Assembly (NCBI GenBank): GCA_025057155.1
Contig: JANWYD010000007.1
Coordinates: 1 to 64,000 of the forward strand
Source of the DNA: Chloroflexaceae bacterium
GTDB lineage: Bacteria; Chloroflexota; Chloroflexia; Chloroflexales; Chloroflexaceae
Length of the DNA stretch: 64,000 nt
Direction of reading: 5' to 3'
Shown: positions 1-64,000 of the stretch, piece by piece
Layout of the letters: every line of letters starts with the position of its first letter
Position numbering within the stretch: the stretch's first letter is position 1
Program-made: the position numbers and the translations under genes
Notes under the pieces: model-generated
What the model saw: the letters and a program-made list of their open reading frames with translations, nothing else
What the model was told of the DNA's origin: nothing
Database searches by the model: none

Positions 1-2
1 TG

Positions 3-1763
3 CCGCTGGACGGGGAGGGGCGCTGGCACCGCTTCCACGCCCTGTTTCGGGACCTGTTGCAGCGGCGGCTGCGGCAGCGGGACGACGGCGGTCTGGAGCG
101 GACGTTGCAGCGGCGGGCGGCGGACTGGCTGGCCGCGGACGGGCAGGTGGAGGAGGCGGTGCGTCTCTACCTCGCCGCCGGTGAGGACGACGCCGCGGCC
201 CACGTGATGGAACAGGCGCTGGCGCGCGAAATGGGCCGTGATGTGATAGCTGCGCCGCCCGGATACCTGCTCCGTCTACTGCCGGTTGAACTGATCCGCC
301 GGCGCCCGGGCCTTTCCCTGCTCGAGGCGCGTCTGGGGGCGATGCTCCTCAACCCATCCGCGCTGGCCGCGAGCCTGGCCCGTGTTGACGCCCTGCTGGC
401 CGAGCCGGAATATGCCGCTGCGCCACCGCCCTGGCCCAGCTTTTTCGGTGACCTGGCCGTGCTGCGCGGGACCCTGCGCGGCTTGCAGGGCCGCCCCGCG
501 GAGGTCATTGCCCTCATGCAGGAGGCGCTTACCCTGCAGCCGGTTCCGGTGCTCGTCGGGCAGGCGCTCCTGTTGATGGGGCGCGCCTATGCCGCCGATG
601 GCCGCTATGCCGAGGGTGTGCGACGCATCCATCAGGAGTTGACTGTCCCGACGGTCAAGGGCAACCCGCAGCACGCCGTGCACTGCTACGCGAGCCTGTG
701 CTCGCTGCATAGCATCGTTGGCAGCATCGCCGACCTGGAGCGCGACACCGCGAAGTTGGCCAACGCAGGGATGGCCCTCCGGCCCTCTGAAAACTACTAC
801 GGCTACGTCCACAGCAATCTCGGACGAGTGGCCTATGAACTATCGCGCCTGGAAGTGGCGGCTCACCACTTCGGCATGATCGCGCAGCACAGGTACTATG
901 CCACTACACCAATTGCGCTGGGTGCGATGACCGGCCTGGGCATGATTGCCGCCATTCAGGGTGATTATGCCACGGCCGAGGCATGGCAGCGTGAAACCTG
1001 GGAATTCGCCCATGAGCTTGGCACGCCGTATGCCCGCCATCAGGCGCTGGGGCTGGCGGTCTGGCTGGCCCTTCGGCGCGACGACCGCCAGACGGCGCTG
1101 CGGCTTGCGCGGGAGATTGAGCCAGATATCCACGTAGGCGCGTATGGGTGGTTCGCCTTGCAGCCGCCGCTGGTCATTCAGGTGCAGACCTTGATCACCG
1201 CTGGCGACCGGGAAGAGGTGGCCCGGGGCGAGACGCTCCTCAAGCGCCTGCGCGCCGCAGCCGAGGCGTTGCACAACATCCGTCCCCTGGTGGCCATCCT
1301 GGTATGCCAGGCGCTGCTCTTCCAGGCCCGCGGCCAGCGTCGCGAGGCGCGCGGGAGCATCGGGCGGGCCGTCGAACTGGCCATGCCTCGGGGCTACCTG
1401 CGAACATTCGTTGATTTTGGCCCGGCCATCGCCCCTTTATTGCAACTCCTGGCTGGTGAGGGCATCGCCACGGTCTACCTGCGACCCATTCTGGCCGCGC
1501 TCGAACCGTCCGCCGTAAGGCCCGGTCACGTTGCCGGCCCGGAGCAGCGCCCGCGTCTGCCCGAGGCCCTGTCGCGCCGGGAGCGCGAGATTCTGGCCTT
1601 ACTGGCCGAACGCTGGTCGAACCAGGAAATCGCCGAGCGTCTGCATATTACGCTGAACACGGTGCGTAAGCACACCAGCACGATCTACAACAAACTCGGC
1701 GTGAGCGGCCGTCGCGAGGCCGTGGCCGTCGCGCGGACGCTCGGTTTGCTGCCGGGTCAATAG
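3..1763 (+). CDS. MalT/LAL-type LuxR-family transcriptional regulator, 5' truncated by window
   Basis: C-terminal part of a large ATP-dependent LuxR regulator. The reading frame is open to the window edge, and its first residues (GRWHRFHALFRDLL) match the end of the MalT ATPase/winged-helix region, so the TTG at 57 is not the real start. The middle is an alpha-helical TPR-like sensor region of about 400 residues. The last 65 residues are a LuxR helix-turn-helix (LSRREREILALLAERWSNQE, then a recognition helix with NTVRKHTSTIYNKL). In the family, inducer and ATP binding drive DNA binding. The NB-ARC/P-loop half must lie upstream. Ligand and targets cannot be told from this fragment; the flavin monooxygenase downstream is a possible target only by position. 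Confidence 0.9.
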   Translation, partial: PLDGEGRWHRFHALFRDLLQRRLRQRDDGGLERTLQRRAADWLAADGQVEEAVRLYLAAGEDDAAAHVMEQALAREMGRDVIAAPPGYLLRLLPVELIRRRPGLSLLEARLGAMLLNPSALAASLARVDALLAEPEYAAAPPPWPSFFGDLAVLRGTLRGLQGRPAEVIALMQEALTLQPVPVLVGQALLLMGRAYAADGRYAEGVRRIHQELTVPTVKGNPQHAVHCYASLCSLHSIVGSIADLERDTAKLANAGMALRPSENYYGYVHSNLGRVAYELSRLEVAAHHFGMIAQHRYYATTPIALGAMTGLGMIAAIQGDYATAEAWQRETWEFAHELGTPYARHQALGLAVWLALRRDDRQTALRLAREIEPDIHVGAYGWFALQPPLVIQVQTLITAGDREEVARGETLLKRLRAAAEALHNIRPLVAILVCQALLFQARGQRREARGSIGRAVELAMPRGYLRTFVDFGPAIAPLLQLLAGEGIATVYLRPILAALEPSAVRPGHVAGPEQRPRLPEALSRREREILALLAERWSNQEIAERLHITLNTVRKHTSTIYNKLGVSGRREAVAVARTLGLLPGQ

Positions 1764-1767
1764 AAAT

Positions 1768-1800
1768 GGGGAAACCTGGTTTCCCCACGCCCCTGCTCCA
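1768..1800. repeat. Dispersed palindrome, GGGGAAACC/GGTTTCCCC family (copy 1)
   Basis: A 19-bp palindrome starting 4 bases after the regulator's stop codon, followed by ACGCCCCTGCTCCACGG. The same core and tail recur at 61475 and, less exactly, at 4459, 17499, 50320, 53615, 56664 and 59363. It could fold as a hairpin in the 3' end of the mRNA but lacks a T-tract. Confidence 0.75.
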
Positions 1801-1904
1801 CGGTTAGAAAGCTGGTCGCCTATCGCGATCGCGGATTGCGCAAGGCGCGTCCGGACACTCTTGAATTCGCCCCGATGTATGAACGGGTCGCCTGGCACCG
1901 CGCT

Positions 1905-3356
<1,452 letters not shown>

Positions 3357-3403
3357 ACACCGTGCACGCGCATCATCGCCCCGTCTCTTTGGAAAGCTCT
3401 ATC

Positions 3404-3432
3404 CGGCAATCCAACATCCACAATCCGCAATG
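3404..3432. repeat. AT-rich ATCC-A-ATCCACAATCC repeat (copy)
   Basis: Short AT-rich stretch of the form CAATCCAACATCCACAATCCGCAAT between two convergent genes. It is one of about seven related stretches in intergenic DNA of this window; the cleanest are at 27000 and 39816. Confidence 0.6.
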
Positions 3433-3435
3433 GCA

Positions 3436-4389
3436 TTATTCCTCGCCTCGCTGCTGGATCAGGCGGTGCTGCTCAACGATCACCTGAGCCATGCGAATGT
3501 TGACCGCGTCAATCATTTTGCCGTCGAGGCTGACGACGCCGCGGCCCTGGGCCACGGCCTGGGCATAGGCCCGCAGCACCGCCTCGGCGCGCGCCACCTC
3601 CGCGGCTGATGGCGCAAAGACGCGGTTGATGATCTCCAACTGCCCGGGGTGGATGGCCTGCTTGCCGTCGAAACCGAGGGCGCGGGCGGCGCGGCTGGCC
3701 CGTTCCAACTCTTCAGGCGCCTGCAAACCGGCGAAGGGGCCGTCGAGACAGCGCAGGCCGTGCGCCCGCGCCGCAGCCACAATCGCATGCATTACTGCGT
3801 GCCAGCGATGGCCGGGGTAGGCTGCGTCATGCTCATCGCGTTCACCCACATTTGCCAGGGGCGCCCGCAACCCTGCCGCGTAGTCGCCCGGACCATAGAT
3901 CAACGTCTCCAGGCGGGGCGAGGCCGCGGCGATCTCGCGGATGTAGAGAAAGCCCCGCGCCGTTTCGATCTGCGCCTCAATGCCGATCCGTCGCGACAGA
4001 CCACGGGCCAGTTCAATCTGCGTAAGCAGCCGGTCCACGAAGGCGATATCCTCGGGACCGCTGACCTTTGGCACCATCACCAGGTCCACGTGCTCGCCGG
4101 CCGTCTCGATCACCTCAATCAGGTCGCGGTACGCAAAGGGGGTGTCCAGGCCATTGATGCGGAAGGAGCGCAGGCGCGGCCCGAAGTCGAGTTCGCGAAA
4201 GGCGCGGGCCACATTGGCCCGGGCGCTGTCCTTGTCGGCGGGGGCGACGGCATCCTCGAGGTCAATGCACACCGCATCGGCGGCGCTGCGGGCCGCCTTT
4301 TCGATCATGTTCCAGCGCGATGCAGGTACGAACAATTCGCTGCGCTGGAGCCGGCCCGCAGCGCCAGCGTGACCGGGATACTCGATCAT
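3436..4389 (-). CDS. HpcH/HpaI aldolase / citrate lyase beta-like CoA-ester lyase
   Basis: Mg-dependent lyase of the CitE/malyl-CoA/citramalyl-CoA lyase family, 317 residues. The start is the ATG at 4389, with AGGAAA about 8 bases upstream; the frame stays open for 60 more codons but those do not look like protein. Family marks in order: ELFVPASRWNM with the CoA/substrate-binding Arg, CIDLEDAV with the metal-binding acidic pair, MVPKVSG, IEAQIETARG with the metal-binding Glu, YGPGDYAAGL, and GKQAIHPGQL. Such enzymes cleave malyl-CoA, citramalyl-CoA or related 3-hydroxyacyl-CoA esters; phototrophic Chloroflexi use relatives in the 3-hydroxypropionate bicycle. It is not the classical Chloroflexus Mcl type, so the substrate stays open. 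Confidence 0.87.
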   Translation of the reverse strand: MIEYPGHAGAAGRLQRSELFVPASRWNMIEKAARSAADAVCIDLEDAVAPADKDSARANVARAFRELDFGPRLRSFRINGLDTPFAYRDLIEVIETAGEHVDLVMVPKVSGPEDIAFVDRLLTQIELARGLSRRIGIEAQIETARGFLYIREIAAASPRLETLIYGPGDYAAGLRAPLANVGERDEHDAAYPGHRWHAVMHAIVAAARAHGLRCLDGPFAGLQAPEELERASRAARALGFDGKQAIHPGQLEIINRVFAPSAAEVARAEAVLRAYAQAVAQGRGVVSLDGKMIDAVNIRMAQVIVEQHRLIQQRGEE

Positions 4390-4458
4390 AGGCTGTTTCC
4401 TGTCCATTTGTCGGCGTAAGCGCGCCACCGGGCGCCCACGCCCGTACTGTGTACAAAC

Positions 4459-4490
4459 AGGGAAATCTAGATTCCCCGTGTCTCTGCCCG
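4459..4490. repeat. Dispersed palindrome, GGGAAATC/GATTCCC variant
   Basis: AGGGAAATCTAGATTCCCC followed by GTGTCTCTGCCCG: a diverged member of the family at 1768 and 61475, lying between the CoA-lyase start and the next minus-strand gene. Confidence 0.6.
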
Positions 4491-4565
4491 TGGGGAGGCC
4501 CGGCAGCCAGGCGCCTGGCTGCCGGGCAGCGCAAACCTCTGGTTTGCGCGCAGAATCGTCTGCAG

Positions 4566-4811
4566 TCACGAACGGAAGAAGTCGATCACTGAACTGCGTT
4601 CTTCCTCACTGGGCATTAGTTCGATGAAGGTAATGCGATGCCAGGGAAAGATCACCGCCTGCACCCCGGCAGCTAGGTAGCTGACCGGCTTGCCGTCGCG
4701 CTTGCGCATATTAAAGACGCGGATAAACTGGTCGCCCGGCTGAGGTTCGGCCTCGATCTCCGCCAGCAGCGGATCTTCGCCGGTCAGATGCAGAATGACA
4801 GTCTTGGCCAC
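4566..4811 (-). CDS. Small conserved hypothetical protein (81 aa)
   Basis: I do not recognise a named family. The protein starts MAKTVILHLTGEDPLLAEIE from an ATG at 4811 and ends in an acidic stretch before DFFRS. The alternation of hydrophobic and charged residues and motifs such as QFIRVFNMRKRDGK and VIFPWHRITFIELM suggest a small beta-rich soluble domain. It lies between the FHA-protein gene upstream and the CoA-lyase gene downstream, all on the minus strand, and could be transcribed with either. The reading frame is supported by good codon use and its position in an otherwise empty gap. Confidence 0.7.
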   Translation of the reverse strand: MAKTVILHLTGEDPLLAEIEAEPQPGDQFIRVFNMRKRDGKPVSYLAAGVQAVIFPWHRITFIELMPSEEERSSVIDFFRS

Positions 4812-4902
4812 AGATGACGCTCCTGAGATGACGAGCGGCGCCTACGGGAGCATCCGCGAGAACGAAGTCCTCCCAGGCGCCCTTCGGATGACCGACACCC
4901 AT

Positions 4903-5427
4903 TTATCCTATCTCGAATCGCAGCAGCAGCGTGCCGAGTTTCAATTCATCGCCCGAGCGAATGGGGAAGGGTTCCTGCGGCGGCAGGCGTCGCCCGTTCA
5001 CGAACGTGCCATTGGCGCTGGCCAGATCTTCGATGCAATAACTGCCGTTTTGCAGGGAGATCATCGCGTGGCGGCGCGAGACCCCGGCATCGTAGCCCCC
5101 ATCGAGGCCGAGATCCACGTCGGGGTAGATCCCGCGCTGGTTATCTTTGCGGCCGATGAGCAGGGTGTCGCCGGCCTCCAGGGTGATGCGCCTGCCGCTG
5201 TTGATCACCACCAGGGTAAAGGTTGGCGCCAGGCTCTCGGCTGGCGCGTCAATCACCAGCGGCTCGTTCATCGCGGAGGCCGGTTCTTCCCCCCTGGCCG
5301 CCGCGGCCCGATTGAGGGAAGCGGTGGTCTCACGGCGCTGCGGGTTGCCCAGCAAACTGGCGCCACACTCCGAGCAGAAAATTGCTCCGTCAAGTTGTTG
5401 CGCGTTACAGTGAGTACATCGCTGCAT
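4903..5427 (-). CDS. Zinc-ribbon and FHA-domain protein
   Basis: 174-residue protein that should bind phosphothreonine peptides. The start is the ATG at 5427 with GGGAGG just upstream. Residues 1-25 form a zinc ribbon (CTHCNAQ ... FCSECGASL, two CxxC pairs). A flexible Ala/Glu-rich linker follows, then a FHA domain from about residue 75: LLIGRKD, the phosphopeptide-binding SRRHAMI and SANGTFVNG. It is the last gene of a minus-strand group coding a Ser/Thr kinase, a PP2C phosphatase and a VWA protein, so it is probably a reader of kinase phosphorylation. A 354-base gap containing repeats separates it from the VWA gene, so co-transcription is uncertain. Confidence 0.9.
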   Translation of the reverse strand: MQRCTHCNAQQLDGAIFCSECGASLLGNPQRRETTASLNRAAAARGEEPASAMNEPLVIDAPAESLAPTFTLVVINSGRRITLEAGDTLLIGRKDNQRGIYPDVDLGLDGGYDAGVSRRHAMISLQNGSYCIEDLASANGTFVNGRRLPPQEPFPIRSGDELKLGTLLLRFEIG

Positions 5428-5555
5428 GCCTGCCTCCCTCGGCGGACTGGCGGGCGAACACAGGTTCGCTGCGCCAGTCGTTCGTATTTCGGTGCGGCTT
5501 TTTGGGTTAGACCATCTCTCAAAAGGGATTACGCTTGCGTTACGGTCTTGTACCG

Positions 5556-5640
5556 GCCCGCCCCCTCCCTGACCTTCCCCCGGCGGGGGAGGGTGGGGGA
5601 GGGGGCGGAGTTGCCGAAAAACTTCGTTCACAGAGTACTG
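5556..5640. repeat. GC-rich inverted repeat abutting MITE-like element
   Basis: Pyrimidine tract (CCCTCCCTGACCTTCCCCCGG) facing a purine tract (CGGGGGAGGGTGGGGGAGGG), then AAACTTCGTTCACAGAGTACT. The end sequence and the layout match the element at 12686-12824, and as there it directly borders the 140-bp element. Confidence 0.65.
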
Positions 5641-5641
5641 A

Positions 5642-5780
5642 GTAGTCTGTAAAGTAAGTTTCCTGGTGTTTGTCACCCCAAGCGGAACGAGGGGTCTACG
5701 GCGCCAGGAAGCGGAAGATGCTTCGCTTCGCTCAGCGTGACAGGGCGAGCGAAATCCGGAACACTTAATTCACAGACTAC
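5642..5780. mobile_element. MITE-like element with terminal inverted repeats, copy 1
   Basis: 139-bp non-coding element. Left end GTAGTCTGTAAAGTAAGTTTCC and right end GGAACACTTAATTCACAGACTAC are imperfect inverted repeats. The inside (TTTGTCACCCC...GCGGAACGAGGGGTCT...GGAAGATGCTTCGCTTCGC) matches the reverse complement of 12828-12967 almost throughout. It ends exactly one base before the stop codon of the VWA gene. No transposase is encoded. Confidence 0.8.
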
Positions 5781-7043
5781 TCAGTCCTGTCCCTCCCCCG
5801 GCCCCATCAATCCGCGCGTGCCATACTTAATGCGTTTGCGCCCTTCGGCGCTGGCGATGCCTGAGCGCAGCAGGCGGGTGGCTTCCTCCTGCACGGTGCG
5901 CGCGAGTTCGGTCTCCCCGGCCTCGAACAGGCGCGTGCCCGCCATTTGCAGGCGGCGCGTGGCCTCCTCGATCTTTCCCTCGGCGACGTCCTGCCATGCG
6001 CTGGCCTGCAACCGGTAGGCCACCAACCGTTCCAGCCAGTGCTTCACGGTTGGATCGACCTCATATGTCACGCTGTCGGCGGAGCGCACGGCGACCCGCA
6101 GGACCAGTTCGCCGTGCTGCTGCATCAGGTGCATGGCGGGAAGGTTGTAGGTCAGGTTCAAGCGCAGCAGAGGGTGGTCGCCAATGCCGAGAGAGGGAAC
6201 GACGACTTCGAGCAGCAGGGCCTGTGGATCGGCGCCGGACCAGTCGCCCAGGGGCGCGTTCCAGACCAGTTCCCGTTCCTCCAGCGCCTGCACCTTGCCG
6301 ATGAACGGGCGCACCCGATCCACTGAACGGAGCAGCGCGCCGGGGCGCAGTTCGCAGCGCAGGGTCATATCCTGCGCGAAGGTGGAGGACATGCGCCGGA
6401 CTTCATCGGTAAAGATCGCGCCGATCTCCGCTGCCGAAGTGATGAACTGGGTGCGGCTGCTCTCATGGGCGGCCATGGTTTCGAGCAGGTCTTCGTTCCA
6501 CTCGTTGCCGATGCCCAGGGCCGTCAGGCCGATGCCGCGATTCTGGGCGCGGCGGGCGATTTCGACGCAGCGGCCCTCGTCGCCGTAGGTGCGTCCATCG
6601 GTCAGCAGGAGAATGCGGCTCACACTCCGACCCAGCACCGGTTTCTGGATCTCCTGAAGCGCCAGGGCCATGCCCGTAGCCATCTCGGTGCCGCCAGCGG
6701 CCTCGATCATACCGATCTGGCGCTTCAATTCATTGCGGTTGCGAACCCGCTGCGCCGGAATAACGACTTCGGCGCGATCATTGAAGGTGATCAGGGCGAA
6801 GTAATCATCGGCATCGAGCATCTCCACAATGCGCCCGGCGGCCTCTTTCACCTGCTGAAGCCGTTCGCCGCGCATCGAGGAGCTGCGATCAATCACCAGG
6901 CAGAGGTTCAGGGGCAGCTTCGGCAGGGTCGCCGGCAGACCCTGGGCCGTTAGTTCGAGCAAAGCGTAGAGCAGTTGCGGCTCGTTGCTCGCGGCGAGCA
7001 CATTACGACTGAGGGTCACGCGAAGGGCGATGCCTGGGCCCAT
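5781..7043 (-). CDS. von Willebrand factor A (VWA) domain protein
   Basis: About 420 residues. A VWA domain begins near residue 45 with an intact MIDAS metal site: LVIDRSSSM (DxSxS), then a conserved Thr in GGTEMATGMAL and LLLTDGRTYGDEG. The remainder is a beta-rich region and a helical C-terminus. No signal peptide or membrane segment is apparent, so it is probably a cytosolic metal-dependent adhesion/scaffold protein. The start chosen is ATG 7043, with GGAG 8 bases upstream inside the end of the phosphatase gene; a GTG at 7049 overlaps that stop (GTGA) and is also possible. The tight junction implies translational coupling with the phosphatase. Confidence 0.9.
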   Translation of the reverse strand: MGPGIALRVTLSRNVLAASNEPQLLYALLELTAQGLPATLPKLPLNLCLVIDRSSSMRGERLQQVKEAAGRIVEMLDADDYFALITFNDRAEVVIPAQRVRNRNELKRQIGMIEAAGGTEMATGMALALQEIQKPVLGRSVSRILLLTDGRTYGDEGRCVEIARRAQNRGIGLTALGIGNEWNEDLLETMAAHESSRTQFITSAAEIGAIFTDEVRRMSSTFAQDMTLRCELRPGALLRSVDRVRPFIGKVQALEERELVWNAPLGDWSGADPQALLLEVVVPSLGIGDHPLLRLNLTYNLPAMHLMQQHGELVLRVAVRSADSVTYEVDPTVKHWLERLVAYRLQASAWQDVAEGKIEEATRRLQMAGTRLFEAGETELARTVQEEATRLLRSGIASAEGRKRIKYGTRGLMGPGEGQD

Positions 7044-7045
7044 AG

Positions 7046-8134
7046 TCACTGCTCCGTGCGCGGCAGGGTTACTACGATTGCCGAGATATTGTCGTCGCCC
7101 CCGGCCAGATTAGCCAGAGCGACCAGTTCGTCGCAGGCGTCCTGGGGCCACTGGCACTGGCTCAGGGTCTGTTCCATAGTTGCCTCGTCCACCAGGCTCC
7201 ACAGGCCGTCGGAGCAGAGCAGCAGATGCGAACTCTGGCCGACAGGCTGGTAGATGAAGTCTACCGGCACATGCGGCTGCTGCCCGACGGTGCGGTACAA
7301 CTGGTTGCGCAACGGGTGCTCGCGGGCTTCCAGGGGATCGAGCTGGCCAAGCTGGATGAGCCGGCCAACCGTCGAATGATCGGTCGTCAGGGGCCGCAGG
7401 CCGCCTGGTTCGTAGAGATAGGCCCGGCTATCGCCCACGTGGGCAATATAGAGACTATGGCCAACGAGGAGCGCGGCGGTGCAGGTGGTGCCCATGTCGC
7501 TGCCCAGGGCCTGCGCCGCGTCCCAGACGGCCTGGTTGGCGGCCTGCACCGCCGAGATCATGAGCGGTTGCAGGGCCTCGGTGGCGTTGTCGTCGAGGGC
7601 GGGCAGAAGAAGCTGGCTGAGGACATAGTTCACCACAGTGCGGACGGCCATGCGGCTGGCCAGTTCGCCGCCCTGATGCCCGCCCATGCCATCGGCGACG
7701 ATGAACAGCCCGATGCCGACATCGCCATTCTCACGGGGGAGTGAGGCCAGCATGGCAAAGCTGCTGTCCTGATTATTCTCGCGCACCCGCCCGACGTCGC
7801 GGGCCACGGCAACGGCGAGACCCTGCAGGGAGCGTCGCGCGCACACCGCGGGGGCGCTACTGGCATCGAGGTAGTGGGTCGAAGGCTCCGGGCCGCTGTC
7901 GTCGGCATCGGGAGGCGGTTGCAGGGGCAGGGTGGGCGTCTTCGCCGGATCAGGAGGCGCTTCCGGCAGGGGCGTCGCCTCTTGCGGCGGAGCGACTTCA
8001 ACGGGAGAGGCGTCCTCACTGGTCCACCAGGGCGGCTCTTCTGGCGGCGGGTCGGTGATAGAGCGAGGCTCGTTGCTCCCGCTCGCGGGGTGGTTGGCAT
8101 CGTCGGGATAGAATAGCTTGCCAAAGTGGATCAT
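7046..8134 (-). CDS. PP2C-family Ser/Thr protein phosphatase
   Basis: 362 residues. About 115 N-terminal residues are Pro/Glu-rich and probably disordered. The PP2C domain follows: VRENNQDSSF with a metal-binding Asp, FIVADGMGGHQGGELAS with the metal-binding DGMGG, LYIAHVGDSRAYLY, LLLCSDGLW and GGDDNISAIVV with the last metal-binding Asp. The enzyme should remove phosphate from Ser/Thr, most likely from targets of the kinase encoded next door. ATG 8134 is preceded by GGAG. It lies upstream of and coupled to the VWA gene; a 139-base gap separates it from the kinase. Confidence 0.95.
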   Translation of the reverse strand: MIHFGKLFYPDDANHPASGSNEPRSITDPPPEEPPWWTSEDASPVEVAPPQEATPLPEAPPDPAKTPTLPLQPPPDADDSGPEPSTHYLDASSAPAVCARRSLQGLAVAVARDVGRVRENNQDSSFAMLASLPRENGDVGIGLFIVADGMGGHQGGELASRMAVRTVVNYVLSQLLLPALDDNATEALQPLMISAVQAANQAVWDAAQALGSDMGTTCTAALLVGHSLYIAHVGDSRAYLYEPGGLRPLTTDHSTVGRLIQLGQLDPLEAREHPLRNQLYRTVGQQPHVPVDFIYQPVGQSSHLLLCSDGLWSLVDEATMEQTLSQCQWPQDACDELVALANLAGGDDNISAIVVTLPRTEQ

Positions 8135-8273
8135 GACAACTCCGACCGCGTCGAGACAATCTTAACCTTGACAGCCGGTTAGAGGAGAGCGGGGACGCCG
8201 GGGTTCTTCATATCCCTGCCCGGAGGCCCGGACGGGCGAAACCTGTCCAGAAACGCTCTTACTCCACCGGCAC

Positions 8274-10319
8274 TCATGCTTTCAACGCATAGATCTTCTG
8301 ATCCATTGAGCCAATATACACGATCCCTTCGGCGATGGCCGGCGAGGAGACCACCGGACCGCCGGTGGGATATTTCCAGATCAGGTTGCCCTGACCGGCG
8401 TCAAGGCAGTACACACAGCCGTCCACAGCCCCGAAGTACACCCGGCCAGCCTCTACCCGCGGCGAGGAAGTGATCTGGCTGCCCACCTCATACTTCCAGG
8501 CCAGGCGTCCCGTCTTGGCGTCGAGGGCGTAGAAAAATCCGTCTACACCGCCAACAAAGACGCGAGTGCCCACCACGCACGGTGAAGAATTCACATAATG
8601 ACCGGTGCGGAAGCGCCAGGCTGGCCAGCCGCCTTCGGCGTCCAGCGCATACAGGTTCTGATCAAGCGAACCGACATAGACCAGGCCCTCGCCGATAGCC
8701 GGCGAAGAGCGCACCGGCATCTGGGTGCGCTGTTTCCACTTCACCCCGCCGCTGCGCGCATCGAGGCAGTAGACGTGCCCATCGTCGCCGCCGATAAAGA
8801 TCGTCTGCCCGGCGATGCATGCCGACGAGCGGATTGGGTTCCAGGTGCGGTACTTCCAGATCAGCGTGCCGCGCAGCCCATCGAGGGCATAAATGTGCTG
8901 GTCATCGGAGCCGATGAAGACCACCCGATCCTCGATCCGCGGCGATGAGCGCACCGGTTTGGAGGTGCGAAAAGTCCAGCGCAGACCGCCGCGGCGCATA
9001 TCGCAGCAGTAGATCGCGCCATCCTCGGAACCGACAATGACGTTATCCTGCCAGACCGCTGGCGACGAACTGATGCCCGCCTCGGTGGCATACTTCCAGC
9101 GGAACTCGCCGCGCCCGGCGTCGAGAGCGTAGAGATTATGGTCATACGAACCGACAAAGAGCATGCCCCCGGTGACGCAGGGCGAGGAACGCACCTCATC
9201 TTCGCAGGCAAAGCTCCACACCAGGCTGGTGCTGGCGGCGCCCTTGATCGCTGCCGGCGCCGTGGCGCGAGGGGCGGCCGGCGTCTCGCCGATGCCTGGA
9301 ACGGCCAGCAAGGCTCGTTTCAGCTCCTCGGCGTTCTGCCAGCGGGCCTCCATATCATACTCGATGGCCTTGACGATTAACGCCTCCATTTCCGGCGAAA
9401 CCGAGGGGTTCAACTGGCGGATGGGACGCTCGTGGAAGGTGAAGGGCGTTTCCAGGCGCGGATCGGTATTAGTGAGCAGATGGTGCAAGGTGGCGCCGAG
9501 AGCGTAGATGTCCCCTACTGGCTCGGCGATGCCACGGTACTGCTCGGGGGGCGAGTAACCCTCGGTGCCGATCATGGTGCCCTTGCGATCGCTGCGATTC
9601 AGGGTGCGGGCGATGCCGAAGTCAATCAGCACAATGCGATCATCTTCGAGCACCATGATGTTGGACGGCTTCATGTCGCGGAACACGATCGGCTGGGGTT
9701 GGTGATTGTGGAGGTAGGCCAGCACATCGCAGATCTGCACGGCCCAGCGCCCCACGCGGACTTCGTCGAGAGGTTTGCCCGCTTCTTCGAGCACTGTCTC
9801 CAGGTCCTTGCCCTTAATCAGCTCCATGACCAGGTAGACGCGCCCATTTTCCTCGAAGAAGTCGTAGACCTTGGGAATGGCCGGATGTTGCAGGGTCGCC
9901 AGCAGACCGGCCTCGCGCTCGAAGTTCTTCAGATTGAGCAGGCGGGTGTGCGAGTCCGGGGCGCTCTGGGCCATTTCTTTGACCGCGCAGTAGCGCACCA
10001 CGTCCTTGAAACGCAGGTCCCGTCCGCGGTAGACCAGGCTCATCCCGCCGATGCCGATGGCCTCTTCAATCTGGTAGCGCCCCTGGAGCACGGCGCCGGG
10101 GGGCAGGAGCGGCATCGCGGCAGAGTTTCGGGGCGTGGGGGGATGTGCGGCGCCGACCTTCTCACCGGCAGCGCGGTTGGAATCAATGGCCCGGGCGCCC
10201 TCATCGGCGGCAGTATCGCCGACGAATGTTCGAGTTCCCTCCTCGGGGGGTGGAGCGGAAGCGCTTTCGGCTGGCGGAACGCTGAAGGCTTTCGTGCCGA
10301 CTTTCTTGATCAGACCCAT
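8274..10319 (-). CDS. Ser/Thr protein kinase fused to eight-bladed PQQ-type beta-propeller
   Basis: 681 residues from ATG 10319 (GAGG upstream). A low-complexity N-terminus of about 90 residues precedes a Hanks-type kinase domain: glycine loop AIGIGGMSLVYRG, lysine in YCAVKEM, catalytic loop VFRDMKPSNIM (Phe replaces the usual His of HRD, Asp kept), IDFGIAR and SPPEQYRG. After a short Ala/Pro linker come eight repeats of about 40 residues, each with an SSP motif, VYVGSxDxxxYALDA and a WKY-type strand, as in PQQ-binding propellers. There is no transmembrane segment between the two halves, unlike PknB/PknD kinases, so the propeller probably stays in the cytosol as a sensor or docking surface. 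First gene of the signalling cluster. Confidence 0.95.
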   Translation of the reverse strand: MGLIKKVGTKAFSVPPAESASAPPPEEGTRTFVGDTAADEGARAIDSNRAAGEKVGAAHPPTPRNSAAMPLLPPGAVLQGRYQIEEAIGIGGMSLVYRGRDLRFKDVVRYCAVKEMAQSAPDSHTRLLNLKNFEREAGLLATLQHPAIPKVYDFFEENGRVYLVMELIKGKDLETVLEEAGKPLDEVRVGRWAVQICDVLAYLHNHQPQPIVFRDMKPSNIMVLEDDRIVLIDFGIARTLNRSDRKGTMIGTEGYSPPEQYRGIAEPVGDIYALGATLHHLLTNTDPRLETPFTFHERPIRQLNPSVSPEMEALIVKAIEYDMEARWQNAEELKRALLAVPGIGETPAAPRATAPAAIKGAASTSLVWSFACEDEVRSSPCVTGGMLFVGSYDHNLYALDAGRGEFRWKYATEAGISSSPAVWQDNVIVGSEDGAIYCCDMRRGGLRWTFRTSKPVRSSPRIEDRVVFIGSDDQHIYALDGLRGTLIWKYRTWNPIRSSACIAGQTIFIGGDDGHVYCLDARSGGVKWKQRTQMPVRSSPAIGEGLVYVGSLDQNLYALDAEGGWPAWRFRTGHYVNSSPCVVGTRVFVGGVDGFFYALDAKTGRLAWKYEVGSQITSSPRVEAGRVYFGAVDGCVYCLDAGQGNLIWKYPTGGPVVSSPAIAEGIVYIGSMDQKIYALKA

Positions 10320-10397
10320 CGTCAACCTCTGCGGGCCGGGCGAGCCTGCGCCACAAATGAAGGAGGGAAATGCATGCGTATAGCTACACTGCGAACC

Positions 10398-10427
10398 ATT
10401 ATAGTGACGGAGCGTACCAGTTGGCAA
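10398..10427 (-). promoter_or_regulatory. Sigma70-type promoter for the kinase gene
   Basis: On the minus strand TTGCCA (10427-10422) and a perfect TATAAT (10403-10398) are 18 bases apart, about 80 bases upstream of the kinase start. No competing gene overlaps it. Confidence 0.65.
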
Positions 10428-10491
10428 CTGTCCGGCTGATTACGCCGGTACAGAGACGGTCAACTCAAAAAATCCGCAATCTAACATTGCC

Positions 10492-11295
10492 CTAGGCAAT
10501 GACCGTGCCCTGGCCGGCGAGAGCCGCGCTGACGCATCCGGGACGCCGCGCGTCGCCGAGCACCACCCGGCGCACCCCCTGCTCCAGCGCCTCCTGCGCG
10601 CCGAGGATCTTCTTGCGCATACGGCCCTCGGCAAAGGCCAGGTTGGCTTCAATCTCATCGCGAGGGATACGGGTGATCAGGCTGCTCTCGTCGGGAAAAT
10701 TGCGCAGCAGGCCCGGCACATTCGAGAGCAGCAGCAGCGTCTCGGCCTCCAGCGCCGCGGCGATCGCCGCCGCCGCGCGGTCCCCGTCAACATTCAGGGC
10801 CTCGCCCGCCTCCGAGCAGGCCAGCGGCGCCACTACCGGCAGGTAGCCATTGTCGAGCAGCATCCGCAGCAGCGCCGTGTTCACCCGCTCGATTGCGCCC
10901 GTCCAGTCGTCGCGGAGCAGTTTCTGCCGCCCATCTTCGACGATGCGAATGGTCGCCTTGCGCTTGCCCTCCAGCAACCGCCCGTCGAGGCCGCTCAGGC
11001 CGATGGCGTTACAGCCGCGGCGCTGCAACCGTTCGACCAGCCCCTTGTTGACCAGCCCGCCCGTGGCCATCATAAACAACTCCAGGGTGCGCCGGTCGGT
11101 GTAGCGGCTGGTGTAGCCGCTGGGGGAGGTTACGAAGCGCGGCGGGTGGCCCAGCGCTTCGCCGAGCCGGTTGGTTTCATCGGAGCCGCCGTGGACCAGC
11201 ACGAGCCGTTCGCCCCGGGCATGGAGGGCGGCCAGGTCGTCGCAGAGGGCCTCGTAGTTGTTGCCGGCGCTGCCGCCGACTTTGATTACGTTCAT
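10492..11295 (-). CDS. lysZ: [LysW]-aminoadipate/glutamate kinase-type amino acid kinase
   Basis: 267-residue amino acid kinase, cytosolic. MNVIKVGGSAGNNYEALCDD, LVLVHGGSDETN, GHPPRFVTSPSG, RYTDRRTLE, NAIGLSGLDG, LNVDGDRAAAAIA and LLLSNVPGLL align with Thermus LysZ closely, more so than with the N-acetylglutamate kinase branch. The enzyme phosphorylates the side-chain carboxylate of aminoadipate (or glutamate) carried on LysW. The other lysine/arginine genes (lysX, lysY, lysW) are not in the window, so whether it serves lysine, arginine or both is open. Start ATG 11295 with GAGG upstream. An ArgB annotation is the main alternative. Confidence 0.85.
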   Translation of the reverse strand: MNVIKVGGSAGNNYEALCDDLAALHARGERLVLVHGGSDETNRLGEALGHPPRFVTSPSGYTSRYTDRRTLELFMMATGGLVNKGLVERLQRRGCNAIGLSGLDGRLLEGKRKATIRIVEDGRQKLLRDDWTGAIERVNTALLRMLLDNGYLPVVAPLACSEAGEALNVDGDRAAAAIAAALEAETLLLLSNVPGLLRNFPDESSLITRIPRDEIEANLAFAEGRMRKKILGAQEALEQGVRRVVLGDARRPGCVSAALAGQGTVIA

Positions 11296-11541
11296 AGTGC
11301 GCCTCGAACCCTGTAGTGGGAGCGGAAGCCGCCGGCTTCTGTTGTTCTTTATAAGCCGCGGTCTACCGATGCAAAGCACGCCGTCACGGGCTACACTGTT
11401 AAAGATCTTTAGCCCCTCCGGGTCCTCCCTCTCTGCACCAATCAAGATATACTGAGAGGGCGCAGCCTGCCCGGACAATGCCATCCAGGGCGTAGGTTTT
11501 ACGCCGCCGGTCTGGCTTAATCATATCCGAGGAACCCGTAG

Positions 11542-12639
11542 ATGTCCAAACGACTGAACCGGCGCCCCGTCGCTCCGTTGCTCGTGCCGGCCCTGACGTT
11601 GCTGCTCTCGGCCTGCATCGCCGCTCGCGCCGCGCCCCCGCCGCCCACGATGCCCGCCCCCTCTCCGACCGCGCGCGCTACGATTGCCCGCAGCCTGGCG
11701 GCCCCTACCGGCGGCTCATCGCCGACGCCCGCGCCGGCGCCGGAGACGAGCACGACCGCGCCCCTCGCCACGCCAACTCCTCGCCCTCCAGGCACGCCGC
11801 CACGGGTTGGTCTTCAGGCGGGGCACCTGCGCGCCGACGAATTGCCCGAGGAGCTGGCTCGTCTACGAACCTCAACGGGCGCCCGTTGGGGCGACGTTAC
11901 CGAGGCAGAACTGAACCTCGCCATCGCCAACCGCGTCAGGGCCTTGCTCGAAGCGCAGGGCGTGGTCGTAGACATCCTGCCGGCCACTGTGCCGCCGGGC
12001 TACGACGCCGACGCTTTTATCGCCATTCATGCCGACGGCTCCGGCAACTCCGCCGCCCGAGGCTGGAAGCTGGCCACGCCCTGGCGCGCCTCCGCCGCCT
12101 CGCGGGCGCTGATGCAGGCCGTAGCCGCCTCCTACGGCCCCGCCACGGGTCTCCCGGAAGACGGCGGCGGCGTTACCTTCAATATGAAGGGCTACTACGC
12201 CTTCAGCTACCGTCGCTACCAGCACGCCATCGCTCGAACCACGCCAGCGATCATCATCGAGATGGGCTTTATGACCAGCGCCGCCGACCGTGCGGTGCTC
12301 TTCGGGCAGCCTGAGCGGGTGGCTCGTGGCATTGCCGAGGGTGTGCTTGCCTATCTGCGCCAGCGCAATCCGAACGACGGCGCAGCCCTGCTGCCGCCTG
12401 AGTACCCGGTGATGCGCGCCGTGGCGACGGGCGCGCTGGTGCGCGCCGCGCCCCGCAACGACGCCCGCGTCCTGCTGCGAGCCGGAGAAGGCGCACGCAT
12501 CGTGCCGTTTGATAAGCTCGATGGATACTATCAGGCTTTCGTGCGCGCTGGCGACGCGCGGGTGGTTGGCTGGGTGCGCGAGGATGAACTCATCGCCACG
12601 AATGAGCAACCGATCTTCCCAACGCCCACGAACCCGTAG
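11542..12639 (+). CDS. N-acetylmuramoyl-L-alanine amidase lipoprotein with SH3-like tail
   Basis: 365 residues. A basic N-terminus and hydrophobic core end in LLSAC, a lipobox, so the mature protein is probably lipid-anchored outside the membrane. A Pro/Thr/Ala-rich spacer of about 75 residues follows. The catalytic domain is Amidase_3: VGLQAGH (first zinc His), a Glu in DVTEAELN, FIAIHADG (second His) and IIEMGFMTSAAD with the catalytic Glu. The last 80 residues (LVRAAPRNDARVLLRAGEG, VVGWVREDEL) look like a bacterial SH3 domain for wall binding. It should cut the amide bond between muramic acid and the stem peptide. RBS GAGGAA precedes ATG 11542. Upstream, 11296-11541 holds no gene. Confidence 0.9.
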   Translation: MSKRLNRRPVAPLLVPALTLLLSACIAARAAPPPPTMPAPSPTARATIARSLAAPTGGSSPTPAPAPETSTTAPLATPTPRPPGTPPRVGLQAGHLRADELPEELARLRTSTGARWGDVTEAELNLAIANRVRALLEAQGVVVDILPATVPPGYDADAFIAIHADGSGNSAARGWKLATPWRASAASRALMQAVAASYGPATGLPEDGGGVTFNMKGYYAFSYRRYQHAIARTTPAIIIEMGFMTSAADRAVLFGQPERVARGIAEGVLAYLRQRNPNDGAALLPPEYPVMRAVATGALVRAAPRNDARVLLRAGEGARIVPFDKLDGYYQAFVRAGDARVVGWVREDELIATNEQPIFPTPTNP

Positions 12640-12685
12640 CGGGTGAAGCGGCGGGTGCGAGCAGCGAGGCGCAGCGGGATCTAAT

Positions 12686-12824
12686 TACTCTGTGAACGAC
12701 TTTTTCGGCATCTCCGCCCCCTCCCCAACCCTCCCCCGCCGGGGGAGGGAGTCCGGCTCCTCCCCCAAACGGGGGGAGGCTGGGAGGGGGGCGGGAATGC
12801 CAGGAAACTTCGTTTGCAGACTAC
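12686..12824. repeat. GC-rich inverted repeat element, copy 2
   Basis: Ends resemble each other in inverted order (CTCTGTGAACGACTTTTTCGGCAT on the left, ATGCCAGGAAACTTCGTTTGCAGAC on the right). The centre is a strong CCCTCCCCCGCC/GGGGGAGGG hairpin. A related half lies at 32887 (GTCGGTGAACGAAGTTTCC) and another at 5556-5640. Confidence 0.7.
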
Positions 12825-12827
12825 CAG

Positions 12828-12967
12828 GTAGTCTGTGCATTCAATTTTCCGGCATTTCGCTCGCCCTGTCATGCTGAGCGAAGCGAAGCATCTTCCGCCT
12901 CCTGGTGCGACAGATCCCTCGCTCCGCTCGGGGTGACAAACACCGGGAAACTTAGTGCACAGACTAC
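12828..12967. mobile_element. MITE-like element with terminal inverted repeats, copy 2
   Basis: 140 bp, bounded by GTAGTCTGTGCATTCAATTT and AAACTTAGTGCACAGACTAC, about 25-bp imperfect terminal inverted repeats. It is in opposite orientation to 5642-5780 and matches it along its length. It carries no ORF of its own and would need a transposase elsewhere. Confidence 0.8.
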
Positions 12968-13004
12968 TAATGAAGATGAAGAAAATAGTCCAGTATTCCT
13001 GGAC

Positions 13005-13085
13005 GCTGCGGGCTGAAGCCCCGGCTGAGGTCATGAAAGCCCCTCCGGGGCTTCCACGTCCTGAGCGATGGCTTTAGCCCGCAGC
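13005..13085. repeat. Long imperfect inverted repeat (REP-like hairpin)
   Basis: Arms GCTGCGGGCTGAAGCC and GGCTTTAGCCCGCAGC (one mismatch) enclose nested hairpins around AAAGCCCCTCCGGGGCTT. It lies between a + strand gene ending at 12639 and a minus-strand gene ending at 13147, where a bidirectional transcript end would be expected. A fragment of the arm (CGCTGCGGGCT) recurs near 32873. Confidence 0.65.
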
Positions 13086-13146
13086 TCAGAGCACGCGCGA
13101 CGTGATAGCGCCAGGATACCGGATTCATTTCTTAATTCTCATCAGA

Positions 13147-15915
13147 TCACCGCCGCGTAATTGGCAGATACAGGCTCTCTCCCGCCAGATTCGCCCGGGG
13201 AGCAGTAAGGGGGTCGCCGAGCAGCGTGAAGGTGCTGCCGGTTTCCTGGCAGCACGCCGACGCTGTGAACAGTTCCAGGTGGCCGGCCAGCGTCAGCGCT
13301 CCCAGGGGCGCGGGCCGCGGCGCGGCCCACAGCGCCTGGTAGAAGCCCCGTTGCAACGCATCGTGGCCGTAGAGCACCCCCAACCCGGTCGAGCTCCAAC
13401 TGGCAATTGCCCCGCCGTCGGGTCGCACGACCAGGCGCTCATCAATTGACGTGCCGGTGAATGCCGGGGTCTGGAAGGCGCCGGTAAGACAGGATAACGC
13501 CAGCACGACCGGCAGCCGCCCGGTATTGCGCAGGTCGTCCACCTCGAACAGACCCAGGAGGTACTGCCGATCCTGCGGGGCGTCGGGCTGCAGCGGCGGC
13601 CCGGTATAGGCCCACTGGAACTGCAAGCCGTGGCCGAGGAAGGTGATAAACGCCGCGCCATTGTCAAAGGCGCCCATCGTGCGGCTCAACGCCGCCAGCG
13701 GGTCGCGTTCGCGCCAGGGGTCGCCCGCAGGCGCCTCGGGGTCGTAGTAGACCCGCGTGATCCGCGCCCGCGGCGAGTGGAGGGCAATACTTTCCTCCGC
13801 AGCAAGGGCGAAGTTGCCGCCGATGTCGGGGTTATCGGCGATGTAGGCCAGGCGCGCCCGCCAGCCGCCCAGCAGGCCGCTGCGCTCATACGCCAGGATC
13901 TTCGCCGCCAGGGCCGCTGTTTCTTCAACGCTCTTGGAGGGTAGACGCCCCAGCCACATATCCGGCAGGCGATCGCGAAGCGGGTCATCGCCCTGGAGGC
14001 GGACGAAACAGGTCTCGCAGGCCGTTTCGCCGAGCCAGGGGTCAACCATAGCCAGGTAGGGAGGGATCCAGGTGCGGTTGTTGCGTCCGAGGTAGTTGCG
14101 CGGGTCGGAGGCGCCATCGCCGACCAGCACGACGGCCGTCGGGGCGGTCTCCCAGCTTGCGGCGGCATAGCGCAGGAAGCTGCGGATCGCCTCCGGATGC
14201 ACCTCCCCGCCGCTCCAGGCATCGTAGAGGGCTTCGACCGCCACGGTCGCCACCGTCCACCCCTGGGCGCGGCGGTGGGCGATGAGCGGCTCAAGCGCTT
14301 CGAGAAAGGCCCGCGGCGCGATGTACACTGTCTGCGCGTTACGGGGCAGGGTGACGGGCGCATGGGCCGCTACCGCGGGCCGGTGCAGCGTGCCCGGCCC
14401 GGTGACCAGATAGGTGCGGGGCGCGGGCGCGTTGTCCTCGAAGGCGGCCCCGCTAAAGTTCAATCGCGCGGGCGCCCGCGGATCACTTACATCATACAGC
14501 GTCGCGCCTGAGGGCAATCCCTCGAGCTGGTAGCGGAAGCGCCCGGCGCTGCCCACGAAGCGGGCGCCGTTGCCGCGCAGGTCGAGGCTCACCGGCGCCT
14601 CCCATGCCACGCCGTCCAGGTGCACCTGGTCGGCGCCTCTCTCAGGTAGCAACCAGACCGTCACCTGGGTGGCAAAGGCCGGCAGACTCACCCGTTCCGA
14701 CCAGGTTCCCCGGCCGCTCCAGCGGGCGATGCCTTCTGGCTGCCCGGCGGTGGCGCAGGGCCGGTAGGAGGGGTCGGCGGGAGGCGCGCCGGCCCGCGCG
14801 CAGAGCGTAAAATCGCCGCGCCGCAGGGTTGCGCCCTGAAGGGTGAGGGTGAGCGGCCCGTTCGGCGGGAGCACGGGGGTAATGGCGGCGATCACGCTAT
14901 CCGGCGGGTTTGGGGGCGATGCCACGCGTAGATCGGCGCTGAAGAAGTGATCGCCATCAGGACCGGGAAGGCGACTCTCGAGGATCTGATTGGAGCGCCA
15001 GATACCCTGTTCAATTGCAGTGGTGCGGAGCGGCGCGTCGGTAGCGGTGGCATCGCGAACGGCCATAAGCGCCCCGGCGCCCCGGCCCGCGGTCAGCCAG
15101 AAGGTGGATGCGGCGTTCCAGCGATCGCCCGGCTCGGCGTAGAAGCGCAGGGCCGCCGGGGTGCCGTCGGCGGCGCGCAGGATCTCCACGGGAACATCGC
15201 GTCCTCGGTAGCGCAGGCGCAGCGTCGCCGGATCGGCCTGGGCCAGGTTCAGCCCGGCGGCAGCCAGGTCCGCTGCGGTGAGTTCCTGGATGCCGGGCGC
15301 GGTTACGGTGATCTTCCAGGCCGGCTCGCCGGCCAGCGGGTCGGGCGCAGGGGCCCCGGTCGTGAAGGGCCGCGCCTCCAGTCGCGCCAGGGCGCTGATG
15401 TCAGCCGGGCGCGCGCCGGGAACAAGCGCTTCGGCCACTTCCACCCGGAACGCGGCGTCGCCGGCCACGTAGACCGGGTTGAGGGCATACACGCCCAGGC
15501 GCTGATCGCGCAGCCATCCTTCGCGGAGCAGGGTAATCGGCCCGGCGGCCACAGGGAGCGTTGCAAACTCCGGCAGCGGCGGGTACACCTCGCCATCCGG
15601 ATGGGTCCGGACAGGCAAAGGGGCGCGGTCCGGCGCGTCGCCGCTCCACGGCGTCTGTTGCAGCCTGGTCAGTCGGGGAGCGGCATCACCTTCGGCAGGC
15701 AACAGCAGCGCGACCAGTGTTGAAGCCGGGGGCGCCGCGGAGGCTGGCCCGGGCCCCTCCGGCCACTCCAGGCGCAGCGTAACGCCGTCTGTGCCGGCCA
15801 GTGCACCGGCGCGCGGGCCGGGAGGCTCGGACCGGGCGGTGATCAATGCGGGCGCCTGGACAACAAAAAGCAGAGCCAGGACGATCGAGAGGAGGGCTGA
15901 AAGGGGCGTTTTCAT
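13147..15915 (-). CDS. Secreted peptidase C25 (gingipain-family) protein
   Basis: 922 residues with an N-terminal signal peptide (hydrophobic LLSIVLALLFVVQAPAL). The first 550 residues are beta-rich domains typical of the region before C25 catalytic domains. The peptidase part contains VVLVGDGASDPRNYLG, a run with PDMWLGRLP, then the catalytic pair: His in ITFLGHG near residue 760 and Cys in LALSCLTGAF near residue 809. It then has IASWSSTGLGVLYGH and TLLGDPLTAP before the end. C25 enzymes are caspase-like cysteine proteases. No Por/T9SS sorting domain is visible at the C-terminus, so export is probably by Sec. The DUF11 sorting-tail gene lies upstream on the same strand. RBS AGGAA precedes ATG 15915. 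Confidence 0.88.
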   Translation of the reverse strand: MKTPLSALLSIVLALLFVVQAPALITARSEPPGPRAGALAGTDGVTLRLEWPEGPGPASAAPPASTLVALLLPAEGDAAPRLTRLQQTPWSGDAPDRAPLPVRTHPDGEVYPPLPEFATLPVAAGPITLLREGWLRDQRLGVYALNPVYVAGDAAFRVEVAEALVPGARPADISALARLEARPFTTGAPAPDPLAGEPAWKITVTAPGIQELTAADLAAAGLNLAQADPATLRLRYRGRDVPVEILRAADGTPAALRFYAEPGDRWNAASTFWLTAGRGAGALMAVRDATATDAPLRTTAIEQGIWRSNQILESRLPGPDGDHFFSADLRVASPPNPPDSVIAAITPVLPPNGPLTLTLQGATLRRGDFTLCARAGAPPADPSYRPCATAGQPEGIARWSGRGTWSERVSLPAFATQVTVWLLPERGADQVHLDGVAWEAPVSLDLRGNGARFVGSAGRFRYQLEGLPSGATLYDVSDPRAPARLNFSGAAFEDNAPAPRTYLVTGPGTLHRPAVAAHAPVTLPRNAQTVYIAPRAFLEALEPLIAHRRAQGWTVATVAVEALYDAWSGGEVHPEAIRSFLRYAAASWETAPTAVVLVGDGASDPRNYLGRNNRTWIPPYLAMVDPWLGETACETCFVRLQGDDPLRDRLPDMWLGRLPSKSVEETAALAAKILAYERSGLLGGWRARLAYIADNPDIGGNFALAAEESIALHSPRARITRVYYDPEAPAGDPWRERDPLAALSRTMGAFDNGAAFITFLGHGLQFQWAYTGPPLQPDAPQDRQYLLGLFEVDDLRNTGRLPVVLALSCLTGAFQTPAFTGTSIDERLVVRPDGGAIASWSSTGLGVLYGHDALQRGFYQALWAAPRPAPLGALTLAGHLELFTASACCQETGSTFTLLGDPLTAPRANLAGESLYLPITRR

Positions 15916-15942
15916 GTCGTTTCCTGGCGTTGGTCTAATATC

Positions 15943-15976
15943 ATTTTGGATTGCGGATTTTGGATTTTAGATTGCG
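15943..15976. repeat. AT-rich GGATTTTGGATTTTAGATT repeat
   Basis: Reverse-complement member of the ATCCAAAATCCACA family, in the 258-base leader gap (15916-16173) upstream of the C25 gene. I see no other feature in that gap. Confidence 0.6.
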
Positions 15977-16173
15977 CTGTATGGTGTTCTGATGGGGCCT
16001 GGCGATGATACGCGGGCAAGGTGTTCAACAGGAAGTGGCATAAGGATAATGTCAAAACGTCGGAGGAGGGCGCGGCTCTCCTTGAGCCTCCCATACAACA
16101 ACAGGATGTTGCCGGGATTCTGCTCCAAAAGGCCGCGCCGCCTCTGTCATCCCTCATCCCTTCAAATTGCAGG

Positions 16174-17103
16174 TCAGGAACGCGCCCCGGGTCGCGCCCT
16201 GCGGCGCACCAGCAAGCTCCCCGCGATCAGCATCAGGCCAAGCATGATTGCCAGGGCAGGCAACACCCCGTCATTGCCTGACGAAGTGCCGGGCAATGAG
16301 GCTGGCGGCGGGCTGCCCAGGGCTGCCGAAGCCTGATTGTTGTTCGGGTTAGCGTCTGGACTGTTGCTCGACACGCTGGCCAGGTTCCGATTGTTCGGCG
16401 GCCGGGGCGCTTGCGTCACCCGCGCCACGATACGGACGGTGATCGACTCGCCCGGCGCCAGCTCGCCAATGCTCACCCGGACGGTGTTTCCGCTCACGCT
16501 CACTTCACCCCGATCAGCCGTCGCCGACAGGATCGTCAGGAAGGAGGGAAGCGTGTCCTCGACAACGACGCCGGTTGCCACACTGCCGCCAATGTTCGAA
16601 ACGACGATCGTATACGTAACATCGGCCCCTACTACGCCAACCTGCGGATCAACCGCTTTGCTGATCGCCGGATCGGCCAGAACCGCCGGCGTGGCTGTTA
16701 GCGATGGCGTAGGCGTCGCGGTCGGGGTCGCAGTTTGGGTTGCAGTCGGCGTTGCCGTTGACGTGGGCGTATCGCGTGGGCGCTCCTCCTCTTGCGGTGG
16801 CGGAGGGCTGGTTGGCGTCGCGGGCGGCGTCACCGTGGCCGGGGGCGGCGTCACCGTGGCCGGGGGCGGCGTCACTGTGGCCGGGGGCGGCGTCGCCGTG
16901 GCCGGGGGCGGCGTCGCCGTGGCCGGGGGGAGCGTTGCCGTCGGTGGTTCCGGGGTGCGCGTGGCCGGCTCTCCAGTAGGGCTCTCGGTAATGAGCAACA
17001 CCGGCGCTGCCACGGCAGGCATGCTCTGGCGCGGCAACAACCCCCATCCGACGAGCAAGATTCCGATGAGGAAGAGGAGCGCTCGCCCAGGTGCAGCCTT
17101 CAT
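16174..17103 (-). CDS. DUF11-domain surface protein with Pro/Thr stalk and LPxT-like sorting tail
   Basis: 309 residues, ATG 17103 with AGGAG upstream. Order: signal peptide (LLFLIGILLVGWGLL); a Pro/Thr/Ala stalk of about 90 residues including seven-residue repeats PPPATVT/PPPATAT; a DUF11 Ig-like domain (AISKAVDPQVGVVGADVTYT ... GVVVEDTLPSFLTILSA ... ITVRIVARVTQ); and a tail of LPGTS, a hydrophobic span (LPALAIMLGLMLIAGSLLV) and RRRARPGARS. The tail has the layout of a sortase substrate, though LPGTS departs from LPxTG. The stalk probably holds the domain away from the envelope. The C25 gene follows on the same strand. Confidence 0.85.
   Translation of the reverse strand: MKAAPGRALLFLIGILLVGWGLLPRQSMPAVAAPVLLITESPTGEPATRTPEPPTATLPPATATPPPATATPPPATVTPPPATVTPPPATVTPPATPTSPPPPQEEERPRDTPTSTATPTATQTATPTATPTPSLTATPAVLADPAISKAVDPQVGVVGADVTYTIVVSNIGGSVATGVVVEDTLPSFLTILSATADRGEVSVSGNTVRVSIGELAPGESITVRIVARVTQAPRPPNNRNLASVSSNSPDANPNNNQASAALGSPPPASLPGTSSGNDGVLPALAIMLGLMLIAGSLLVRRRARPGARS
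16826..16930. repeat. 21-bp tandem repeat inside the DUF11 gene
   Basis: Five near-identical units of GGCGTCACCGTGGCCGGGGG plus one base, coding the seven-residue PPPATVT repeat on the minus strand. Units differ by C/T or A/G changes only. Such arrays expand and contract by slippage, so stalk length may vary between strains. Confidence 0.85.
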
Positions 17104-17389
17104 TGTTGACTCCTAGCGCTGGTGAAAGGTTCCTTGTGCGTACGATACAGATTAGGATCTCACCTGGATACAGGCTATTGTACGGGTGAGGGAAAACCGG
17201 GTTCTGCGCACCCCCGCCCGACGTACTGGCGCTATCCTAACATCCCTTGCTGAAAAGCAATGCACATAGCAAGGTTCTCAACTAAGTATGGACGGCTGAA
17301 ACCTTATTCTGGTCACGGTGCGCCGGATTGGCAATGCCTCTTGACGGCGCGAAGGCCCCGGCGTAGGATCGCCCACAATAGGCTGTCCA

Positions 17390-17530
17390 GGTCCTCACCC
17401 TCCCCCAGCCCCCTCCCTCTCCACCTCTTGTGGAGAGGGAGGGGGCGCCGGGCGCAGCGAGGTAGAGGAACACCCTCTGACGCCGATTGGACAGACGCGG
17501 GGCAGACCGATTTCCCCGCGCCCCTGCTGG
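17390..17530. repeat. CCCTCCCTCTCCAC hairpin and GGTTTCCCC-type repeat
   Basis: In the 439-base gap 17104-17542: CCCCCTCCCTCTCCACCTC faces TGTGGAGAGGGAGGGGG (a long hairpin near 17411-17446), then GACCGATTTCCCCGCGCCCCTGC near 17505-17525, a half-copy of the palindrome family. The rest of the gap (17104-17389) shows no gene; it should contain the leader of the DUF11 gene. Confidence 0.6.
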
Positions 17531-17542
17531 AGAGGAAATCGC

Positions 17543-18295
17543 TTGAACCTCGTTCCAACCCGCCACGGCCCCTTGCACTATCTGGACGCGGGATCAGGCC
17601 CGCCGCTGATATTACTGCATGGCAATACCTACACCGCGGCTACACAGGCTCGCCTCGCGGCCCGTTTTGCCGACGAGCACCGGGTCATCAGCGTGGACCT
17701 GCTCGGTCACGGTCGCTCGGCGCGGCCCGAGGGGCTGTTTACGACGCGCTATTTTGCCATGCAGGGCGAAGCCATGGCCGATTTCCTCGGCGCAATGTTC
17801 GACGCGCCCGTGCCGGTGTTCGGCATGAGCGCTGGCGGCATCACCGCCCTCAACGCCATCTGCCATCGCCCTGACCGCATCGCGGCCCTGATCCTCGATG
17901 GCGTTTTTTACCAGGTAACCACGGCCACGGTGGACGCCCATCACCACAGTACTACGAACATGTCACCATCCTGGCACCGTTACATGCGCGCCCAGCACGG
18001 TGAAGACTGGTGGCCGCGTCTGAACGCCGGCGTCGAGTATGCTATCGAACTCATGGCCGCTGCGCGCACCGTTGTTGCTCCCTGCCTGGAGGCCATCCAC
18101 GTTCCGGTGCTGGTGTTCCAGGGAGGCCGGGACCCGTTCGTGCCGAACGCGCAGGCGCAGATTATCGTGGCGGGTATCCGGGGCGCGCGGCTGGTGTACG
18201 AGCCCGAAGCCGGGCACCTGCTGTCCTGGCGCAATCCTGCTGCCTTCCGCGAACGGGTGCGACGCTTTCTCCACGACCACGGGTTAGCGCCATGA
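17543..18295 (+). CDS. Alpha/beta hydrolase
   Basis: 250 residues with a complete alpha/beta-hydrolase fold: oxyanion motif LILLHGNTY, DLLGHGRS, nucleophile elbow GMSAGG (Ser near residue 96), acid in VFQGGRDPF and catalytic His in EAGHLLSW. No signal peptide, so cytosolic. The best start is a TTG at 17543 with GAGAGG upstream, since no ATG fits the MNLVPTRHGPLHYLD beginning. It overlaps larC by four bases (ATGA), which implies coupled translation. The substrate is unknown; a link to nickel-cofactor chemistry is only suggested by the overlap. Confidence 0.88.
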   Translation: MNLVPTRHGPLHYLDAGSGPPLILLHGNTYTAATQARLAARFADEHRVISVDLLGHGRSARPEGLFTTRYFAMQGEAMADFLGAMFDAPVPVFGMSAGGITALNAICHRPDRIAALILDGVFYQVTTATVDAHHHSTTNMSPSWHRYMRAQHGEDWWPRLNAGVEYAIELMAAARTVVAPCLEAIHVPVLVFQGGRDPFVPNAQAQIIVAGIRGARLVYEPEAGHLLSWRNPAAFRERVRRFLHDHGLAP

Positions 18296-19521
18296 AGGTT
18301 GCCTATTTCGATTGTTTTCACGGCGCCGCGGGAGACATGCTCCTCGCGGCGTTACTGGACGCCGGGCTGGAAGTCGCCGCGCTGCAAACGGCCCTGAACG
18401 GGCTGGGTCTCGACGGGTATACTCTCACTGTCCGACGCGCCCTCAGCCACGGCGTGATGGGCGCCCGACTTGAGATTGCCACACGCGAGGACCAACCTCC
18501 GCGCGACTGGGCGCAGATCCGCGCCCTGCTTGCCGCAGCGGACCTGCCCTCGCCAGCGGGAACCTGGGCCATAGGCGCGTTCGCGCGCCTCGCCCGGGTC
18601 GAGGCCGCTATTCACGGCGTGCCGGTTGAGCATGTGCATTTCCACGAGATCGGCGCCGTTGACAGCATCGTTGACACCGTCGGCGTCTGTGTCGGGCTGG
18701 CCCTGCTGGGGGTCGAGCGCGTCTACGCCTCGCCCTTGCCCCTGGGACGGGGCTGGGTGCCGACGCAGCACGGCCCGCTGCCCGTGCCGGCGCCGGCCAC
18801 TCTGGCACTTCTGGCCGAGGCCGGCGCGCCGGTGCTGCCCGCCCCGCCCGGCAGTGACGGCGAACTGGTTACGCCCACCGCCGCGGCGCTCCTGGCCGAA
18901 CTCGCCCGCTTCACGCAACCCCCGATGATCGTGCGCAGGGTTGGCTATGGCCTGGGCCGCAGGGAGTTTCCCCGGCTCAACGGCCTGCGAGTCTGGATCG
19001 GCGAAGCGTACCCGGACTCCGGCGCTGAGCCGGCGGCAACCGGCGGCAACTCCTCCGGCCATCCTGAAACGCTTTACGAACTGCGCTGCAACCTCGACGA
19101 CGCCACCGGCGAAGGGGTCGCCTATGCCATCGAACGTCTGCTCGCCGCCGGCGCCCTCGATGCCTGGGCCGCGCCCCTGGTTATGAAAAAGGGCCGTCCG
19201 GGGCTGCATCTCGCCTGTCTGGCTCGCGCGGAACAGGTGACCACGCTCGCCGAGCTGATGCTCCGCGAGACACCAAGCCTGGGGGTGCGCTGGTCACCCG
19301 TGGAGCGCCAGGCGGCCGCTCGCGACTGGGTGATGGCATCCACCCCCTGGGGTGCGGTGCGGGTCAAGCGCAAGCTCCTCAACGGTGCGGTCGCAGGTCT
19401 GGCCCCTGAGTACGAGGACTGCGCCGCCATCGCCCGCGCCCACAACATCCCGCTGGCGCAGGTATATGCGGCCGCCGTCCGGGCCGCCGAGACGTCGGGG
19501 TTGGAGGAGGGCGCCAGCTAG
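18292..19521 (+). CDS. larC: LarC-type nickel pincer cofactor biosynthesis protein (DUF111)
   Basis: 409 residues from ATG 18292 (MKVAYFDCFHGAAGDM). LarC inserts nickel into pyridinium-3,5-bisthiocarboxylic acid mononucleotide, the last step in making the cofactor of lactate racemase and other LarA-family enzymes. Family marks: the N-terminal DCFHGAAGDM, HFHEIGAVDSIVDTVG, SPLPLGRGWV and, in the C-terminal half, RCNLDDATGE and KKGRPGLHL. In some bacteria LarC is made by a programmed frameshift; here it is one continuous frame. LarB, LarE and LarA are not seen in the window. Confidence 0.92.
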   Translation: MKVAYFDCFHGAAGDMLLAALLDAGLEVAALQTALNGLGLDGYTLTVRRALSHGVMGARLEIATREDQPPRDWAQIRALLAAADLPSPAGTWAIGAFARLARVEAAIHGVPVEHVHFHEIGAVDSIVDTVGVCVGLALLGVERVYASPLPLGRGWVPTQHGPLPVPAPATLALLAEAGAPVLPAPPGSDGELVTPTAAALLAELARFTQPPMIVRRVGYGLGRREFPRLNGLRVWIGEAYPDSGAEPAATGGNSSGHPETLYELRCNLDDATGEGVAYAIERLLAAGALDAWAAPLVMKKGRPGLHLACLARAEQVTTLAELMLRETPSLGVRWSPVERQAAARDWVMASTPWGAVRVKRKLLNGAVAGLAPEYEDCAAIARAHNIPLAQVYAAAVRAAETSGLEEGAS

Positions 19522-19545
19522 TGCAATCCGCAATCGAAAATCGCT

Positions 19546-21576
19546 CTATGCCTCGCGCAACAAGGCCAGCGTCGCCTCAACTACATGACGGGCGGTGAGG
19601 CCGTAGCGCCTGAACAATTCCTGATAAGGCGCCGAGGCTCCGAAACGATCCACGCCCAGAGCTATGCCACGAGGTCCGAGATAGCGTTCCCATCCCAGGG
19701 TGCGCCCCGCCTCAATCGCCACCCGCACCGTCATAGCGGGCGGCAGCACGCTCTCTCGGTAATCGCGCTCCTGGGCCTCGAACAGCTCCCAGCAGGGCAG
19801 GCTCACCACCCGCGCCGCGACGCCGCGCTCGGCCAGCAGATCGGCGGCCTCGAGGGCCACGGCCACCTCGGAACCCGAGGCGATCAGCAGGGCCTGCGCC
19901 CCTTCGGCGTCACGCAGCACGTAGCCGCCCCGCAGCGCGCCCTCCGCCGGCGCCAGCCGCTGGCGATCAAACGTGGGCACATTCTGGCGGGTGAGCACCA
20001 GGGCCGTCGGGCCGTCGCGCCGTTCGAGGGCGTGCCGCCAGGCCATGCGCACCTCGTTGGCATCGGCGGGCCGGAAAACGTGCAGGTTGGGGATGAGCCG
20101 CAGCGACATCAGATGCTCGACCGGCTGGTGGGTGGGGCCATCCTCACCCAGGCCAATGCTGTCGTGGGTGAACACGAACACCACCTGCAGGCCCATGAGC
20201 GCCGCCAGCCGAATGGCCGGGCGCATGTAGTCGCTAAACACCAGGAAAGTGCCGCCGTAAGGAATAATCCCACCGTGGAGCGCCATCCCATTGAGCGCCG
20301 CCGCCATGGCGTGCTCGCGCACCCCGAAGTAGATGTTGCGCCCGGCGAAGCTCGCGCCGCTCAGCGGCGCCGCGCCCTTGAGCGTGGTGTGGTTCGAGCC
20401 GCCCAGGTCGGCCGAGCCGCCCAGCAACCCAGGCACGACCGGCGCCAGCGCGTTCAGCGCCTGCCCGGAGGCCACCCGCGTGCCCTTAGCCTGCGGGTCG
20501 GGCGCGAAGGGTGGGAGCAGCGCCTCCCAGTCGGCGGGGAGCGCGCGGCTCTGCATCTGTTCCCAGAGGGCCGCCAGTTCCGGGTAACTCGTCCGGTAGC
20601 GCGCCAGGAGCGCGGTCCACTCCCGCTGGCGCCGGTCGCCCACCTCCAGCACCAGATGCATGTGCTCGTACACCGCCTCGGGCACGTAGAAGGCCGGTTC
20701 GAGGGGCCAGCCCAGGTTGGCCTTGGTCAGCCGGGCCTCTTCAGCCCCCAGCGGTTCGCCATGGACGATGTGCTTGCCGGCCTTATTCGGGCTTCCGTAG
20801 CCGATCACCGTGCGGGCGATGATCAGCGAGGGCCGGCTGCGCTCCGCCCGCGCCTCGGCCAGCGCCTCGGCCACCTCGGCCATCTGGCGCCCGTCCACGT
20901 GCAGCACCTGCCAGCCATAGGCGGCGAAGCGCGCGGCCACATCCTCGGTGAAGGTCAGTTCGGTCGGGCCATCGAGCGAGACCAGGTTCGAGTCGTAGAG
21001 CGCAATCAGTTTGCCCAGTTGCAGGTGCCCGGCCAGACTCGCCGCCTCGTGGCTGATGCCCTCCATCAGGTCGCCGTCGGAGCACAGGACATACGTGTAA
21101 TGGTCAACGATGGGAAAACCAGGTCGGTTGAAACGCTCGGCGAGCCAGCGTTCGGCCATGGCCATTCCCACCGCCATCCCGAACCCCTGCCCCAGCGGGC
21201 CGGTGGTCGTCTCCACGCCGGGAGTCAGGCCATATTCGGGGTGGCCGGGAGTTTTGCTCTCCCACTGCCGGAAGGCGCGCAGGTCGTCGAGGCTCAGGTC
21301 GTAGCCGCTGAGGTGCAGCAGCGCATAGAGCAGCATTGAGCCGTGCCCTGCCGAGAGCACGAAACGATCCCGATCCGGCCAGGCGGGATCGGCGGGGTTG
21401 TGCTTCAAAAAGCGGGTCCACAACACATAAGCGGCGTCGGCAATGCCCAGCGGCAGCCCTGGATGGCCGCTCTTCGCCGCCTCGATCGCGTCAATCGCCA
21501 GGGCGCGGATCGCATTCGCGCAGAGCCGGTCAATCTCAGCCTGCCCCAGTTCTCCTGCGCCCGTCTCGTTGGTCAT
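19546..21576 (-). CDS. tkt: Transketolase
   Basis: 676 residues, the usual length. Thiamine-diphosphate enzyme moving two-carbon units between sugar phosphates in the pentose phosphate/Calvin pathways, cytosolic. Motifs: [15 protein letters not shown], the ThDP-binding GDGDLMEG-type segment here as [26 protein letters not shown], the pyrimidine-binding region [15 protein letters not shown], and [20 protein letters not shown] with the conserved His residues. ATG 21576 has AAGGAG upstream. It ends convergently with larC, separated by 24 bases that hold an AT-rich repeat. Confidence 0.97.
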
Positions 21577-21614
21577 ACGTTGCTCCTTGGTGACAGTGTG
21601 GCTATGACCTGAGC

Positions 21615-21623
21615 ATTATAGCA
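21615..21623 (-). promoter_or_regulatory. Extended -10 promoter for transketolase
   Basis: Minus-strand TGCTATAAT (perfect TATAAT at 21620-21615 with an upstream TG) about 40 bases before the start codon. No convincing -35 box is seen. Confidence 0.5.
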
Positions 21624-21892
21624 CCGCGGCTCGCTGCTTCTCGTAGCATTACGGCAACCGCAGAGCTAATGCGATAGCCCCTTCTGGCGGCGGCGTCTTG
21701 CAGCCCGGGGCCCTGCGCGGAGGTCAGGGCCTGCCTCAGGAGGAGTCTGGCGCCGACCGAGTGACCCAATGGCCATATGCGCCGTCATGTCTGCAAAGCT
21801 CGCCTGACGGCCATACTCCGGCTTTCACTGGCGCGCCGCGTCGTTGCGGCAATGGCGAAGGAAGCGACATCAAGGGAGGAAAGGACAATCGA

Positions 21893-22372
21893 ATGGCCTC
21901 GAAGTCGGATTTCACCCCCGAAGAGTGGCAAACCATCGGTCTCGCGCCGGTCGTTACCGCGATGTACATCTCGATGGCCGATCCCAGCGGTCCGATCGGG
22001 TTGATGAAAGAGATGTTCGCCGCCGTCAGCGGCATCATCGAAGGCGCCAAAGACGCAGCCTCGCTTCAGATCGTCAAGGATCTTGCCGCCGATCTCGAGG
22101 CGCGCGCGATCAAGCCCGATCTGCCGAAGTTCTCCAGCAAGGAAGAGGCCAAAACCTTTGCCGTGAATACGGTCAACCAGGCCATAGCCCTGGTCGAGGG
22201 TCGCTCGCCGGAGGAGGGCCGGGCCTTCAGGCAGTTCCTCTACGATACGGCCCAGAAGGCTGCCGAGGCCGGCAAGGAAGGGGGCTTCCTCGGCTTCGGC
22301 GGTACGGCGGTCAGCGACCTCGAGCGGCAGGCCCTGGCCGAACTGGCCTCGGCGCTGGGCCTGGCGGCGTAG
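21893..22372 (+). CDS. Conserved hypothetical protein (159 aa)
   Basis: Not assigned to a named family. The start is ATG 21893, with GGGAGGAAAGG upstream; the open frame reaches back to 21698 but that stretch reads like non-coding DNA. The protein begins MASKSDFTPEEWQTIGLAPV, is Ala- and Glu-rich and appears mostly helical (MADPSGPIGLMKEMFAAVSG; EEAKTFAVNTVNQAIALVEG), with a Gly-rich loop GGFLGFGGTAVSDLE near the end. The layout recalls small helical proteins of the TerB/DUF533 kind, but I cannot claim homology. The upstream gap 21577-21892 holds the transketolase promoter and nothing else I recognise. Confidence 0.75.
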   Translation: MASKSDFTPEEWQTIGLAPVVTAMYISMADPSGPIGLMKEMFAAVSGIIEGAKDAASLQIVKDLAADLEARAIKPDLPKFSSKEEAKTFAVNTVNQAIALVEGRSPEEGRAFRQFLYDTAQKAAEAGKEGGFLGFGGTAVSDLERQALAELASALGLAA

Positions 22373-22398
22373 AAGCCGGCCCGGCGGCGTAGAGCCGG

Positions 22399-22421
22399 CC
22401 CGGCGGCGTTACGCCGCCGGG
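22399..22421 (+). terminator. Possible terminator hairpin
   Basis: Perfect 10-bp stem CCCGGCGGCG/CGCCGCCGGG with a 3-base loop, 27 bases after the stop of the preceding gene. The upstream arm sequence is itself duplicated (AGCCGGCCCGGCGGCGTAG). There is no run of T after it, so termination is uncertain. Confidence 0.45.
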
Positions 22422-22444
22422 CGCGTTCATTACCCCCCGTCCGT

Positions 22445-22473
22445 TTGCATCGCCCGCCTGCATCCTCTACAAT
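22445..22473 (+). promoter_or_regulatory. Sigma70-type promoter for the 22517 cluster
   Basis: TTGCAT (22445-22450), 17-base spacer, TACAAT (22468-22473), 44 bases upstream of the ATG at 22517. Confidence 0.6.
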
Positions 22474-22516
22474 ACGGCGGTGACGCCAGGCGCCCGGTCC
22501 GTTCGCTCTCAACCGT

Positions 22517-23011
22517 ATGGCTGATCTCCGGCCCGATTCCGACCCGGCCATCGCCGCCCTCGCGCGCGACCTCGACCGCGCCCGCGCGTCGAGTTACCCG
22601 CTGACGTTCGCCGTGCGCCGTCTGGCCGCCGATCCGGTCCATCCCGCCGCTGCCTGCGACGCCCTGGCTGTGGAACTGGGCTATCAGGGTCTCGGCGACC
22701 ACTGGGTCGAGATACCTCGCCGCATCGCGGTCAAACTCCTCACCCATCTCATCGGCGGCGACCTGGCCTACCCGGTGCAGGTCGTTCCGCCAGCGCAGGC
22801 CCAGGAGCTTGCCCGGCGCGTGCTCGACCTCGTGCCGGGCCGCGCCCGCTACTTCACTAACGGGGCCATCAGCGGCGACTTCGCCCTCTACGACATCAAC
22901 GGGCAGGAGGTGCTCGGCTGGCGCTCCATCAGCGCGGCTATGTTCGACAACGGCCTGATCATTGTCGGCGATGAGCGCATCGTCTTCCTCTGGGCCGAAA
23001 CCTCGGCCTGA
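22517..23011 (+). CDS. Hypothetical protein (164 aa)
   Basis: No family recognised. Soluble and without a signal peptide, it starts MADLRPDSDPAIAALARDLD. Distinct parts are a helical N-terminal half (AAACDALAVELGYQGLGDHW), PRRIAVKLLTHLIGGDLAY, and a C-terminal part with GDFALYDINGQEVLGWRSIS and DNGLIIVGDERIVFLWAETS, probably beta strands. It is preceded by its own promoter and followed after 91 bases by a P-loop kinase-like gene and a deaminase-like gene on the same strand, which may form a transcript with it. Confidence 0.72.
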   Translation: MADLRPDSDPAIAALARDLDRARASSYPLTFAVRRLAADPVHPAAACDALAVELGYQGLGDHWVEIPRRIAVKLLTHLIGGDLAYPVQVVPPAQAQELARRVLDLVPGRARYFTNGAISGDFALYDINGQEVLGWRSISAAMFDNGLIIVGDERIVFLWAETSA

Positions 23012-23102
23012 CCGGGGAGAGTTCAGGGACAGAGCCTCTTCCGAAGGCAAGGGCTACCGGGCCGCAGAACCACACCAGGTGCGTAGCGAAGGAATCACAG
23101 CC

Positions 23103-23657
23103 ATGGTCCTGGCAATCGTAGGGATGGCCGGTTCAGGCAAGAGCCAGGTGACGCGGCGGCTGGCCGAGAAGGGACTGCCGACGATCCGCTTCGGCGAGTT
23201 CATCATCCGCGAGGTGCTGGCCAGGGGCCTGCCGATCACTCCCGAGCACGAACGGGCCGTGCGCGAGGAGCTGCGCGCGACCCACGGGATGGACGTGTGC
23301 GCCCGGTTCGCCCTGCCGCAGATCCGCGCTCTGCTCGCCGAGCATCCGGCCGTGATTATTGATGGGCTGTACAGCTTCAGCGAGTACAAAACCCTGAAAC
23401 GTGAGTTCGGCGACGACCTGGTGGTCGTCGCGGTCTATACCCCGCGGGCGGAGCGCTACCGGCGGCTGGCCGCGCGCGACGAGCGGCCTCTCACCCCGGC
23501 CGAGGCCGAGGCCCGCGACGAGCGCGAGATCGAGCACATCGAGAAAGGCGGGCCAATTGCTATGGCTGATCAGCTTATCGTCAACGATGGCGACCTGGCG
23601 ACGCTGAACGCGCGGGTGGATGCGCTGTTCGACCGGTTGACGCAGGAGCGGGAATGA
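23103..23657 (+). CDS. UPF0200/dephospho-CoA-kinase-like P-loop nucleotide kinase
   Basis: 184 residues from ATG 23103. Walker A is GMAGSGKS at residues 7-14; FGEFIIREVLARGLPIT and a lid-like stretch ERYRRLAARDERPLTPAEAE with several Arg residues follow. The Walker B-like strand is AVIIDGLYSFSEYK, and the end GPIAMADQLIVNDGDL resembles dephospho-CoA and adenylate kinases. Substrate unknown. The resemblance is to the UPF0200 group, best known from archaea. Its stop overlaps the start of the deaminase-like gene (ATGA), suggesting joint work in nucleotide metabolism. Confidence 0.82.
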   Translation: MVLAIVGMAGSGKSQVTRRLAEKGLPTIRFGEFIIREVLARGLPITPEHERAVREELRATHGMDVCARFALPQIRALLAEHPAVIIDGLYSFSEYKTLKREFGDDLVVVAVYTPRAERYRRLAARDERPLTPAEAEARDEREIEHIEKGGPIAMADQLIVNDGDLATLNARVDALFDRLTQERE

Positions 23658-24034
23658 CAGACTTCGCGAGCTTGCTGGACGCCGCGCGGCGGGCCACGGC
23701 GCTGGCCCATGCGCCGCGCACGGGGCGGCAGGGCGGGGCGGCGCTGCTGGCCGAGGACGGGCGCATCTTCGCCGCAGGCAACCTGGAGGTCGCCAACTAC
23801 GCCTCCAGCGTCTGCGCGGCGAAGGCGGCGCTGATCAGCGCCTGGGCCGCGGGCGCGCGCCGCTTCACGGCGCTGGCCGTGGCCGGCGCTGGCGCCGACA
23901 TGCCCTACCCCTGCGGCGACTGCCTGCAGGCCCTCATCGAGTTCGCCCCCGCCCTGCTGATCCTCAGCGAAGCCGATCTCGATCGCCCTGTGCCCATCGC
24001 CGATCTGTTGCCTGATGCGTTCGGGTTGGGGTAA
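23654..24034 (+). CDS. Cytidine deaminase-like protein lacking the catalytic glutamate
   Basis: 126 residues, full length for a homotetrameric cytidine deaminase. It aligns with the family throughout: GAALLAEDGRIFAAGNLEVA with the substrate-binding NxE, zinc Cys in SSVCAAKAAL, zinc pair PCGDC, then LIEFAP and the C-terminal DLLPDAFGL. In working enzymes the first zinc motif reads CAE, the Glu being the proton shuttle; here it is C-A-A (GCG codon), and the YAPYSKF segment is replaced by HAPRTGR. So zinc and nucleoside binding look possible but deamination does not, unless another acid substitutes. It overlaps the kinase-like gene by four bases. Confidence 0.85.
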   Translation: MTDFASLLDAARRATALAHAPRTGRQGGAALLAEDGRIFAAGNLEVANYASSVCAAKAALISAWAAGARRFTALAVAGAGADMPYPCGDCLQALIEFAPALLILSEADLDRPVPIADLLPDAFGLG

Positions 24035-24145
24035 GCCTCCGCCGTTCGCCTTCGATTTGAATGCCCCATACCACAGCGTCGCATCCCGTTGGGCGCTATG
24101 CCTGTCCGGAGAGTGCAAAAACGGCTTAAATGCAAGCTTTAAGGG

Positions 24146-25304
24146 CTATTTCTTTAACAGAAAATCGGCCTTCAAAACTTCTGGCGTTACTTCTTGCTCT
24201 CTTGGCAGATAAATTCTGACAGGGATCTCTAATTGCGACAAATATCTGCACATTAAAGGGTCTACCTCCCGCCAAGACAGACCTCCTAAACCACAACCCA
24301 GGGCTGGCATTGCAAGCGATATAATGCCTTCTTTTTAGTTATTTTTAATCCATTTCAACCCCTCCTCAATGCCTATAATATCAGAGCGTTCCCTCCAGTG
24401 TTTTTTGTTGGAAAAAGCAAAAAATCACTTGTTTGAATTAAGATTTGGAAGACCTGAAGGACCATCTGCAAGTTGTCTGTCGAAGTATGCTTCACGTTTA
24501 TACAAGGCGGGCTTGCCCATCATTAATATTTTCTTGCGACAAATATCTTGATAGTATACATAAACGTCAGGGAATTGATACTTTGCCCTGGACGCCAGCC
24601 CTTTACCCATTACATCTACGGTGTTTACGCTAATCGTAAGTGTTTGCATTTGTGAAAAGAACATATCCCCTTCGATAAGGTAAAGACTTTGAGTGATCTT
24701 GTGCTGCTGCTTAGGCTGAAAGAACATGTATGACTCTGGCATAATAGACACTTGCAATAGATGTATTAATTCCCTTACTTTCTTAGCTATAGTGTGATTC
24801 GCCACATAAATTGTATCAATTAGTTCAGAAGGAATGATATCAGGAACAAGACACTCGGCCATTATTTTGCGCTTGGAACCGTCTTCTTCTTTCCACCATT
24901 CATTGTTGATAATATCCCACATTTGAGAAATGCTCTTCAAGCTTTGTTCAGCAGATTGAATTTCTGATGTCGTTGCATTTCCTGTTGAAATAAATATATC
25001 TGATCGAGCAAGTAAATCTTGGCGAATTCTAAGAACAACTATGTCATCATTTCTTGTCTTGTATGACACGGTAAAGCATTGGATTGCGAGGTTGAAAGTA
25101 AACATTAGCAAACTCCCAAAGACTCTTGCCATCAGGCGTTGTTCTCTTTTGACGATTGCTCACTATTTGTGCGTCATAAATTGGTGTATAGTCGATGCCT
25201 TTCGCTTCCACGAGAGCGTGTGACAGTATGCCCTCTTGAAGGATGGAACGAATATTATTGATATGCGTAATGTAATAGAGACCTTTGATAGGAGGCTTCT
25301 TCAT
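24146..25304 (-). pseudogene. darTG: Decayed darT-darG toxin-antitoxin fusion (DNA ADP-ribosyltransferase + macrodomain)
   Basis: Reads 25304 to 24146. DarT part: GLYYITHINNIRSILQEG and ANVYFQPRNPMLYRVIQDKK, then a one-base frameshift near 25050-25058 (an extra A in AAGAAATG). It resumes with NDDIVVLRI, ARSDIFISTGNATTS and KIMAECLVPD, which holds the catalytic-Glu position, and ends LLQVSIMPESYMFF. The frame runs on without a stop into a DarG macrodomain: LYLIEGDMF, TISVNTVDVMGKGLA, FPDVYVYYQDIC. In-frame TGA at 24427 (NSNK*FFAFSNKKHWRERSD, Trp expected) and TAA at 24337 (WIKNN*KEGII) interrupt it. MPALGCGLGGLSW and a stop at 24146 follow. DarT puts ADP-ribose on thymidine in DNA; DarG removes it. 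The locus is AT-rich, unlike its neighbours. Confidence 0.88.
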
Positions 25305-25739
25305 AGTACCCCTAACCTTTCAAGAGTTGAGCGGCACAGTTGTTCAACTAATAATATAAAGTCTGCGGTCTCCTTTCAGGAGACAGAGCTTGTGCAAAGT
25401 CTGTCTCATGCGGCGGATTTGGGGCCAACCTCACGAAGTTTGCACAAATCCTATTTCAGGAGGCGGCTGAACAGTTGAGTTACAGGCCCGCATCACCTGA
25501 GTGGTTTGGCAAAGACGTCCGCCTGATTTTTGCCACCCTAAGCGCATTCAATGCTATACCCTGTTAGCAAGCGGGATATGCTTTATCTAGCTCAACATTA
25601 CAGAGCGAATAACGTACTGGGAAACCTTAATTCACAGAGAAAATATCTTGAAGTCCTGTTCGAAGGTTTCTACATAACCGCCCGCGGCCCCGCCGCCACT
25701 GGCCGGCGACCGAACCGCGGGCAGGGTGACGGGGCGAAA
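25305..25739. other. Rest of AT-rich island, no gene seen
   Basis: 435 bases upstream of the darT remnant. Contents: a perfect hairpin GTCTCCTTTCAGGAGAC at 25368-25384; a 9-bp inverted pair TTGTGCAAA (about 25391) and TTTGCACAA (about 25441); and near 25600 ACTGGGAAACCTTAATTCACAGA, which resembles one end of the MITE-like element. The GC-rich base composition of the chromosome resumes at about 25680. No ORF here looks coding. Confidence 0.55.
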
Positions 25740-26015
25740 CTACTCCGCCGTCGTCGGGTCAATCACCGTTCGGACCTCGGAGATGCGATTGGCCGGAAAG
25801 CCACCCTTTTCCGCGTGTTCCCGGATCGTCGCTTCGTCGGGCGCGATGTACACGCAGTAGATCTTGTCGTCGGTGACGTAGCTGTGCAGCCACTGGATCC
25901 GCGGCCCCATGCCGTGCAGCACGTCGCACGATTTCTGTGAGATGGCCTGCAACTCCTGGGCCGAGAGCTTGCCCGCTCCAGGAAGCTCGCGCTCGATCAC
26001 GTACTTTGGCATCAT
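25740..26015 (-). CDS. DUF4242 / SCO4226-like small protein
   Basis: 91 residues, start MMPKYVIERELPGAGKLSAQ at ATG 26015 with a perfect AAGGAGGT upstream. The fold signature is a ferredoxin-like barrel: YVIERELPG, LHSYVTDDKIYCVYIAPDE and IREHAEKGGFPANRISEVR. DUF4242 relatives include a nickel-binding protein of Streptomyces; a metal role here is conjecture. It is monocistronic, next to the AT-rich island. The gap 26016-26342 upstream contains a GGGAAACCCTCGTTCCC palindrome near 26036 and otherwise nothing recognised. Confidence 0.85.
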   Translation of the reverse strand: MMPKYVIERELPGAGKLSAQELQAISQKSCDVLHGMGPRIQWLHSYVTDDKIYCVYIAPDEATIREHAEKGGFPANRISEVRTVIDPTTAE

Positions 26016-26342
26016 CGACCTCCTTGTCATGTGGCAGGGAAACCCTCGTTCCCTATCCTCTGCAACCTGCGGCCAGGAGTCGCGCGGCGCCCCTTCCCGC
26101 CCCCGGGCCAAGGTCCTGAGCAGACAATGACGTCGCTAAACCTCCCGGAAGGGGTGTTCGCCTGCCTCGAATCCGTGGGGGAAGCTCCTTGATTATAACC
26201 TATTGTCGCCGGTTGTGTTTCTCGGCGATCACTCCCGAATTACTCCCTGGTGTACAATACGAACCGTATCATTTAAGCAGCGTATCTGTTGCGCCAGCCT
26301 GCGCGCGTGCAGGGGGCGCCTGCCCCGCGGTGGAGGACGTCT

Positions 26343-26888
26343 ATGAAGCGCTCGATCTGTCTGTACTGTGGCTCCCATTCCGGCACGAACCCGGCCTTCG
26401 CCGCCGACGCGGCGGCATTTGGCCAGGCGGTGGCAGCGCGTGGGTGGCGGCTGGTCTATGGTGGCGGGAGCGTGGGTTTGATGGGCGTGGCTGCTCGCGC
26501 CGCCCTCGCCGTGGGCGGTCAGGTGATCGGGGTCATCCCCCGCGCCCTGCTCGAACGCGAACAGGGCTTTACTGAAGCGAGCGAGTTGATCGTTACCGAA
26601 ACCCTGCGCGAACGCAAGGCGCTGATGTTTGAACGCTCCGACTCCTTCGTCGCTCTCCCCGGCGGCTTTGGCACGCTCGAGGAGACGGTCGAGACTCTCA
26701 CTCTGCGCCAGTTGCGCTACCATAATAAGCCGATCTATTTGCTGGATACCGCGGGCTTCTTCCAGCCCCTGCTCCAGTTTTTTGAGCACGCCCGCGCCTC
26801 CGGGTTCATCCAGCCTGAACATTTTCACCTGTTCACGGTGACCAGAAGCGTTCCCGAGTTGATGAATCTGCTCGAACGCGGCGCGTAA
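26343..26888 (+). CDS. LOG family protein (TIGR00730 Rossmann fold)
   Basis: 181 residues from ATG 26343 (GGAGGA upstream). The N-terminus ICLYCGSHSG, LVYGGGSVGLMGVAARAAL, the catalytic/phosphate segment LPGGFGTLEETVETLT and RQLRYHNKPIYLL are diagnostic of the LONELY GUY family. These hydrolyse nucleoside 5'-monophosphates to base and ribose 5-phosphate; in plants they activate cytokinins, and in bacteria they probably have a nucleotide-salvage role. Cytosolic. No partner gene: gltX follows after a 190-base gap that contains an AT-rich repeat. Confidence 0.93.
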   Translation: MKRSICLYCGSHSGTNPAFAADAAAFGQAVAARGWRLVYGGGSVGLMGVAARAALAVGGQVIGVIPRALLEREQGFTEASELIVTETLRERKALMFERSDSFVALPGGFGTLEETVETLTLRQLRYHNKPIYLLDTAGFFQPLLQFFEHARASGFIQPEHFHLFTVTRSVPELMNLLERGA

Positions 26889-26999
26889 GTCCGCGAACCT
26901 CCGGGCGCAGGCCCGGGGCGACCCGGTTAGCCTGCAATGTGTAATGCCGGCGCCTGTTGATGGGCGTCCCCCCCCGGTGGCGCCGGCATGCGCTCTATG

Positions 27000-27032
27000 A
27001 CAATCCCAAATCCAAAATCCACAATCCAAAAT
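27000..27032. repeat. AT-rich ATCCAAAATCCACAATCCAAAAT repeat
   Basis: Clean copy of the family, about 50 bases upstream of gltX and partly overlapping a possible -10 box (TATACT at 27035). Confidence 0.65.
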
Positions 27033-27078
27033 GGTATACTATGGGGGTGTCTGATATCTCCCGCAGCGGAGCCCGCGC

Positions 27079-28584
27079 ATGATTGAGATTACCCCTCCGG
27101 TTCGGGTGCGTTTCGCCCCCAGTCCCACCGGCTACCTGCACATTGGCGGCGTGCGCACCGCCCTGTTTAACTGGCTTTTCGCCCGTCACTACGGCGGGCA
27201 GTTCATCCTGCGCATCGAGGATACCGATGAGAAGCGCTATGTGCCCGGCGCCGCCGATGATATTATGGCCTCCCTGCGCTGGGTCGGCATCGAGTGGGAC
27301 GAAGGCCCCGATATCGGCGGCCCGTATGGCCCCTACATCCAGTCGCTGCGCTTCGACCAGGGCATCTACCAGGTGTACAGCGAGCAGTTGCTCGAGTCGG
27401 GCCACGCCTATATGTCCTTCACCACTGAGGAGGAGCTGGCCCGGCTCCGTGCCGAAGCCGAGATGCGCGGCGTCAAGGCTTTCCGCTTCCGCGGCCCCGA
27501 ACGCGACTGGCCCCTCGAACGGCAGCGCGAACTGGCCGCTACCGGCAAACCTTACACCATCCGCCTTAAAACGCCCCTGACGGGCCAGACCACCTTCACC
27601 GATCTGGTGCGCGGCGCCGAAGGCATTACGGTACAGAACGATCAGTTGCAGGATATTGTCCTGATCAAGACCAGCGGCATGCCCGTTTACCACTTCGCCC
27701 ATCTGGTGGACGATCATCTGATGCGCATCACCCACGTGCTGCGGGCCGAGGAGTGGGTGCCCTCCACGCCCTATCACGTGTTGCTCTACCAGGCGTTCGG
27801 CTGGGAACCGCCCGTCTTCGCCCATCTGCCGGTGATCCTGCGCCAGGACGGAAAGGGCAAGCTCTCCAAGCGCAAAGATGATGTGGCCACCAATCGGTTC
27901 TGGGAGCGCGGCTACCTGCCCGAGGCGATGATGAATTACCTGGCTCTTCAGGGATGGAGCTATGACGATAAAACCGAGATTATGAGCCGCGAGGAGTTGA
28001 TCGAGCGGTTCACCATCGATCGGGTCCAGGCCAGCCCCGCCCGCTGGAACCCGGAGAAGCTGCGCGATATGAATGGCATCTATATCCGCAAGCTCGCTCC
28101 CGAGGATCTCGCGGAACGTCTCCTGCCCTTCCTGGTCGCCGCCGGGCTGATTGGCGATCCGCCCTCCGAGGCCGAGCGCGCCTATGTGGTGCGCCTCGTG
28201 CCCTTGATCCACGAGCGGCTGGAGGAGTTGAGCGAGGCCCCCGGCCTGCTCGAGTTCTTCTTCCGTGAGCCGCGGCCCGGCTCCGAGGGCTACGCCCCGG
28301 CTTCGCTCGTTCCTAAAGGGCTGGACGCCGCCCAGACCGCGGCGATGCTGCAAGCCGCCCACGCCACCCTGCGCGACCTGGAACCCTGGACCCCCGAGGC
28401 CCTGGAGGCGGCGCTGCGTGACCTGTGCGCGCGCCTGGAGCGCAAGCCCGGCCAGCTCTTCGGGGCGCTGCGCGTGGCCGTCTCCGGCCGCACCGTCGCC
28501 CCGCCCCTCTTCGATATGCTCGCCGCCCTCGGTCGCGATCGCACGCTGGCCCGCCTTGATGCCGCCATCGCGGGGCTGGGGTGA
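27079..28584 (+). CDS. gltX: Glutamyl-tRNA synthetase
   Basis: 501 residues, class I aminoacyl-tRNA synthetase that charges tRNA-Glu (and perhaps tRNA-Gln, if the genome uses the amidotransferase route). HIGH-type motif PSPTGYLHIGGVRTALFNWL at residue 14; the KMSKS motif appears as GKLSKRKDD near residue 258. The C-terminal anticodon-binding domain ends at TLARLDAAIAGLG. Start ATG 27079; the sequence IEITPPVRVRFAPSPTG fits the family start. Its stop codon is directly overlapped by a long inverted repeat. Confidence 0.98.
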   Translation: MIEITPPVRVRFAPSPTGYLHIGGVRTALFNWLFARHYGGQFILRIEDTDEKRYVPGAADDIMASLRWVGIEWDEGPDIGGPYGPYIQSLRFDQGIYQVYSEQLLESGHAYMSFTTEEELARLRAEAEMRGVKAFRFRGPERDWPLERQRELAATGKPYTIRLKTPLTGQTTFTDLVRGAEGITVQNDQLQDIVLIKTSGMPVYHFAHLVDDHLMRITHVLRAEEWVPSTPYHVLLYQAFGWEPPVFAHLPVILRQDGKGKLSKRKDDVATNRFWERGYLPEAMMNYLALQGWSYDDKTEIMSREELIERFTIDRVQASPARWNPEKLRDMNGIYIRKLAPEDLAERLLPFLVAAGLIGDPPSEAERAYVVRLVPLIHERLEELSEAPGLLEFFFREPRPGSEGYAPASLVPKGLDAAQTAAMLQAAHATLRDLEPWTPEALEAALRDLCARLERKPGQLFGALRVAVSGRTVAPPLFDMLAALGRDRTLARLDAAIAGLG

Positions 28585-28680
28585 TGGTCCTCACCCTCCC
28601 CCGCCGCGCTGCGCTCGGCGCCCCCTCCCTCTCCACTGCAGGTGGAGAGGGAGGGGGCCGGGGGGAGGGTGAGGACCATC
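28583..28680. repeat. Near-perfect long inverted repeat at the gltX 3' end
   Basis: Outer arms GATGGTCCTCACCCTCCCCC and GGGGGAGGGTGAGGACCATC enclose inner arms CCCCCTCCCTCTCCAC / GTGGAGAGGGAGGGGG. The repeat starts inside the gltX stop codon and ends 25 bases before the next start. Its inner arms recur at 17411, 33096 and 53550. It would form a very stable mRNA hairpin. Confidence 0.8.
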
Positions 28681-28705
28681 ATCTCAATGAAATGGACACA
28701 CCTGC

Positions 28706-30541
28706 ATGCTCCCGGACTGGTCCCATTCCATTCATCACGACGGCTCGCCGCGCTACGTGCAGCGGGCGGGCCTGGCCCTCGGCGATAGCGCCCGTCTCTG
28801 GCTGCGAGTTGCTGTTGATGCTCCCGTCGAGGCCGTGTTTCTCCGCACCTGTCCCGATGGCGAAGAGTCGGTGACGGCCATGGCCCCGGCGGGCATCGAG
28901 GACGGCTGTCGCTGGTGGCATGCCAGCCTGAGATTGACCATGCGCCGCACCGGCTACCGCTTCGTGCTGCGCACGCGCGACGGCAACCGCTGGTATAACG
29001 CGGCGGGGGTCTGGTTGCATAACCCCACCGATGCCAACGACTTTGTGCTGCTCGCCGGCTACGAGGCGCCGGGCTGGGTGCGCGAGAGCGTGTTCTACCA
29101 GATTTTTCCCGACCGCTTCGCCGACGGCGATCCCACGAACAATGTGCGCGACGAGGAGTACCTCTGCTACGGCCGGCCCGTGGCGGCCCGGCCCTGGGAC
29201 GCCCTGCCGCGCCGGGGCCACGGCGCCAGCGAGTTCTACGGCGGCGATCTGCAGGGGATCGTCGAGCGCCTTGATTACCTCCAGGATCTCGGCGTGACGG
29301 CGCTCTATCTCAACCCGATCTTCACTGCGCCGAGCAGCCACAAGTACGACGTGGCCGATTACACTGAGGTGGACCCCCACTTCGGCGGCAACGCGGCCCT
29401 GGCCGACCTGCGGGCCGCCCTCAGCGCCCGCGACATGCGGCTGGTGCTCGACATTGTGCCGAACCACTGCGGCAGCACCCATCCCTGGTTCCAGGCGGCC
29501 CTGGCCGACCTCCGCGCCCCTGAGGCCGAGTTCTTCACGTTCCACCGCCATCCCGACGAATACGAGTGCTGGCTGGGGGTGCGCAGTCTGCCGAAGCTCA
29601 ATTACCGCAGCGAGCGCCTGCGCGACCTGATGTACGCCGGCCCCGACGCGGTGATGCGCCGGTGGATGCGCCCGCCCTACCGTATCGATGGCTGGCGCAT
29701 TGACGTGGCCAATATGCTCGGGCGGCAGGGGCCCTGGAACCTGGGCCACAAGCTGGGACGCGGCATACGCCGCGCCGTCAAGAGCGAGAATCCCGAAGCC
29801 TATCTGCTCGGCGAGCACTTCTTCGATGGCACGCCCCATCTCCAGGGTGATGAACTTGACGCCACGATGAACTACCAGGGCTTCACCTTCCCGGTCTGGA
29901 ACTGGCTTGGCAGCGCCGGACGCAAGCCCTGGAGCGATCCGCATCCCCTGCCCACGGCCGCCCTGGCCGCGCAGTGGACGGCCTTTCGCGCCGCCATACC
30001 CTGGCAGATCGCCATCCAGCAGTTCAACCTCCTTGGCAGCCACGACACTCCCCGCGTGCGCACCGTCCTCGAACACGACCCCCGGCGCCTGCGGGTGGCC
30101 GTCGTGCTGCTGTTCACCTACCCCGGAGCGCCCTGCATCTACTATGGCGACGAGGTGGGTCTCGCGGGCGACGGCGACCCTGAGTGCCGGCGCACTATGC
30201 CCTGGGACGAACGGGAGTGGGATCATGACCTGCGGGGCTTTTACCAGCGTCTGGCGCGGTTGCGGCGCGCCTCGCCCGCCCTGCGCGAGGGCGGCTTCCA
30301 GCTCCTCTACGCCAGCGGGCACACCCTGGGCTACCTGCGCGAGGCCCCCGACGAGCGGCTGATCATCGTCGCCCGGCGCGGCGACGATGGCCTGGCCGCT
30401 ATGCCGGTGCGCCACGCCGGCCTGCCCGACGGCGCGCGCCTGCGCGACCTCCTCAGCGGCGCCGAGACCAGCGTGCAGGGCGGCTGGCTGCCCCTCGCCG
30501 CTCTGCCGACGGTGGGGGCGCAGATCTGGCAAGTCGGGTAG
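28706..30541 (+). CDS. GH13 alpha-amylase family enzyme (neopullulanase/maltodextrin hydrolase-like)
   Basis: 611 residues. An N-terminal beta-sandwich of about 120 residues precedes the catalytic barrel, as in cyclomaltodextrinases and neopullulanases. The four conserved regions are present: DIVPNH, GWRIDVANM (nucleophile Asp), YLLGEHFFDG (acid/base Glu) and LGSHDTPR (third acid). A short C-terminal domain follows. No signal peptide, so it probably acts on internal alpha-glucans such as glycogen or maltodextrins. The start at ATG 28706 has a weak RBS; MLPDWSHSIHHDGSPRYVQ matches the family's beginning. Likely read through from gltX or from a promoter inside the repeat region. Confidence 0.92.
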   Translation: MLPDWSHSIHHDGSPRYVQRAGLALGDSARLWLRVAVDAPVEAVFLRTCPDGEESVTAMAPAGIEDGCRWWHASLRLTMRRTGYRFVLRTRDGNRWYNAAGVWLHNPTDANDFVLLAGYEAPGWVRESVFYQIFPDRFADGDPTNNVRDEEYLCYGRPVAARPWDALPRRGHGASEFYGGDLQGIVERLDYLQDLGVTALYLNPIFTAPSSHKYDVADYTEVDPHFGGNAALADLRAALSARDMRLVLDIVPNHCGSTHPWFQAALADLRAPEAEFFTFHRHPDEYECWLGVRSLPKLNYRSERLRDLMYAGPDAVMRRWMRPPYRIDGWRIDVANMLGRQGPWNLGHKLGRGIRRAVKSENPEAYLLGEHFFDGTPHLQGDELDATMNYQGFTFPVWNWLGSAGRKPWSDPHPLPTAALAAQWTAFRAAIPWQIAIQQFNLLGSHDTPRVRTVLEHDPRRLRVAVVLLFTYPGAPCIYYGDEVGLAGDGDPECRRTMPWDEREWDHDLRGFYQRLARLRRASPALREGGFQLLYASGHTLGYLREAPDERLIIVARRGDDGLAAMPVRHAGLPDGARLRDLLSGAETSVQGGWLPLAALPTVGAQIWQVG

Positions 30542-30565
30542 GCTTCTCAGCCGGTCCGACCGCCA

Positions 30566-30595
30566 TTGACGCTCCTCCGCTCGCTGTGGTATCAT
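30566..30595 (+). promoter_or_regulatory. Sigma70-type promoter for rplI
   Basis: TTGACG (30566-30571), 18-base spacer, TATCAT (30590-30595), 43 bases before the GTG start of rplI. Confidence 0.65.
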
Positions 30596-30638
30596 ACCCG
30601 GCGTTGCATTGCGAGCCGTGCATTTGAGGAGTGGCATT

Positions 30639-31151
30639 GTGGGCGCAAAAATGAAGGTCATCCTGCTCCAGGATGTTGAGCACCTGGGCAAAGCGGGGGA
30701 TATTAAATCCGTCTCTGGCGGTTTTGGGCGCAACTATTTGATCCCGAAGGGTTACGCGGTGCTGGCCACCCCTGGCCAGATCAAGCAGGCCGAGGAGCGC
30801 CTCGCCGCCCAGCGGCGGCGCGCCGAGGCCGCGCGCCGCGATGCCGAGGCCGTCGCTGCGCGCATTAATGGCCGCACGATAGCCTTTACCGTGAAAGTAG
30901 GCGAGCAGGACCGGCTCTACGGTTCGGTCACCAGTAGCGACATTGCCGCGCAGATCGCCGCGCAACTGGGCGTGGAGGTGGACCGCCGCAAGATTGAGCT
31001 TGAAGAGCCGATCAAGCGTACCGGAACCTATTCGGTGACCGTGCGCCTGATGAGCGGGGTTGAGCCGGTGGTGAACGTAGTGGTCGCCGGTGAGGGCGGT
31101 CTTCCTGCTGCCGCCCCGTCTGATGCCGAAACGGCTGCCGAGCAGGCATAA
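30639..31151 (+). CDS. rplI: 50S ribosomal protein L9
   Basis: 170 residues, somewhat longer than usual because of an Ala/Glu-rich tail. MKVILLQDVEHLGKAGDIK, the signature GGFGRNYLIPKGYAVLAT, a long charged helix (EERLAAQRRRAEAARRDAEA) and a C-terminal RNA-binding domain (LYGSVTSSDIAAQI; VDRRKIELEEPIKRTG) are all present. GTG 30639 is chosen because GAGGAG lies 7 bases upstream; ATG 30651 would leave a poor spacing. The usual neighbours rpsF, ssb and rpsR are absent; dnaB follows 293 bases downstream. Confidence 0.96.
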   Translation: MGAKMKVILLQDVEHLGKAGDIKSVSGGFGRNYLIPKGYAVLATPGQIKQAEERLAAQRRRAEAARRDAEAVAARINGRTIAFTVKVGEQDRLYGSVTSSDIAAQIAAQLGVEVDRRKIELEEPIKRTGTYSVTVRLMSGVEPVVNVVVAGEGGLPAAAPSDAETAAEQA

Positions 31152-31342
31152 CCCGGCAGAAGACGGTCCCCGCAGCCGGTAGGACTGATCCTGCCCGGCG
31201 ACAGGCAAGCCTTTCCAGCCTGGCGGGGCAACCCGGAGGGTCGCCCCGCTCTCCAGGAGCAACACCTGGTTTTCCTGCTCTTCTCAGCTATGACCGTGTT
31301 GTAACACGCCTGTGCTAAAATACAACTGAACATCCGTTCAAG

Positions 31343-31371
31343 GATGTGCCGCGGCAGTGCCGTGGCACATC
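31343..31371. repeat. Inverted repeat in the dnaB leader
   Basis: 14-base arms GATGTGCCGCGGCA and TGCCGTGGCACATC (one mismatch) around a single central base, 74 bases upstream of the dnaB start and about 22 bases after a possible -10 (TAAAAT at 31316). It could be an operator or a 5'UTR hairpin. The rest of the 293-base gap shows nothing else clear. Confidence 0.6.
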
Positions 31372-31444
31372 GTCGTTTCTGCACCCCTTGTGGAAAGCCT
31401 CTGGAAAATCAGGGGAGCGAGGTGGAAAAGCAGGGGAAAAAGCT

Positions 31445-32776
31445 ATGGATCGCTCCGTGCCATTCGATCTACAGGCCGAGCGCGCCACGCTCGGCGCCAT
31501 CCTGCTGGAACGGGATGCGATTGTCACCATCGCGCCCTGGCTGCCATCCGACTACTTCTACCTCGAAAAGCACGCCCTGATCTACGAGGCCATGCTGGCC
31601 TGCTACAACCGCCGCGAACCGCCCGATCTCGCCACCGTCGCAGCGGAGTTGCGCCGCCAGGAACGCCTGGAACTAGTGGGCGGCCTGGCTTACCTCAGCG
31701 ACCTGGCCGCCGAGGTGCCCACAGCGGTGCACATCGAGTACTACGCCCGCATCGTCGAACGCACCGCCGTGCTGCGCCGCCTGATCGAGGCCGGCGGCAA
31801 AATTGCCGCCATGGGCTACGATGAGACCGCCGACCTCGACGAGACTCTGGATCGCGCCGAAGCCGAATTGTTCAGCGTCTCGCAGCGCCGCAGCACCCAG
31901 GACTTCGTGGCCATTGGCCAGGTCGTTAACCAGTTGTTCACGCAGATCGAGAGCCTTCAGGAGCGGCGCGGCGAAGTGGTCGGCGTGCCCACCGGCTACC
32001 CCGATCTGGATGCGATTACCGGCGGCCTGCAGCCCAGCGACCTGATCATCCTGGCGGCCCGGCCCAGCGTCGGCAAGACCTCCCTGGCCCTCTCGCTGGC
32101 CTACAACGTGGCCTTTTTGAGCAACGCTACCGTGGGCATCTTCAGCCTGGAGATGAGTCGCGAACAAATAGTGCAGCGGGTGCTGGCGATGCACACGGGG
32201 ATTGATATGCAGCGTCTGCGCACTGGCAATCTGCGCGGCGATGAGCTGAACCTGGCCTTCGAGGGTATGGGCGTGCTCTCAGAGTTGCCGATCTACATTG
32301 AAGACACTCCCGGCCTGAGCATCGCCGAGGTGCGTTCTAAGGCCCGGCGCCTGGCCGCCGAGGTCGGCGTGGATCTGTTGATGATTGACTACCTGCAACT
32401 GATGTCGGGCCGGCGCAGCGATAACCGGGTGCAGGAGGTGAGCGAGATCAGCCGCGGTCTCAAATCCCTCGCCCGCGAACTCAACGTGCCGGTGATCGCC
32501 CTCTCGCAGCTCTCTCGTGCCGTTGAGGGGCGCCAGAGCCACGTGCCGATGCTGAGCGACCTGCGCGAGTCGGGGAGCATCGAACAAGACGCCGATATCG
32601 TGATGTTCATCTATCGCGAAGAACTCTACGACAAAGACACTGATAAAAAAGGCATCGCTGAGATCCATATCGCCAAGCACCGCAACGGCCCGCTGGGGGT
32701 GATCCCCCTGCGCTTCGAGCCGCGCACCACGCGCTTCCAGAACCTGGAACGCTACCGCGCTCCCGAGGGGTATTGA
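31445..32776 (+). CDS. dnaB: Replicative DNA helicase DnaB
   Basis: 443 residues, the hexameric helicase that unwinds DNA at the replication fork. The N-terminal helical domain begins PFDLQAERATLGAILLERDA. The RecA-like motor has Walker A AARPSVGKTSLAL, NVAFLSNATVGIFSLEMS, Walker B DLLMIDYLQLMSG, and the arginine-finger/DnaB signature LRESGSIEQDADIVMFIYRE. The start is ATG 31445; an open frame upstream (from 31346) includes the leader repeat and does not look coding. No intein is present: the usual insertion sites are uninterrupted. Confidence 0.97.
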   Translation: MDRSVPFDLQAERATLGAILLERDAIVTIAPWLPSDYFYLEKHALIYEAMLACYNRREPPDLATVAAELRRQERLELVGGLAYLSDLAAEVPTAVHIEYYARIVERTAVLRRLIEAGGKIAAMGYDETADLDETLDRAEAELFSVSQRRSTQDFVAIGQVVNQLFTQIESLQERRGEVVGVPTGYPDLDAITGGLQPSDLIILAARPSVGKTSLALSLAYNVAFLSNATVGIFSLEMSREQIVQRVLAMHTGIDMQRLRTGNLRGDELNLAFEGMGVLSELPIYIEDTPGLSIAEVRSKARRLAAEVGVDLLMIDYLQLMSGRRSDNRVQEVSEISRGLKSLARELNVPVIALSQLSRAVEGRQSHVPMLSDLRESGSIEQDADIVMFIYREELYDKDTDKKGIAEIHIAKHRNGPLGVIPLRFEPRTTRFQNLERYRAPEGY

Positions 32777-33361
32777 TGAGATCAACGAGCCGTGTGGCTG
32801 GCTTGCTCGCGCGCCATCGCTGCGGATCAATCGTTTCGAATGATCTTTAAGAATTAAATCCGGCATCGCCGAACGCTGCGGGCTAATTAGTCGGTGAACG
32901 AAGTTTCCTTGCATTTCCACCCCCCTCCCAACCTCCCCCCGTTGGGGGGAGGAGCTGGACTCCTTCCCCCAGCGAGGGAGGGTTGGGGGTAATGGCAACC
33001 ACCTTGCTATCCGGTTTCGCATCCTTCCCCCAGCGAGGGAGGGTTGGGGAGGGGGCCGGGGTGAATGATGTTCCTCACCCACCCCCTGACCCCCTCCCTC
33101 TCCACCTGCGATGGAGAGAGAAGGGCGCGGAGCGGAGCGCAGCGGCGGACTGACTCCTTAGCCAGAGGAGGATTTGGAAGGGCCGCGCCCTCCCATTGTT
33201 GAGCGGCGTTCCTGGCGGCACGGCCCCGCGGAATCTGGTACACTGAGAGAGCCGATCGTCCTCAACCAACCGCGGGTAGAGCGGTAGAGGACGCCGGATG
33301 GAACGCGGCGGGGAAAGGTAATGCCGGGGCGACCCGCGGGTTGCGCATACGGGAAAACCCT
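32777..33361. repeat. Repeat-filled intergenic region
   Basis: 585 bases without a gene. In order: a CGCTGCGGGCT fragment near 32873; GTCGGTGAACGAAGTTTCC at about 32890, matching one end of the element at 12686; CCTCCCCCCGTTGGGGGGAGG hairpin; two copies of TCCCCCAGCGAGGGAGGGTTGGGG (about 32962 and 33026); CCCTCCCTCTCCACCTGCGATGGAGAGAGAAGG near 33092. The leader of the next gene should lie after about 33230. Confidence 0.7.
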
Positions 33362-34777
33362 GTGGAACGACTGCGACGCCTGCTTGCGCCGCTGCTTGTG
33401 GCGCTGATCGTGATGCTCCTGGTTCCGGGCATGGCCGCGGCGCAGCCCGGCTCGCCCTGGCGCCAGCGCGCCACGAGCTATTTCACCGTTCTCTACGCCC
33501 CCGGCAGTGAGGCCGAGGCCGGGCGCTACGCCGCCTGGGTTGACGAGATCTACCTGGAACTTGCCGCCGCCTTTGGCTTCCGCACCGCCACCCCCCTGGT
33601 CCTGCGGCTCTATCCTACCAGCGAGGACTACTATCAGGTAAACCCCGCGGCGCGCAACGTGCCGGGCGTGATCGCCCATGCCGACTTCCAGCGCCGTGAA
33701 CTGGTCGTCATCCTGGAGCGCACCGCCCAGCAGACCGAGGTGGAGATCCGCAACAATGTGCGCCACGAACTGACGCACATCATTGCCGCCGATCTGAGCG
33801 AGAACCGCCTGAACACCGGCTTTCAGGAGGGCCTGGCCCAGTATATGGAGCATGCCTCCGGCGAACTGGAACGCCGGGTGGCTATGCTGCGCGTCGCGCA
33901 CGAGCAGGGCCGCCTGCTGCCCTGGACCGCCTTCGACCACCGTGAACAGATCTACGGCGCCCCTGAGGTGGCCTATCCGCAGACGCTTTCGGTGGTGGCC
34001 TTTCTGGTGGATCGCAACGGTTTCGCCCAGTTCCGCGAGTTCCTCCGCGCCAGCGCCCGCAGCAGCAACTATCGCGCGGCCCTGGAGCATGTCTACGGGC
34101 GCACGCCCACCGAACTCGAAGCCGAATGGCTCGACTGGCTGCCCGGCTACCTGGACGGGGGGTACCGGCGCAATGCACTGGAGCGCTACGATCTGGCCCT
34201 GGCGCGCGACCTGGTCGCTCAGGGCAACTATGCCGCAGCGGTGGAGGAGTTGCAGCAGACGCTGGAGTGGCTGCGCCGCCAGGCCGACACCCAGCCGCCC
34301 GATGTGCTGGATGAGGCCGAGGCGTTATTGACGCGCGCCCAGGCGGGGATGCGCGCCGAGGAACTGGCCGAGCGCGCCCGCGCCGCCCTCGAAGCCGCCG
34401 ACTACGAGCGCTCGCTGGCGCTGATCGAGGCGGCGCGCACCGCCTATGGCAAACTTAATGATACGCGCCAGGCCGAAGTGCTGGCCATCTACGAACAGCG
34501 AGCGATGCGTGGGTTGCAGGCCAGCGCCCGGCTCGAGGCCGCCAGCGACCTGGCCCGCTCCTTCCGCTACCCCGAGGCCCGCGCCGCCGCCGATAGCGCC
34601 GCCGCCGAGTTTGCCGCCCTCGGCGATACGGTGCGCCAGAGCAACGCCCTGAACCTGCGCGCCACGCTCGACCGGCGGCAGCGTCTGGTCGGCCTGATCT
34701 TGATAGCGATTGGCGCCCTCGGCGTGGCCCTGAGCCTCGGGGCGCGGCTCTTGAAGCCGCCATCAGAGGCGTGGTAG
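33362..34777 (+). CDS. Secreted/membrane gluzincin peptidase-like protein (peptidase MA family)
   Basis: About 471 residues. The N-terminus is a signal peptide (LLAPLLVALIVMLLVPGMAAA). A metallopeptidase-like domain carries NVRHELTHIIA (HExxH, near residue 135) and the downstream Glu in NTGFQEGLAQYME, the gluzincin pattern. The second half is Ala/Glu-rich helical repeats, TPR-like (ELQQTLEWL, AEELAERARAALEA). Near the C-terminus a membrane span LIAIGALGVALSLGA anchors it. It should act outside the membrane on peptides. The start is uncertain: GTG 33362 gives the best signal peptide, TTG 33341 is an alternative. Confidence 0.82.
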   Translation: MERLRRLLAPLLVALIVMLLVPGMAAAQPGSPWRQRATSYFTVLYAPGSEAEAGRYAAWVDEIYLELAAAFGFRTATPLVLRLYPTSEDYYQVNPAARNVPGVIAHADFQRRELVVILERTAQQTEVEIRNNVRHELTHIIAADLSENRLNTGFQEGLAQYMEHASGELERRVAMLRVAHEQGRLLPWTAFDHREQIYGAPEVAYPQTLSVVAFLVDRNGFAQFREFLRASARSSNYRAALEHVYGRTPTELEAEWLDWLPGYLDGGYRRNALERYDLALARDLVAQGNYAAAVEELQQTLEWLRRQADTQPPDVLDEAEALLTRAQAGMRAEELAERARAALEAADYERSLALIEAARTAYGKLNDTRQAEVLAIYEQRAMRGLQASARLEAASDLARSFRYPEARAAADSAAAEFAALGDTVRQSNALNLRATLDRRQRLVGLILIAIGALGVALSLGARLLKPPSEAW

Positions 34778-34797
34778 GGCGCGCGAGGTTCAAACTA

Positions 34798-34964
34798 GCT
34801 CGATGATCCGGCCTTCACCTCCACAAACCGGTCCTGTGGAGATGTAGAGATGTGGAGATGGGGAGGTGTGGAGAGGTGGAGGAGCAGCGCTGCGTCTCAG
34901 CAGGCTTAAACCGGACCGGGTGGTTTTGCGCTCCACCCCTCCACAGACCGGTGAGAAGAGCGTC
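34798..34964. repeat. Purine-rich GTGGAGA repeats flanked by ACCGGT
   Basis: CCACAAACCGGTCCTGTGGAG, then GATGTAGAGATGTGGAGATGGGGAGGTGTGGAGAG (irregular 9-base units), then CTCCACAGACCGGTGAG in inverted sense. A similar CCTCCACAGGCCGGT lies at about 43209. It fills the gap between two convergent genes. Confidence 0.5.
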
Positions 34965-34982
34965 GTTCGTCCAGATGCCCCG

Positions 34983-36236
34983 CTACACCCGCACCGCGTC
35001 GGCGGGCACCGGAAAGCCCTGACACAGCTCCCGCACCTCGGCGGCCACCCGCTCCTGCACAGCGGTGTCGTCGATGCGCTCCAGCACCTCGACGATCCAG
35101 CCGGCGATGCGTTCCATCTCCGGCTCGCGCATGCCCCGCGTGGTGACGGCGGGCGTGCCGATGCGGATGCCCGACGTGCGCATGGGCGGCTGAGGATCGT
35201 CCGGGATGGCGTTCTTATTGACGGTGATACAGGCGCGATCAAGGGCCTTCTGGGCCTGGGCGCCGGTAATGCCGAGGCCGGTCAGGTCCACCAGCATCAG
35301 GTGGTTGTCGGTGCCGCCGCTGATCAACTTCAGGCCCCGACGGGTCAGGCCCTCGGCCAGCGCCCGGGCGTTGCGGCGGATCTGCGCGGCATAGGTCTTG
35401 AACTCAGGGCGCAGGGCCTCGCCAAAGGCCACCGCCTTGGCGGCGATCACATGCATCAACGGACCGCCCTGCGTGCCGGGGAAGACCGCCGAGTTGATCG
35501 CCTTCGCCAGTTCTTCTTCCATCATGATCAGCCCGCCGCGGGGGCCGCGCAGCGTCTTGTGGGTGGTGGTGGTGATCACCTGGGCGTGGCCCACGGGGCT
35601 GGGATGTTCGCCCGCGGCCACCAGCCCCGCAATGTGGGCGATATCGGCCATCAGCAGCGCGCCGACTTCGTCGGCAATCTGGCGCATGCGCGCGAAGTCA
35701 ATGATCCGCGGGTAAGCGCTGGCGCCCGAGGTAATCAGCTTCGGGCGCACCTCCTTTGCCTTGCGCAGCAGGTCATCATAGTCGATCTGTCCACTGGCGG
35801 GGTCTACACCATAGAAGTGGACCTGGTACCACTTGCCGGAGAAGTTCACCGGACTGCCGTGGGTCAGGTGGCCGCCGTGGTCGAGGCGCATGCCCAGGAT
35901 GGGGTCGCCCGGCTGCAACAGGGCGGTGAAGACGGCGATGTTGGCCTGGGCGCCGCTATGGGGCTGCACATTGGCCGCTGGCGCTCCAAACAGCTTCAGC
36001 ACCCGCTCGATGGCCAGTTGCTCAACAATGTCTACAAACTCGCAGCCGCCGTAGTAGCGTTTGCCAGGCAGCCCCTCGGCGTACTTGTTGGTCAACACCG
36101 AACCCTGAGCCTCCATCACGGCCAGGCTGGTGTAGTTTTCACTGGCGATCAGCTCCAGGCCCTCGCGCTGGCGACGCGCCTCCTGCTCGATGGCCGCGGC
36201 GATGGCGGGGTCGGACGCCCGTAGATGCTCAAGCAT
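34983..36236 (-). CDS. glyA: Serine hydroxymethyltransferase
   Basis: 417 residues, normal length. PLP enzyme converting serine and tetrahydrofolate to glycine and methylene-tetrahydrofolate. Motifs: [33 protein letters not shown], the PLP-lysine segment [16 protein letters not shown], and [15 protein letters not shown]. Start ATG 36236 with GGAGGAA upstream (AAGGAGGAACC on the minus strand). It has a convergent neighbour on one side and a minus-strand secreted-protein gene 41 bases upstream. Confidence 0.98.
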
Positions 36237-36277
36237 GGTTCCTCCTTCAAACGAAGCTGCAACGATGTTACGTTCTG

Positions 36278-37588
36278 TTACGGCGCCGACCCGGTTGCAG
36301 CGCGGGGAGCGGGATAGGCTGTTCCCGCGAAGACATTGACGGTGGCTCGCGCCAGCAGGTCGCCGCGCGAGTTGACGTCGCTGACCTCGATGGTCACCAG
36401 ACGGCCGCCCTGGTCAGGCAGATCAAAGTCTATCACAAAATCAACTGCCTGGCCGGGGATGCCACGCACCGTTGCGATGACCGAGTACACCACCGTGCCG
36501 CGGGTGTCGAAGACGGTGACGTACAGATCGCCCTCAGAGGGGTAAATGACGGTGCGGCCGCGCAGTTGCACTCGCGTGCCGACCCTGCTGCCATCCACCG
36601 GTTGTTCAATGGTGATCCGCTGGGCGGTGGTGGGTGCGTAGCGCACACTGCGCCGGGTGCTGGCAATCACCGCCCCGGTGCGCGGGTCAACCTCGCTCAG
36701 TTCAATAATCACCGTGTTGCCGAGGGGGGCGGTATAGGCGATGTACTGCGAGAAACGCTGCTCGCGCACAGGGAACGTGCCCCGCGCCAGTTCGGCGCCA
36801 TTTGGCTCGGTGAAGCGGTAGAACAACCGCTCGTCGGCGGGGGTGCGGGTGGTGCGACCGCTCAAACGCACCGGGCTGCTGACCACCGCGCCTTCGACCG
36901 GTTCGTCGAGCAAGATCTGGGGCAGGATCGGCGTTGCCGTCGGCGGGATCGGGGTTGGCGGCGCGGGCGTCGGTGCGATCAGCGGGCCTCCCAGCAGCAC
37001 CTCACGGCCGAGCAATCCGAGCAGAATGTCGAAGGGCGGGCGGTTCTCAGGGTGGTACTCCATGCGCCGGCGCTCAAAGTACTGCACCGCGAGCGCGCGC
37101 CCCTCAATCACCTCGGCAATCTCATCGGTGATCGGGAAACCGAAGCGCGCCAGCCCGCCGTTGCGCTCCCAGTAGGCGCGAAAGCCGCCGCACAGGTAGT
37201 AGCCGGTTTCAGGGAACAGCCGGCAGCCGGGGACAGGTTCGCCCGGAGGCCGGAACTGCCACGGGCGCCCCTGGCGCGCCAGGTACTCGACGCCGAGGCG
37301 CCCCGCCAGCACCCCCTGTCCTTCAGCAGAGTGATCCTCCAGCCGGTCGCGCTCGAACCACTGCACGGGCCCGGTCCAGTTCTCAATCGTTTCGAGGCGC
37401 AGGGGTGAAATCGGAAAGCCGAAGACCGCCAGCCCGCCATTCTGTTCCCAGTAGCGCCGGATCGGCCCGCTGATGCACTGGCCGGTTTCGCGGAAGCAGC
37501 GTTGCTCGCCCTGGGCTTGCAGATTGGCCGCAGGCAGCGCGCTCAGGACCACAATGGCGACCAGCAGAAAAACAGGAAGATGGCGCAT
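36278..37588 (-). CDS. Secreted protein with two FGFP-type repeats and two Ig-like domains
   Basis: 436 residues with a signal peptide ([20 protein letters not shown]). Two tandem units of about 100 residues share [17 protein letters not shown] / [19 protein letters not shown] and ENNGGL-type plus FGFPI motifs ([24 protein letters not shown]), followed by [10 protein letters not shown] / [10 protein letters not shown]. Such repeats are frequent in exported Chloroflexota proteins and resemble LGFP wall-binding repeats; the Cys pairs could be disulfides. After a Pro/Thr linker come two Ig-like domains with the Gmad2-like start ([38 protein letters not shown]). Probably envelope-bound or an adhesin. 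Confidence 0.82.
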
Positions 37589-37744
37589 AGGCTCATCCTG
37601 AACTAGAGCACTGACCGGAATGCTTGATCCGCTGAGGACACTGAGCGGTGTAGCTCGCTGCGCCTGCGCCGCTATCGTTACGGCTCAACCTTATTCGAGA
37701 AACGCTATAGAGGCCCGCACCTCGCGAGTCGAGCGGCGCCCTGC

Positions 37745-37820
37745 CGCGCGTGTCCCTCTCGCGTTCCCTCCCTCTCCCGCCAGGCGGGAGAGGGAGCGGG
37801 TGAAGAGGAGGGTGAGGGTT
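37745..37820. repeat. CCCTCTCCCGCC/GGCGGGAGAGGG hairpin
   Basis: In the 267-base gap 37589-37855: TTCCCTCCCTCTCCCGCCAGG facing CGGGAGAGGGAGCGG, then AGGGTGAGGGTTGAG. A variant of the hairpin family at 17411, 28583 and 53550. The rest of the gap shows no gene. Confidence 0.55.
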
Positions 37821-37855
37821 GAGCCGGTGTGGTTACAACCACGAAACCTCTTGCA

Positions 37856-38587
37856 TCAAGCCACCGACTCGCCCGGTTTAAGGGCGATAATCTCGGTCGT
37901 GACGCCAAACTCTTTGCACGCTTCCGCCAGGGCCTCGGGGGTGCCTTTCAGGACGGGGAAGGTGCCGAAATGTTCAGGGATGGCGTAGCGCGCGCCGATC
38001 AATTTCAACGCATAGGCGCCCTGGCGCGGGTCCATAGTGAAATGATCGCCAATTGGCAAAATAACCAGATCAGGATTGTACAGATCTTTGATGATCTGCA
38101 TATCCATAGTAACGCAGGTGTCCCCGGTGTGATAAATGGTAAAGCCGTTGCTAAAGCGCAGCACATAGCCCGCCGGGGCGCCCAGGTTGATGATCTGGCC
38201 GTTTTCGTAGATCGTGCTGGAGTGATGAGCGACCGTCAGGGTGGCATACACATCGGCCACGCTCACCGTGCCGCCCATGTTCATGCCGACCAGTTTCTCA
38301 TTGGAAATGCCCTTGGATTCCAGATAGGGAACCATGTCGAACTGGCAGACCAGAGTGGCGCCGGTATCCTGCGCGAGGGCCTGCACGTCGCCAATGTGAT
38401 CGAAATGGCCGTGGGTCAGGAAGATGGCCGCGAGGTTCTGGCGCACGCGGGCCTTCAGCGGCTCGGGACAGGCGGGATTGCCGTCAACCCAGGCGTCAAT
38501 CAGAATGTTCTTCCCCTCAGGGGTCGTGATGTGGAAGGTGCCGTGGCCGACCCAGGTGATCGTCACATCTTTGCCGATCGTGGTCAT
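37856..38587 (-). CDS. UPF0173-family metal-dependent hydrolase (metallo-beta-lactamase fold)
   Basis: 243 residues from ATG 38587 (TAAGGAGGG upstream). Zinc-binding motifs: TWVGHGTFHI at the start, the core FLTHGHFDHIGD (HxHxDH), VAHHSS, YHTGDTCVTMD and PEHFGTFPVL. The family hydrolyses unknown substrates; UPF0173 members resemble the UlaG/N-acyl-phosphatidylethanolamine phospholipase D-like branch. Cytosolic. It is transcribed away from the thioredoxin operon, with a TATACT-type -10 near 38712 on the minus strand. Confidence 0.9.
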   Translation of the reverse strand: MTTIGKDVTITWVGHGTFHITTPEGKNILIDAWVDGNPACPEPLKARVRQNLAAIFLTHGHFDHIGDVQALAQDTGATLVCQFDMVPYLESKGISNEKLVGMNMGGTVSVADVYATLTVAHHSSTIYENGQIINLGAPAGYVLRFSNGFTIYHTGDTCVTMDMQIIKDLYNPDLVILPIGDHFTMDPRQGAYALKLIGARYAIPEHFGTFPVLKGTPEALAEACKEFGVTTEIIALKPGESVA

Positions 38588-38635
38588 TGTTCCCTCCTTA
38601 ACGACACACTGACCTCGACACAGGGGCAGCCGGGT

Positions 38636-38691
38636 AGGGCAACTCGCAGAGGGCAACTCGCAGAGGGCAACCCACAGAGGGCAACTCGCAG
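38636..38691. repeat. Four tandem 14-bp repeats
   Basis: Unit AGGGCAACTCGCAG repeated four times (third copy AGGGCAACCCACAG), followed by AGTTGCCCC, which is complementary to GGGCAACT and could pair with any unit. It sits in the divergent region between the UPF0173 gene and the thioredoxin promoter. Confidence 0.85.
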
Positions 38692-38739
38692 AGTTGCCCC
38701 ACCCACCGGAGCCTAGTATAGCACAAGGGAACCCGGCGA

Positions 38740-38767
38740 TTGACAGCCCGCCGTAGCACGGTATAAT
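38740..38767 (+). promoter_or_regulatory. Consensus sigma70 promoter of thioredoxin operon
   Basis: Perfect TTGACA (38740-38745), 16-base spacer, perfect TATAAT (38762-38767). It is the only promoter I see here with both boxes perfect. The expected start of transcription falls inside the palindrome at 38771-38787. Confidence 0.85.
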
Positions 38768-38770
38768 GAA

Positions 38771-38787
38771 GTACCCTGTGGGGGTAC
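38771..38787. promoter_or_regulatory. Putative CsoR-family operator
   Basis: GTACCC-TGTGG-GGGTAC, perfect 6-base arms with a G-rich centre, 3 bases after the -10 box. CsoR/RcnR-family operators are characteristically G/C tracts within short inverted repeats (TACCC...GGGTA), and a CsoR-family gene lies 450 bases downstream, so autoregulation by steric block is likely. Confidence 0.65.
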
Positions 38788-38840
38788 CCACGGAGGAGAT
38801 ATGTTCCGGGCCGCGGGCGGTCCGTAAAGGAGGATACGGA

Positions 38841-39167
38841 ATGGCCAAGCCGATTGTAGTGACAGACGCCGATTTCGAGGAGAAGGTGCTCCAGGCCGAC
38901 AGGCCGGTGGTGGTGGATTTCTGGGCGCCCTGGTGCGCTCCCTGCCGGGTGATTGCGCCCATCCTCGATAAGCTCGCCACCGAGTACGAAGGGCGCCTGA
39001 CCATCGCTAAAATCAATACCGACGAAGAGATCGAGCACGCCAGCCGGCTGGGCATTCAGGGTATTCCCACGCTGGTCATCTTCAAAAACGGCCAGGAGGT
39101 CGGGCGGCTGGTCGGTTCCCGCTCCGAGGCTCAGTATCGCGAGGTGTTCGACAAGGTGCTCGCCTGA
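38841..39167 (+). CDS. trxA: Thioredoxin
   Basis: 108 residues, single-domain cytosolic thioredoxin. VVVDFWAPWCAPCRVIAPIL carries the active site WCAPC (Ala for the usual Gly), and the cis-Pro loop is GIQGIPTLVIFKNG. It reduces protein disulfides and, in sulfur metabolism, persulfides. AAAGGAGG precedes ATG 38841. It is followed after 68 bases by a CsoR-family repressor and sits behind a consensus promoter with a palindrome at the start site, suggesting inducible rather than housekeeping expression. Confidence 0.96.
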   Translation: MAKPIVVTDADFEEKVLQADRPVVVDFWAPWCAPCRVIAPILDKLATEYEGRLTIAKINTDEEIEHASRLGIQGIPTLVIFKNGQEVGRLVGSRSEAQYREVFDKVLA

Positions 39168-39235
39168 GAAGGCGGCGCGGACGATCGCCTGCCGGCGTCT
39201 GTCGCTGCACACCGCACGTTGACAAGGAGGTCACC

Positions 39236-39526
39236 ATGGTTGAGCCGCAAGCTGGCTCTGTGCGCACCCTGTCGCCGGAGCGGCGCGAGGATATTCTGCT
39301 GCGATTGCGCCGCATCGAAGGCCAGGTGCGCGGCGTGCAGCGCATGGTTGATGAGGGTCGCGATTGTCGCGAGATTATCATCCAGGTGGCGGCAATCAAG
39401 TCGGCCCTGGCCAGCGTCAGCAATCAGGTGCTGCAGTGCTACGCCCGGAATTGCCTGAGCGACGATGAACTTGCCCGTGATCAGGTCATTGCCGAGTTGA
39501 TCGAGTTGTTTCAGGGCGTGCGATGA
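39236..39526 (+). CDS. CsoR/DUF156-family repressor, probably CstR-like (thiol-sensing)
   Basis: 96 residues, all helical. Family core: ILLRLRRIEGQVRGVQRMVDEGRDC, IIIQVAAIKSALASVSNQVL, CYARNC. The Cys of GRDC and the last Cys of ARNC match the two invariant Cys of the family. The Cu(I) ligand His, four residues before the second Cys (HxxxC in CsoR), is Tyr here, so copper sensing is unlikely; persulfide sensors (CstR) keep just the two Cys. An extra Cys sits five residues before the second. The thioredoxin gene upstream fits a thiol/persulfide role. AAGGAGG precedes ATG 39236. Confidence 0.85.
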   Translation: MVEPQAGSVRTLSPERREDILLRLRRIEGQVRGVQRMVDEGRDCREIIIQVAAIKSALASVSNQVLQCYARNCLSDDELARDQVIAELIELFQGVR

Positions 39527-39798
39527 GCCAGGAACCTCCCTGCCGGATCGGGGCCACCCCCGCCGATCTGGCCCGTGAAGCCGACCGCGCGGTGCTCTAC
39601 GGCGCCGTGCTGGCCGCGCAGCGGCCGGGGGTGCGTCTCAAGCCGGCCATCGCTGAAGCGGCGCTGGCCCTCGTCCCCGCCGTGCGCGCCTATCTCAGCG
39701 GCGAAGACGGCCCCCTGGCCGATATGGCCCTCGCCTACGCCCGGGCCTGCGGGGCCGAAGCCTTCCTCATCGCGAAGCGCCGCTCCTCCCAGGATTGA
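39523..39798 (+). CDS. Small hypothetical protein of the thioredoxin operon (91 aa)
   Basis: Starts at ATG 39523, overlapping the repressor's stop by four bases (ATGA), so it is probably translated with it. Sequence is Ala-rich and helical (AREADRAVLYGAVLAAQRPG; AEAALALVPAVRAYLSGEDG; MALAYARACGAEAFLIAKRR) with two Cys (PPCRIG and ARACGAE). No family recognised and no membrane span. Its place in the operon suggests a role with the redox sensor or thioredoxin. Confidence 0.72.
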   Translation: MSQEPPCRIGATPADLAREADRAVLYGAVLAAQRPGVRLKPAIAEAALALVPAVRAYLSGEDGPLADMALAYARACGAEAFLIAKRRSSQD

Positions 39799-39815
39799 CC
39801 CGTCACGCGCCGCCG

Positions 39816-39854
39816 CAATCCAAAATCCACAATCCAAAATCCACAATCCAAAAT
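39816..39854. repeat. AT-rich ATCCAAAATCCACA repeat (2.5 units)
   Basis: CAATCCAAAATCCACAATCC repeated with AAAATCCACAATCCAAAAT, the longest copy of the family, located exactly between two convergent genes (stops at 39798 and 39859). Confidence 0.75.
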
Positions 39855-39858
39855 ACGA

Positions 39859-40923
39859 TCACTCCTCCACCTCCCAGCCCTGCTGGCGCGCCAGTTCCCG
39901 TAAGCCGCGGGTCAGGCTCTCGAGTTGCTTGAGCAGCAGCCGCAACTTGAAGGGCGCGCCCTCGTCGTGTTTGACCCACTTCACCACGTCGCCCTCGGCG
40001 TAGGCCCGCGCCAGCCGGTCGGTCTCATCCACCATCTGGTCCAGCGAGCGGATGCGGAACACCCGCGCCTTGTTGCGCGGCTGGTTTTCGATTGTCTCAT
40101 CCTCAACGCCCAGGTAGGAGCCGGCCTCGTCATCCGTCGCTTCGTCCACCCACAGATCGGCGTCCGCTTCCTCGCGCTCCACGGTGCTCGCGCTGGTTTT
40201 CGCCAGCGGCCCGCCACTGATCTGCACCTCTGGCCCCGAAGGGCCGGTGCGCAACTGCTCGCCCGCTTCCAGGGCCTGCAATGCCGTCTCGAGGCTCAGG
40301 TTCGGATTGGCGGCGAAGTAGGCCGCCAGGCGGCTCAACTCAGCCGCCGACAGCCCCTCCTCGACCGCGAAGCGCGCCAGTTCGACCTGAGTGCGCGGGT
40401 TGGCGACGCGGCGCAGATGCTGGGCCTGGGTGACGTTCAGTTCGCGGCGGCGGATCAACTGCTGCACCTCGTCGGGCAGTTCGAGCAACCCCAGGTAGCG
40501 GCGCACAGTGCGCCCGCTCAGGCCCACTGCGGCGCCGACCGCCTCGTCGAGTGCGTGGTCGGGCAGACGGCCCCGTTCTTCGGCAATCCGCGCCCGCAGG
40601 CGGGCGAAGGCCCGCGCCTGCTCAAGGTCGTTCAGATCCTCCCGCTGCACGTTCTCGATCACCTGGCGCAGCAAGAGATCGGGGTCATCGGCGTCAAGCA
40701 CGATGCAGGGCACCTTCTCGAGCCCCAGGCGTTCGGCGGCGGCCCGGCGCCGCCCGCCGTAGACGACGCGGTAGCGCCCGCCGCCCACGCTGACCACTCC
40801 GAGCGGCTGCAACAGGCCGCGCTCGGCGATGGTGGCGGCAAGACCGGCAATATCGCCCAGGTCCTCGCGCACGCCGTCGGGGTCGGCCTCAAGCTGGCGG
40901 GGATCAAGGTAGAGCAACTGCAT
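39859..40923 (-). CDS. ParB-like (Spo0J/Noc family) DNA-binding protein
   Basis: 354 residues from ATG 40923. ParB N-terminal nuclease-like/CTPase domain: LLYLDPRQLEADPDGVRE, GLLQPLGVVSV, the C-motif YRVVYGGRRRAAAERLG, and IENVQREDLNDLEQARAF (the ENxQRxxL box). A helix-turn-helix follows (VGLSGRTVRRYLGLLELPDE; QLIRRRELNVTQAQHL). The C-terminal 130 residues are acidic, then helical (LLLKQLESLTRGLREL), probably for dimerisation. No ParA gene is adjacent, so it may be a second ParB-like regulator rather than the chromosomal partitioning protein. Confidence 0.88.
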   Translation of the reverse strand: MQLLYLDPRQLEADPDGVREDLGDIAGLAATIAERGLLQPLGVVSVGGGRYRVVYGGRRRAAAERLGLEKVPCIVLDADDPDLLLRQVIENVQREDLNDLEQARAFARLRARIAEERGRLPDHALDEAVGAAVGLSGRTVRRYLGLLELPDEVQQLIRRRELNVTQAQHLRRVANPRTQVELARFAVEEGLSAAELSRLAAYFAANPNLSLETALQALEAGEQLRTGPSGPEVQISGGPLAKTSASTVEREEADADLWVDEATDDEAGSYLGVEDETIENQPRNKARVFRIRSLDQMVDETDRLARAYAEGDVVKWVKHDEGAPFKLRLLLKQLESLTRGLRELARQQGWEVEE

Positions 40924-40968
40924 AGAAAAGACACTCCGCTGAAATGCAAAACATTTGTGCCAGGGCGG

Positions 40969-40997
40969 AGTATAGCAGAACTGGCCGCGCGCGGCAA
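40969..40997 (-). promoter_or_regulatory. Sigma70-type promoter of the ParB-like gene
   Basis: Minus strand TTGCCG (40997-40992), 17-base spacer, TATACT (40974-40969), 46 bases before the start codon; it directly adjoins the stop of the diacylglycerol kinase gene. Confidence 0.65.
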
Positions 40998-41000
40998 CCA

Positions 41001-41921
41001 CTACACCACCACGCGCATCGCGCGCGGCAGCACGTCGACGCACACGCGCCGGGCGCTGGTGGTCAGCACCTCTCCGTCGGTGGCCACGGGGAAGGGCGCA
41101 GCCGAGGCGATCTCGACCTGCTGAACGGTGGCGGTGATGATCTGGCGCAGCTCAACGTGACTGCCGTCGAACAGTCTGGGGTAGTAGCGAATCACCTCAT
41201 CGAGGCGCAGTTTCGGCACGATGCACAGGTCGAGCCGTTCATCATCGAGCTTCGCCGCGGGGGTAAGGAGAAAGCCGCCGCCCTGCCAGCGTCCGCTGGC
41301 CACGGTGGCGAAGAAGAGCCGTTTATGGACTTCCTTGCCGTCATAGCGCACGCTCATCACTGCAGGCTTGTAGGTTGCCAGGGCGCGCAGCGAGGCGACG
41401 ATGTAGGCGGCAAGTCCGGTCAGACGGGGCAGGTTTTGCACCTCAACGGCAACCTGGGCGTCAATGCCCGCACCGAGGCCGTTAATGAAGACCCGGCGCA
41501 GTTCGAGGCCGCCGCTCTCAACGCTGATCGCGCCGAGGTCAACGCTGGTCATTCTCCCGGCGGCGAGGCGGTAGGCCATGCCGGGCAGCCCCCCGGTATC
41601 AAAGCCGGGGAACATCTTCGCGAAGTCGCAGCCGGTGCCGAGCGGCAACAATCCGAGCGCGGCGTCGCCCGCGCCGGCCTGGCGGGCAGCCAGGATGCCG
41701 TTGACCACTTCGTTGATCGTGCCATCGCCCCCGGCGGCGGCGACGCAGGGAAAGCCCTGCTCGACCGCCTGTGCGGCCAGTTCGACCGCCCCGCCGGGTG
41801 CATGGGTGGCGACGAGCGTATAGTCCACCCCGGCGCGGCGCAGGGCCTGTTCCAGCTCGTAGCGCGCCCTGCCGGCGGCGCCCCGGCCCGCGGCGGGGTT
41901 AAGGATGACAAAGGTCTTCAT
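41001..41921 (-). CDS. Diacylglycerol kinase / LCB5-YegS-type lipid kinase
   Basis: 306 residues. MKTFVILNPAAGRGAAGRA is the family start; AAAGGDGTINEVVNGIL is the ATP-binding GGDGT motif; LGLLPLGTGCDFAKMFPG and VFINGLGAGIDAQVAVEV follow. The C-terminal half is a beta-sandwich (GKEVHKRLFFATVASGRWQG; DLCIVPKLRLDEVIRY). It should phosphorylate diacylglycerol or a related lipid at the membrane. ATG 41921 has GGAGG-like CCTCCCGCT in reverse sense; trpB ends 35 bases upstream, so the two are probably co-transcribed. Confidence 0.92.
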   Translation of the reverse strand: MKTFVILNPAAGRGAAGRARYELEQALRRAGVDYTLVATHAPGGAVELAAQAVEQGFPCVAAAGGDGTINEVVNGILAARQAGAGDAALGLLPLGTGCDFAKMFPGFDTGGLPGMAYRLAAGRMTSVDLGAISVESGGLELRRVFINGLGAGIDAQVAVEVQNLPRLTGLAAYIVASLRALATYKPAVMSVRYDGKEVHKRLFFATVASGRWQGGGFLLTPAAKLDDERLDLCIVPKLRLDEVIRYYPRLFDGSHVELRQIITATVQQVEIASAAPFPVATDGEVLTTSARRVCVDVLPRAMRVVV

Positions 41922-41956
41922 AGCGGGAGGGGGCGGGACGGCGAAGCCCTCGCGCC

Positions 41957-43153
41957 TCAGATCGCCACGCCCAGGGCCTCGGCGACGGTGAAAATATCCT
42001 TGTCGCCGCGACCGGACATATTGACCAGGATGATCTGGTCGCGGCCCAGACGCGGGGCGAGCTTCAGGGCCTCGGCCACGGCGTGGGCGCTTTCAAGCGC
42101 GGGAATGATGCCCTCCAGGCGCGCGCACAACTCGAAGGCGTTGAGGGCCTCCTCGTCGGCGGCGCTGGTATAGGTCGCGCGGCCGGTGTCGTGGAGCCAG
42201 GCGTGTTCCGGGCCGACGCTGGCGTAATCCAGCCCGGCGGAGATCGAGTGGGTGCGAGCGATCTGCCCGGCCTCGTCCTGCAAGACGTAGGAGTATGTGC
42301 CCTGGAGCACTCCAGGGCTGGCGGCGAGGAAGCGGGCGGCGTGGTCGCCCAGGCGCGGGCCGCGCCCGCCCGCCTCTACTCCGCGAAGCGCCACGCTTGC
42401 GTCGTTGAGGAAGGGGTGAAAGATGCCGATGGCGTTGGAGCCGCCGCCCACGCAGGCCAGGATCACGTCGGGCAGGCGGCCCTCGGCGGCCAGGATCTGC
42501 TCGCGAGCCTCGCGGCCGATCACGCTCTGGAAGTCGCGCACCATAGCGGGGTAGGGGTGCGGGCCGAGAGCCGAGCCGAGGAGGTAGTAGCTATCGGGGT
42601 TCGTCACCCAGTCGCGCATAGCCTCATTAATGGCGTCCTTGAGGGTGCGCGAGCCGCTCTCCACGCCGCGCACCTCGGCCCCCAGCAGGCGCATGCGGAA
42701 GACATTGGGCCGCTGCCGGGCCATGTCTTCCGTGCCCATGTACACCACACACTCCAGACCCAGCAGGGCGCAAACCGTGGCAGTGGCGACGCCGTGCTGG
42801 CCCGCTCCGGTTTCGGCGATCACCCGGCGCTTGCCCATGCGCCGGGCAAGCAACCCCTGGCCCAGGGCGTTGTTAATCTTATGGGCGCCGGTGTGGGCCA
42901 GATCCTCGCGCTTGAGGTAGATCTTCGCCCCTCCGCAGTGCGCAGTCAGCCGAGCGGCGTAGCTCAGCGGCGTGGGACGCCCGGTGTAGGTGCGGTGCAG
43001 ATGGGTCAGTTCCTCCCAGAACGACGGATCGGCGGATGCCGCCGCATAGGCCTCCTCCAGGGCCGTTACGGCGGGCATCAACGTCTCGGGCACATACCGC
43101 CCGCCATAGGGGCCAAAGCGGCCCGTCCGCTGAGCCTCAGGCGCGATTGCCAT
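41957..43153 (-). CDS. trpB: Tryptophan synthase beta chain
   Basis: 398 residues from ATG 43153; the frame is open upstream but [25 protein letters not shown] is the family start. PLP lysine in [56 protein letters not shown], the PLP-phosphate loop VGGGSNAIG, and [19 protein letters not shown]. It joins indole and serine to make tryptophan. It is the TrpB1 type that partners with TrpA, but trpA is not next to it; trpF lies 2 kb upstream in the same transcriptional direction. Confidence 0.97.
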
Positions 43154-43274
43154 GCACGTGAACTCGCTTTCCCAGGCGCGTTTCAAATAAGCTTGACCGT
43201 CGGACCCACACCTCCACAGGCCGGTTAACGATGGAGCAACTGTCAAGCTGGAACGCTCAGGTCTGAACCTTGCC

Positions 43275-43613
43275 TTACCGCTGGATCAGGCTCTCGTCCT
43301 TGTTCTTCTCGCCCTCTTCGAGCAGCATGATCGGGATGCCATCTTCAACCGGGTAGCGGTACCCGTTGCGGCGATTGACCAGCCACTCCTTGCCGTTGCT
43401 ATCGGTGATCAGTTCGACCGGGCCCTTGTCGCCGGGATCGGCGAGAATGCTCAGCAGTTCGGGGCTGATGCTACGCCGCTGGCCGTCGCCGCTGGCGGGA
43501 GCGGGCGCCAGATCGAAGACGCTATCCTCGCGGTACTGGCGAATGGCGCGGACAATGACCACGGCCAGCGCGACCAGAGCGGCGACGCCGAGAATGCGAA
43601 CGAGGATCTTCAT
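43275..43613 (-). CDS. Membrane-anchored Trm112-like protein
   Basis: 112 residues from ATG 43613 (AGGAGGAAAG upstream). An N-terminal membrane span ([18 protein letters not shown]) is followed by a linker and a Trm112/YcaR-like domain: [46 protein letters not shown]. Usual members have Cys residues that bind zinc; this one has none, so the fold would be metal-free. A fusion to a membrane anchor is unusual for the family. Function unknown; it lies between trpB and a membrane-bound metallophosphatase gene. Confidence 0.82.
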
Positions 43614-43699
43614 AGGCTTTCCTCCTGACTGACTGGAACGGGCGCATAGCGCGCGCCCGCAAGCCGAGACCGGAAGCACAGGCGCGAAACGTTTCCCCA

Positions 43700-45184
43700 T
43701 TATACCCGATCAGCGGCGGTCTGCGAGGTTGGCCGCGGCCCGTGCCGGGGCAGGCGCAATATCGCCCCTTCGCGCCAGGGCTGGGGCGGCGTTTCGGGAT
43801 CGATCCACACCAGCAGGCGCGCCCGCGGCTGCGGGCCATCGGGATAGGTGATCTCAAGAAAGGGAAAGCGCTGTTCCTGGCGGCGCATGGTGGCAATATC
43901 GTAGATGATTTCGGTCCAGGTGCCGGTATTGATATAGTACTGGCCCATACCGAGGGGCACAATACCGGCCAGGTGGGTGTGTCCACAGATGAACAGCGTA
44001 TCGTCTCGATGGGCGGGACTGCGGGCGATGCGCAGCATTTCGCGGGCGCAGCGGTCGTTGAAGGCGCGCACCTCGCGCGCCGCCTGGCGGGTCGCTTCGC
44101 TCTGCACCTGGTCAATCATCTCGCCGGGCGGTTCCACCGCGCTGGCGACCATGCCCACCTGGCGCGCCACTTCACGATGGCGGGCCACGCGCCCGCGACG
44201 GATGCCCGCCGTCCAGCGCCAGAAGCCGCGCAGCGCCGGGGCGCTGAGCATGCCGCCGGGGCCTTCGCCGGTGATCGGCATCTGGTGGGGTTCGGGCCAG
44301 GCTACCACTTGCAGGAAGCCGGCCACCCCGCGGGCCAGAAAGCGCCGCGCCGCCGGCGTGCGCAACTGTGGCAGCGCCAGCAGGTACCAGAACAGCGCCG
44401 AGGAAGGTTTGACATTGTCAATCAAGGGGGCGATGGCCAGCGGTTCGTCCTCCAGGTCATTGATCACCTCTTTGACCATCTGGGTGCCGCGCACCACCTC
44501 AAACGGCTCGGTAACACCGTCGAAGTGGACGAAGCGGTTCCAGCCGTCAAACTGATTGCCGTGCACGATGTAGATGCCGCCCCCGTGGTAGCTCACCCCG
44601 AAGCGCAGCCGCGGGTCGTCGGGCGCAAGACCGAGGGCCTCGCGCAGGCGCGCCTTGGCGGCAGGGTAGTGCAACTCAAAGTCATGGTTGCCGATCAATA
44701 GCGTAAGTTGCGCGTCGGGTCGGGCGACGAAGCGCGCCAGTGCGGCGAACACCCCGGCGTGAGCGCGGATCACCGTCTCAATGCGCCGCGCGGCGGCGGC
44801 GTCACTGTATTCATCATCGTCAAGGTCGGGCAGGCGCACCTGGAGAAATTCGATTGTATCCCCCGCCAGGATCAGTTCCGTAGGTTCGCCGGAGACATAG
44901 TGGTCGAGGAAGGCGATCAGCGCCGCATCATCGGTGAAATCATCGAGGTGGTCGCCGCCTCCCAGATGCAGATCGCTCACCACAATCCGGCGCTGCCGGG
45001 GAGTGATGGCGTCCGGGCCGATGGGGGGCGTAGTATAGTCCGTGGGTCGCAGCACTACCCGGCGCACGCGGAGAAAGACCCAGCGCAACGCCAGCGCAAG
45101 CAGGGCTGCCCCGCCGATGACCTGCAGGGCGCGGATGATCGCATGCGCCGGGACGCGTGTTCTAGGCTGAGCGTACTGCGGCAA
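43700..45184 (-). CDS. Membrane-anchored calcineurin-like metallophosphatase
   Basis: 494 residues. An N-terminal span (VIGGAALLALALRWVFL) precedes the phosphoesterase domain: RIVVSDLHLGGGDHL (DxH), ILAGDTIEFLQV (GDxxE for the usual GDxxD), LLIGNHDFELHYP (GNHD), VSYHGGGIYIVHGNQFDGWN and LFICGHTHLAGI (GHxH). The two-metal site is therefore essentially complete. Substrates may be nucleotides, lipids or phosphoproteins. The likely start is TTG 45184 inside the end of trpF (23-base overlap), so translation is probably coupled. Confidence 0.85.
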   Translation of the reverse strand: MPQYAQPRTRVPAHAIIRALQVIGGAALLALALRWVFLRVRRVVLRPTDYTTPPIGPDAITPRQRRIVVSDLHLGGGDHLDDFTDDAALIAFLDHYVSGEPTELILAGDTIEFLQVRLPDLDDDEYSDAAAARRIETVIRAHAGVFAALARFVARPDAQLTLLIGNHDFELHYPAAKARLREALGLAPDDPRLRFGVSYHGGGIYIVHGNQFDGWNRFVHFDGVTEPFEVVRGTQMVKEVINDLEDEPLAIAPLIDNVKPSSALFWYLLALPQLRTPAARRFLARGVAGFLQVVAWPEPHQMPITGEGPGGMLSAPALRGFWRWTAGIRRGRVARHREVARQVGMVASAVEPPGEMIDQVQSEATRQAAREVRAFNDRCAREMLRIARSPAHRDDTLFICGHTHLAGIVPLGMGQYYINTGTWTEIIYDIATMRRQEQRFPFLEITYPDGPQPRARLLVWIDPETPPQPWREGAILRLPRHGPRPTSQTAADRV

Positions 45185-45830
45185 TGAAGGCCTCGATCTT
45201 GGCTGGATCCTTGACCCCGTCGGTTTCGACGCCGCTGCTCACATCAACTCCGACTGGCCGTACCGTGGCAATGGCCCGGGCGACATTGGCAGCATGCAGG
45301 CCCCCCGCCAGGATCAGCGGCGTCTCGGCGGCGAGCGCGGCGGCCCGCGACCAGTCGGCCGGCGCGCCGGTGCCTCCATAGGCCCCCGGCACGTGCGCAT
45401 CCACCAGCAGCAGCACCCGGGGCGGTGTACGGGCGGAGATCGCCTGCCGTTCCGGCTGTTCGCGCTGCGCCCGCGCGATCCAGGCTTGCTCAACAGGCGC
45501 GCCGGTAAGGCGCACGGCCTTCAGGACGGGCAGGGGCAGCACGTCGGCGTACTCGACCGGCTCATCGCCGCTCAACTGGATCAGATCAAGACCCACGGCG
45601 CGGGCGACAGCAGCGATCGTAGCAGGGGATTCGTTCACAAAGAGGCCGGCAAGCAACGGCGGGGGAGTGGGGCGCTCGCGCAACGCCGTGGCGATGGCGC
45701 TGGCTTCGGCTACACTCACCCGCCGTTTGCTCGCCGCGAAGACCAGACCGATCCAGTCCGCTCCGGCGGCCGCGGCGGCGCTGGCGTGGTCAGCGCGGCG
45801 CAGGCCGCAGATCTTGACAATCACACGCAC
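45162..45830 (-). CDS. trpF: Phosphoribosylanthranilate isomerase
   Basis: 222 residues, (beta/alpha)8 barrel. Start GTG 45830 with GGAG close upstream. VIVKICGLRRADHASAAAAA with the catalytic Cys, GADWIGLVFAASKRRVS, LIQLSGDEPVEYAD, LLLVDAHVPGAYGGTG with the catalytic Asp, ILAGGLHAANVARAI and VDVSSGVETDGVKDPAKIEA are all family motifs. It isomerises N-(5'-phosphoribosyl)anthranilate in tryptophan synthesis. It lies in a minus-strand run with trpB, but a metallophosphatase and a Trm112-like gene come between. Confidence 0.96.
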   Translation of the reverse strand: MRVIVKICGLRRADHASAAAAAGADWIGLVFAASKRRVSVAEASAIATALRERPTPPPLLAGLFVNESPATIAAVARAVGLDLIQLSGDEPVEYADVLPLPVLKAVRLTGAPVEQAWIARAQREQPERQAISARTPPRVLLLVDAHVPGAYGGTGAPADWSRAAALAAETPLILAGGLHAANVARAIATVRPVGVDVSSGVETDGVKDPAKIEAFIAAVRSA

Positions 45831-45845
45831 TCCAGCAGCAGTCGG

Positions 45846-47642
45846 TTACTCCGCCTTCAGCGTATAGTAGACCCGCTTTCCGCGCCCGCTCCGCTCGAGC
45901 ATGCCGGAGTTGATTGCCTGCTTGACCATTGAGCGCAACTGCTCATTGGTACGGACCAGATTATGCTCCTTGCGCCGTTCGCGAAGCGTGTCGAAGATCT
46001 GTTGGAAGGAGACGGGCCGGCTAAAACTGGCCATCATCTCCCGAAAGATCGTCCATTCCTCGTCGCTAAACACGATCGGTTCGAGCGCTTCGAACGCATC
46101 ACCGCCCTCATCGCTTTCATGCGCGGTTTCGGCCGTGGCCTCGGCAGGTTCAGCCGAGGTCAGCAACTCGACCACTCCCTCCTGAATTGCGGGGGGCGCT
46201 GCTTCGGCTATGGCGACCGCTTCTGCCGCGGCCTCGGATGGCGCGTCCGGCAAAAACTCCTCCACCACCGCGCCAGCGAACTCTGCGGGTGAGACTTCAG
46301 AGAGGAGGTCCTCAGGCTCAGGCGGCGCGAACTCGACAAGGTCGTCGCTTTCCTCCGTCACGTCCTCGACGATAGAGACGAACTCCTCGGCCAGATGTTC
46401 AACGCCGAGGGGGAGATCATCAACGGCGTGCTCGAGTTCATCGAGGGTGAAGATGTCCTCTCCCGGCGCCTGCACCTCCTCCTCAAGCGGCGGCGTATAC
46501 TCCAGTTCATCGAGATCCGCCTCACACGCCTGCACATCGAGAGCTTCCGCCGGGGCAGCGGCATTCTGGCTGCGGCGCGAGCGCCGGCGCCGGCGACGCC
46601 CGCCGGGCGTGGGGCTGGATTCGACCGCCATCGCGGCGCTGATGGCGCTCGAGGTCTCCTTGCGCCCATTGCTGAAAACGCTCGTATCCGCCACCGGCTC
46701 GACCGGCGGTTCCTCGCTGAGGGCGGCGGCGAACTGGGAGAGCTTATACGGGTCCTCGCCGGGAAGGAAGACCTCGTTGACGGTGCCATTGGTAAAGATC
46801 TGCACCTTGCCGCGTTTCTCGGCGTCCAGCACAAAGTCCTTGAACTTTGCGAAAGGACGCCCGTTGAGATCGCGGTAGCGGCTCTCCTTGAAGTCGCCGC
46901 CCATAAGCTCCTTCATCACCAGTTTGATCGAACCGAGGGTGGAGACATAGCCACGCTTGCGCACCAGGTGGATCGCTTCCACCAGCACATCGTAGATGTC
47001 GGGTTCGGCGGCGGGCGCGCCCGGCGACGCGGAGGGGTCAACGACCGGTTCGCGCGGCGATTCGAGCGCCGCTTCGATACTGCGGTTCAGCTCAGTAGCG
47101 CGGCTGGCAATTGCCGTGGCGGCGGCGGAACCACTGGGCGTTTTGCCAACCAGTTGCTCGTAAAACAAAAACTCATCGGCGCTCTGGGCCAGGTGCGTGC
47201 TTGCCGCCCCGCCGATGCCGATGATATAGACTTCCTTCCCCTGCTGGCGAATGCTGTTGACCAGCGGGATGAAATCGCGGTCGCCGGTAACCAGCACGAA
47301 CCGGCTGATATTTGGATTGGTGAACAGCGTCTTCATCGCGTCGATACACAGATTCATGTCGACGCTGTTCTTGATTGCCCGGCCGGTGCGCCCCATATCC
47401 TTGTCGTAGTAGTAGGTCGCCACGTAGATCGGCTCGATCGCGTTGGCGTACAGGGCGCTCGTGACGCGGGGGTAGCGGTACCAGTCAGCGTAAGCTCGAG
47501 AGATGACCACGCGGCCAAGATCGCCGCAGCGGTCCATAATCGCCTCGAAATTCGGATTGGCGTTCAGCTTGTCGCGGACACTAACGTAGACGTTCTCGAA
47601 GTCAATGAAGACTGCGACGTCGGGTCGCCGTTGCTCGTACAT
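45846..47642 (-). CDS. NYN-domain (LabA/DUF88-like) putative RNase with OST-HTH-like and winged-helix parts
   Basis: 598 residues. Residues 1-160 are a PIN-like NYN domain: VAVFIDFENVYVSVRD, KNSVDMNLCIDAM and FVLVTGDRDFIPLVNSIRQ, giving the four acidic residues typical of the nuclease site. Residues about 205-290 (DVLVEAIHLVRKRGYVSTLG; FKDFVLDAEKRGKVQIF) look like an OST-HTH/LOTUS RNA-binding domain. A long acidic, Pro/Glu-rich linker of about 220 residues with a basic patch (GGRRRRRRSRRS) follows. The last 80 residues are a winged-helix-like domain (SFQQIFDTLRERRKEHNLVR). It probably cuts or binds RNA. It is the first gene of the trpF run; 15 bases separate it from trpF. Confidence 0.88.
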   Translation of the reverse strand: MYEQRRPDVAVFIDFENVYVSVRDKLNANPNFEAIMDRCGDLGRVVISRAYADWYRYPRVTSALYANAIEPIYVATYYYDKDMGRTGRAIKNSVDMNLCIDAMKTLFTNPNISRFVLVTGDRDFIPLVNSIRQQGKEVYIIGIGGAASTHLAQSADEFLFYEQLVGKTPSGSAAATAIASRATELNRSIEAALESPREPVVDPSASPGAPAAEPDIYDVLVEAIHLVRKRGYVSTLGSIKLVMKELMGGDFKESRYRDLNGRPFAKFKDFVLDAEKRGKVQIFTNGTVNEVFLPGEDPYKLSQFAAALSEEPPVEPVADTSVFSNGRKETSSAISAAMAVESSPTPGGRRRRRRSRRSQNAAAPAEALDVQACEADLDELEYTPPLEEEVQAPGEDIFTLDELEHAVDDLPLGVEHLAEEFVSIVEDVTEESDDLVEFAPPEPEDLLSEVSPAEFAGAVVEEFLPDAPSEAAAEAVAIAEAAPPAIQEGVVELLTSAEPAEATAETAHESDEGGDAFEALEPIVFSDEEWTIFREMMASFSRPVSFQQIFDTLRERRKEHNLVRTNEQLRSMVKQAINSGMLERSGRGKRVYYTLKAE

Positions 47643-48080
47643 TGGTTGTTAATCTGCTCCTGTACTGTAGGTCGTAAGGCAGGCGGGAGATACTTCGGGG
47701 TTGGCGCGGGGCTGCCCATCGGGGCGCCGCCTCTAACCTGCGGCGCCAGTGGTCGCGGAACGCGAGCCGGAGCGCGACGACTACGCGGGCGCGTCTGGCT
47801 CATTGGCTCGACAGCGCCAGTCATCGCATCGTGCCATCGGCGAGCGTTGCCGGTGACCAGGGGCAGCGGCACAGGCGCAACACCGGGAAATCTCCCTGGC
47901 TCCGCCTCATACATCTGACAATTCCGTTCGAATACCAGCACGTTATTCCCTTGAGGCCGCCAACTCAACGGTTGCTGCCGGTTCACTGCTACTATAGCAT
48001 CGGAACGTTACGGATGCAAGGAGTTGCGCGGCGCTCTCGGCGCCAGTGCGCCGTCTCCGGGGCGTGTCAATGTTCCGCCG
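47643..48080. other. Intergenic region without recognised gene
   Basis: 438 bases between the NYN gene start and the end of the glycosyltransferase gene, both minus strand. It must hold the NYN-gene promoter; a TATAGC-like box near 47994 is not convincing. No repeat of the families described elsewhere was seen apart from a weak AACACCGGGAAATCTCCC near 47880. Confidence 0.5.
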
Positions 48081-49088
48081 TTAGAATCGAAGAATCCGGC
48101 CATAGGCCAGCAGGCGCGCGCGCAGTTCGTCACGTTCGATGCGCCCGGCGAGGTAGGCGCGCCAGGCGCGGAGGGTCAGACGCAGCATACCGGCGCGCAC
48201 GATGGCCCGATGGGCCGCGAGGCGCCAGGCCGGGCCGCGCATGGCGGCGAACCGGTCACGGCTCTGCCAGAGGGCCACCAGCATGGACCAGCGCGCCTGG
48301 GCGGTGGCCGCGCCGCCGATGTGGGTCACCCGCGCCGCTGGCACCTGCCAGATGGCCCAGCCGGCCTGCCGGATGCGCCAGCACCACTCGATCTCTTCGC
48401 TATACATAAAGTATGCTTCGTCCATGGCGCCAACAGTGGCCAGCACTTCGGCGCGCACGAGCATGCAGGCGCCAAGAGGGTGATCGATGGGGAAGGGCTC
48501 TTCGCCGCGCTCTTGCGGGTAGCGTCCGTGCCACCATGAGCCGTATAGCCGCCCTGGCAGCACCTCGCCGGGCGGAAACAGGTCGAATGCGGTCATCAGC
48601 AGGGTGGGGAAGCGGAACGCCGCCGGTTGCAGCGTGCCATCGGGGTTGAGCAGGCGCGGCCCCGCCATGCCAACGCGCGGGTGGGCCTCGAGGAAGGCGA
48701 CCAGGCGCTCAATCGCCCCGGGATGCACCACCGTGTCGGGGTTGAGAATGAGCGCGTAGGGAGTAAAGATTTTGAAGCGGGAAATTGATTCGGAACGAAT
48801 GGCATTCTCAGGATCACATGCGCATGCATTAACAGGCTGGCCTGCGAGATAGGCCAGGCCCGCCGCGACGCCCCCGGCGAACCCGCGGTTGCGCTCCAGC
48901 GCCACCAGTTCCGCTTCGGGAAACTCGCTGCGCACCAGCGCCGCGCTGCCGTCACGCGAGGCGTTGTCTACTACGACCACGCGCAGGGGGAGCGTGCAAT
49001 CGCGTAGCGAGCGCAGACAATCGCGCAGCAGGGCGGCGGTATTGTAACTGACGACGATCGCGGCGACGTGCGGCGGGCTATGGCTCAT
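48081..49088 (-). CDS. Family 2 glycosyltransferase (rhamnosyltransferase-like)
   Basis: 335 residues from ATG 49088. GT-A fold: VAAIVVSYNTAALLRDCLRS, VVVDNASRDGSAALV, ERNRGFAGGVAAGLAYL, the metal-binding DxD-like ALILNPDTVVHPGAIE, LLNPDGTLQPAAFRFPTLL, the acceptor loop HPLGACMLVRAEVLATVG and DEAYFMYSEEIEWCWRIRQA. It transfers a sugar (the signature resembles WbbL-type dTDP-rhamnose enzymes) to surface polysaccharide at the inner membrane face. The insert with ACDPENAIRSESISRFK after AGLAYL is longer than usual. Divergent from a radical SAM gene. Confidence 0.9.
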   Translation of the reverse strand: MSHSPPHVAAIVVSYNTAALLRDCLRSLRDCTLPLRVVVVDNASRDGSAALVRSEFPEAELVALERNRGFAGGVAAGLAYLAGQPVNACACDPENAIRSESISRFKIFTPYALILNPDTVVHPGAIERLVAFLEAHPRVGMAGPRLLNPDGTLQPAAFRFPTLLMTAFDLFPPGEVLPGRLYGSWWHGRYPQERGEEPFPIDHPLGACMLVRAEVLATVGAMDEAYFMYSEEIEWCWRIRQAGWAIWQVPAARVTHIGGAATAQARWSMLVALWQSRDRFAAMRGPAWRLAAHRAIVRAGMLRLTLRAWRAYLAGRIERDELRARLLAYGRILRF

Positions 49089-49133
49089 AGCGGCGCGATT
49101 GTAAAGCTGAACCGCCACAGGCGCAAGGCGCCC

Positions 49134-49161
49134 TTGCGGTTTCCCCGGATGTTGTTACAAT
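49134..49161 (+). promoter_or_regulatory. Sigma70-type promoter for the radical SAM gene
   Basis: TTGCGG (49134-49139), 16-base spacer, TACAAT (49156-49161), 45 bases before ATG 49206. Confidence 0.5.
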
Positions 49162-49205
49162 CCAACCGAGCCTCGATCCGATCCGCCGAGGCCGACAGGT
49201 GCCCC

Positions 49206-50258
49206 ATGGCCTACTACATTCGTGAAACCCTCGCGGATCGCCCGGCCCTCAGTCCGCGGCGGCCAACCATCAACGAGTTTTTTCTCTCCAGCTATACGCT
49301 CAGCATCTATTCCGGCTGCGAGCTGGGCTGCCCCTACTGCGATAGCTGGATCTACCAGGAACGGCCACTGAACGAACAGATATACGTTCCGCTCGACCTG
49401 CCGCAGCGCCTCGCCGCCGAACTGCGCGATGTGGATCGCGGCGACCTGATCGCCATTACCGCACTGAGCGATCCGTACCAGCCCGCCGAGCAGATCTACC
49501 GCCTGACCCGCCAGACGCTGCAGGTGCTTGCCGAACGAGAACAACCTTGCCTGTTGCTTACCAAGAGCGCCATGGTGCTGGAGGATAAACCGCTGCTCCA
49601 GCGTATGAATGAGCGCAGCCTGGCAGTGGTGATGACCACGCTGGTGACCGTCGATCCGCACCTGAGCGAACGGCTGGAGGGCAAAGCGCCGGCGCCGGGG
49701 TTGCGCCTGGAAATGCTGCGCGAATTGAAGCGCGCTGGCGTGCCGGTGGGGGTGGCAATCGTGCCTATTATCCCCTATGTCACTGACCGGCAGACTGCCC
49801 TGCGCTCAATGGTGCGGGCCTGCGCTGACGCGCAGGTTGACTTTGTGATCTGGGATTATCTGCACATTCCCAACCAGCACCACTGGATACGCATCAACGA
49901 ATTACTGGCCCGGCTGGGAAACTATCCGGTTAGTTACTACCGCGATCTTTACCGCGATCAGCCCACCGTCAATGCGCTCTACCGGCAGGAGATTGACCGC
50001 GAGTTGCTTGACCGTTGCGATGGTCTTGGCCTGGAGGCGCGTGTGCCGCATCGCATCTTTACCCGGCGGCTTGCGCCGCGTAACGAGGCGGCCCTGCTGC
50101 TCAAACATGCCGCGTTCCGCAATCGCGTCCAGGGTCGCGAGCTGGTCGCGGTCAAGGAGCGGGCCCTGGCCGATCAGGTCTACGCGGGAACGATCGATCC
50201 GGCCGCGCTGCGCGAGAGTTCCCTGTACCCGTTGCTGAGCGATGTGCTGGGGCTGTGA
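49206..50258 (+). CDS. Radical SAM protein (SplB/Rv2578c-like)
   Basis: 350 residues from ATG 49206. The Fe-S cluster motif is SGCELGCPYCDSW (CxxxCxxC, near residue 38). VPLDLPQRLAAELRDVDRGD, ITALSDPYQPAEQ and LLLTKSAMVLEDKPLL match the spore photoproduct lyase-like/COG1533 branch of DNA-repair-like radical SAM enzymes. MTTLVTVDPHLSERLEGKAP and GVAIVPIIPYVTD continue the barrel. Substrate unknown; SplB itself repairs spore photoproduct in DNA, but COG1533 members are diverse and this organism type does not sporulate. Confidence 0.88.
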   Translation: MAYYIRETLADRPALSPRRPTINEFFLSSYTLSIYSGCELGCPYCDSWIYQERPLNEQIYVPLDLPQRLAAELRDVDRGDLIAITALSDPYQPAEQIYRLTRQTLQVLAEREQPCLLLTKSAMVLEDKPLLQRMNERSLAVVMTTLVTVDPHLSERLEGKAPAPGLRLEMLRELKRAGVPVGVAIVPIIPYVTDRQTALRSMVRACADAQVDFVIWDYLHIPNQHHWIRINELLARLGNYPVSYYRDLYRDQPTVNALYRQEIDRELLDRCDGLGLEARVPHRIFTRRLAPRNEAALLLKHAAFRNRVQGRELVAVKERALADQVYAGTIDPAALRESSLYPLLSDVLGL

Positions 50259-50319
50259 TTCTCTGGCTGCTGAAGGAAGCGCGCCGCCCGCTCCCCGACG
50301 CCGACAGGTGCGGCCGGTA

Positions 50320-50358
50320 AGGGCGCACCGGCTTCCCCCATGCGCCCGTGCTCCACGG
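50320..50358. repeat. Half-copy of the GGTTTCCCC palindrome family
   Basis: GGGCGCACCGGCTTCCCCCA then TGCGCCCGTGCTCCACGGTAA: the tail matches the one after the palindrome at 1768 (GCCCCTGCTCCACGGTT). A TATAAT box at 50397-50402 follows and may drive the next gene. Confidence 0.5.
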
Positions 50359-50441
50359 TAATCGCGAAGCTGTGTCATAGCGTGGCGAGAGTACGTTATA
50401 ATCGGACGGCCAGCACGCAGTGAGGGTGGCTTGCTCCGCGT

Positions 50442-52736
50442 ATGATGAAAGCCGCATCTGATCCACCGGCCAGGAAGACCGTGATCGCCCGGTCATTGCC
50501 CGAGGCGCTCCGTGTTTTTCTGGCGGCCGCTATCGCTCTGGCGCTCCTGTGGGCCGCATCTGCCGCGGTGTGGCCCCTTACGATTGACGTAGGGGGCAAC
50601 GACCACCGGTTCGCGCGGGGCTTCCACGAACCGGAGCAGTTGGGCGGGCGTTCCATGCGCTGGACGGATGGGGACTCGACCCTGCGCCTGCCCCGGCCGC
50701 CCGCTGGCGCACCCTCTGTTCTAGAACTGGAGTTGCTGGATAGCCGCCCCGAACGTTCAGTTCCCCTGGTCGTCAGGCTCAGCATTGACGATGCCGAGGC
50801 GACCTCGCTCGTCTTACACGGCTACTTGCCGCGGAACTACCAGGTGCTGCTGCCGTCGCGCCTTTCCGTCAGCGGGGTGGTGAAGGCGCGTCTCCAGAGC
50901 AACGCGCCCCTCATCGCGAGCGACGGGCGTCACCTGGGGGTGGTGGTCTTCGACGCGACGCTCATGCCCCTACGCGGCGCCCTGTTGCCGGATCTATGGC
51001 TCGCCATGTGCGCGCTCGGCGCCGGCGCGCTCGCCTACGCCACGCTGCGTCTCGCCGGAGCGGGCAGCCGACTCGCGCTGGCAAGCGCCTGCGCCGGTGC
51101 GGCCCTCATCGCTCTGGGCGTGGCTCTGCGGCCACTGGAGGTGCTGCCCTATCTCGGGCACTTCGCCGCGATCGCCATCGTCGCCTGCCTGGGGGTGCTG
51201 ATCGTCCGACTTATCGTGCCGCTGGCCCCGGCAGACTCCCGGCCCCCCGGTAAATCAGAGGCCCGGTTGCTGGTCGTCGGCGAGCACGCCGCGATCGTGC
51301 TGGCCGTGGCCTACTGGATGGCCATTCTCTACCAGCAATTCATGGTCTGGGACGGCGCTACCGCCCTTGGCCCCTCGCCCTGGACGGTCGGGGTCGGCGT
51401 GGCGCTGGCGGGCGCGCTGGGATTGGGGGGGCCGCTCTGGTGGGCGTTGCGGGGCTGCCGGTTGCCTCCGAGGGAACGGCGAATCCGCGGCGCGCAGATC
51501 GCCCTGGTGGTGCTGGCCGGCGCCGCGGGGATTCACCTGAGCTGGAGCCTGTGGTACGCCTTCACGCGCCAGGCGCCCGACTTCTGGATCCTCTTCCGCG
51601 GCGCGCGCGCCTGGGTGCATGGCGGTTCGCTCTACGATCTGGAGGCGGTTGCGACCAATCATTTCGGCCATGTCTTCAAGGTGCCGCCATTCTACGGGAT
51701 GTTCTTCGTACCCCTGGTGCGCGCCTTTGATGGCCAGAGCGTGCTCGTGGCTCACCGCGTCATGAACGTCGCTTTGATCATCGCCACGGCCCTGCTCTGG
51801 CTGCGCATGTGGCGCATCCCCCTGATCTCCCTGAGCGCGGCGGCCCTGCTGATCGTGTTCAATTTTCGCCCCCTGGCCGACACGATCGCCTTCGGGCAGA
51901 TTGACCTGGTGCTGTTGGTTGTGCTGACCGCGGCGCTCTGGGCGCTGCGCGAAGAACGCGATGGCCTCGCAGGGGCGCTGGTGGCCCTCGGCGCGCTCTT
52001 CAAACTCTATCCGGTCATCCTGCTGGTCTTCTTCGCGCTCAAACGCCGCTGGGCCGGGCTGTGGGGCTTTGTCCTGGGGATGCTGCTCTTTAATGGCATC
52101 GCCGTCGCCGTGATGGGCTGGGAGATGCACCGCGTCTACCTCTTCGACGTGCTGCCGAAGATCGGCGGCACTACGGCCTGGATCGAGAACCAGACCCTTA
52201 CGGGCTTCGTGGCCCGGCTGGCAGCCTCGCCCATGTCGGCGACCATTTTTCAGGACCAGACGCTGCGGTTGCTAGGTATGGCGCTGTCGGCAGGCGTGGC
52301 GCTGGCGGTGTGCGCCCTGGCTCTCATCCCGTTCGACCGGCGCAGCCCGGCCTTCGCGCTGCAGTACGGCCTCTTTCTATTGCTGATGGTCCTGTGCGTC
52401 CCGGCGGCCTGGATGCACTACGAAACCCTGCTGGTGATCCCCTTCGCCGCCATGCTGTTGCGCCTGTGGGGACAGCGGACGCCCCTGGGGTACATGCTGG
52501 CGCTGGGGTTGAGCTTCGCGCTGATCGCCTACGGCAACCAGTGGTCGTTCTTCAACGGAACGGTGACGGGCGTATTGAGCCTGCTGGGCATCTCCTACAA
52601 GCTGTACGGCATGCTGCTGCTTGGATTCCTGTCGAGCGCGGCGCTCCTGGCGGCGCGGCGGCCCGTGGTCGCCGCGCCGGGCGAGCGGGTCGCCGCGGCT
52701 GGCGAAGCGCCGGTGGGCGTCACCCCAGGCGGGTGA
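50442..52736 (+). CDS. Multi-span membrane glycosyltransferase (GT87/DUF2029-like)
   Basis: 764 residues. After a short cytoplasmic part and a first span (VFLAAAIALALLWAASAAVW) comes an extracytoplasmic beta domain of about 130 residues, then about 12 hydrophobic spans. LVAHRVMNVALIIATALLWLRMW, FGQIDLVLLVVLTAALW and LFKLYPVILLVFFALKRRWAG are the GT87 core (the FGQxN-like loop and KLYP motif). Such enzymes use polyprenyl-phosphate mannose on the outer face to build glycolipids or glycoproteins. The N-terminal lumenal domain is not typical. Its 3' end overlaps the TadC gene on the other strand by 17 bases. Confidence 0.82.
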   Translation: MMKAASDPPARKTVIARSLPEALRVFLAAAIALALLWAASAAVWPLTIDVGGNDHRFARGFHEPEQLGGRSMRWTDGDSTLRLPRPPAGAPSVLELELLDSRPERSVPLVVRLSIDDAEATSLVLHGYLPRNYQVLLPSRLSVSGVVKARLQSNAPLIASDGRHLGVVVFDATLMPLRGALLPDLWLAMCALGAGALAYATLRLAGAGSRLALASACAGAALIALGVALRPLEVLPYLGHFAAIAIVACLGVLIVRLIVPLAPADSRPPGKSEARLLVVGEHAAIVLAVAYWMAILYQQFMVWDGATALGPSPWTVGVGVALAGALGLGGPLWWALRGCRLPPRERRIRGAQIALVVLAGAAGIHLSWSLWYAFTRQAPDFWILFRGARAWVHGGSLYDLEAVATNHFGHVFKVPPFYGMFFVPLVRAFDGQSVLVAHRVMNVALIIATALLWLRMWRIPLISLSAAALLIVFNFRPLADTIAFGQIDLVLLVVLTAALWALREERDGLAGALVALGALFKLYPVILLVFFALKRRWAGLWGFVLGMLLFNGIAVAVMGWEMHRVYLFDVLPKIGGTTAWIENQTLTGFVARLAASPMSATIFQDQTLRLLGMALSAGVALAVCALALIPFDRRSPAFALQYGLFLLLMVLCVPAAWMHYETLLVIPFAAMLLRLWGQRTPLGYMLALGLSFALIAYGNQWSFFNGTVTGVLSLLGISYKLYGMLLLGFLSSAALLAARRPVVAAPGERVAAAGEAPVGVTPGG

Positions 52737-53511
52737 ACAAACTGCCGCCGACGGTCATCACGAAGAGCAGGTTGATCAGAATCCCCACTACGAGACTGAT
52801 CGCGACCATCAGCAACAGATAGAGGGTGCGTCGCCGAATAGCGCGCTTGAACTCCCCTTGCAGGATCAAGGTCAACGTCGCCTGGTGCGCCGCCAGCACC
52901 TCTTCGACCGAGCCACCCTCGGCTTCGGCCTGCGCCAGCGCTCGTGCGACATCGAGCAGTTCGCGGCAGCCGCGCTCGCGGGCGACGTGGGCCAGGGCGG
53001 CAAAGGGGCGCAGGCGCAGATCGGCGCTTCGTTGCAACGCCTCGCTGACCAGGGCCTGCATCGGCGCGAGGCGGGGATATGGGCGCGCTACATAGCGGCG
53101 CATGATCTCGATCGGCGCCTCAAAGCTGCCAAGGGCTACGCGCACGAAGGCGACAAAGCCCGGCGTGAGCCGGCGCAGAGCCGCGGCCTCACGCTGGCGG
53201 CGCCGCTCCGGCCATCGAGGGAGTAGCCACCCCAGGCCAAGATAGGCTCCCAGCGCGCCGCAGAGGAGCAGGGCATGCATCGCGCCGCGCGCGCCGCTCG
53301 CGGCGGCGAGGAGCAGCAGCGTCGCCGCAGCGCCGCCGGCAATCTGGCCGGCGACGAGCCGCCCGGTCGTATCAAGCCATCTGGCGCGGACAAGCGCCGC
53401 CGCGGGCGCCAGAGCGTCGTGTCTCAACGTCAGGCCGAGGAGCGCCAGCAGCGCGCCAGCCATTGACAGCAGCCAGCAGGGCGCGCCGGGTACAATTAGC
53501 AGATCGGGCAT
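52720..53511 (-). CDS. Tad pilus assembly inner-membrane protein TadC-like
   Basis: 263 residues from ATG 53511 (GGAGGAAGTGCT upstream). Layout of a type II secretion F-domain protein: N-terminal spans (WLLSMAGALLALLGLTL; AAATLLLLAAAS), a cytoplasmic helical domain with LTPGFVAFVRVALGSFEAP and GGSVEEVLAAHQATLTLILQGE, and a pair of C-terminal spans (LYLLLMVAISLVVGILINLL). It is the last gene of the minus-strand Tad locus; with the TadB-like protein it should form the platform turned by the ATPase. It overlaps the end of the convergent membrane gene by 17 bases. Confidence 0.85.
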   Translation of the reverse strand: MPDLLIVPGAPCWLLSMAGALLALLGLTLRHDALAPAAALVRARWLDTTGRLVAGQIAGGAAATLLLLAAASGARGAMHALLLCGALGAYLGLGWLLPRWPERRRQREAAALRRLTPGFVAFVRVALGSFEAPIEIMRRYVARPYPRLAPMQALVSEALQRSADLRLRPFAALAHVARERGCRELLDVARALAQAEAEGGSVEEVLAAHQATLTLILQGEFKRAIRRRTLYLLLMVAISLVVGILINLLFVMTVGGSLFTRLG

Positions 53512-53530
53512 AGCACTTCCTCCAGGTATT

Positions 53531-53633
53531 GTGGTCCTCACCCCCCCTGTCCTCCTTCCCTCTCCACCTGCGGCAGAGAGGGAGGGGAAGAGGAGCGGCG
53601 CTTTAGCGCGGTGTGGAGAAACCCGGTTTCCCC
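53531..53633. repeat. CCCTCTCCAC hairpin plus GGAGAAACCCGGTTTCCCC palindrome
   Basis: TGGTCCTCACCCCCCCTGTCC and TTCCCTCTCCACCTGCGGCAG facing AGAGAGGGAGGGGAAGAGGAG, then the palindrome at 53615-53633 and CATACCTCCGCTC. Two repeat families sit side by side between the TadB- and TadC-like genes. Confidence 0.65.
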
Positions 53634-53668
53634 ATACCTCCGCTCATCCGCGAATGGCGAAGCACGGC

Positions 53669-54598
53669 TCAATAGTCAACATCCTCAAAACGGGCGAGCA
53701 GAACCCCGCCGATGATCGGCAGTCCCAGGGCGCTTATCACCAGCGGCGCCACCAGCACGCCCGCCGGGGTCGAGTAAGCCTGCACGACCCGCTCCCACTG
53801 GCTCCAGACGAGGTACAGCGCCATGCCGATCCCGGCCAGGCCGACTGCTATGCCGCTGTAGCGCACCTGGGCCAGTTCGGTGGCCACTTCGTCGCGGCGT
53901 CGCTCCATAGCCTGCAGGGCCTCGTAGGCCGCTTCGCACCGTCGGGCCAGCACGTCGAGGGGCTGGCCCGACGCCGCTCCCAGGTGGTTGAGCAGGGTGG
54001 CATGGCGGCGCGAGGGGGTCTGATCGGCCAGGGCAGCGATGACCTGCTGAGGAGTGGCGATGCCGTCGTTCAGGGGCGACCCCTGGCGGGTGATCAGGAA
54101 GCTCCACTCGGCGCGCAGAGGGCCGGGAGACAGCTCGGCGACGATCTGCTCCAGGGCGGTGCGCAGGCTGGCCCCGCCTTTGAGCAGCGCGCCCAGGCGC
54201 CCCACCGCCGCCGTCAATTCTGAATCCAATCGGGCCACGTAGCGGCGTTCCGCGGCGACAAGCAGCCCCCAGCCGGCCAGGACCGTCAGGGGCGCGCCCA
54301 GCAACAGGGCCAGATGCAGGGGCGCGATCAGCGCGAGGGTCACCGCGAGCGCCAGGGCAAGCCCCAGGCACCAGGCCACCAGACGTTCGGGCGCGAGGGT
54401 CTCAGGCGTCCATACCAGCGCTGGCGCGACGGTCAGGTGGCGCCGCGATCGCTGGCTGCGGTAGCGCGCCTTGGCCACGAGAAGGGCCAGGGGGCGGCGC
54501 AGCAGCAAGGCTATGACGAGGATCGCCGCGGCGGCCAGGGCCGGCGCGGTTGCCGTCACCAGCCAGGCCGATTGGGGATGGGTGGTAAGCGGGTTCAT
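53669..54598 (-). CDS. Tad pilus assembly inner-membrane protein TadB-like
   Basis: 309 residues, ATG 54598 four bases inside the end of the upstream ATPase gene (ATGA). An N-terminal span (LAAAAILVIALLLRRPLAL) and two more (LALALAVTLALIAPLHLALL; LTVLAGWGLLV) precede the F-domain: LDSELTAAVGRLGALLKGGASL (the usual TadB start of the cytoplasmic domain), SPLNDGIATPQQVIAALAD, and MERRRDEVATELAQVRYSG. C-terminal spans follow (GIAVGLAGIGMALYLVW). Platform protein of the pilus machine, coupled to the ATPase. Confidence 0.88.
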   Translation of the reverse strand: MNPLTTHPQSAWLVTATAPALAAAAILVIALLLRRPLALLVAKARYRSQRSRRHLTVAPALVWTPETLAPERLVAWCLGLALALAVTLALIAPLHLALLLGAPLTVLAGWGLLVAAERRYVARLDSELTAAVGRLGALLKGGASLRTALEQIVAELSPGPLRAEWSFLITRQGSPLNDGIATPQQVIAALADQTPSRRHATLLNHLGAASGQPLDVLARRCEAAYEALQAMERRRDEVATELAQVRYSGIAVGLAGIGMALYLVWSQWERVVQAYSTPAGVLVAPLVISALGLPIIGGVLLARFEDVDY

Positions 54599-56592
54599 GC
54601 GTTCCTCCTCTCCTCAAGGGCGCTGATAGCCGCCTCAACCGGGGCGAGGGCCGCCGCTCCGATTTCTCCGCTTGCTTGCAGGGCCAGCAGGGCCTCGCGC
54701 CGTGTGCGGAGCAGATCCAGCGCGAGCGGCGGCGAGAGATGGCCCGCGTCGAGCGGCGCGAGCAGGTCGGCGGCATCGCGGGGACGCGCGCGCTCCAGGG
54801 CCGCGCGGGCCTGCGCGACGCGCTCGCTGGCCAGCCGGTCGTTCTCCTCACCTGCGGCAATCAGAGTTTCCAGGGCCGTCCAGCCGCCCGGGGGCGTATA
54901 GGCGGCGAAGAGGGGCAGGTTAGCGGCAAGGGCCGCGTAACTGGCGCGCGCCGCAGTCCAGTCGCGGGCTGTCAGCGCCTCTCGCACCGCTGCTTCGGCG
55001 GCCAGAGCCTGCCCGGCCAGCCGTTGCGCCAGGTCCAGGTCGGTCTGGATAGCCCGTTGCGCGGCGGCAACCAGCCGGTCGTCGCGCCGGTCGCGCCAGG
55101 CCCGTTCGAGGATTGCCAGGGCCTGCCCGGTCTCGCCAGCGCTCGTCGCGGTATCGGCGCGAGCCACACTGGTCTCCACTGCCGCCTGGCTGGTAGCGGC
55201 AACCGGCGCTGGCGTCTGGAGACGCAGCAACTCCAACCGGCGCCGCAGCGCTTCGGGGGTGCGCTCGGAGCCGTTCCAGAGCAGGTTCTGGCCCGCGACG
55301 CGGGCGGCGACGCGCCAGGCCAGCGCATCGCCCTCGACCACGGCGCGGGCCAGTTCGATCAGGCGCGGGCGTGGCCGCTCGCCGCTGAACTGGACGCCGT
55401 CGAGGAGGGCGATCTCGCTGATGTAGCGCCGGCCCGCCATTTTTTCCAGATGGATGACCACGTGGAAGTTGTCGCAGAAATCCTCCAGCGCGTTTTCGCG
55501 GCGACCCTCGTAGATGTAGGCCCCGGGCATGGCCGCGCAGTCGGCGAACCGCTGCACCGCGCGGGCGGCGGAACGAGCGTGAATGGTCGTGACCACAGCA
55601 TGCCCGCTCACTGCCACCGCGAGGATGGCCCCGGCCTCTTCGGCGCGGATTTCGCCCGGCGCGACAAGGGAGGGCGTCTGCCGCAGCACCTCGCGGGCGG
55701 CGCGCCCGAAGGCCCCGCGCTCGACTGCCGTCTGAACGAGTTCGCGCGTCCAGGCCCGGTGGCGAACGTTGATCTCCAGGGTGTTATCCTCGATGGTAAT
55801 GACGTGCGGCTCGCCGGGCCAGGAATTGACGATGGCCTCCAGCAGAGCGGTTTTGCCGCTGCCGGTCTCGCCGGCAATAAGGAACGAGCAGCGTGCGCGC
55901 ACCAGCAACCGCAGCAACTCGCCAACCGCGGAGCTACAGACGTCGCGCTGGAGCACGTCATCGAGGCGCCAGGCGTGGCGGCGCCCCCGCCGGATGCAGA
56001 TCAACGCCGTGTCCTCGGGCGTGCAGGGCGGGATGGTGACGTGCATGCGCGTGCCATGGGCCAGGGGCAACGTGTCCTGGGGATGGGAGCGATCCAGGGG
56101 CACGTTGAGCCGCGCCGCGAGCAGCAAGGCCCGGTCGAGGGCCTCACGCGGGTTCGCGAAGCGTTCGGGAGCGATGGTAAAGTCGCCGCCCTCTTCCTGC
56201 ACCATGATTAGATCACCGATGATTTTTACCTCCTGGACGCGCTCGTCGTCGAGGTAGGGCTGGGCCGGTCCCCAGCCCAGGGCGTCCTGGAAGAGCCGCA
56301 GCAGGCTGCGTTCGTCAGTCGGGAGAACGCGCAGGGGGCCGTAGCCCCGTTCGCTCTGCGCGCCGATCTCGGCGCGGAGCACCCGCAAGACCTCAGGGTT
56401 CCGGGTGGCCGCGGGGGCCACCGGGTCGAGCAGTTCGGCACTGATGCGGTCGCGGAGGGCATCGCGGACCGCCTGTAGCATCGCGGGGTCATTGAGCGGC
56501 CCGGGGACCTGTGAGCGCGCTGGTTCTGGCTTCAGGGCAGCGAGACCGCCGTCTTCGATCACCAGCAGGGGCCGGTGGGTGGATGTGGACAT
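54595..56592 (-). CDS. CpaF/TadA-type secretion ATPase with long C-terminal extension
   Basis: 665 residues. N-terminal domain to about 160, then VirB11/CpaF motor: VQEVKIIGDLIMVQEEGG, Walker A FLIAGETGSGKTALLEAIV, HVITIEDNTLEINV (Asp box), GEIRAEEAGAILAVAVSGHA (Walker B-like) and VVTTIHARSAARAVQRFADC (His box). It should power pilus assembly by ATP hydrolysis at the membrane. After residue 440 there are some 220 extra residues of Ala/Arg-rich helices (AILERAWRDRRDDRLVAAAQ; ARAALERARPRDAADLLAPL), TPR-like and not part of usual CpaF. Second ATPase of the locus. Confidence 0.92.
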   Translation of the reverse strand: MSTSTHRPLLVIEDGGLAALKPEPARSQVPGPLNDPAMLQAVRDALRDRISAELLDPVAPAATRNPEVLRVLRAEIGAQSERGYGPLRVLPTDERSLLRLFQDALGWGPAQPYLDDERVQEVKIIGDLIMVQEEGGDFTIAPERFANPREALDRALLLAARLNVPLDRSHPQDTLPLAHGTRMHVTIPPCTPEDTALICIRRGRRHAWRLDDVLQRDVCSSAVGELLRLLVRARCSFLIAGETGSGKTALLEAIVNSWPGEPHVITIEDNTLEINVRHRAWTRELVQTAVERGAFGRAAREVLRQTPSLVAPGEIRAEEAGAILAVAVSGHAVVTTIHARSAARAVQRFADCAAMPGAYIYEGRRENALEDFCDNFHVVIHLEKMAGRRYISEIALLDGVQFSGERPRPRLIELARAVVEGDALAWRVAARVAGQNLLWNGSERTPEALRRRLELLRLQTPAPVAATSQAAVETSVARADTATSAGETGQALAILERAWRDRRDDRLVAAAQRAIQTDLDLAQRLAGQALAAEAAVREALTARDWTAARASYAALAANLPLFAAYTPPGGWTALETLIAAGEENDRLASERVAQARAALERARPRDAADLLAPLDAGHLSPPLALDLLRTRREALLALQASGEIGAAALAPVEAAISALEERRNA

Positions 56593-56611
56593 GTCAACTC
56601 CTGGCGTAAAG

Positions 56612-56690
56612 CGATTTTGGATTGCCGATTTTAGATTTCCGATTGAACATAGCCAGTTAGAAGAGGGAAGCTGTTTTCCCTGTACCTGCC
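56612..56690. repeat. AT-rich repeat plus GGGAAGCTGTTTTCCC palindrome
   Basis: GATTTTGGATTGCCGATTTT then AGATTTCCGATTGAA (56612-56645), followed by AGGGAAGCTGTTTTCCCTGT (56664-56683), members of two repeat families in the 133-base gap upstream of the CpaF-like gene. Confidence 0.6.
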
Positions 56691-56725
56691 GCGAATTCCG
56701 GCGTCAGGACTGGCCGGACGCATAC

Positions 56726-57991
56726 TCAGGCGACGGCGGGTAACCGCTGCGCCAGGGCGCGCTCGCCGCGCAAACGCGCGTTGAGGCGCGCCCAGAAGCT
56801 CGAACGCGGCAGCGGCAGGGTCGGTTTCAGCCCCAGCCGCTCGCAGAGCGTGTTCACAACCTGATGCACGGCGGCGGTGAACGGGCTGTGCGGCCCGATG
56901 TCGAGCATCGAGATGTATCCGTCGTGCTCATCGGCCAGACTGGCCAGCCGGGGAGCGCGGGGCAGCGTGCCCAGGCTGCTCACCTGCGGGTAGCGCCGGG
57001 CAAAGAGCGCTGCCACTTCCCTGACCGTCACCGTTACGCCTCGTTCCGGGGCCATGAAGAGCAGCATGCACTGCTCCAGGCGTTCAGGGGCGTGCTCGCG
57101 CAGATGATCAAGCAGATGGCCAACGCCCATGCGTTCGCGTGCGCCGGGCGGCGCGGGGAGCACCACCGCGCCGCCGCGCTGGAGCACGTGGGTGGCATAC
57201 GGGCGGCGCAGGTAATCGGGCGGGGTATCAATCAGCACGAGATCGTAGCCCTCCAGACGGGCGACGCCCTCGTAGAAGCCCTGCCAGTCGGGCAGCCGCA
57301 CGTCATTCTCGGCCCGCGCCACGGCATGCGAGCCGATCAGAAAATCGATCGCGCCCCATCCTGCCTCGCTGCCGCGCGTATGTTCGGGCTGGTAGATAAA
57401 CGGCCGGATGCCGTCAGACCCCCAGTGGGCCGGGCCGCGCTGGATCAGGTGCAGGTAGGACGGCGCGCTGGAGGGGATGCGAAAAGCCGGCACCAGGCCG
57501 GGGTTGGAGATATCGCTATCCCAGACCAGCACGCGCAGCCCGCGGCGTCGCAGGCCCTCTGCCAGCACGCAGGTGGCGAAGGTCTTGCCGATGCCGCCTT
57601 TCGCCGCTCCAATGGCGACCACCGGCAGGCGCGGGGGCGTAGCGCGCCCCAGGTGCAACTGTTCGGCGAGCCAGGCGACGATGCGGGCCGGGTCGCGCTC
57701 GCTGAGGGCCGGCAGGCCGGCGGCCTGGGCGTCGTTGAGGGCCCCGCGGGTCGGCCCGCTAAAGTTCACCAGCACCCGCGCGCCCACCCGACGCGCCAGA
57801 GCGATGACGCGCCAGAGGTCGGGCAGCGCCGCCGGACGTGTGTCGTCGAGGTATAGCGCCTCGGGCGGGCGGTCGTCTTCCAGCAAACGCACCACCTGCT
57901 CCAGCCGCGAAGGGGCCAGAACGGCCAGATCGCCATACTGCTCGAGCTGCGCCTGCAATCCGTCCATGGCCGAAAAGATCACCAGTTCCAT
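56726..57991 (-). CDS. CpaE/TadZ-type pilus localisation ATPase
   Basis: 421 residues. The first 120 residues form a degenerate receiver-like domain (AMDGLQAQLEQYGDLAVLAP; PPEALYLDDTRPAALPDLWR) without the phosphorylated Asp pattern. A MinD/ParA ATPase follows: PVVAIGAAKGGIGKTFATCV (deviant Walker A KGGIGKT), VLVWDSDISNPGLVPAF, GYDLVLIDTPPDYLRRP (Walker B), GGAVVLPAPPGARER. Family proteins place the Tad machine at a cell site. The C-terminal basic tail (RLNARLRGERALAQRL) may touch the membrane. It lies between the two secretion ATPase genes. Confidence 0.9.
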   Translation of the reverse strand: MELVIFSAMDGLQAQLEQYGDLAVLAPSRLEQVVRLLEDDRPPEALYLDDTRPAALPDLWRVIALARRVGARVLVNFSGPTRGALNDAQAAGLPALSERDPARIVAWLAEQLHLGRATPPRLPVVAIGAAKGGIGKTFATCVLAEGLRRRGLRVLVWDSDISNPGLVPAFRIPSSAPSYLHLIQRGPAHWGSDGIRPFIYQPEHTRGSEAGWGAIDFLIGSHAVARAENDVRLPDWQGFYEGVARLEGYDLVLIDTPPDYLRRPYATHVLQRGGAVVLPAPPGARERMGVGHLLDHLREHAPERLEQCMLLFMAPERGVTVTVREVAALFARRYPQVSSLGTLPRAPRLASLADEHDGYISMLDIGPHSPFTAAVHQVVNTLCERLGLKPTLPLPRSSFWARLNARLRGERALAQRLPAVA

Positions 57992-58087
57992 GTGCCATCC
58001 TCCACGAATGGACCTGCTCGCTTATGTCGGAAGTTGCGTTCAAAGAGAGGTTGCCCGGGAGGGGTGCTTCGTCTCTCCCGCCCGGAG

Positions 58088-59323
58088 TTACAGGCGACCC
58101 AACCCCCAGGCACCGTTGACGTTGCCCACCCGTACCAGGCAATCCGCGCGGGCGTCGTAACGGAAGAGCGGGTTGGTGGGAAACACGTCGCCGCTCTGCC
58201 CCTGGGCGCCCTGGCGCAGCACTTCCTCAATGGCCATCACGGCCCGGCGCCCGCGGGGCGTGCGGCCGATCTGCACCACGATCAAGCTGACGACATCCGA
58301 AGTGATCAGCCCGCGCACGATCTGGGCCGCCGCCTGCCCGCCGCCGCTGGCTTCCGCCGCCAGGCCGATCATGGCCATGCGCTCCAGGTTGCGCAGCGCC
58401 CCCTGAACGCTGCCGGCGTGGATGGTGCCGATGCCGGGATGCCCCGTGGCGGCGGCCTGGAGCATGGCCATAGCCTCGCTGCCGCGCACTTCTCCCACGA
58501 TGATGTACCCTGGCTTCTGCCGCAGGGCGAACTTCACCGCCTGGCTGAAAGCCGCCTCTTCGGTCACCTCAATGTGCAGGCTGTTTGGCGCGCGGGGCAG
58601 TTCACCGCCATCTTCGACAAACACCAGCCGCATGCGCTGCCCGATCGCCTGGGTGAACCCCGCAGTCAGCGTCGTCTTGCCGCAGCCGGTTGGGCCGGCA
58701 ACCAGCACCGAGGCGCCGCTGGCGAGCGCCTCCAGCAACAGGTCGCTGGCCTCGCGGGTGAGCATCCCGGCCTGCACCAGATCGTCGAGGGTGCGCCAGC
58801 GTTCGGGGAGCAGGCGAATAGCCAGACTGCCCCCATCACGCGAAACCGGCGGCCGGGTGATGGCAAAGCGCAGGCCATCGGCCACGCCCTGCATCATTGG
58901 CGCGGGCCAGTCCTCATAGGGTTCGAGCCGGAAACTCCGCAGCAGCAACTGGCGCTGGGTCCACGCAATCCATTCCGGGTGCGCCGTCACCCCGGTGTTG
59001 AGCATCGCGCCGCGCTGGACGACGAAGAAGGGGTCGCCGGGCGGGCCGTTGTAGAGGATGTCGGAGACCTCGTGTTCGGGATCGCGCCACAGTTCCAGCG
59101 GGCCATACCAGTCCACGCGCGCCCATTCGTGTTCCATCAGGTCTCCGCCAACCCCAACCAGGTCAAACACCTCTTCGGGCGGCAGGTTCCAGCAATCTCG
59201 CAAGCGGCCGCTGCGCACATAGCTCCGCAGTTCGTTGCCCAGAGCCGTAATGGCGCCAGGGTCATGACGGGGTGGTTCCCTGGATGGAAGCGCAATGTCT
59301 GCGTCAAGGTCATCGTGGCGCAT
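58088..59323 (-). CDS. VirB11/TadA-type secretion ATPase (second copy)
   Basis: 411 residues. Motor motifs: HEVSDILYNGPPGDPFFVVQ (N-terminal domain), Walker A SVLVAGPTGCGKTTLTAGFT, RLVFVEDGGELP (Asp box), GYIIVGEVRGSEAMAMLQAA (Walker B) and TGHPGIGTIHAGSVQGAL (His box). It lacks the C-terminal extension of the other ATPase and shares only the motor core with it, so this is not a recent duplication. Two ATPases in one Tad locus raise the question of separate extension and retraction motors. Confidence 0.92.
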   Translation of the reverse strand: MRHDDLDADIALPSREPPRHDPGAITALGNELRSYVRSGRLRDCWNLPPEEVFDLVGVGGDLMEHEWARVDWYGPLELWRDPEHEVSDILYNGPPGDPFFVVQRGAMLNTGVTAHPEWIAWTQRQLLLRSFRLEPYEDWPAPMMQGVADGLRFAITRPPVSRDGGSLAIRLLPERWRTLDDLVQAGMLTREASDLLLEALASGASVLVAGPTGCGKTTLTAGFTQAIGQRMRLVFVEDGGELPRAPNSLHIEVTEEAAFSQAVKFALRQKPGYIIVGEVRGSEAMAMLQAAATGHPGIGTIHAGSVQGALRNLERMAMIGLAAEASGGGQAAAQIVRGLITSDVVSLIVVQIGRTPRGRRAVMAIEEVLRQGAQGQSGDVFPTNPLFRYDARADCLVRVGNVNGAWGLGRL

Positions 59324-59362
59324 CGTTGTTCTCCTGACGAAATAGCCGCTTCAGACGGGATT

Positions 59363-59390
59363 GGGGAAACCGGGTTTCCCCCACCTCCTG
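59363..59390. repeat. GGGGAAACCGGGTTTCCCC palindrome
   Basis: Perfect palindrome at 59363-59381 then CCACCTCCTGCCTG, 40 bases upstream (minus strand) of the ATPase start and 106 bases after the cpaB-like stop. Confidence 0.75.
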
Positions 59391-59486
59391 CCTGATGGGT
59401 GGATCCAGGAAGACCGCATCTTCCCAGGAATCCTCATTCCTCATCCCGGTGCATACTGAGTGTGCGCAGCCACGGCCTGCCTAGCT

Positions 59487-60356
59487 TCATGGCTGGCGAC
59501 TTCCGGGAACCTGGCTGCTCGCTCCGGGGAGCGTCGCGCTCGCCGCGGGATCGTCCATTGGTGGCGCGTCCAGACGTTCAGCGCTCACCTGGCCAATGTC
59601 GAGTCGATCAAGGCTGGTAAGCGGGGTGGAGGCGGCTCCGTACCGCTCGCCCCACAACTCGAGACCGGCCGCCTGTAGCGCCCAGATCGTGTGGGCCTGG
59701 TAGGGAGTCAGTTCGAGATAGGCCACTCCGGCGGTCTCGTCCACATAGAGCACCCGCACCGAACTGAGCAGGCGGCAGGCATAGGGCCGCGGCTGGGCGT
59801 TGCTGCCGGTGGATGGCGCAAGCGAGGGGGCGTCTCCCGCAGCGCTGCGTTTCGCCCGGTCGCACAGATCTGGAGCGCCGCTGCGGTCGTTGAAGCCGAT
59901 GTTCACCCGGTCGCGATGGGTGAGCGGGCCGATGGTTGCCGTCGAGAAGGGCATGGGCACCATGTTGGGCGATAGCGCCTGCCCGCTGGGATACACTGGC
60001 TGCGTGGGCGGTTCATCCAGCAGCATGGGGGCCTGAACGAGATCGTTCGCGCCCAGGTCGCGCGCGGCGTAGCGGCCCACCACGGCGGCGGGGTCGCTGA
60101 TGCCGGCAAGCTGGGCGGGGCGGTGGAGCGGCAATTCAATTACGCTGATGTCCTCGGCGGTGATCTGCCGGCCATAGGGCACGTCACGGGCCAGTACGAC
60201 CACGGTCTCAGTCTTCTGGCTTTCCAGGTAGCCTAGCACCGCGAAGGTTACGGCGACAATCAGCCCGCAGGCGAGCAACACCGCGGGTAATGGATTGCCG
60301 CGCTTGCGGGCCAGAGCCTGGCTCAGCGGGGCCGACGTGGGGGTGAGAGTGGTCAT
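59487..60356 (-). CDS. CpaB/RcpC-like pilus assembly protein with SAF domain
   Basis: 289 residues from ATG 60356 (GGAGG upstream). N-terminal membrane anchor (LPAVLLACGLIVAVTFAVLG), then TVVVLARDVPYGRQITAEDI, the SAF domain typical of CpaB, and LGANDLVQAPMLL. A middle segment (GPLTHRDRVNIGFNDRS) matches the RcpC region and the end is a Pro/Ser-rich tail. CpaB sits in the periplasm or on the outer surface; in the absence of a secretin it probably contacts the wall. CRLLSSVRVLYVDE contains Cys paired with those in PDLCDR perhaps. Confidence 0.86.
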   Translation of the reverse strand: MTTLTPTSAPLSQALARKRGNPLPAVLLACGLIVAVTFAVLGYLESQKTETVVVLARDVPYGRQITAEDISVIELPLHRPAQLAGISDPAAVVGRYAARDLGANDLVQAPMLLDEPPTQPVYPSGQALSPNMVPMPFSTATIGPLTHRDRVNIGFNDRSGAPDLCDRAKRSAAGDAPSLAPSTGSNAQPRPYACRLLSSVRVLYVDETAGVAYLELTPYQAHTIWALQAAGLELWGERYGAASTPLTSLDRLDIGQVSAERLDAPPMDDPAASATLPGASSQVPGSRQP

Positions 60357-60373
60357 GGTGTCATTCCTCCATC

Positions 60374-60925
60374 TCAACGGATCGGTTCCAGGGTCTCTCC
60401 AGCTACAATCAGGGGCGTAAACTGTCCCCGGCCAACGATGCCCTGCAAGACCGGCCGCACCTCGGCGCACAGGAGCGGCGTCGCTTCGGTGACGGGGGAT
60501 ACCTGCGCGCTGCTGTAGCGGCACGTGCCCCCCGCTGGCAGGACGGTCCATGTCACCCGGTCGGCCAGCGCCTCCGGGTCCTCCGCCAGGCCGCGCACCC
60601 CGCGCAGGTTGGCGCCGAAATAGGCTGTCGCCTGCTCAATGACGGCCCGACACGGGGCCGCCGCCGCGTCGGTGCGGCGCACCTGCACACAGGCCGTGCG
60701 TGCTCGCAGACTCGTGGCGTTGCGGGCAAAGGCGGCGTAGTCCATGGTCTGCACTGCCGAGCGGGTGGCCTGTTGCAGCGCGTCTTCAAGCATCGCCACC
60801 TGCATCCAGCGTTCGGCCACCTCCACCACCAGCAACACGAAGGCCATCAGCACCGGCAGCGTCAGGGCCGCCAGCACAAGCGCCTGACCCGGCGCGCGCC
60901 GCGAGTCCATCGCTCTGCGTCGCAT
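60374..60925 (-). CDS. TadE/TadF-like minor pseudopilin
   Basis: 183 residues. The basic start MRRRAMDSRRAPGQALVLAA and one hydrophobic helix (LALTLPVLMAFVLLVVEVAE with GQALVL in front) form the Tad pseudopilin pattern. The remainder is an extracellular domain with four Cys (ARTACVQV, AAPCRAV, GGTCRYS, LLCAEV), likely two disulfides. It is expected to be exported by the Tad machine as a minor subunit. ATG 60925 or ATG 60910 may start it; GGAGG lies upstream of both. Confidence 0.83.
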   Translation of the reverse strand: MRRRAMDSRRAPGQALVLAALTLPVLMAFVLLVVEVAERWMQVAMLEDALQQATRSAVQTMDYAAFARNATSLRARTACVQVRRTDAAAAPCRAVIEQATAYFGANLRGVRGLAEDPEALADRVTWTVLPAGGTCRYSSAQVSPVTEATPLLCAEVRPVLQGIVGRGQFTPLIVAGETLEPIR

Positions 60926-60964
60926 GCTTCCTCCTTGGTTTCAGGAACTCCTCTCCGGCGCGAT

Positions 60965-61396
60965 CTACCGCTGGTCGCGTTCCGCGGCCCGCACCGCCTC
61001 CGCTTGCACTTCAAAGGCCGTGAAGAGCGGCGGCAGCGGCGCCCAGAACTCTCCCTGGTAGCGCACGGTGACGCTGATCGGGGCGTAGCGCCGGCACGGG
61101 GCTGCACATGTCACCGTGACAGCGGCCTGCTCAGGTTCCATTCCCACTCCGGCGGCGATAACCTGCCGGGCGGTATGCCGCGCGGCGGTTTCGCCAGCGT
61201 TGCCGCCCCCGGCGATGGCCGCCTGGTGCGCCGCGGCTCGCGCCGCCTGGGTGACCGTGTAGTTGGCCAGCAGGATCTGTCCCAGGCCGATCAAGCCCAG
61301 CACCAGCAAGAGCAGGATCGGCAGCGCCAGCAGCGTCTCAACAAGGGCCTGCCCCCGGGTGCGCCGCCAGCGCCAGTCTCGTGTCAGGTTGTCCAT
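60965..61396 (-). CDS. TadE-like pseudopilin
   Basis: 143 residues from ATG 61396 (AAGGAGGAACAACGG upstream). RRTRGQALVETLLALPILLL is the classic TadE N-terminus (GQALVE with Glu five residues into the helix, as in type IV pilin-like proteins). A hydrophobic helix and a small extracellular domain with two Cys (VTCAAPCRRYAP) follow. It needs processing by a prepilin peptidase, for which no gene is seen in the window. Confidence 0.88.
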   Translation of the reverse strand: MDNLTRDWRWRRTRGQALVETLLALPILLLLVLGLIGLGQILLANYTVTQAARAAAHQAAIAGGGNAGETAARHTARQVIAAGVGMEPEQAAVTVTCAAPCRRYAPISVTVRYQGEFWAPLPPLFTAFEVQAEAVRAAERDQR

Positions 61397-61474
61397 CCGT
61401 TGTTCCTCCTTGGTTTCTTGCCTGTTCTTATGGCCCGCGGGGGTGTCAGGCGCCCCGACGCCGGCTATGAGGAT

Positions 61475-61610
61475 GGGGAAACCGGGTTTCCCCACGCCCC
61501 TGCCGGCGGGGCGCAAAGGGCGCCCCCTCGCGGCGGACCGCCGCGGCGTTCCCCGCGCCGCTGCCCGGGGGTGCGGGGGGCGCCACCCGCGGCGGACCAC
61601 CGCGGCGCCA
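61475..61610. repeat. GGGGAAACCGGGTTTCCCC palindrome and GC-rich direct repeats
   Basis: Palindrome at 61475-61493 followed by ACGCCCCTGCCGGCGGGG. Then CGCGGCGGACCGCCGCGGCG near 61531 and CGCGGCGGACCACCGCGGCG near 61590: two near-identical self-complementary blocks about 60 bases apart, between the large DUF11 gene and the TadE gene. Confidence 0.7.
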
Positions 61611-61616
61611 CGTACT

Positions 61617-64000
61617 TCAACGCGGCACGCTCCCCGGCCCTACGACGCTGCGCGGGGCGACCAGATGCACCGTAAACGTCTCTTCGTAGACCTGTTGCTG
61701 CGGCGGTGGCAGGGGCGCGACGGGTATTTCCGGCGCCTCTCCGTCCCACAGGTCACCGGGATCGGGGGCCGTGTTCACGATCCATACCTCGGCATCCACC
61801 GCCACGCGGATGCCGACGGGCGCGAGCCGTTCCAGTCCGTAGGCGTGCCCTCTGCGCTCGCTGAACAGCGGGAGGGGCGCGTGGCTCCAGTAGACATGCG
61901 CCTGGCGAGCAATCTCGTCTTCGCGCACCGAGCGGTTGGCGCGAATCTCGTCCAGGGTCGCGCCGCCGAGGTAGGCGTGCATGCAGCCCGGCAATCCGGT
62001 TGGTGATTGGGCGCAGCCCATCGTTCCGGCGCCCGCGCGCGGGTCGTGCCAGATGCCACGGTCATCCTGGTAGCCGGTGACGCGCCAGCCAGTGACCCTG
62101 GCCCGGTACTCGTAGTGCGGGAAGAGCAGCAGCGGGTCCCACTCATTGGGAAAGACAAGCTCTGTCAATCGCGGCGTGAAGCGCAGAGTCTCCCCCGCTG
62201 GCCAGGCAAACCGCGTCCCTTCGGTCAGGTAGATGGCGTCGGTCGGATTGGCGCCGCCGGTCAGCGGATCAAACTCTGAGTTGATCGCCAGACGGAGGCG
62301 CGCCTGGCCCTGTTCGATGGTCGGCGGCGGATCGACCGGCGTCTCCTCGACGGCGCGATTGTCCGCCGGGTCGTCACCCGGAGTGACCGTGGCAATGACC
62401 GCCTCCATGCGCAGGTGCCGGCCCGCTGGTACGCTGGTCTGCACCACGAGGGTCAGGGGTTGGGATGAGCGGAAGCGTGGCGCCAGGTCGCCCAGGTCCC
62501 ACTCCAGCACGCGGCCATTCTTGCGGCCAGGGGTAATAGTGGCGCGGAGGAACTGCACGTCAGGTGGCAGGGTGATACGCAGGGTTACGCCTATCGCAGC
62601 GCGGGTCAGGTCGGGACGGCGGCGGTAGAGGTTGCCGTAGTCCACTTCATAGGCAAAGATGCTGCCCCAACCGATGATCGCCGCCGGTCCCCGCGCCGTA
62701 ACGTAGACGTTGGGACGGATCACGTCCGCAGTCGTTGCCGCGGTGTTGTTGGCGCGATCCGCAGGTCGTTCGGGCGTGCTGGTGCTGATGCTTCCCCGCG
62801 CGCCGATGGCATCGGCAGGAAAATTATTCGCGTCAGCAGGTGTGGCCGGCAGGCGAATGGGAATGCGCAGCGTCCAGACCTGGCTGCCATTCGGGCGCAG
62901 ATCGCTGGCGGTGCAACGGACGCTGACCGGCCCGGTGGCCCGACACTGGGAGGGCAGAGTCCCCGGCGTCGCGCCGTCGTCTATGGTCACCTCAATCGTT
63001 GGATCATAGGCCGTGCCCGTTCCCCGGTTCACCGCGGCAACCACCAGGTCGCCCCATTCGCCTACGGGCAGCGGGGACGGGTTGAACGCCAGGCTGATAG
63101 CCACGTCAGGGAAGAGCACCCGCGTGGTCGCGGTGGCGCTGTTGTTGCCGGGCGGATCACCGGCAGTGCTCGTTGTGACCGTGGCCGTGTTTTGGAGGAT
63201 CTCTTCCGCCTCCACCGTCGGGCGAACGGTGATACGGAACGCGATGACCTCATCAGGGCGGTGTTCGTTCCACGCGCAGCGCACAGCGTGGGTGGGCGCG
63301 TCGTAGGTGCAGGCCGGATGATCCACGCTCACGAAGCTCACTCCGCGGGGCAACGGATCGCTGAGGCGCGGTTGCCAGGCCACGGTGCTGCCACGATTTC
63401 GCACCGTCAGAGTGTAAGTCAGCTCGGCTCCGACCAGCGCCTCCGGCGGGGCGGCCTTGGTCAGGACCAGGTCGGGGGCAACAATAGCCACTGCGGCCAT
63501 AGCCTGGTTGTTGAGCAGGGTCCACTCCGGGGTGGTCGTGGTGATACGGGCGCTGATGGTCACGAGCGGCGGCGCTGCCGGGTCGGAGACGGGCAGCGTC
63601 GGGCGTAAGGGCAGCCAGAGATTGCGCCATTCGCCCGGAGCGAGCGCGCCCAGGTTAAAGGTGCGGATAGATTGGCCGTCATCATCGAAGACCAGGCCAC
63701 TGGAGAGCGAGACGGTGACCACGGCGTCGTCGGACCGGGCGAGGGCGTCGCTGCTCCAGTTCCCGGCCTGAAGGAGCGCCCAGAAGGGCGCTCCAACCAG
63801 TACCCGCTCAGGAGTGAAGAAGCCCACGGCTACGTCAGGCGCCTGAATGGTGGTGGCGGCAACGGCTTCGTTGTTGCTGTAATCGGTTTCGGGCGTGGTG
63901 GTCGTGACGCGGGCCATGGCGGTGACCGATGGCGGCGAGACCGGCCGCGGGGCGCGAACCCGGACGCGGTAGGCGCGCGCATCGCCTGGTCCAAGCGCGC
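61617..64000 (-). CDS. Large DUF11-repeat surface protein, 5' part beyond window
   Basis: At least 794 residues; the frame is open to the window edge and the upstream codons (PRPVSPPSVTAMARVTTTT) continue the repeat pattern. Repeats of roughly 110-130 residues each have a DUF11/CARDB-like beta-sandwich signature: VSLSSGLVFDDDGQS, TYTLTVRNRGSTVAW, ATVTTSTAGDPPGNNSATA and VVAAVNRGTGTAYDP, with TTTPE-x-x-x-NN motifs at the joins. The C-terminal part differs (FTPRLTELVFPNEW; YYRARVTG-like) and ends without a sorting tail. It heads the minus-strand Tad locus and is perhaps a surface adhesin linked to the pilus or simply co-regulated. Confidence 0.87.
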   Translation of the reverse strand, partial: ALGPGDARAYRVRVRAPRPVSPPSVTAMARVTTTTPETDYSNNEAVAATTIQAPDVAVGFFTPERVLVGAPFWALLQAGNWSSDALARSDDAVVTVSLSSGLVFDDDGQSIRTFNLGALAPGEWRNLWLPLRPTLPVSDPAAPPLVTISARITTTTPEWTLLNNQAMAAVAIVAPDLVLTKAAPPEALVGAELTYTLTVRNRGSTVAWQPRLSDPLPRGVSFVSVDHPACTYDAPTHAVRCAWNEHRPDEVIAFRITVRPTVEAEEILQNTATVTTSTAGDPPGNNSATATTRVLFPDVAISLAFNPSPLPVGEWGDLVVAAVNRGTGTAYDPTIEVTIDDGATPGTLPSQCRATGPVSVRCTASDLRPNGSQVWTLRIPIRLPATPADANNFPADAIGARGSISTSTPERPADRANNTAATTADVIRPNVYVTARGPAAIIGWGSIFAYEVDYGNLYRRRPDLTRAAIGVTLRITLPPDVQFLRATITPGRKNGRVLEWDLGDLAPRFRSSQPLTLVVQTSVPAGRHLRMEAVIATVTPGDDPADNRAVEETPVDPPPTIEQGQARLRLAINSEFDPLTGGANPTDAIYLTEGTRFAWPAGETLRFTPRLTELVFPNEWDPLLLFPHYEYRARVTGWRVTGYQDDRGIWHDPRAGAGTMGCAQSPTGLPGCMHAYLGGATLDEIRANRSVREDEIARQAHVYWSHAPLPLFSERRGHAYGLERLAPVGIRVAVDAEVWIVNTAPDPGDLWDGEAPEIPVAPLPPPQQQVYEETFTVHLVAPRSVVGPGSVPR

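Follow-up and report, generated by a model that had tools for sequence, protein, structure and literature searches.

The window, a 64,000-nucleotide stretch of a Chloroflexaceae contig, carries a kinase-PP2C-VWA-FHA gene set that, judged by gene order in relatives, is a conserved operon and not neighbours by chance, and whose closest known counterpart is the archaeal ArnA/ArnB pair, not type VI secretion. We consider it probable that these four genes and a fifth, p5, form an Arn-like module of Chloroflexota that acts as a phosphorylation switch in the cytosol. The features are collected in Table 1.

Table 1. Features of the five-gene operon and its surroundings in the window.
Feature	Position	Strand	Remarks
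p5, fifth operon gene	4566..4811	-	81-aa protein; Pfam, NCBIfam and PDB profiles gave no significant match
Zinc-ribbon/FHA protein, ArnA-like	4903..5427	-	174 aa; FHA 2.9e-19
ETTASL, residues 33–38 of the FHA protein	5314..5331	-	Joins zinc ribbon to FHA, where GarA/OdhI have their ETT switch; modest phylum-wide enrichment
Dispersed inverted-repeat element	5636..5778	-	Between VWA and FHA genes; outside the mechanism
VWA protein, ArnB-like	5781..7043	-	420 aa; VWA, beta-sandwich and C-terminal helix bundle; VWA 7e-26
YGTRGL, residues 407–412 of the VWA protein	5808..5825	-	End of last helix, with Thr409 as proposed phospho-site
PP2C-type Ser/Thr phosphatase	7046..8134	-	362 aa, N-terminal tail; PP2C_2 1.3e-16
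THYL, phosphatase N-tail, Thr86	7868..7879	-	Proposed docking site; relatives show enrichment of this motif class
Ser/Thr kinase with C-terminal eight-bladed PQQ-type propeller	8274..10319	-	681 aa; ATG 10319
TRTF, kinase N-tail, Thr29	10224..10235	-	Proposed FHA docking site; motif enriched in relatives
Sigma-70-type promoter	10398..10427	-	TTGCCA-18-TATAAT; consensus match only, 11/12 positions

The four genes named in the original prediction are all real, lie on the minus strand and encode the domains assigned to them; the operon, however, continues to 4566 through a fifth gene that had been missed. To follow the set across relatives, we fetched 80 kinase loci of 292 relatives found, nearly all from Chloroflexota; two loci from metagenome-assembled genomes labelled Gracilibacteria and Bacteroidetes (L039 and L083), probably misbinned, were retained. 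Gene order was scored where at least 4.5 kb of downstream sequence was available, which left out 20 of the 80 loci as too short, and the order on one strand was kept in 53 of the 60 testable loci. Scattering of the genes in relatives, which the original prediction had named as evidence against itself, was thus not seen, and its view of the kinase, phosphatase, FHA and VWA proteins as one unit gains from this order, with the FHA-VWA link strengthened by the ArnA/ArnB homology and the near-invariant Thr motif of the VWA tail, both described below. One locus counted among the failures, L070, has the order intact with a 593-base gap that exceeds the set limit. A description of the operon was not found among the open-licence papers of PubMed Central.

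Three loci (L048, L054, and L079) retain the kinase, PP2C and p5 without VWA and FHA, and two others (L077 and L105) retain the kinase and p5 only; because these five loci lack the VWA-FHA pair, the kinase does not depend on that pair. Of 65 loci with enough sequence for testing, 61 have the p5 gene next to the set and on its strand. It is the sole partner of the kinase in some genomes (the same L077 and L105), and is co-located with the VWA gene in 32 of 45 cases, counted by eye. It defines a conserved protein family without annotation in the libraries searched. A relationship of p5 to FHA proteins was considered and rejected on comparison.

The kinase begins at ATG 10319 (MGLIKK...), where the alignment of relatives begins, and not at 10427 as had been proposed; the latter start is impossible because it falls inside the −35 box. 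Both the position of the promoter, which bears out its earlier description as good, and the MxLIKK N-terminus of relatives support this assignment. The protein matches Pkinase (E = 1e-41) and Beta-prop_ACSF4 (8e-92), and its catalytic K, D, N and DFG are intact in 81 of 81 aligned sequences. Eight blade anchors are spaced exactly 40 residues apart, with a mean ungapped identity between blades of 45%. No membrane helix was found in the kinase (maximum 19-residue Kyte-Doolittle mean of 1.36), and since no segment is hydrophobic enough to form one, the description of a cytosolic kinase with an eight-bladed propeller stands. This layout is not new, as AfsK and RqkA are already known. A defence role was considered and set aside: in PADLOC the matches (PD-T4-6, Mad6 and others) fell on the kinase domain, with a weak one for PP2C and none for FHA or VWA. 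The phosphatase scores 223 bits against the Stp1 family model, below the cut-off of 230, and its PP2C aspartates are invariant in aligned relatives, gaps aside.

We place the start of the VWA gene at ATG 7043, and the encoded protein does contain the MIDAS that had been predicted, with D52, S54, S56, T119, and D149 invariant in 31 of 31 members. Its profile matched ArnB in the PDB (8s05_A, 1.6e-20, columns 44–386), and its AF2 model (pLDDT 91.6) aligned with ArnB over its full length in structure comparison (Z = 30.9 across 371 residues) and with the ArnB paralog VWA2 (Z = 26.1). An actinobacterial VWA protein, 4fx5, matched the model better than ArnB did (Z = 37.6), and therefore an Arn function does not follow from the shared fold by itself. 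Weak matches to Pfam ArnB_C (PF18677) occurred in 4 of 31 members, with a best E of 0.13. We place the start of the FHA gene at ATG 5427; the start previously placed upstream is wrong, and the frame there crosses the dispersed repeat. The best PDB matches of the FHA profile are to ArnA (5a8i, 1.2e-15; 8s05_C, 1.6e-15), and the alignment spans both the zinc ribbon and the FHA domain. The four zinc-ribbon Cys residues and the pThr-binding residues of the FHA domain are invariant in the family alignment, R93, S117, and N139 being conserved. The linker joining the two domains is modeled with a pLDDT of about 52–62, a low confidence as expected for a flexible segment.

The VWA protein has a [YF]xTRx[LM] motif in its tail, which is present in 62 of the 63 C-termini that are complete (VWA frames cut off by a contig end were excluded). 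In one locus, L045, Pro replaces the Thr. A lone VWA paralog, found on another contig of the same genome and in eight further family members, has lost the Thr, with Gly in 9 of 9, and keeps KTVRL just past the lost site; the L121 copy also lacks the Arg. VWA paralogs within PP2C-VWA-FHA clusters retain YATRRL, except in L132 (Ala at the Thr position) and L111 (motif lost). The tail was not found in VWA proteins of Deinococcus, Meiothermus, and Cyanobacterium, none of which has an annotated FHA neighbour. The tail motif may also be structural, as G408 and R410 are conserved as much as T409.

A Thr-[Arg/Thr/Gln/His]-x-hydrophobic motif is common to the VWA tail and the N-terminal tails of the kinase and phosphatase, and is weaker in the FHA linker. 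We analyzed 30 non-redundant kinase N-tails, thinned by removing kinases more than 75% identical; N-tail starts were set by rule rather than from experiment. TR.[LIVMF] gave 25 matches (shuffle mean 1.97, maximum 8 of 2000), and the broader T[RTQH].[LIVMF] occurred in 24 of 30 tails (shuffle mean 6.5, maximum 14); the Ser version gave one match and the reversed motif none. The phosphatase N-tails, intended as a negative control, proved enriched (13 of 26 non-redundant tails versus a mean of 5.4), and kinase bodies and 177 unrelated genes were then added; the motif was not enriched in either (14 versus 17 and 31 versus 36, respectively). FHA linkers show modest enrichment (13 of 22; shuffle mean 5.9, maximum 12), with a Ser control that likewise lies slightly above expectation.

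In the archaeal ArnA/ArnB-type switch, which controls swimming, the ArnA zinc finger has been reported to bind unphosphorylated ArnB, and phosphorylation of the C-terminal helices of ArnB by kinase to recruit the FHA domain; the phosphopeptides reported include ETTRR and QTR (PMC6509490; PMC12852372), and one of these accounts describes no single ArnB Thr as essential (PMC12852372). What is observed in Chloroflexota is which genes are present, their order and conservation, the folds, the catalytic residues, and how far the motif is conserved and enriched; from this we infer a series of phosphorylation and binding events, with a signal, an output and a role for p5, as follows. A ligand or partner on the propeller would presumably govern kinase activity. 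The kinase would phosphorylate the T-[RTQH]-x-hydrophobic threonines of its own N-tail, of the phosphatase N-tail and, above all, VWA Thr409. Before phosphorylation, the VWA protein would loosely hold the zinc-ribbon/FHA protein through the zinc ribbon; docking of the FHA domain on phosphorylated motifs would then tighten the complex. Where the linker carries ETT, in Chloroflexia, its phosphorylation could, as in GarA/OdhI, lead the FHA domain to self-binding. Resetting the switch would fall to the PP2C enzyme, and p5 may work closely with the kinase or the complex, as co-sensor or as output. A bolder version is possible, and we hold it only tentatively: a phylum-wide, ArnAB-homologous bacterial phospho-assembly with its own “phosphothreonine code,” in which one T-R-x-hydrophobic docking motif on the kinase, phosphatase, scaffold and adaptor tails would allow the FHA protein to assemble all components and p5 would be a dedicated co-sensor or effector.

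The same genes could instead control cell-wall growth, with kinase and FHA protein regulating RodA-PBP2 elongation and the VWA protein as an accessory scaffold, a reading that we find rather unlikely. Its model is the actinobacterial operon PknB-PstP-FhaB-RodA-PbpA, with which the Chloroflexota set shares kinase, PP2C and FHA and, in some lineages, an adjoining rodA (and PBP2). In L031, L032, L034, L035, L037, L038, and L040, the kinase is directly preceded on its strand by rodA/ftsW-type genes, and the order is PBP2-rodA-gltX-kinase-PP2C-p5 in L048, L054, and L079. This linkage, confirmed with Pfam on L037, L032, and L048 only, occurs in 10 of the 66 loci whose upstream sequence reaches 1.5 kb or more and hints at the cell wall in the lineages having it; most loci are unlinked, however, and the three rodA/ftsW genes of the window's own genome lie on other contigs. 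All 32 FHA members match the FhaB model, but the window protein reaches 47.1 bits against a cut-off of 125. The Chloroflexota set differs from the actinobacterial one in that its kinase lacks both PASTA domain and membrane helix and in that a VWA protein and p5 are present. A GarA/OdhI-like metabolic switch, in which the FHA protein would bind and inhibit metabolic enzymes until its own ETT is phosphorylated and the VWA protein would be a second client, appears improbable. The alignment to the OdhI model starts at the ETT motif (residues 33–35 of the window protein), likewise N-terminal to the FHA domain, and runs through that domain (residues 34–171, 8.9e-13), and an R[EDQG]TT-type linker occurs in most Chloroflexia members; yet the score falls far short of the OdhI cut-off (48.2 versus 200 bits), most Anaerolineae members lack the ETT form, no metabolic gene is a phylum-wide conserved neighbour, and the window protein has an extra zinc ribbon and a VWA partner. 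One account calls GarA unique to Actinobacteria (PMC12321487).

The kinase and propeller layout is also that of Deinococcus RqkA (DR2518) and Streptomyces AfsK, both Ser/Thr kinases with PQQ-type propeller repeats. PQQ-type repeats frequently bind no PQQ, which counts against a stress or DNA-damage kinase of the RqkA kind, in which the propeller would sense a quinone or DNA ends and so drive phosphorylation of repair and division proteins, with the other genes as accessories. PQQ and DNA ends are reported to stimulate RqkA (PMC11007091), and Saccharolobus ArnA/ArnB to act in the DNA damage response (PMC10470591), but among conserved neighbours no repair gene stood out, and we judge this reading improbable. 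A PqqE above cut-off was not found in the genome, so that a quinone made in the cell was weakly disfavored as ligand; PQQ could be taken up from outside. The window kinase scores 273.6 bits on the AfsK equivalog model, whose cut-off is 1300. Finally, the type VI secretion threonine-phosphorylation pathway (PpkA/PppA/Fha), with which the set had been compared, shares its three activities, kinase, phosphatase and FHA, and a protein combining kinase and VWA is reported from P. aeruginosa (PMC1262709). Here, however, the kinase bears a propeller and the VWA is a separate protein, the FHA protein falls short of the TagH cut-off (46.7 versus 120.25 bits), and the genome lacks the sheath gene VipB (the E. 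coli control was positive). We therefore rejected this comparison, and a pathway of this type or a remnant of it has next to no probability.

The Arn-like switch that we favor would connect ArnAB, an archaeal system known in Sulfolobales, with a bacterial operon in which writer, eraser, substrate and reader stand together; the reaction could therefore be reconstituted with five purified proteins, with VWA Thr409, kinase Thr29 and FHA R93/S117 as testable residues. Cyanobacterial plasmid clusters (VWA-FHA-PP2C, in some cases with an FHA kinase) group the same protein classes, but their order differs, their kinase has FHA instead of a propeller, and p5 was not found in the plasmid collection. 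Actinobacterial GAP1-N2 systems also place kinase, PP2C and standalone vWA side by side, whereas they are tied to GTPase conflict systems, and the passage on them mentions no propeller (PMC7159879). Sulfolobus ArnA-ArnB (PDB 8S05/5A8I; VWA2, 5A8J) resembles the window pair in its zinc ribbon plus FHA, its VWA, sandwich and C-terminal helix bundle, and its Thr-Arg motifs in the C-terminal helices; the two genes have consecutive locus tags (Saci_1210/1211), and a kinase and a phosphatase are reported to act on ArnB. In contrast, the Chloroflexota set has no archaellum, its kinase bears a propeller instead of OB/TPR, its phosphatase is PP2C and not PP2A, and all its components, with a fifth protein added, are encoded in one operon.

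The four genes originally predicted all lie on the minus strand, and domain searches bear out the domains then named for them: a kinase with a propeller, a PP2C phosphatase, a VWA protein and a zinc ribbon-FHA protein (hereafter FHA). The kinase was confirmed to have eight propeller blades and no membrane helix; the MIDAS residues of the VWA protein and the catalytic residues of kinase and phosphatase are intact. The genes had been placed correctly, but the kinase, VWA and FHA starts needed correcting. The FHA start was set at its present ATG because a dispersed repeat separates the VWA and FHA genes; this element has 42 matches across the genome, mostly fragments.

Features of the window and of a paralogous cluster in the same genome
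Feature	Position	Strand	Remarks
Promoter	10427-10398	minus	ahead of kinase ATG
Kinase gene	start ATG 10319	minus	downstream of promoter
VWA gene	start ATG 7043	minus	
FHA gene	start ATG 5427	minus	
Fifth gene (p5)	4566-4811	minus	81 aa
Inverted-repeat element	5636-5778; 12830-12968		143 bp; ends AGTAGTCTGTGAA.../...TTTACAGACTACT
[LysW]-aminoadipate kinase	10492-11484		bit score 453.9, cut-off 223; immediately upstream of promoter; of the 80 loci, only L009 and L010 have it next to the operon
Low-GC region	24001-26000		GC down to 0.46 vs ~0.67 in most of window; perhaps a recent insertion
AT-skewed region	50001-52000		strong AT skew, -0.245, far from neighbours' values
Second PP2C-VWA-FHA cluster (L090)	G000:C15 119752-123990		paralogous; VWA tail YATRRL

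The kinase was used to search a genome collection in which each of 84,980 species is represented by one genome. This yielded 292 relatives; the 80 best were kept, and their record titles assign nearly all of them to Chloroflexota. Among the 60 of these loci with at least 4.5 kb downstream, 53 carry kinase, PP2C, VWA and FHA genes in that order on one strand; this supports the prediction that the set works as one unit, and the genes are not scattered in relatives. An all-against-all comparison of neighbour genes revealed a fifth gene, single-copy in this genome; profiles from Pfam, NCBIfam and the PDB gave its product, p5, no significant match. Of 65 loci with enough room, 61 have this gene adjacent; it follows PP2C directly in L048, L054 and L079 (VWA and FHA absent in between) and the kinase directly in L077 and L105; kinase and p5 are therefore the tightest partners. 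Among 151 genomes of the phylum, 45 contain p5, and in 32 of those, counted by eye, the VWA gene lies within ~2.5 kb. The operon is one gene bigger than noted and is conserved widely across the phylum. In a third arrangement (L106, L108, L109), p5 relatives adjoin an FHA gene, the propeller kinase being absent from the fetched stretch.

rodA-type genes lie upstream in 10 of 66 loci, and by sequence L048, L054 and L079 also have a PBP2 gene (Pfam check on L048, L032 and L037 only). A response regulator gene lies downstream of the operon in many Anaerolineae loci; in L044, L053 and others it is OmpR-type and just after p5 (Pfam on L044 and L053 only). The kinase-propeller layout is shared with RqkA, described in part of PMC11007091 as stimulated by PQQ and DNA ends, and with AfsK, a known protein of this kind according to part of PMC1262709. 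No PqqE scored above cut-off in the window's genome.

FHA domains show a preference for the +3 residue. They also prefer phosphothreonine, as passages of PMC10470591 and PMC6509490 state. Of 63 complete VWA C-termini, 62 carry [YF]-x-T-R-x-[LM]. Kinase N-tails hold a motif of this kind (T-[RTQH]-x-hydrophobic as a class), often in several copies (DDGTRQI, GNTTRSV, PDATRGI): 46 of 81 tails have it, with 103 hits in all (shuffle mean 6.5, maximum 15 of 500), and after thinning to 30 kinases its T-R-x-hydrophobic form still gives 25 hits (mean 1.97, maximum 8 of 2000); neither its Ser form nor its reversed form shows such an excess in those 30. PP2C N-tails, chosen as a control, carry it too (13/26 vs shuffle mean 5.4), and the FHA linker more weakly (13/22; mean 5.9, maximum 12). 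Kinase bodies (14 vs 17 by shuffle) and 177 other genes (31 vs 36) show no excess.

Loci L122-L129 hold the same kind of paralogous cluster as L090, and its VWA gene comes after a kinase domain in the family's other genera. A lone VWA on another contig (C9) is of a kind in which the motif Thr is Gly in 9/9 sequences. Clustered paralogs retain YATRRL, except one in L132 with Ala and L111, where the motif is missing. VWA-FHA-PP2C clusters also occur on cyanobacterial plasmids (L134, L135), in one case together with an FHA kinase; next to them lie a second VWA gene and a gene for a beta-lactamase-like serine hydrolase.

The original interpretation is partly supported: type VI secretion had been offered as the comparison, but the archaeal ArnAB system is the closer likeness. 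ArnA is the top PDB match of the FHA family profile, zinc ribbon and FHA domain both aligned, and the VWA profile matches ArnB at 1.6e-20. Residues 3-413 of the VWA AF2 model (pLDDT 91.6) match ArnB with Z 30.9, below actinobacterial VWA 4fx5 (Z 37.6); Sec23/24 rank lower among the Foldseek hits. Passages of PMC6509490 and PMC12852372 describe loose binding of unphosphorylated ArnB by the ArnA zinc finger, tight FHA binding once ArnC kinase phosphorylates threonines of the ArnB C-terminal helices, and ETTRR and QTR in phosphopeptides of the system. We therefore propose, as the best and a rather probable reading, that the operon encodes an Arn-like switch. In Chloroflexia the FHA linker motif, as ETT, lies where the GarA/OdhI switch sits.

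Follow-up and report, generated by a model that had tools for sequence, protein, structure and literature searches.

Does the minus strand at 25304-24146 of this Chloroflexaceae DNA encode a DarT toxin and its DarG antitoxin on one chain, and could such a gene still work? The window (the whole 64,000-nucleotide stretch analysed) was described in an earlier note, made from the sequence alone, as carrying a fused darT-darG gene broken by one frameshift and two nonsense codons. DarT puts ADP-ribose on thymidine in single-stranded DNA and a macrodomain removes the mark (PMC8501950, PMC7003065); the two-gene DarTG protects against phage, according to the citation of LeRoux et al. 2022 in PMC9503650. 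We conclude, with a probability of about 0.93, that a single-chain DarTG copy was acquired here horizontally and has recently been inactivated. This conclusion rests on the fused architecture and its three lesions, on intact relatives and a homologue of known structure, on a same-genus genome (G400) in which the corresponding site is empty, on catalytic residues that are still encoded, and on an ordinary branch length.

A single DarT-macrodomain reading with three lesions

Three-frame translation of the minus strand from 25304 to 24146 gives a single continuous DarT-macrodomain reading that is interrupted three times:

25047-25304, minus strand: DarT N-terminal part, from the ATG at 25304 to a premature stop past the frameshift, 85 aa
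25047-25063, minus strand: frameshift zone in DarT, placed by the overlap of two DarT profile matches in different frames and by the three-frame translations
24710-25054, minus strand: DarT C-terminal part in the second frame (Pfam DarT profile 82-200, E 2.8e-21), with the catalytic-Glu motif KRKIMAECL
24146-24690, minus strand: DarG-type macrodomain, in the frame of the DarT C-terminus, with the PADLOC DarG match in two pieces
24425-24427, minus strand: in-frame TGA, where relatives have Trp (W295 of the relative L033)
24335-24337, minus strand: in-frame TAA, where relatives have Tyr (Y325, L033 numbering)

All three pieces claimed for the gene (the two parts of DarT and the macrodomain) are present, each with a Pfam or PADLOC profile match, and both families are matched far beyond chance. 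The 85-residue N-terminal ORF, whose start Met aligns with the start of an intact Candidatus Viridilinea copy, matches Pfam DarT over profile positions 1-77 (E 1.4e-23) and also the PADLOC DarT profile (E 8.5e-19). The second frame, open from 25132 to 24425 (235 aa), holds DarT positions 82-200 followed by PADLOC DarG positions 5-66 (E 9e-13); the stop-free passage from the DarT end into the macrodomain is thus seen as it had been described, in one frame and with a linker as in the intact relatives. Past 24425, where a lack of macrodomain homology was to speak against the fusion, the homology runs to the gene end: PADLOC DarG positions 103-150 are matched beyond the second stop (E 1e-14), and a TAG at 24148-24146 closes the macrodomain frame, with the alignment to intact relatives reaching the last residues.

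The three-frame translations locate all three lesions, and reading the TGA as a former Trp codon and the TAA as a former Tyr codon agrees at both sites with the aligned intact relatives. The neighbouring genes within the window are open, unlike the darTG locus. A working fused DarTG needs an uninterrupted coding sequence; with one frameshift and two in-frame stops, the window copy belongs to the family as a pseudogene only.

Intact relatives and their tree

The relatives were scanned with the longer window fragment as query and one genome per species, giving 17 loci with a matching DarT-macrodomain reading, which at nearly every locus is a single ORF without a break. All 17 are long ORFs and nearly all are complete, with about 390 residues after the start set by homology; at one (L046) the ORF runs past the contig end. 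The hosts are Candidatus Viridilinea, Anaerolineae, other Chloroflexota, one Bacteroidia MAG and the cyanobacterium Gomphosphaeria. The intact fused homologues that the earlier note had suggested seeking in other Chloroflexota were therefore found. Within the order, 10 genomes besides that of the window have a full-length copy, one with an in-frame TAG; these 10 include both Viridilinea genomes already counted among the 17 loci.

Piecewise alignment over about 380 residues gives the window copy 52-66% identity to 15 intact copies, the two Viridilinea copies being the most similar. In a maximum-likelihood tree built from 24 fused proteins it is sister to the Viridilinea pair (support 100/99). 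Its tip length is 0.36, while the intact Viridilinea sisters lie 0.23 plus 0.12-0.14 (about 0.35-0.37) from the common node. Because this branch is of ordinary length, most of the divergence was gathered under normal constraint and the decay is recent. The proposal that the fusion was once functional and has decayed recently is thus supported both by the intact fused relatives and by a root-to-tip distance equal to that of the intact sisters.

Across the intact loci, no conserved partner gene recurs except in pairs of close relatives. At two loci, L037 (4076-7514) and L041 (4064-7462), the fused gene is tightly flanked by methyltransferase-like genes, which at L041 are an MmeI_Mtase fragment upstream and an Eco57I methylase downstream; these flanks suggest an operon with a restriction-modification-like system. 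At L047 the fused gene is located after a HerA-like ATPase. Together, the three neighbourhoods are suggestive of a defence context, though not a general one.

Relation to known DarTG systems

Fused DarTG has a solved structure. PDB 7OMU aligns with the Viridilinea protein from end to end (residues 4-387, E 4e-138). When this protein was modelled with AlphaFold2 (mean pLDDT 79.9, pTM 0.71), 7OMU was also the best structural match of the model (E 1e-47, TM 0.82/0.85, 53% identity), followed by DarG macrodomains and Thermus DarT. The entry, released 2021-06-23, is titled 'Thermosipho africanus DarTG in complex with ADP-ribose', and the whole-length match means that a natural DarTG fusion was already known. 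The window gene resembles 7OMU in domain order, in its length of about 390 residues and, by way of its intact relative, in sequence from end to end; it differs in its one frameshift and two stops. The 7OMU chain reads KRKIMAACL, with Ala where 24 of 24 aligned fused copies have Glu, and is presumably an engineered inactive mutant.

The two-gene DarTG systems of the DarTG2 type (Thermus aquaticus, Mycobacterium tuberculosis) share both folds and the catalytic residues with the fused proteins, but there toxin and antitoxin are separate genes and identity to the fused family is only about 25-37%, which makes fused DarTG a distinct subfamily. Two-gene DarT/DarG pairs also occur in the phylum. The DarG model has 338 positions, of which the fusion covers only the first 157 or so. 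In DarTG1 the antitoxin of DarT1 is NADAR, whose substrate is guanine-linked ADP-ribose (PMC11543638); the DarT-fold toxin is common to DarTG1 and the window gene, but the partner in the window gene is a macrodomain. Given a single-chain DarTG in the PDB and a widespread fused subfamily, the fusion itself is no surprise: it is neither peculiar to this locus nor new, and the window copy belongs, as a dead gene, to a family already known.

Catalytic residues, decay and alternative explanations

The catalytic residues are E160 in T. aquaticus DarT, K80 in DarG and K84 in TARG1 (PMC8501950). In the fused family (L033 numbering), E152 is conserved in 24 of 24 aligned copies, the window copy included, R51 of DarT is invariant and the window copy keeps the conserved Arg, and macrodomain K302, which aligns with the Lys of FPTKKHW in 5m31, is invariant and kept as well, but downstream of the TGA. 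The catalytic residues of both halves are thus still encoded, no longer on one polypeptide. Since the N-terminal ORF stops short of the Glu, and the second frame is interrupted before it reaches the Lys, neither half can be complete. Of 79 family-invariant columns, six are changed in the window copy (five of them in the macrodomain), as compared with 0-4 in tips of similar length. These changes hint that evolution has been relaxed for some while, so that 'very recent' is approximate, and they agree with a short period of such relaxation. GC3 differs strongly between copies (0.38 vs 0.59-0.65) and synonymous sites among the fused copies are probably saturated.

Could the gene be intact in the organism, with the three lesions introduced by sequencing or assembly? 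The assembly is a draft of 189 contigs, the branch is no longer than in intact relatives and the catalytic residues are kept, all of which would fit such errors. However, errors would have to account for three separate lesions of differing kind within 1.16 kb, next to neighbouring genes that are open, and also for the six changed columns that are otherwise invariant in the family, of which five lie in the macrodomain; we consider this explanation improbable. Programmed frameshifting or stop-codon readthrough, restoring the frame to yield a functional protein, would agree with the well-conserved sequence flanking each lesion, but three recoding events would be required in one gene, none is used at these positions by any relative examined, and the run at 25047-25063 has no slippery site that we recognise in its sequence. 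A search for Rfam elements over 23400-26300 found no RNA families either, and recoding can be given hardly any weight. Equally far-fetched is a partial product with its own role, for example as a free-standing macrodomain antitoxin, even though similar macrodomain genes without a fused DarT occur on phages and plasmids, because the first macrodomain stop falls just ahead of the strand and loop with the catalytic Lys (the K302 equivalent), making a complete macrodomain impossible from either frame.

Arrival of the gene

The inactivated DarTG copy sits in an insert that can be delimited by comparison within the genus:

24036-25704, no strand assigned: AT-rich insert with the gene, about 1.67 kb between two conserved genes

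In G400 the same flanks are separated by about 38 bp that include a hairpin-like sequence, and there is no fused DarTG. GC content is 0.40 in the gene, 0.49 in the insert upstream of the gene and 0.56 downstream, as compared with 0.66 for the window. A fused-DarTG match is absent from all four same-genus genomes other than that of the window, and a Pfam DarT survey (G400 not among the genomes surveyed) gave no match in three of these; no second DarT was found in the genome of the window. Acquisition by the window's lineage is the simplest reading, with parallel loss in the others a possible alternative. No convincing repeats or target-site duplications bound the insert, and a search for other genomic copies of its ends returned weak, chance-level matches. 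The roughly 400 bp upstream of the gene (25305-25704, GC 0.49) hold no recognisable gene and have no second genomic copy.

A phage origin of the fused gene was considered and rejected, as among viral contigs a fused relative occurs on just one. On this contig, L118 (IMGVR_UViG_3300037424_003032, a predicted viral sequence), the relative is 59% identical and lies at the contig edge.

A possible order of events

The N-terminal half was formerly a DarT-type ADP-ribosyltransferase and the C-terminal half a DarG/TARG1-type macrodomain hydrolase. By analogy with the families named and with the title of the PDB entry, the intact fused relatives, and the ancestor of the window copy, would have combined modification and its removal on one chain, perhaps as a toxin-antitoxin or anti-phage module. 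The frameshift in DarT most likely came first, silencing both halves, since a stop in the macrodomain behind a DarT that still worked would have left nothing to counter the toxin. The two macrodomain stops would then be a later, neutral accumulation. The earlier suggestion that toxin and antitoxin lost function together is best taken in the sense that the DarT frameshift alone would silence both halves, the macrodomain stops probably being later neutral hits.

Gain, loss and possible control of single-chain DarTG

Other genomes hold further remnants. L095 (G086:C7:123268-124425; listed with L087), in the same taxonomic family, is a fused copy with an in-frame TAG in DarT, and G267, a congener of G086, has an intact fused copy at the same chromosomal place with the same gene neighbourhood. 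L116 (G230:C1:2217403-2217711) is a weak relic of a DarT N-terminus with two stops and 28-35% identity along about 100 residues; it probably represents an older dead copy from the fused DarTG family. The broken copy in G086 and the relic in G230 argue that fused DarTG was gained and lost more than once. A stand-alone macrodomain gene, L099 (G070:C1:2612-3115), shares 44-50% identity with the macrodomain of the fused proteins and is closer to it than ordinary DarG is, though without the extra loop of the fusion; it is possibly an orphan antitoxin.

A tentative reading, to which we give somewhat less than even odds, is that the fused proteins form a widespread single-gene class of their own, whose toxin and antidote are inseparable by differential decay of the antitoxin. 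Covalent joining of toxin and antidote would require that control sit inside one polypeptide, for example as direct inhibition or as NAD- or DNA-triggered switching, and the class would be repeatedly gained and lost by horizontal transfer and decay.

On its own, the window copy is one dead gene. It nevertheless offers a case of how a fused toxin-antitoxin may be lost safely, with a frameshift in the upstream toxin half silencing both halves together, and the intact single-chain DarTG proteins of Chloroflexota could be used, besides the Thermosipho structure, to ask how a tethered toxin gets released.
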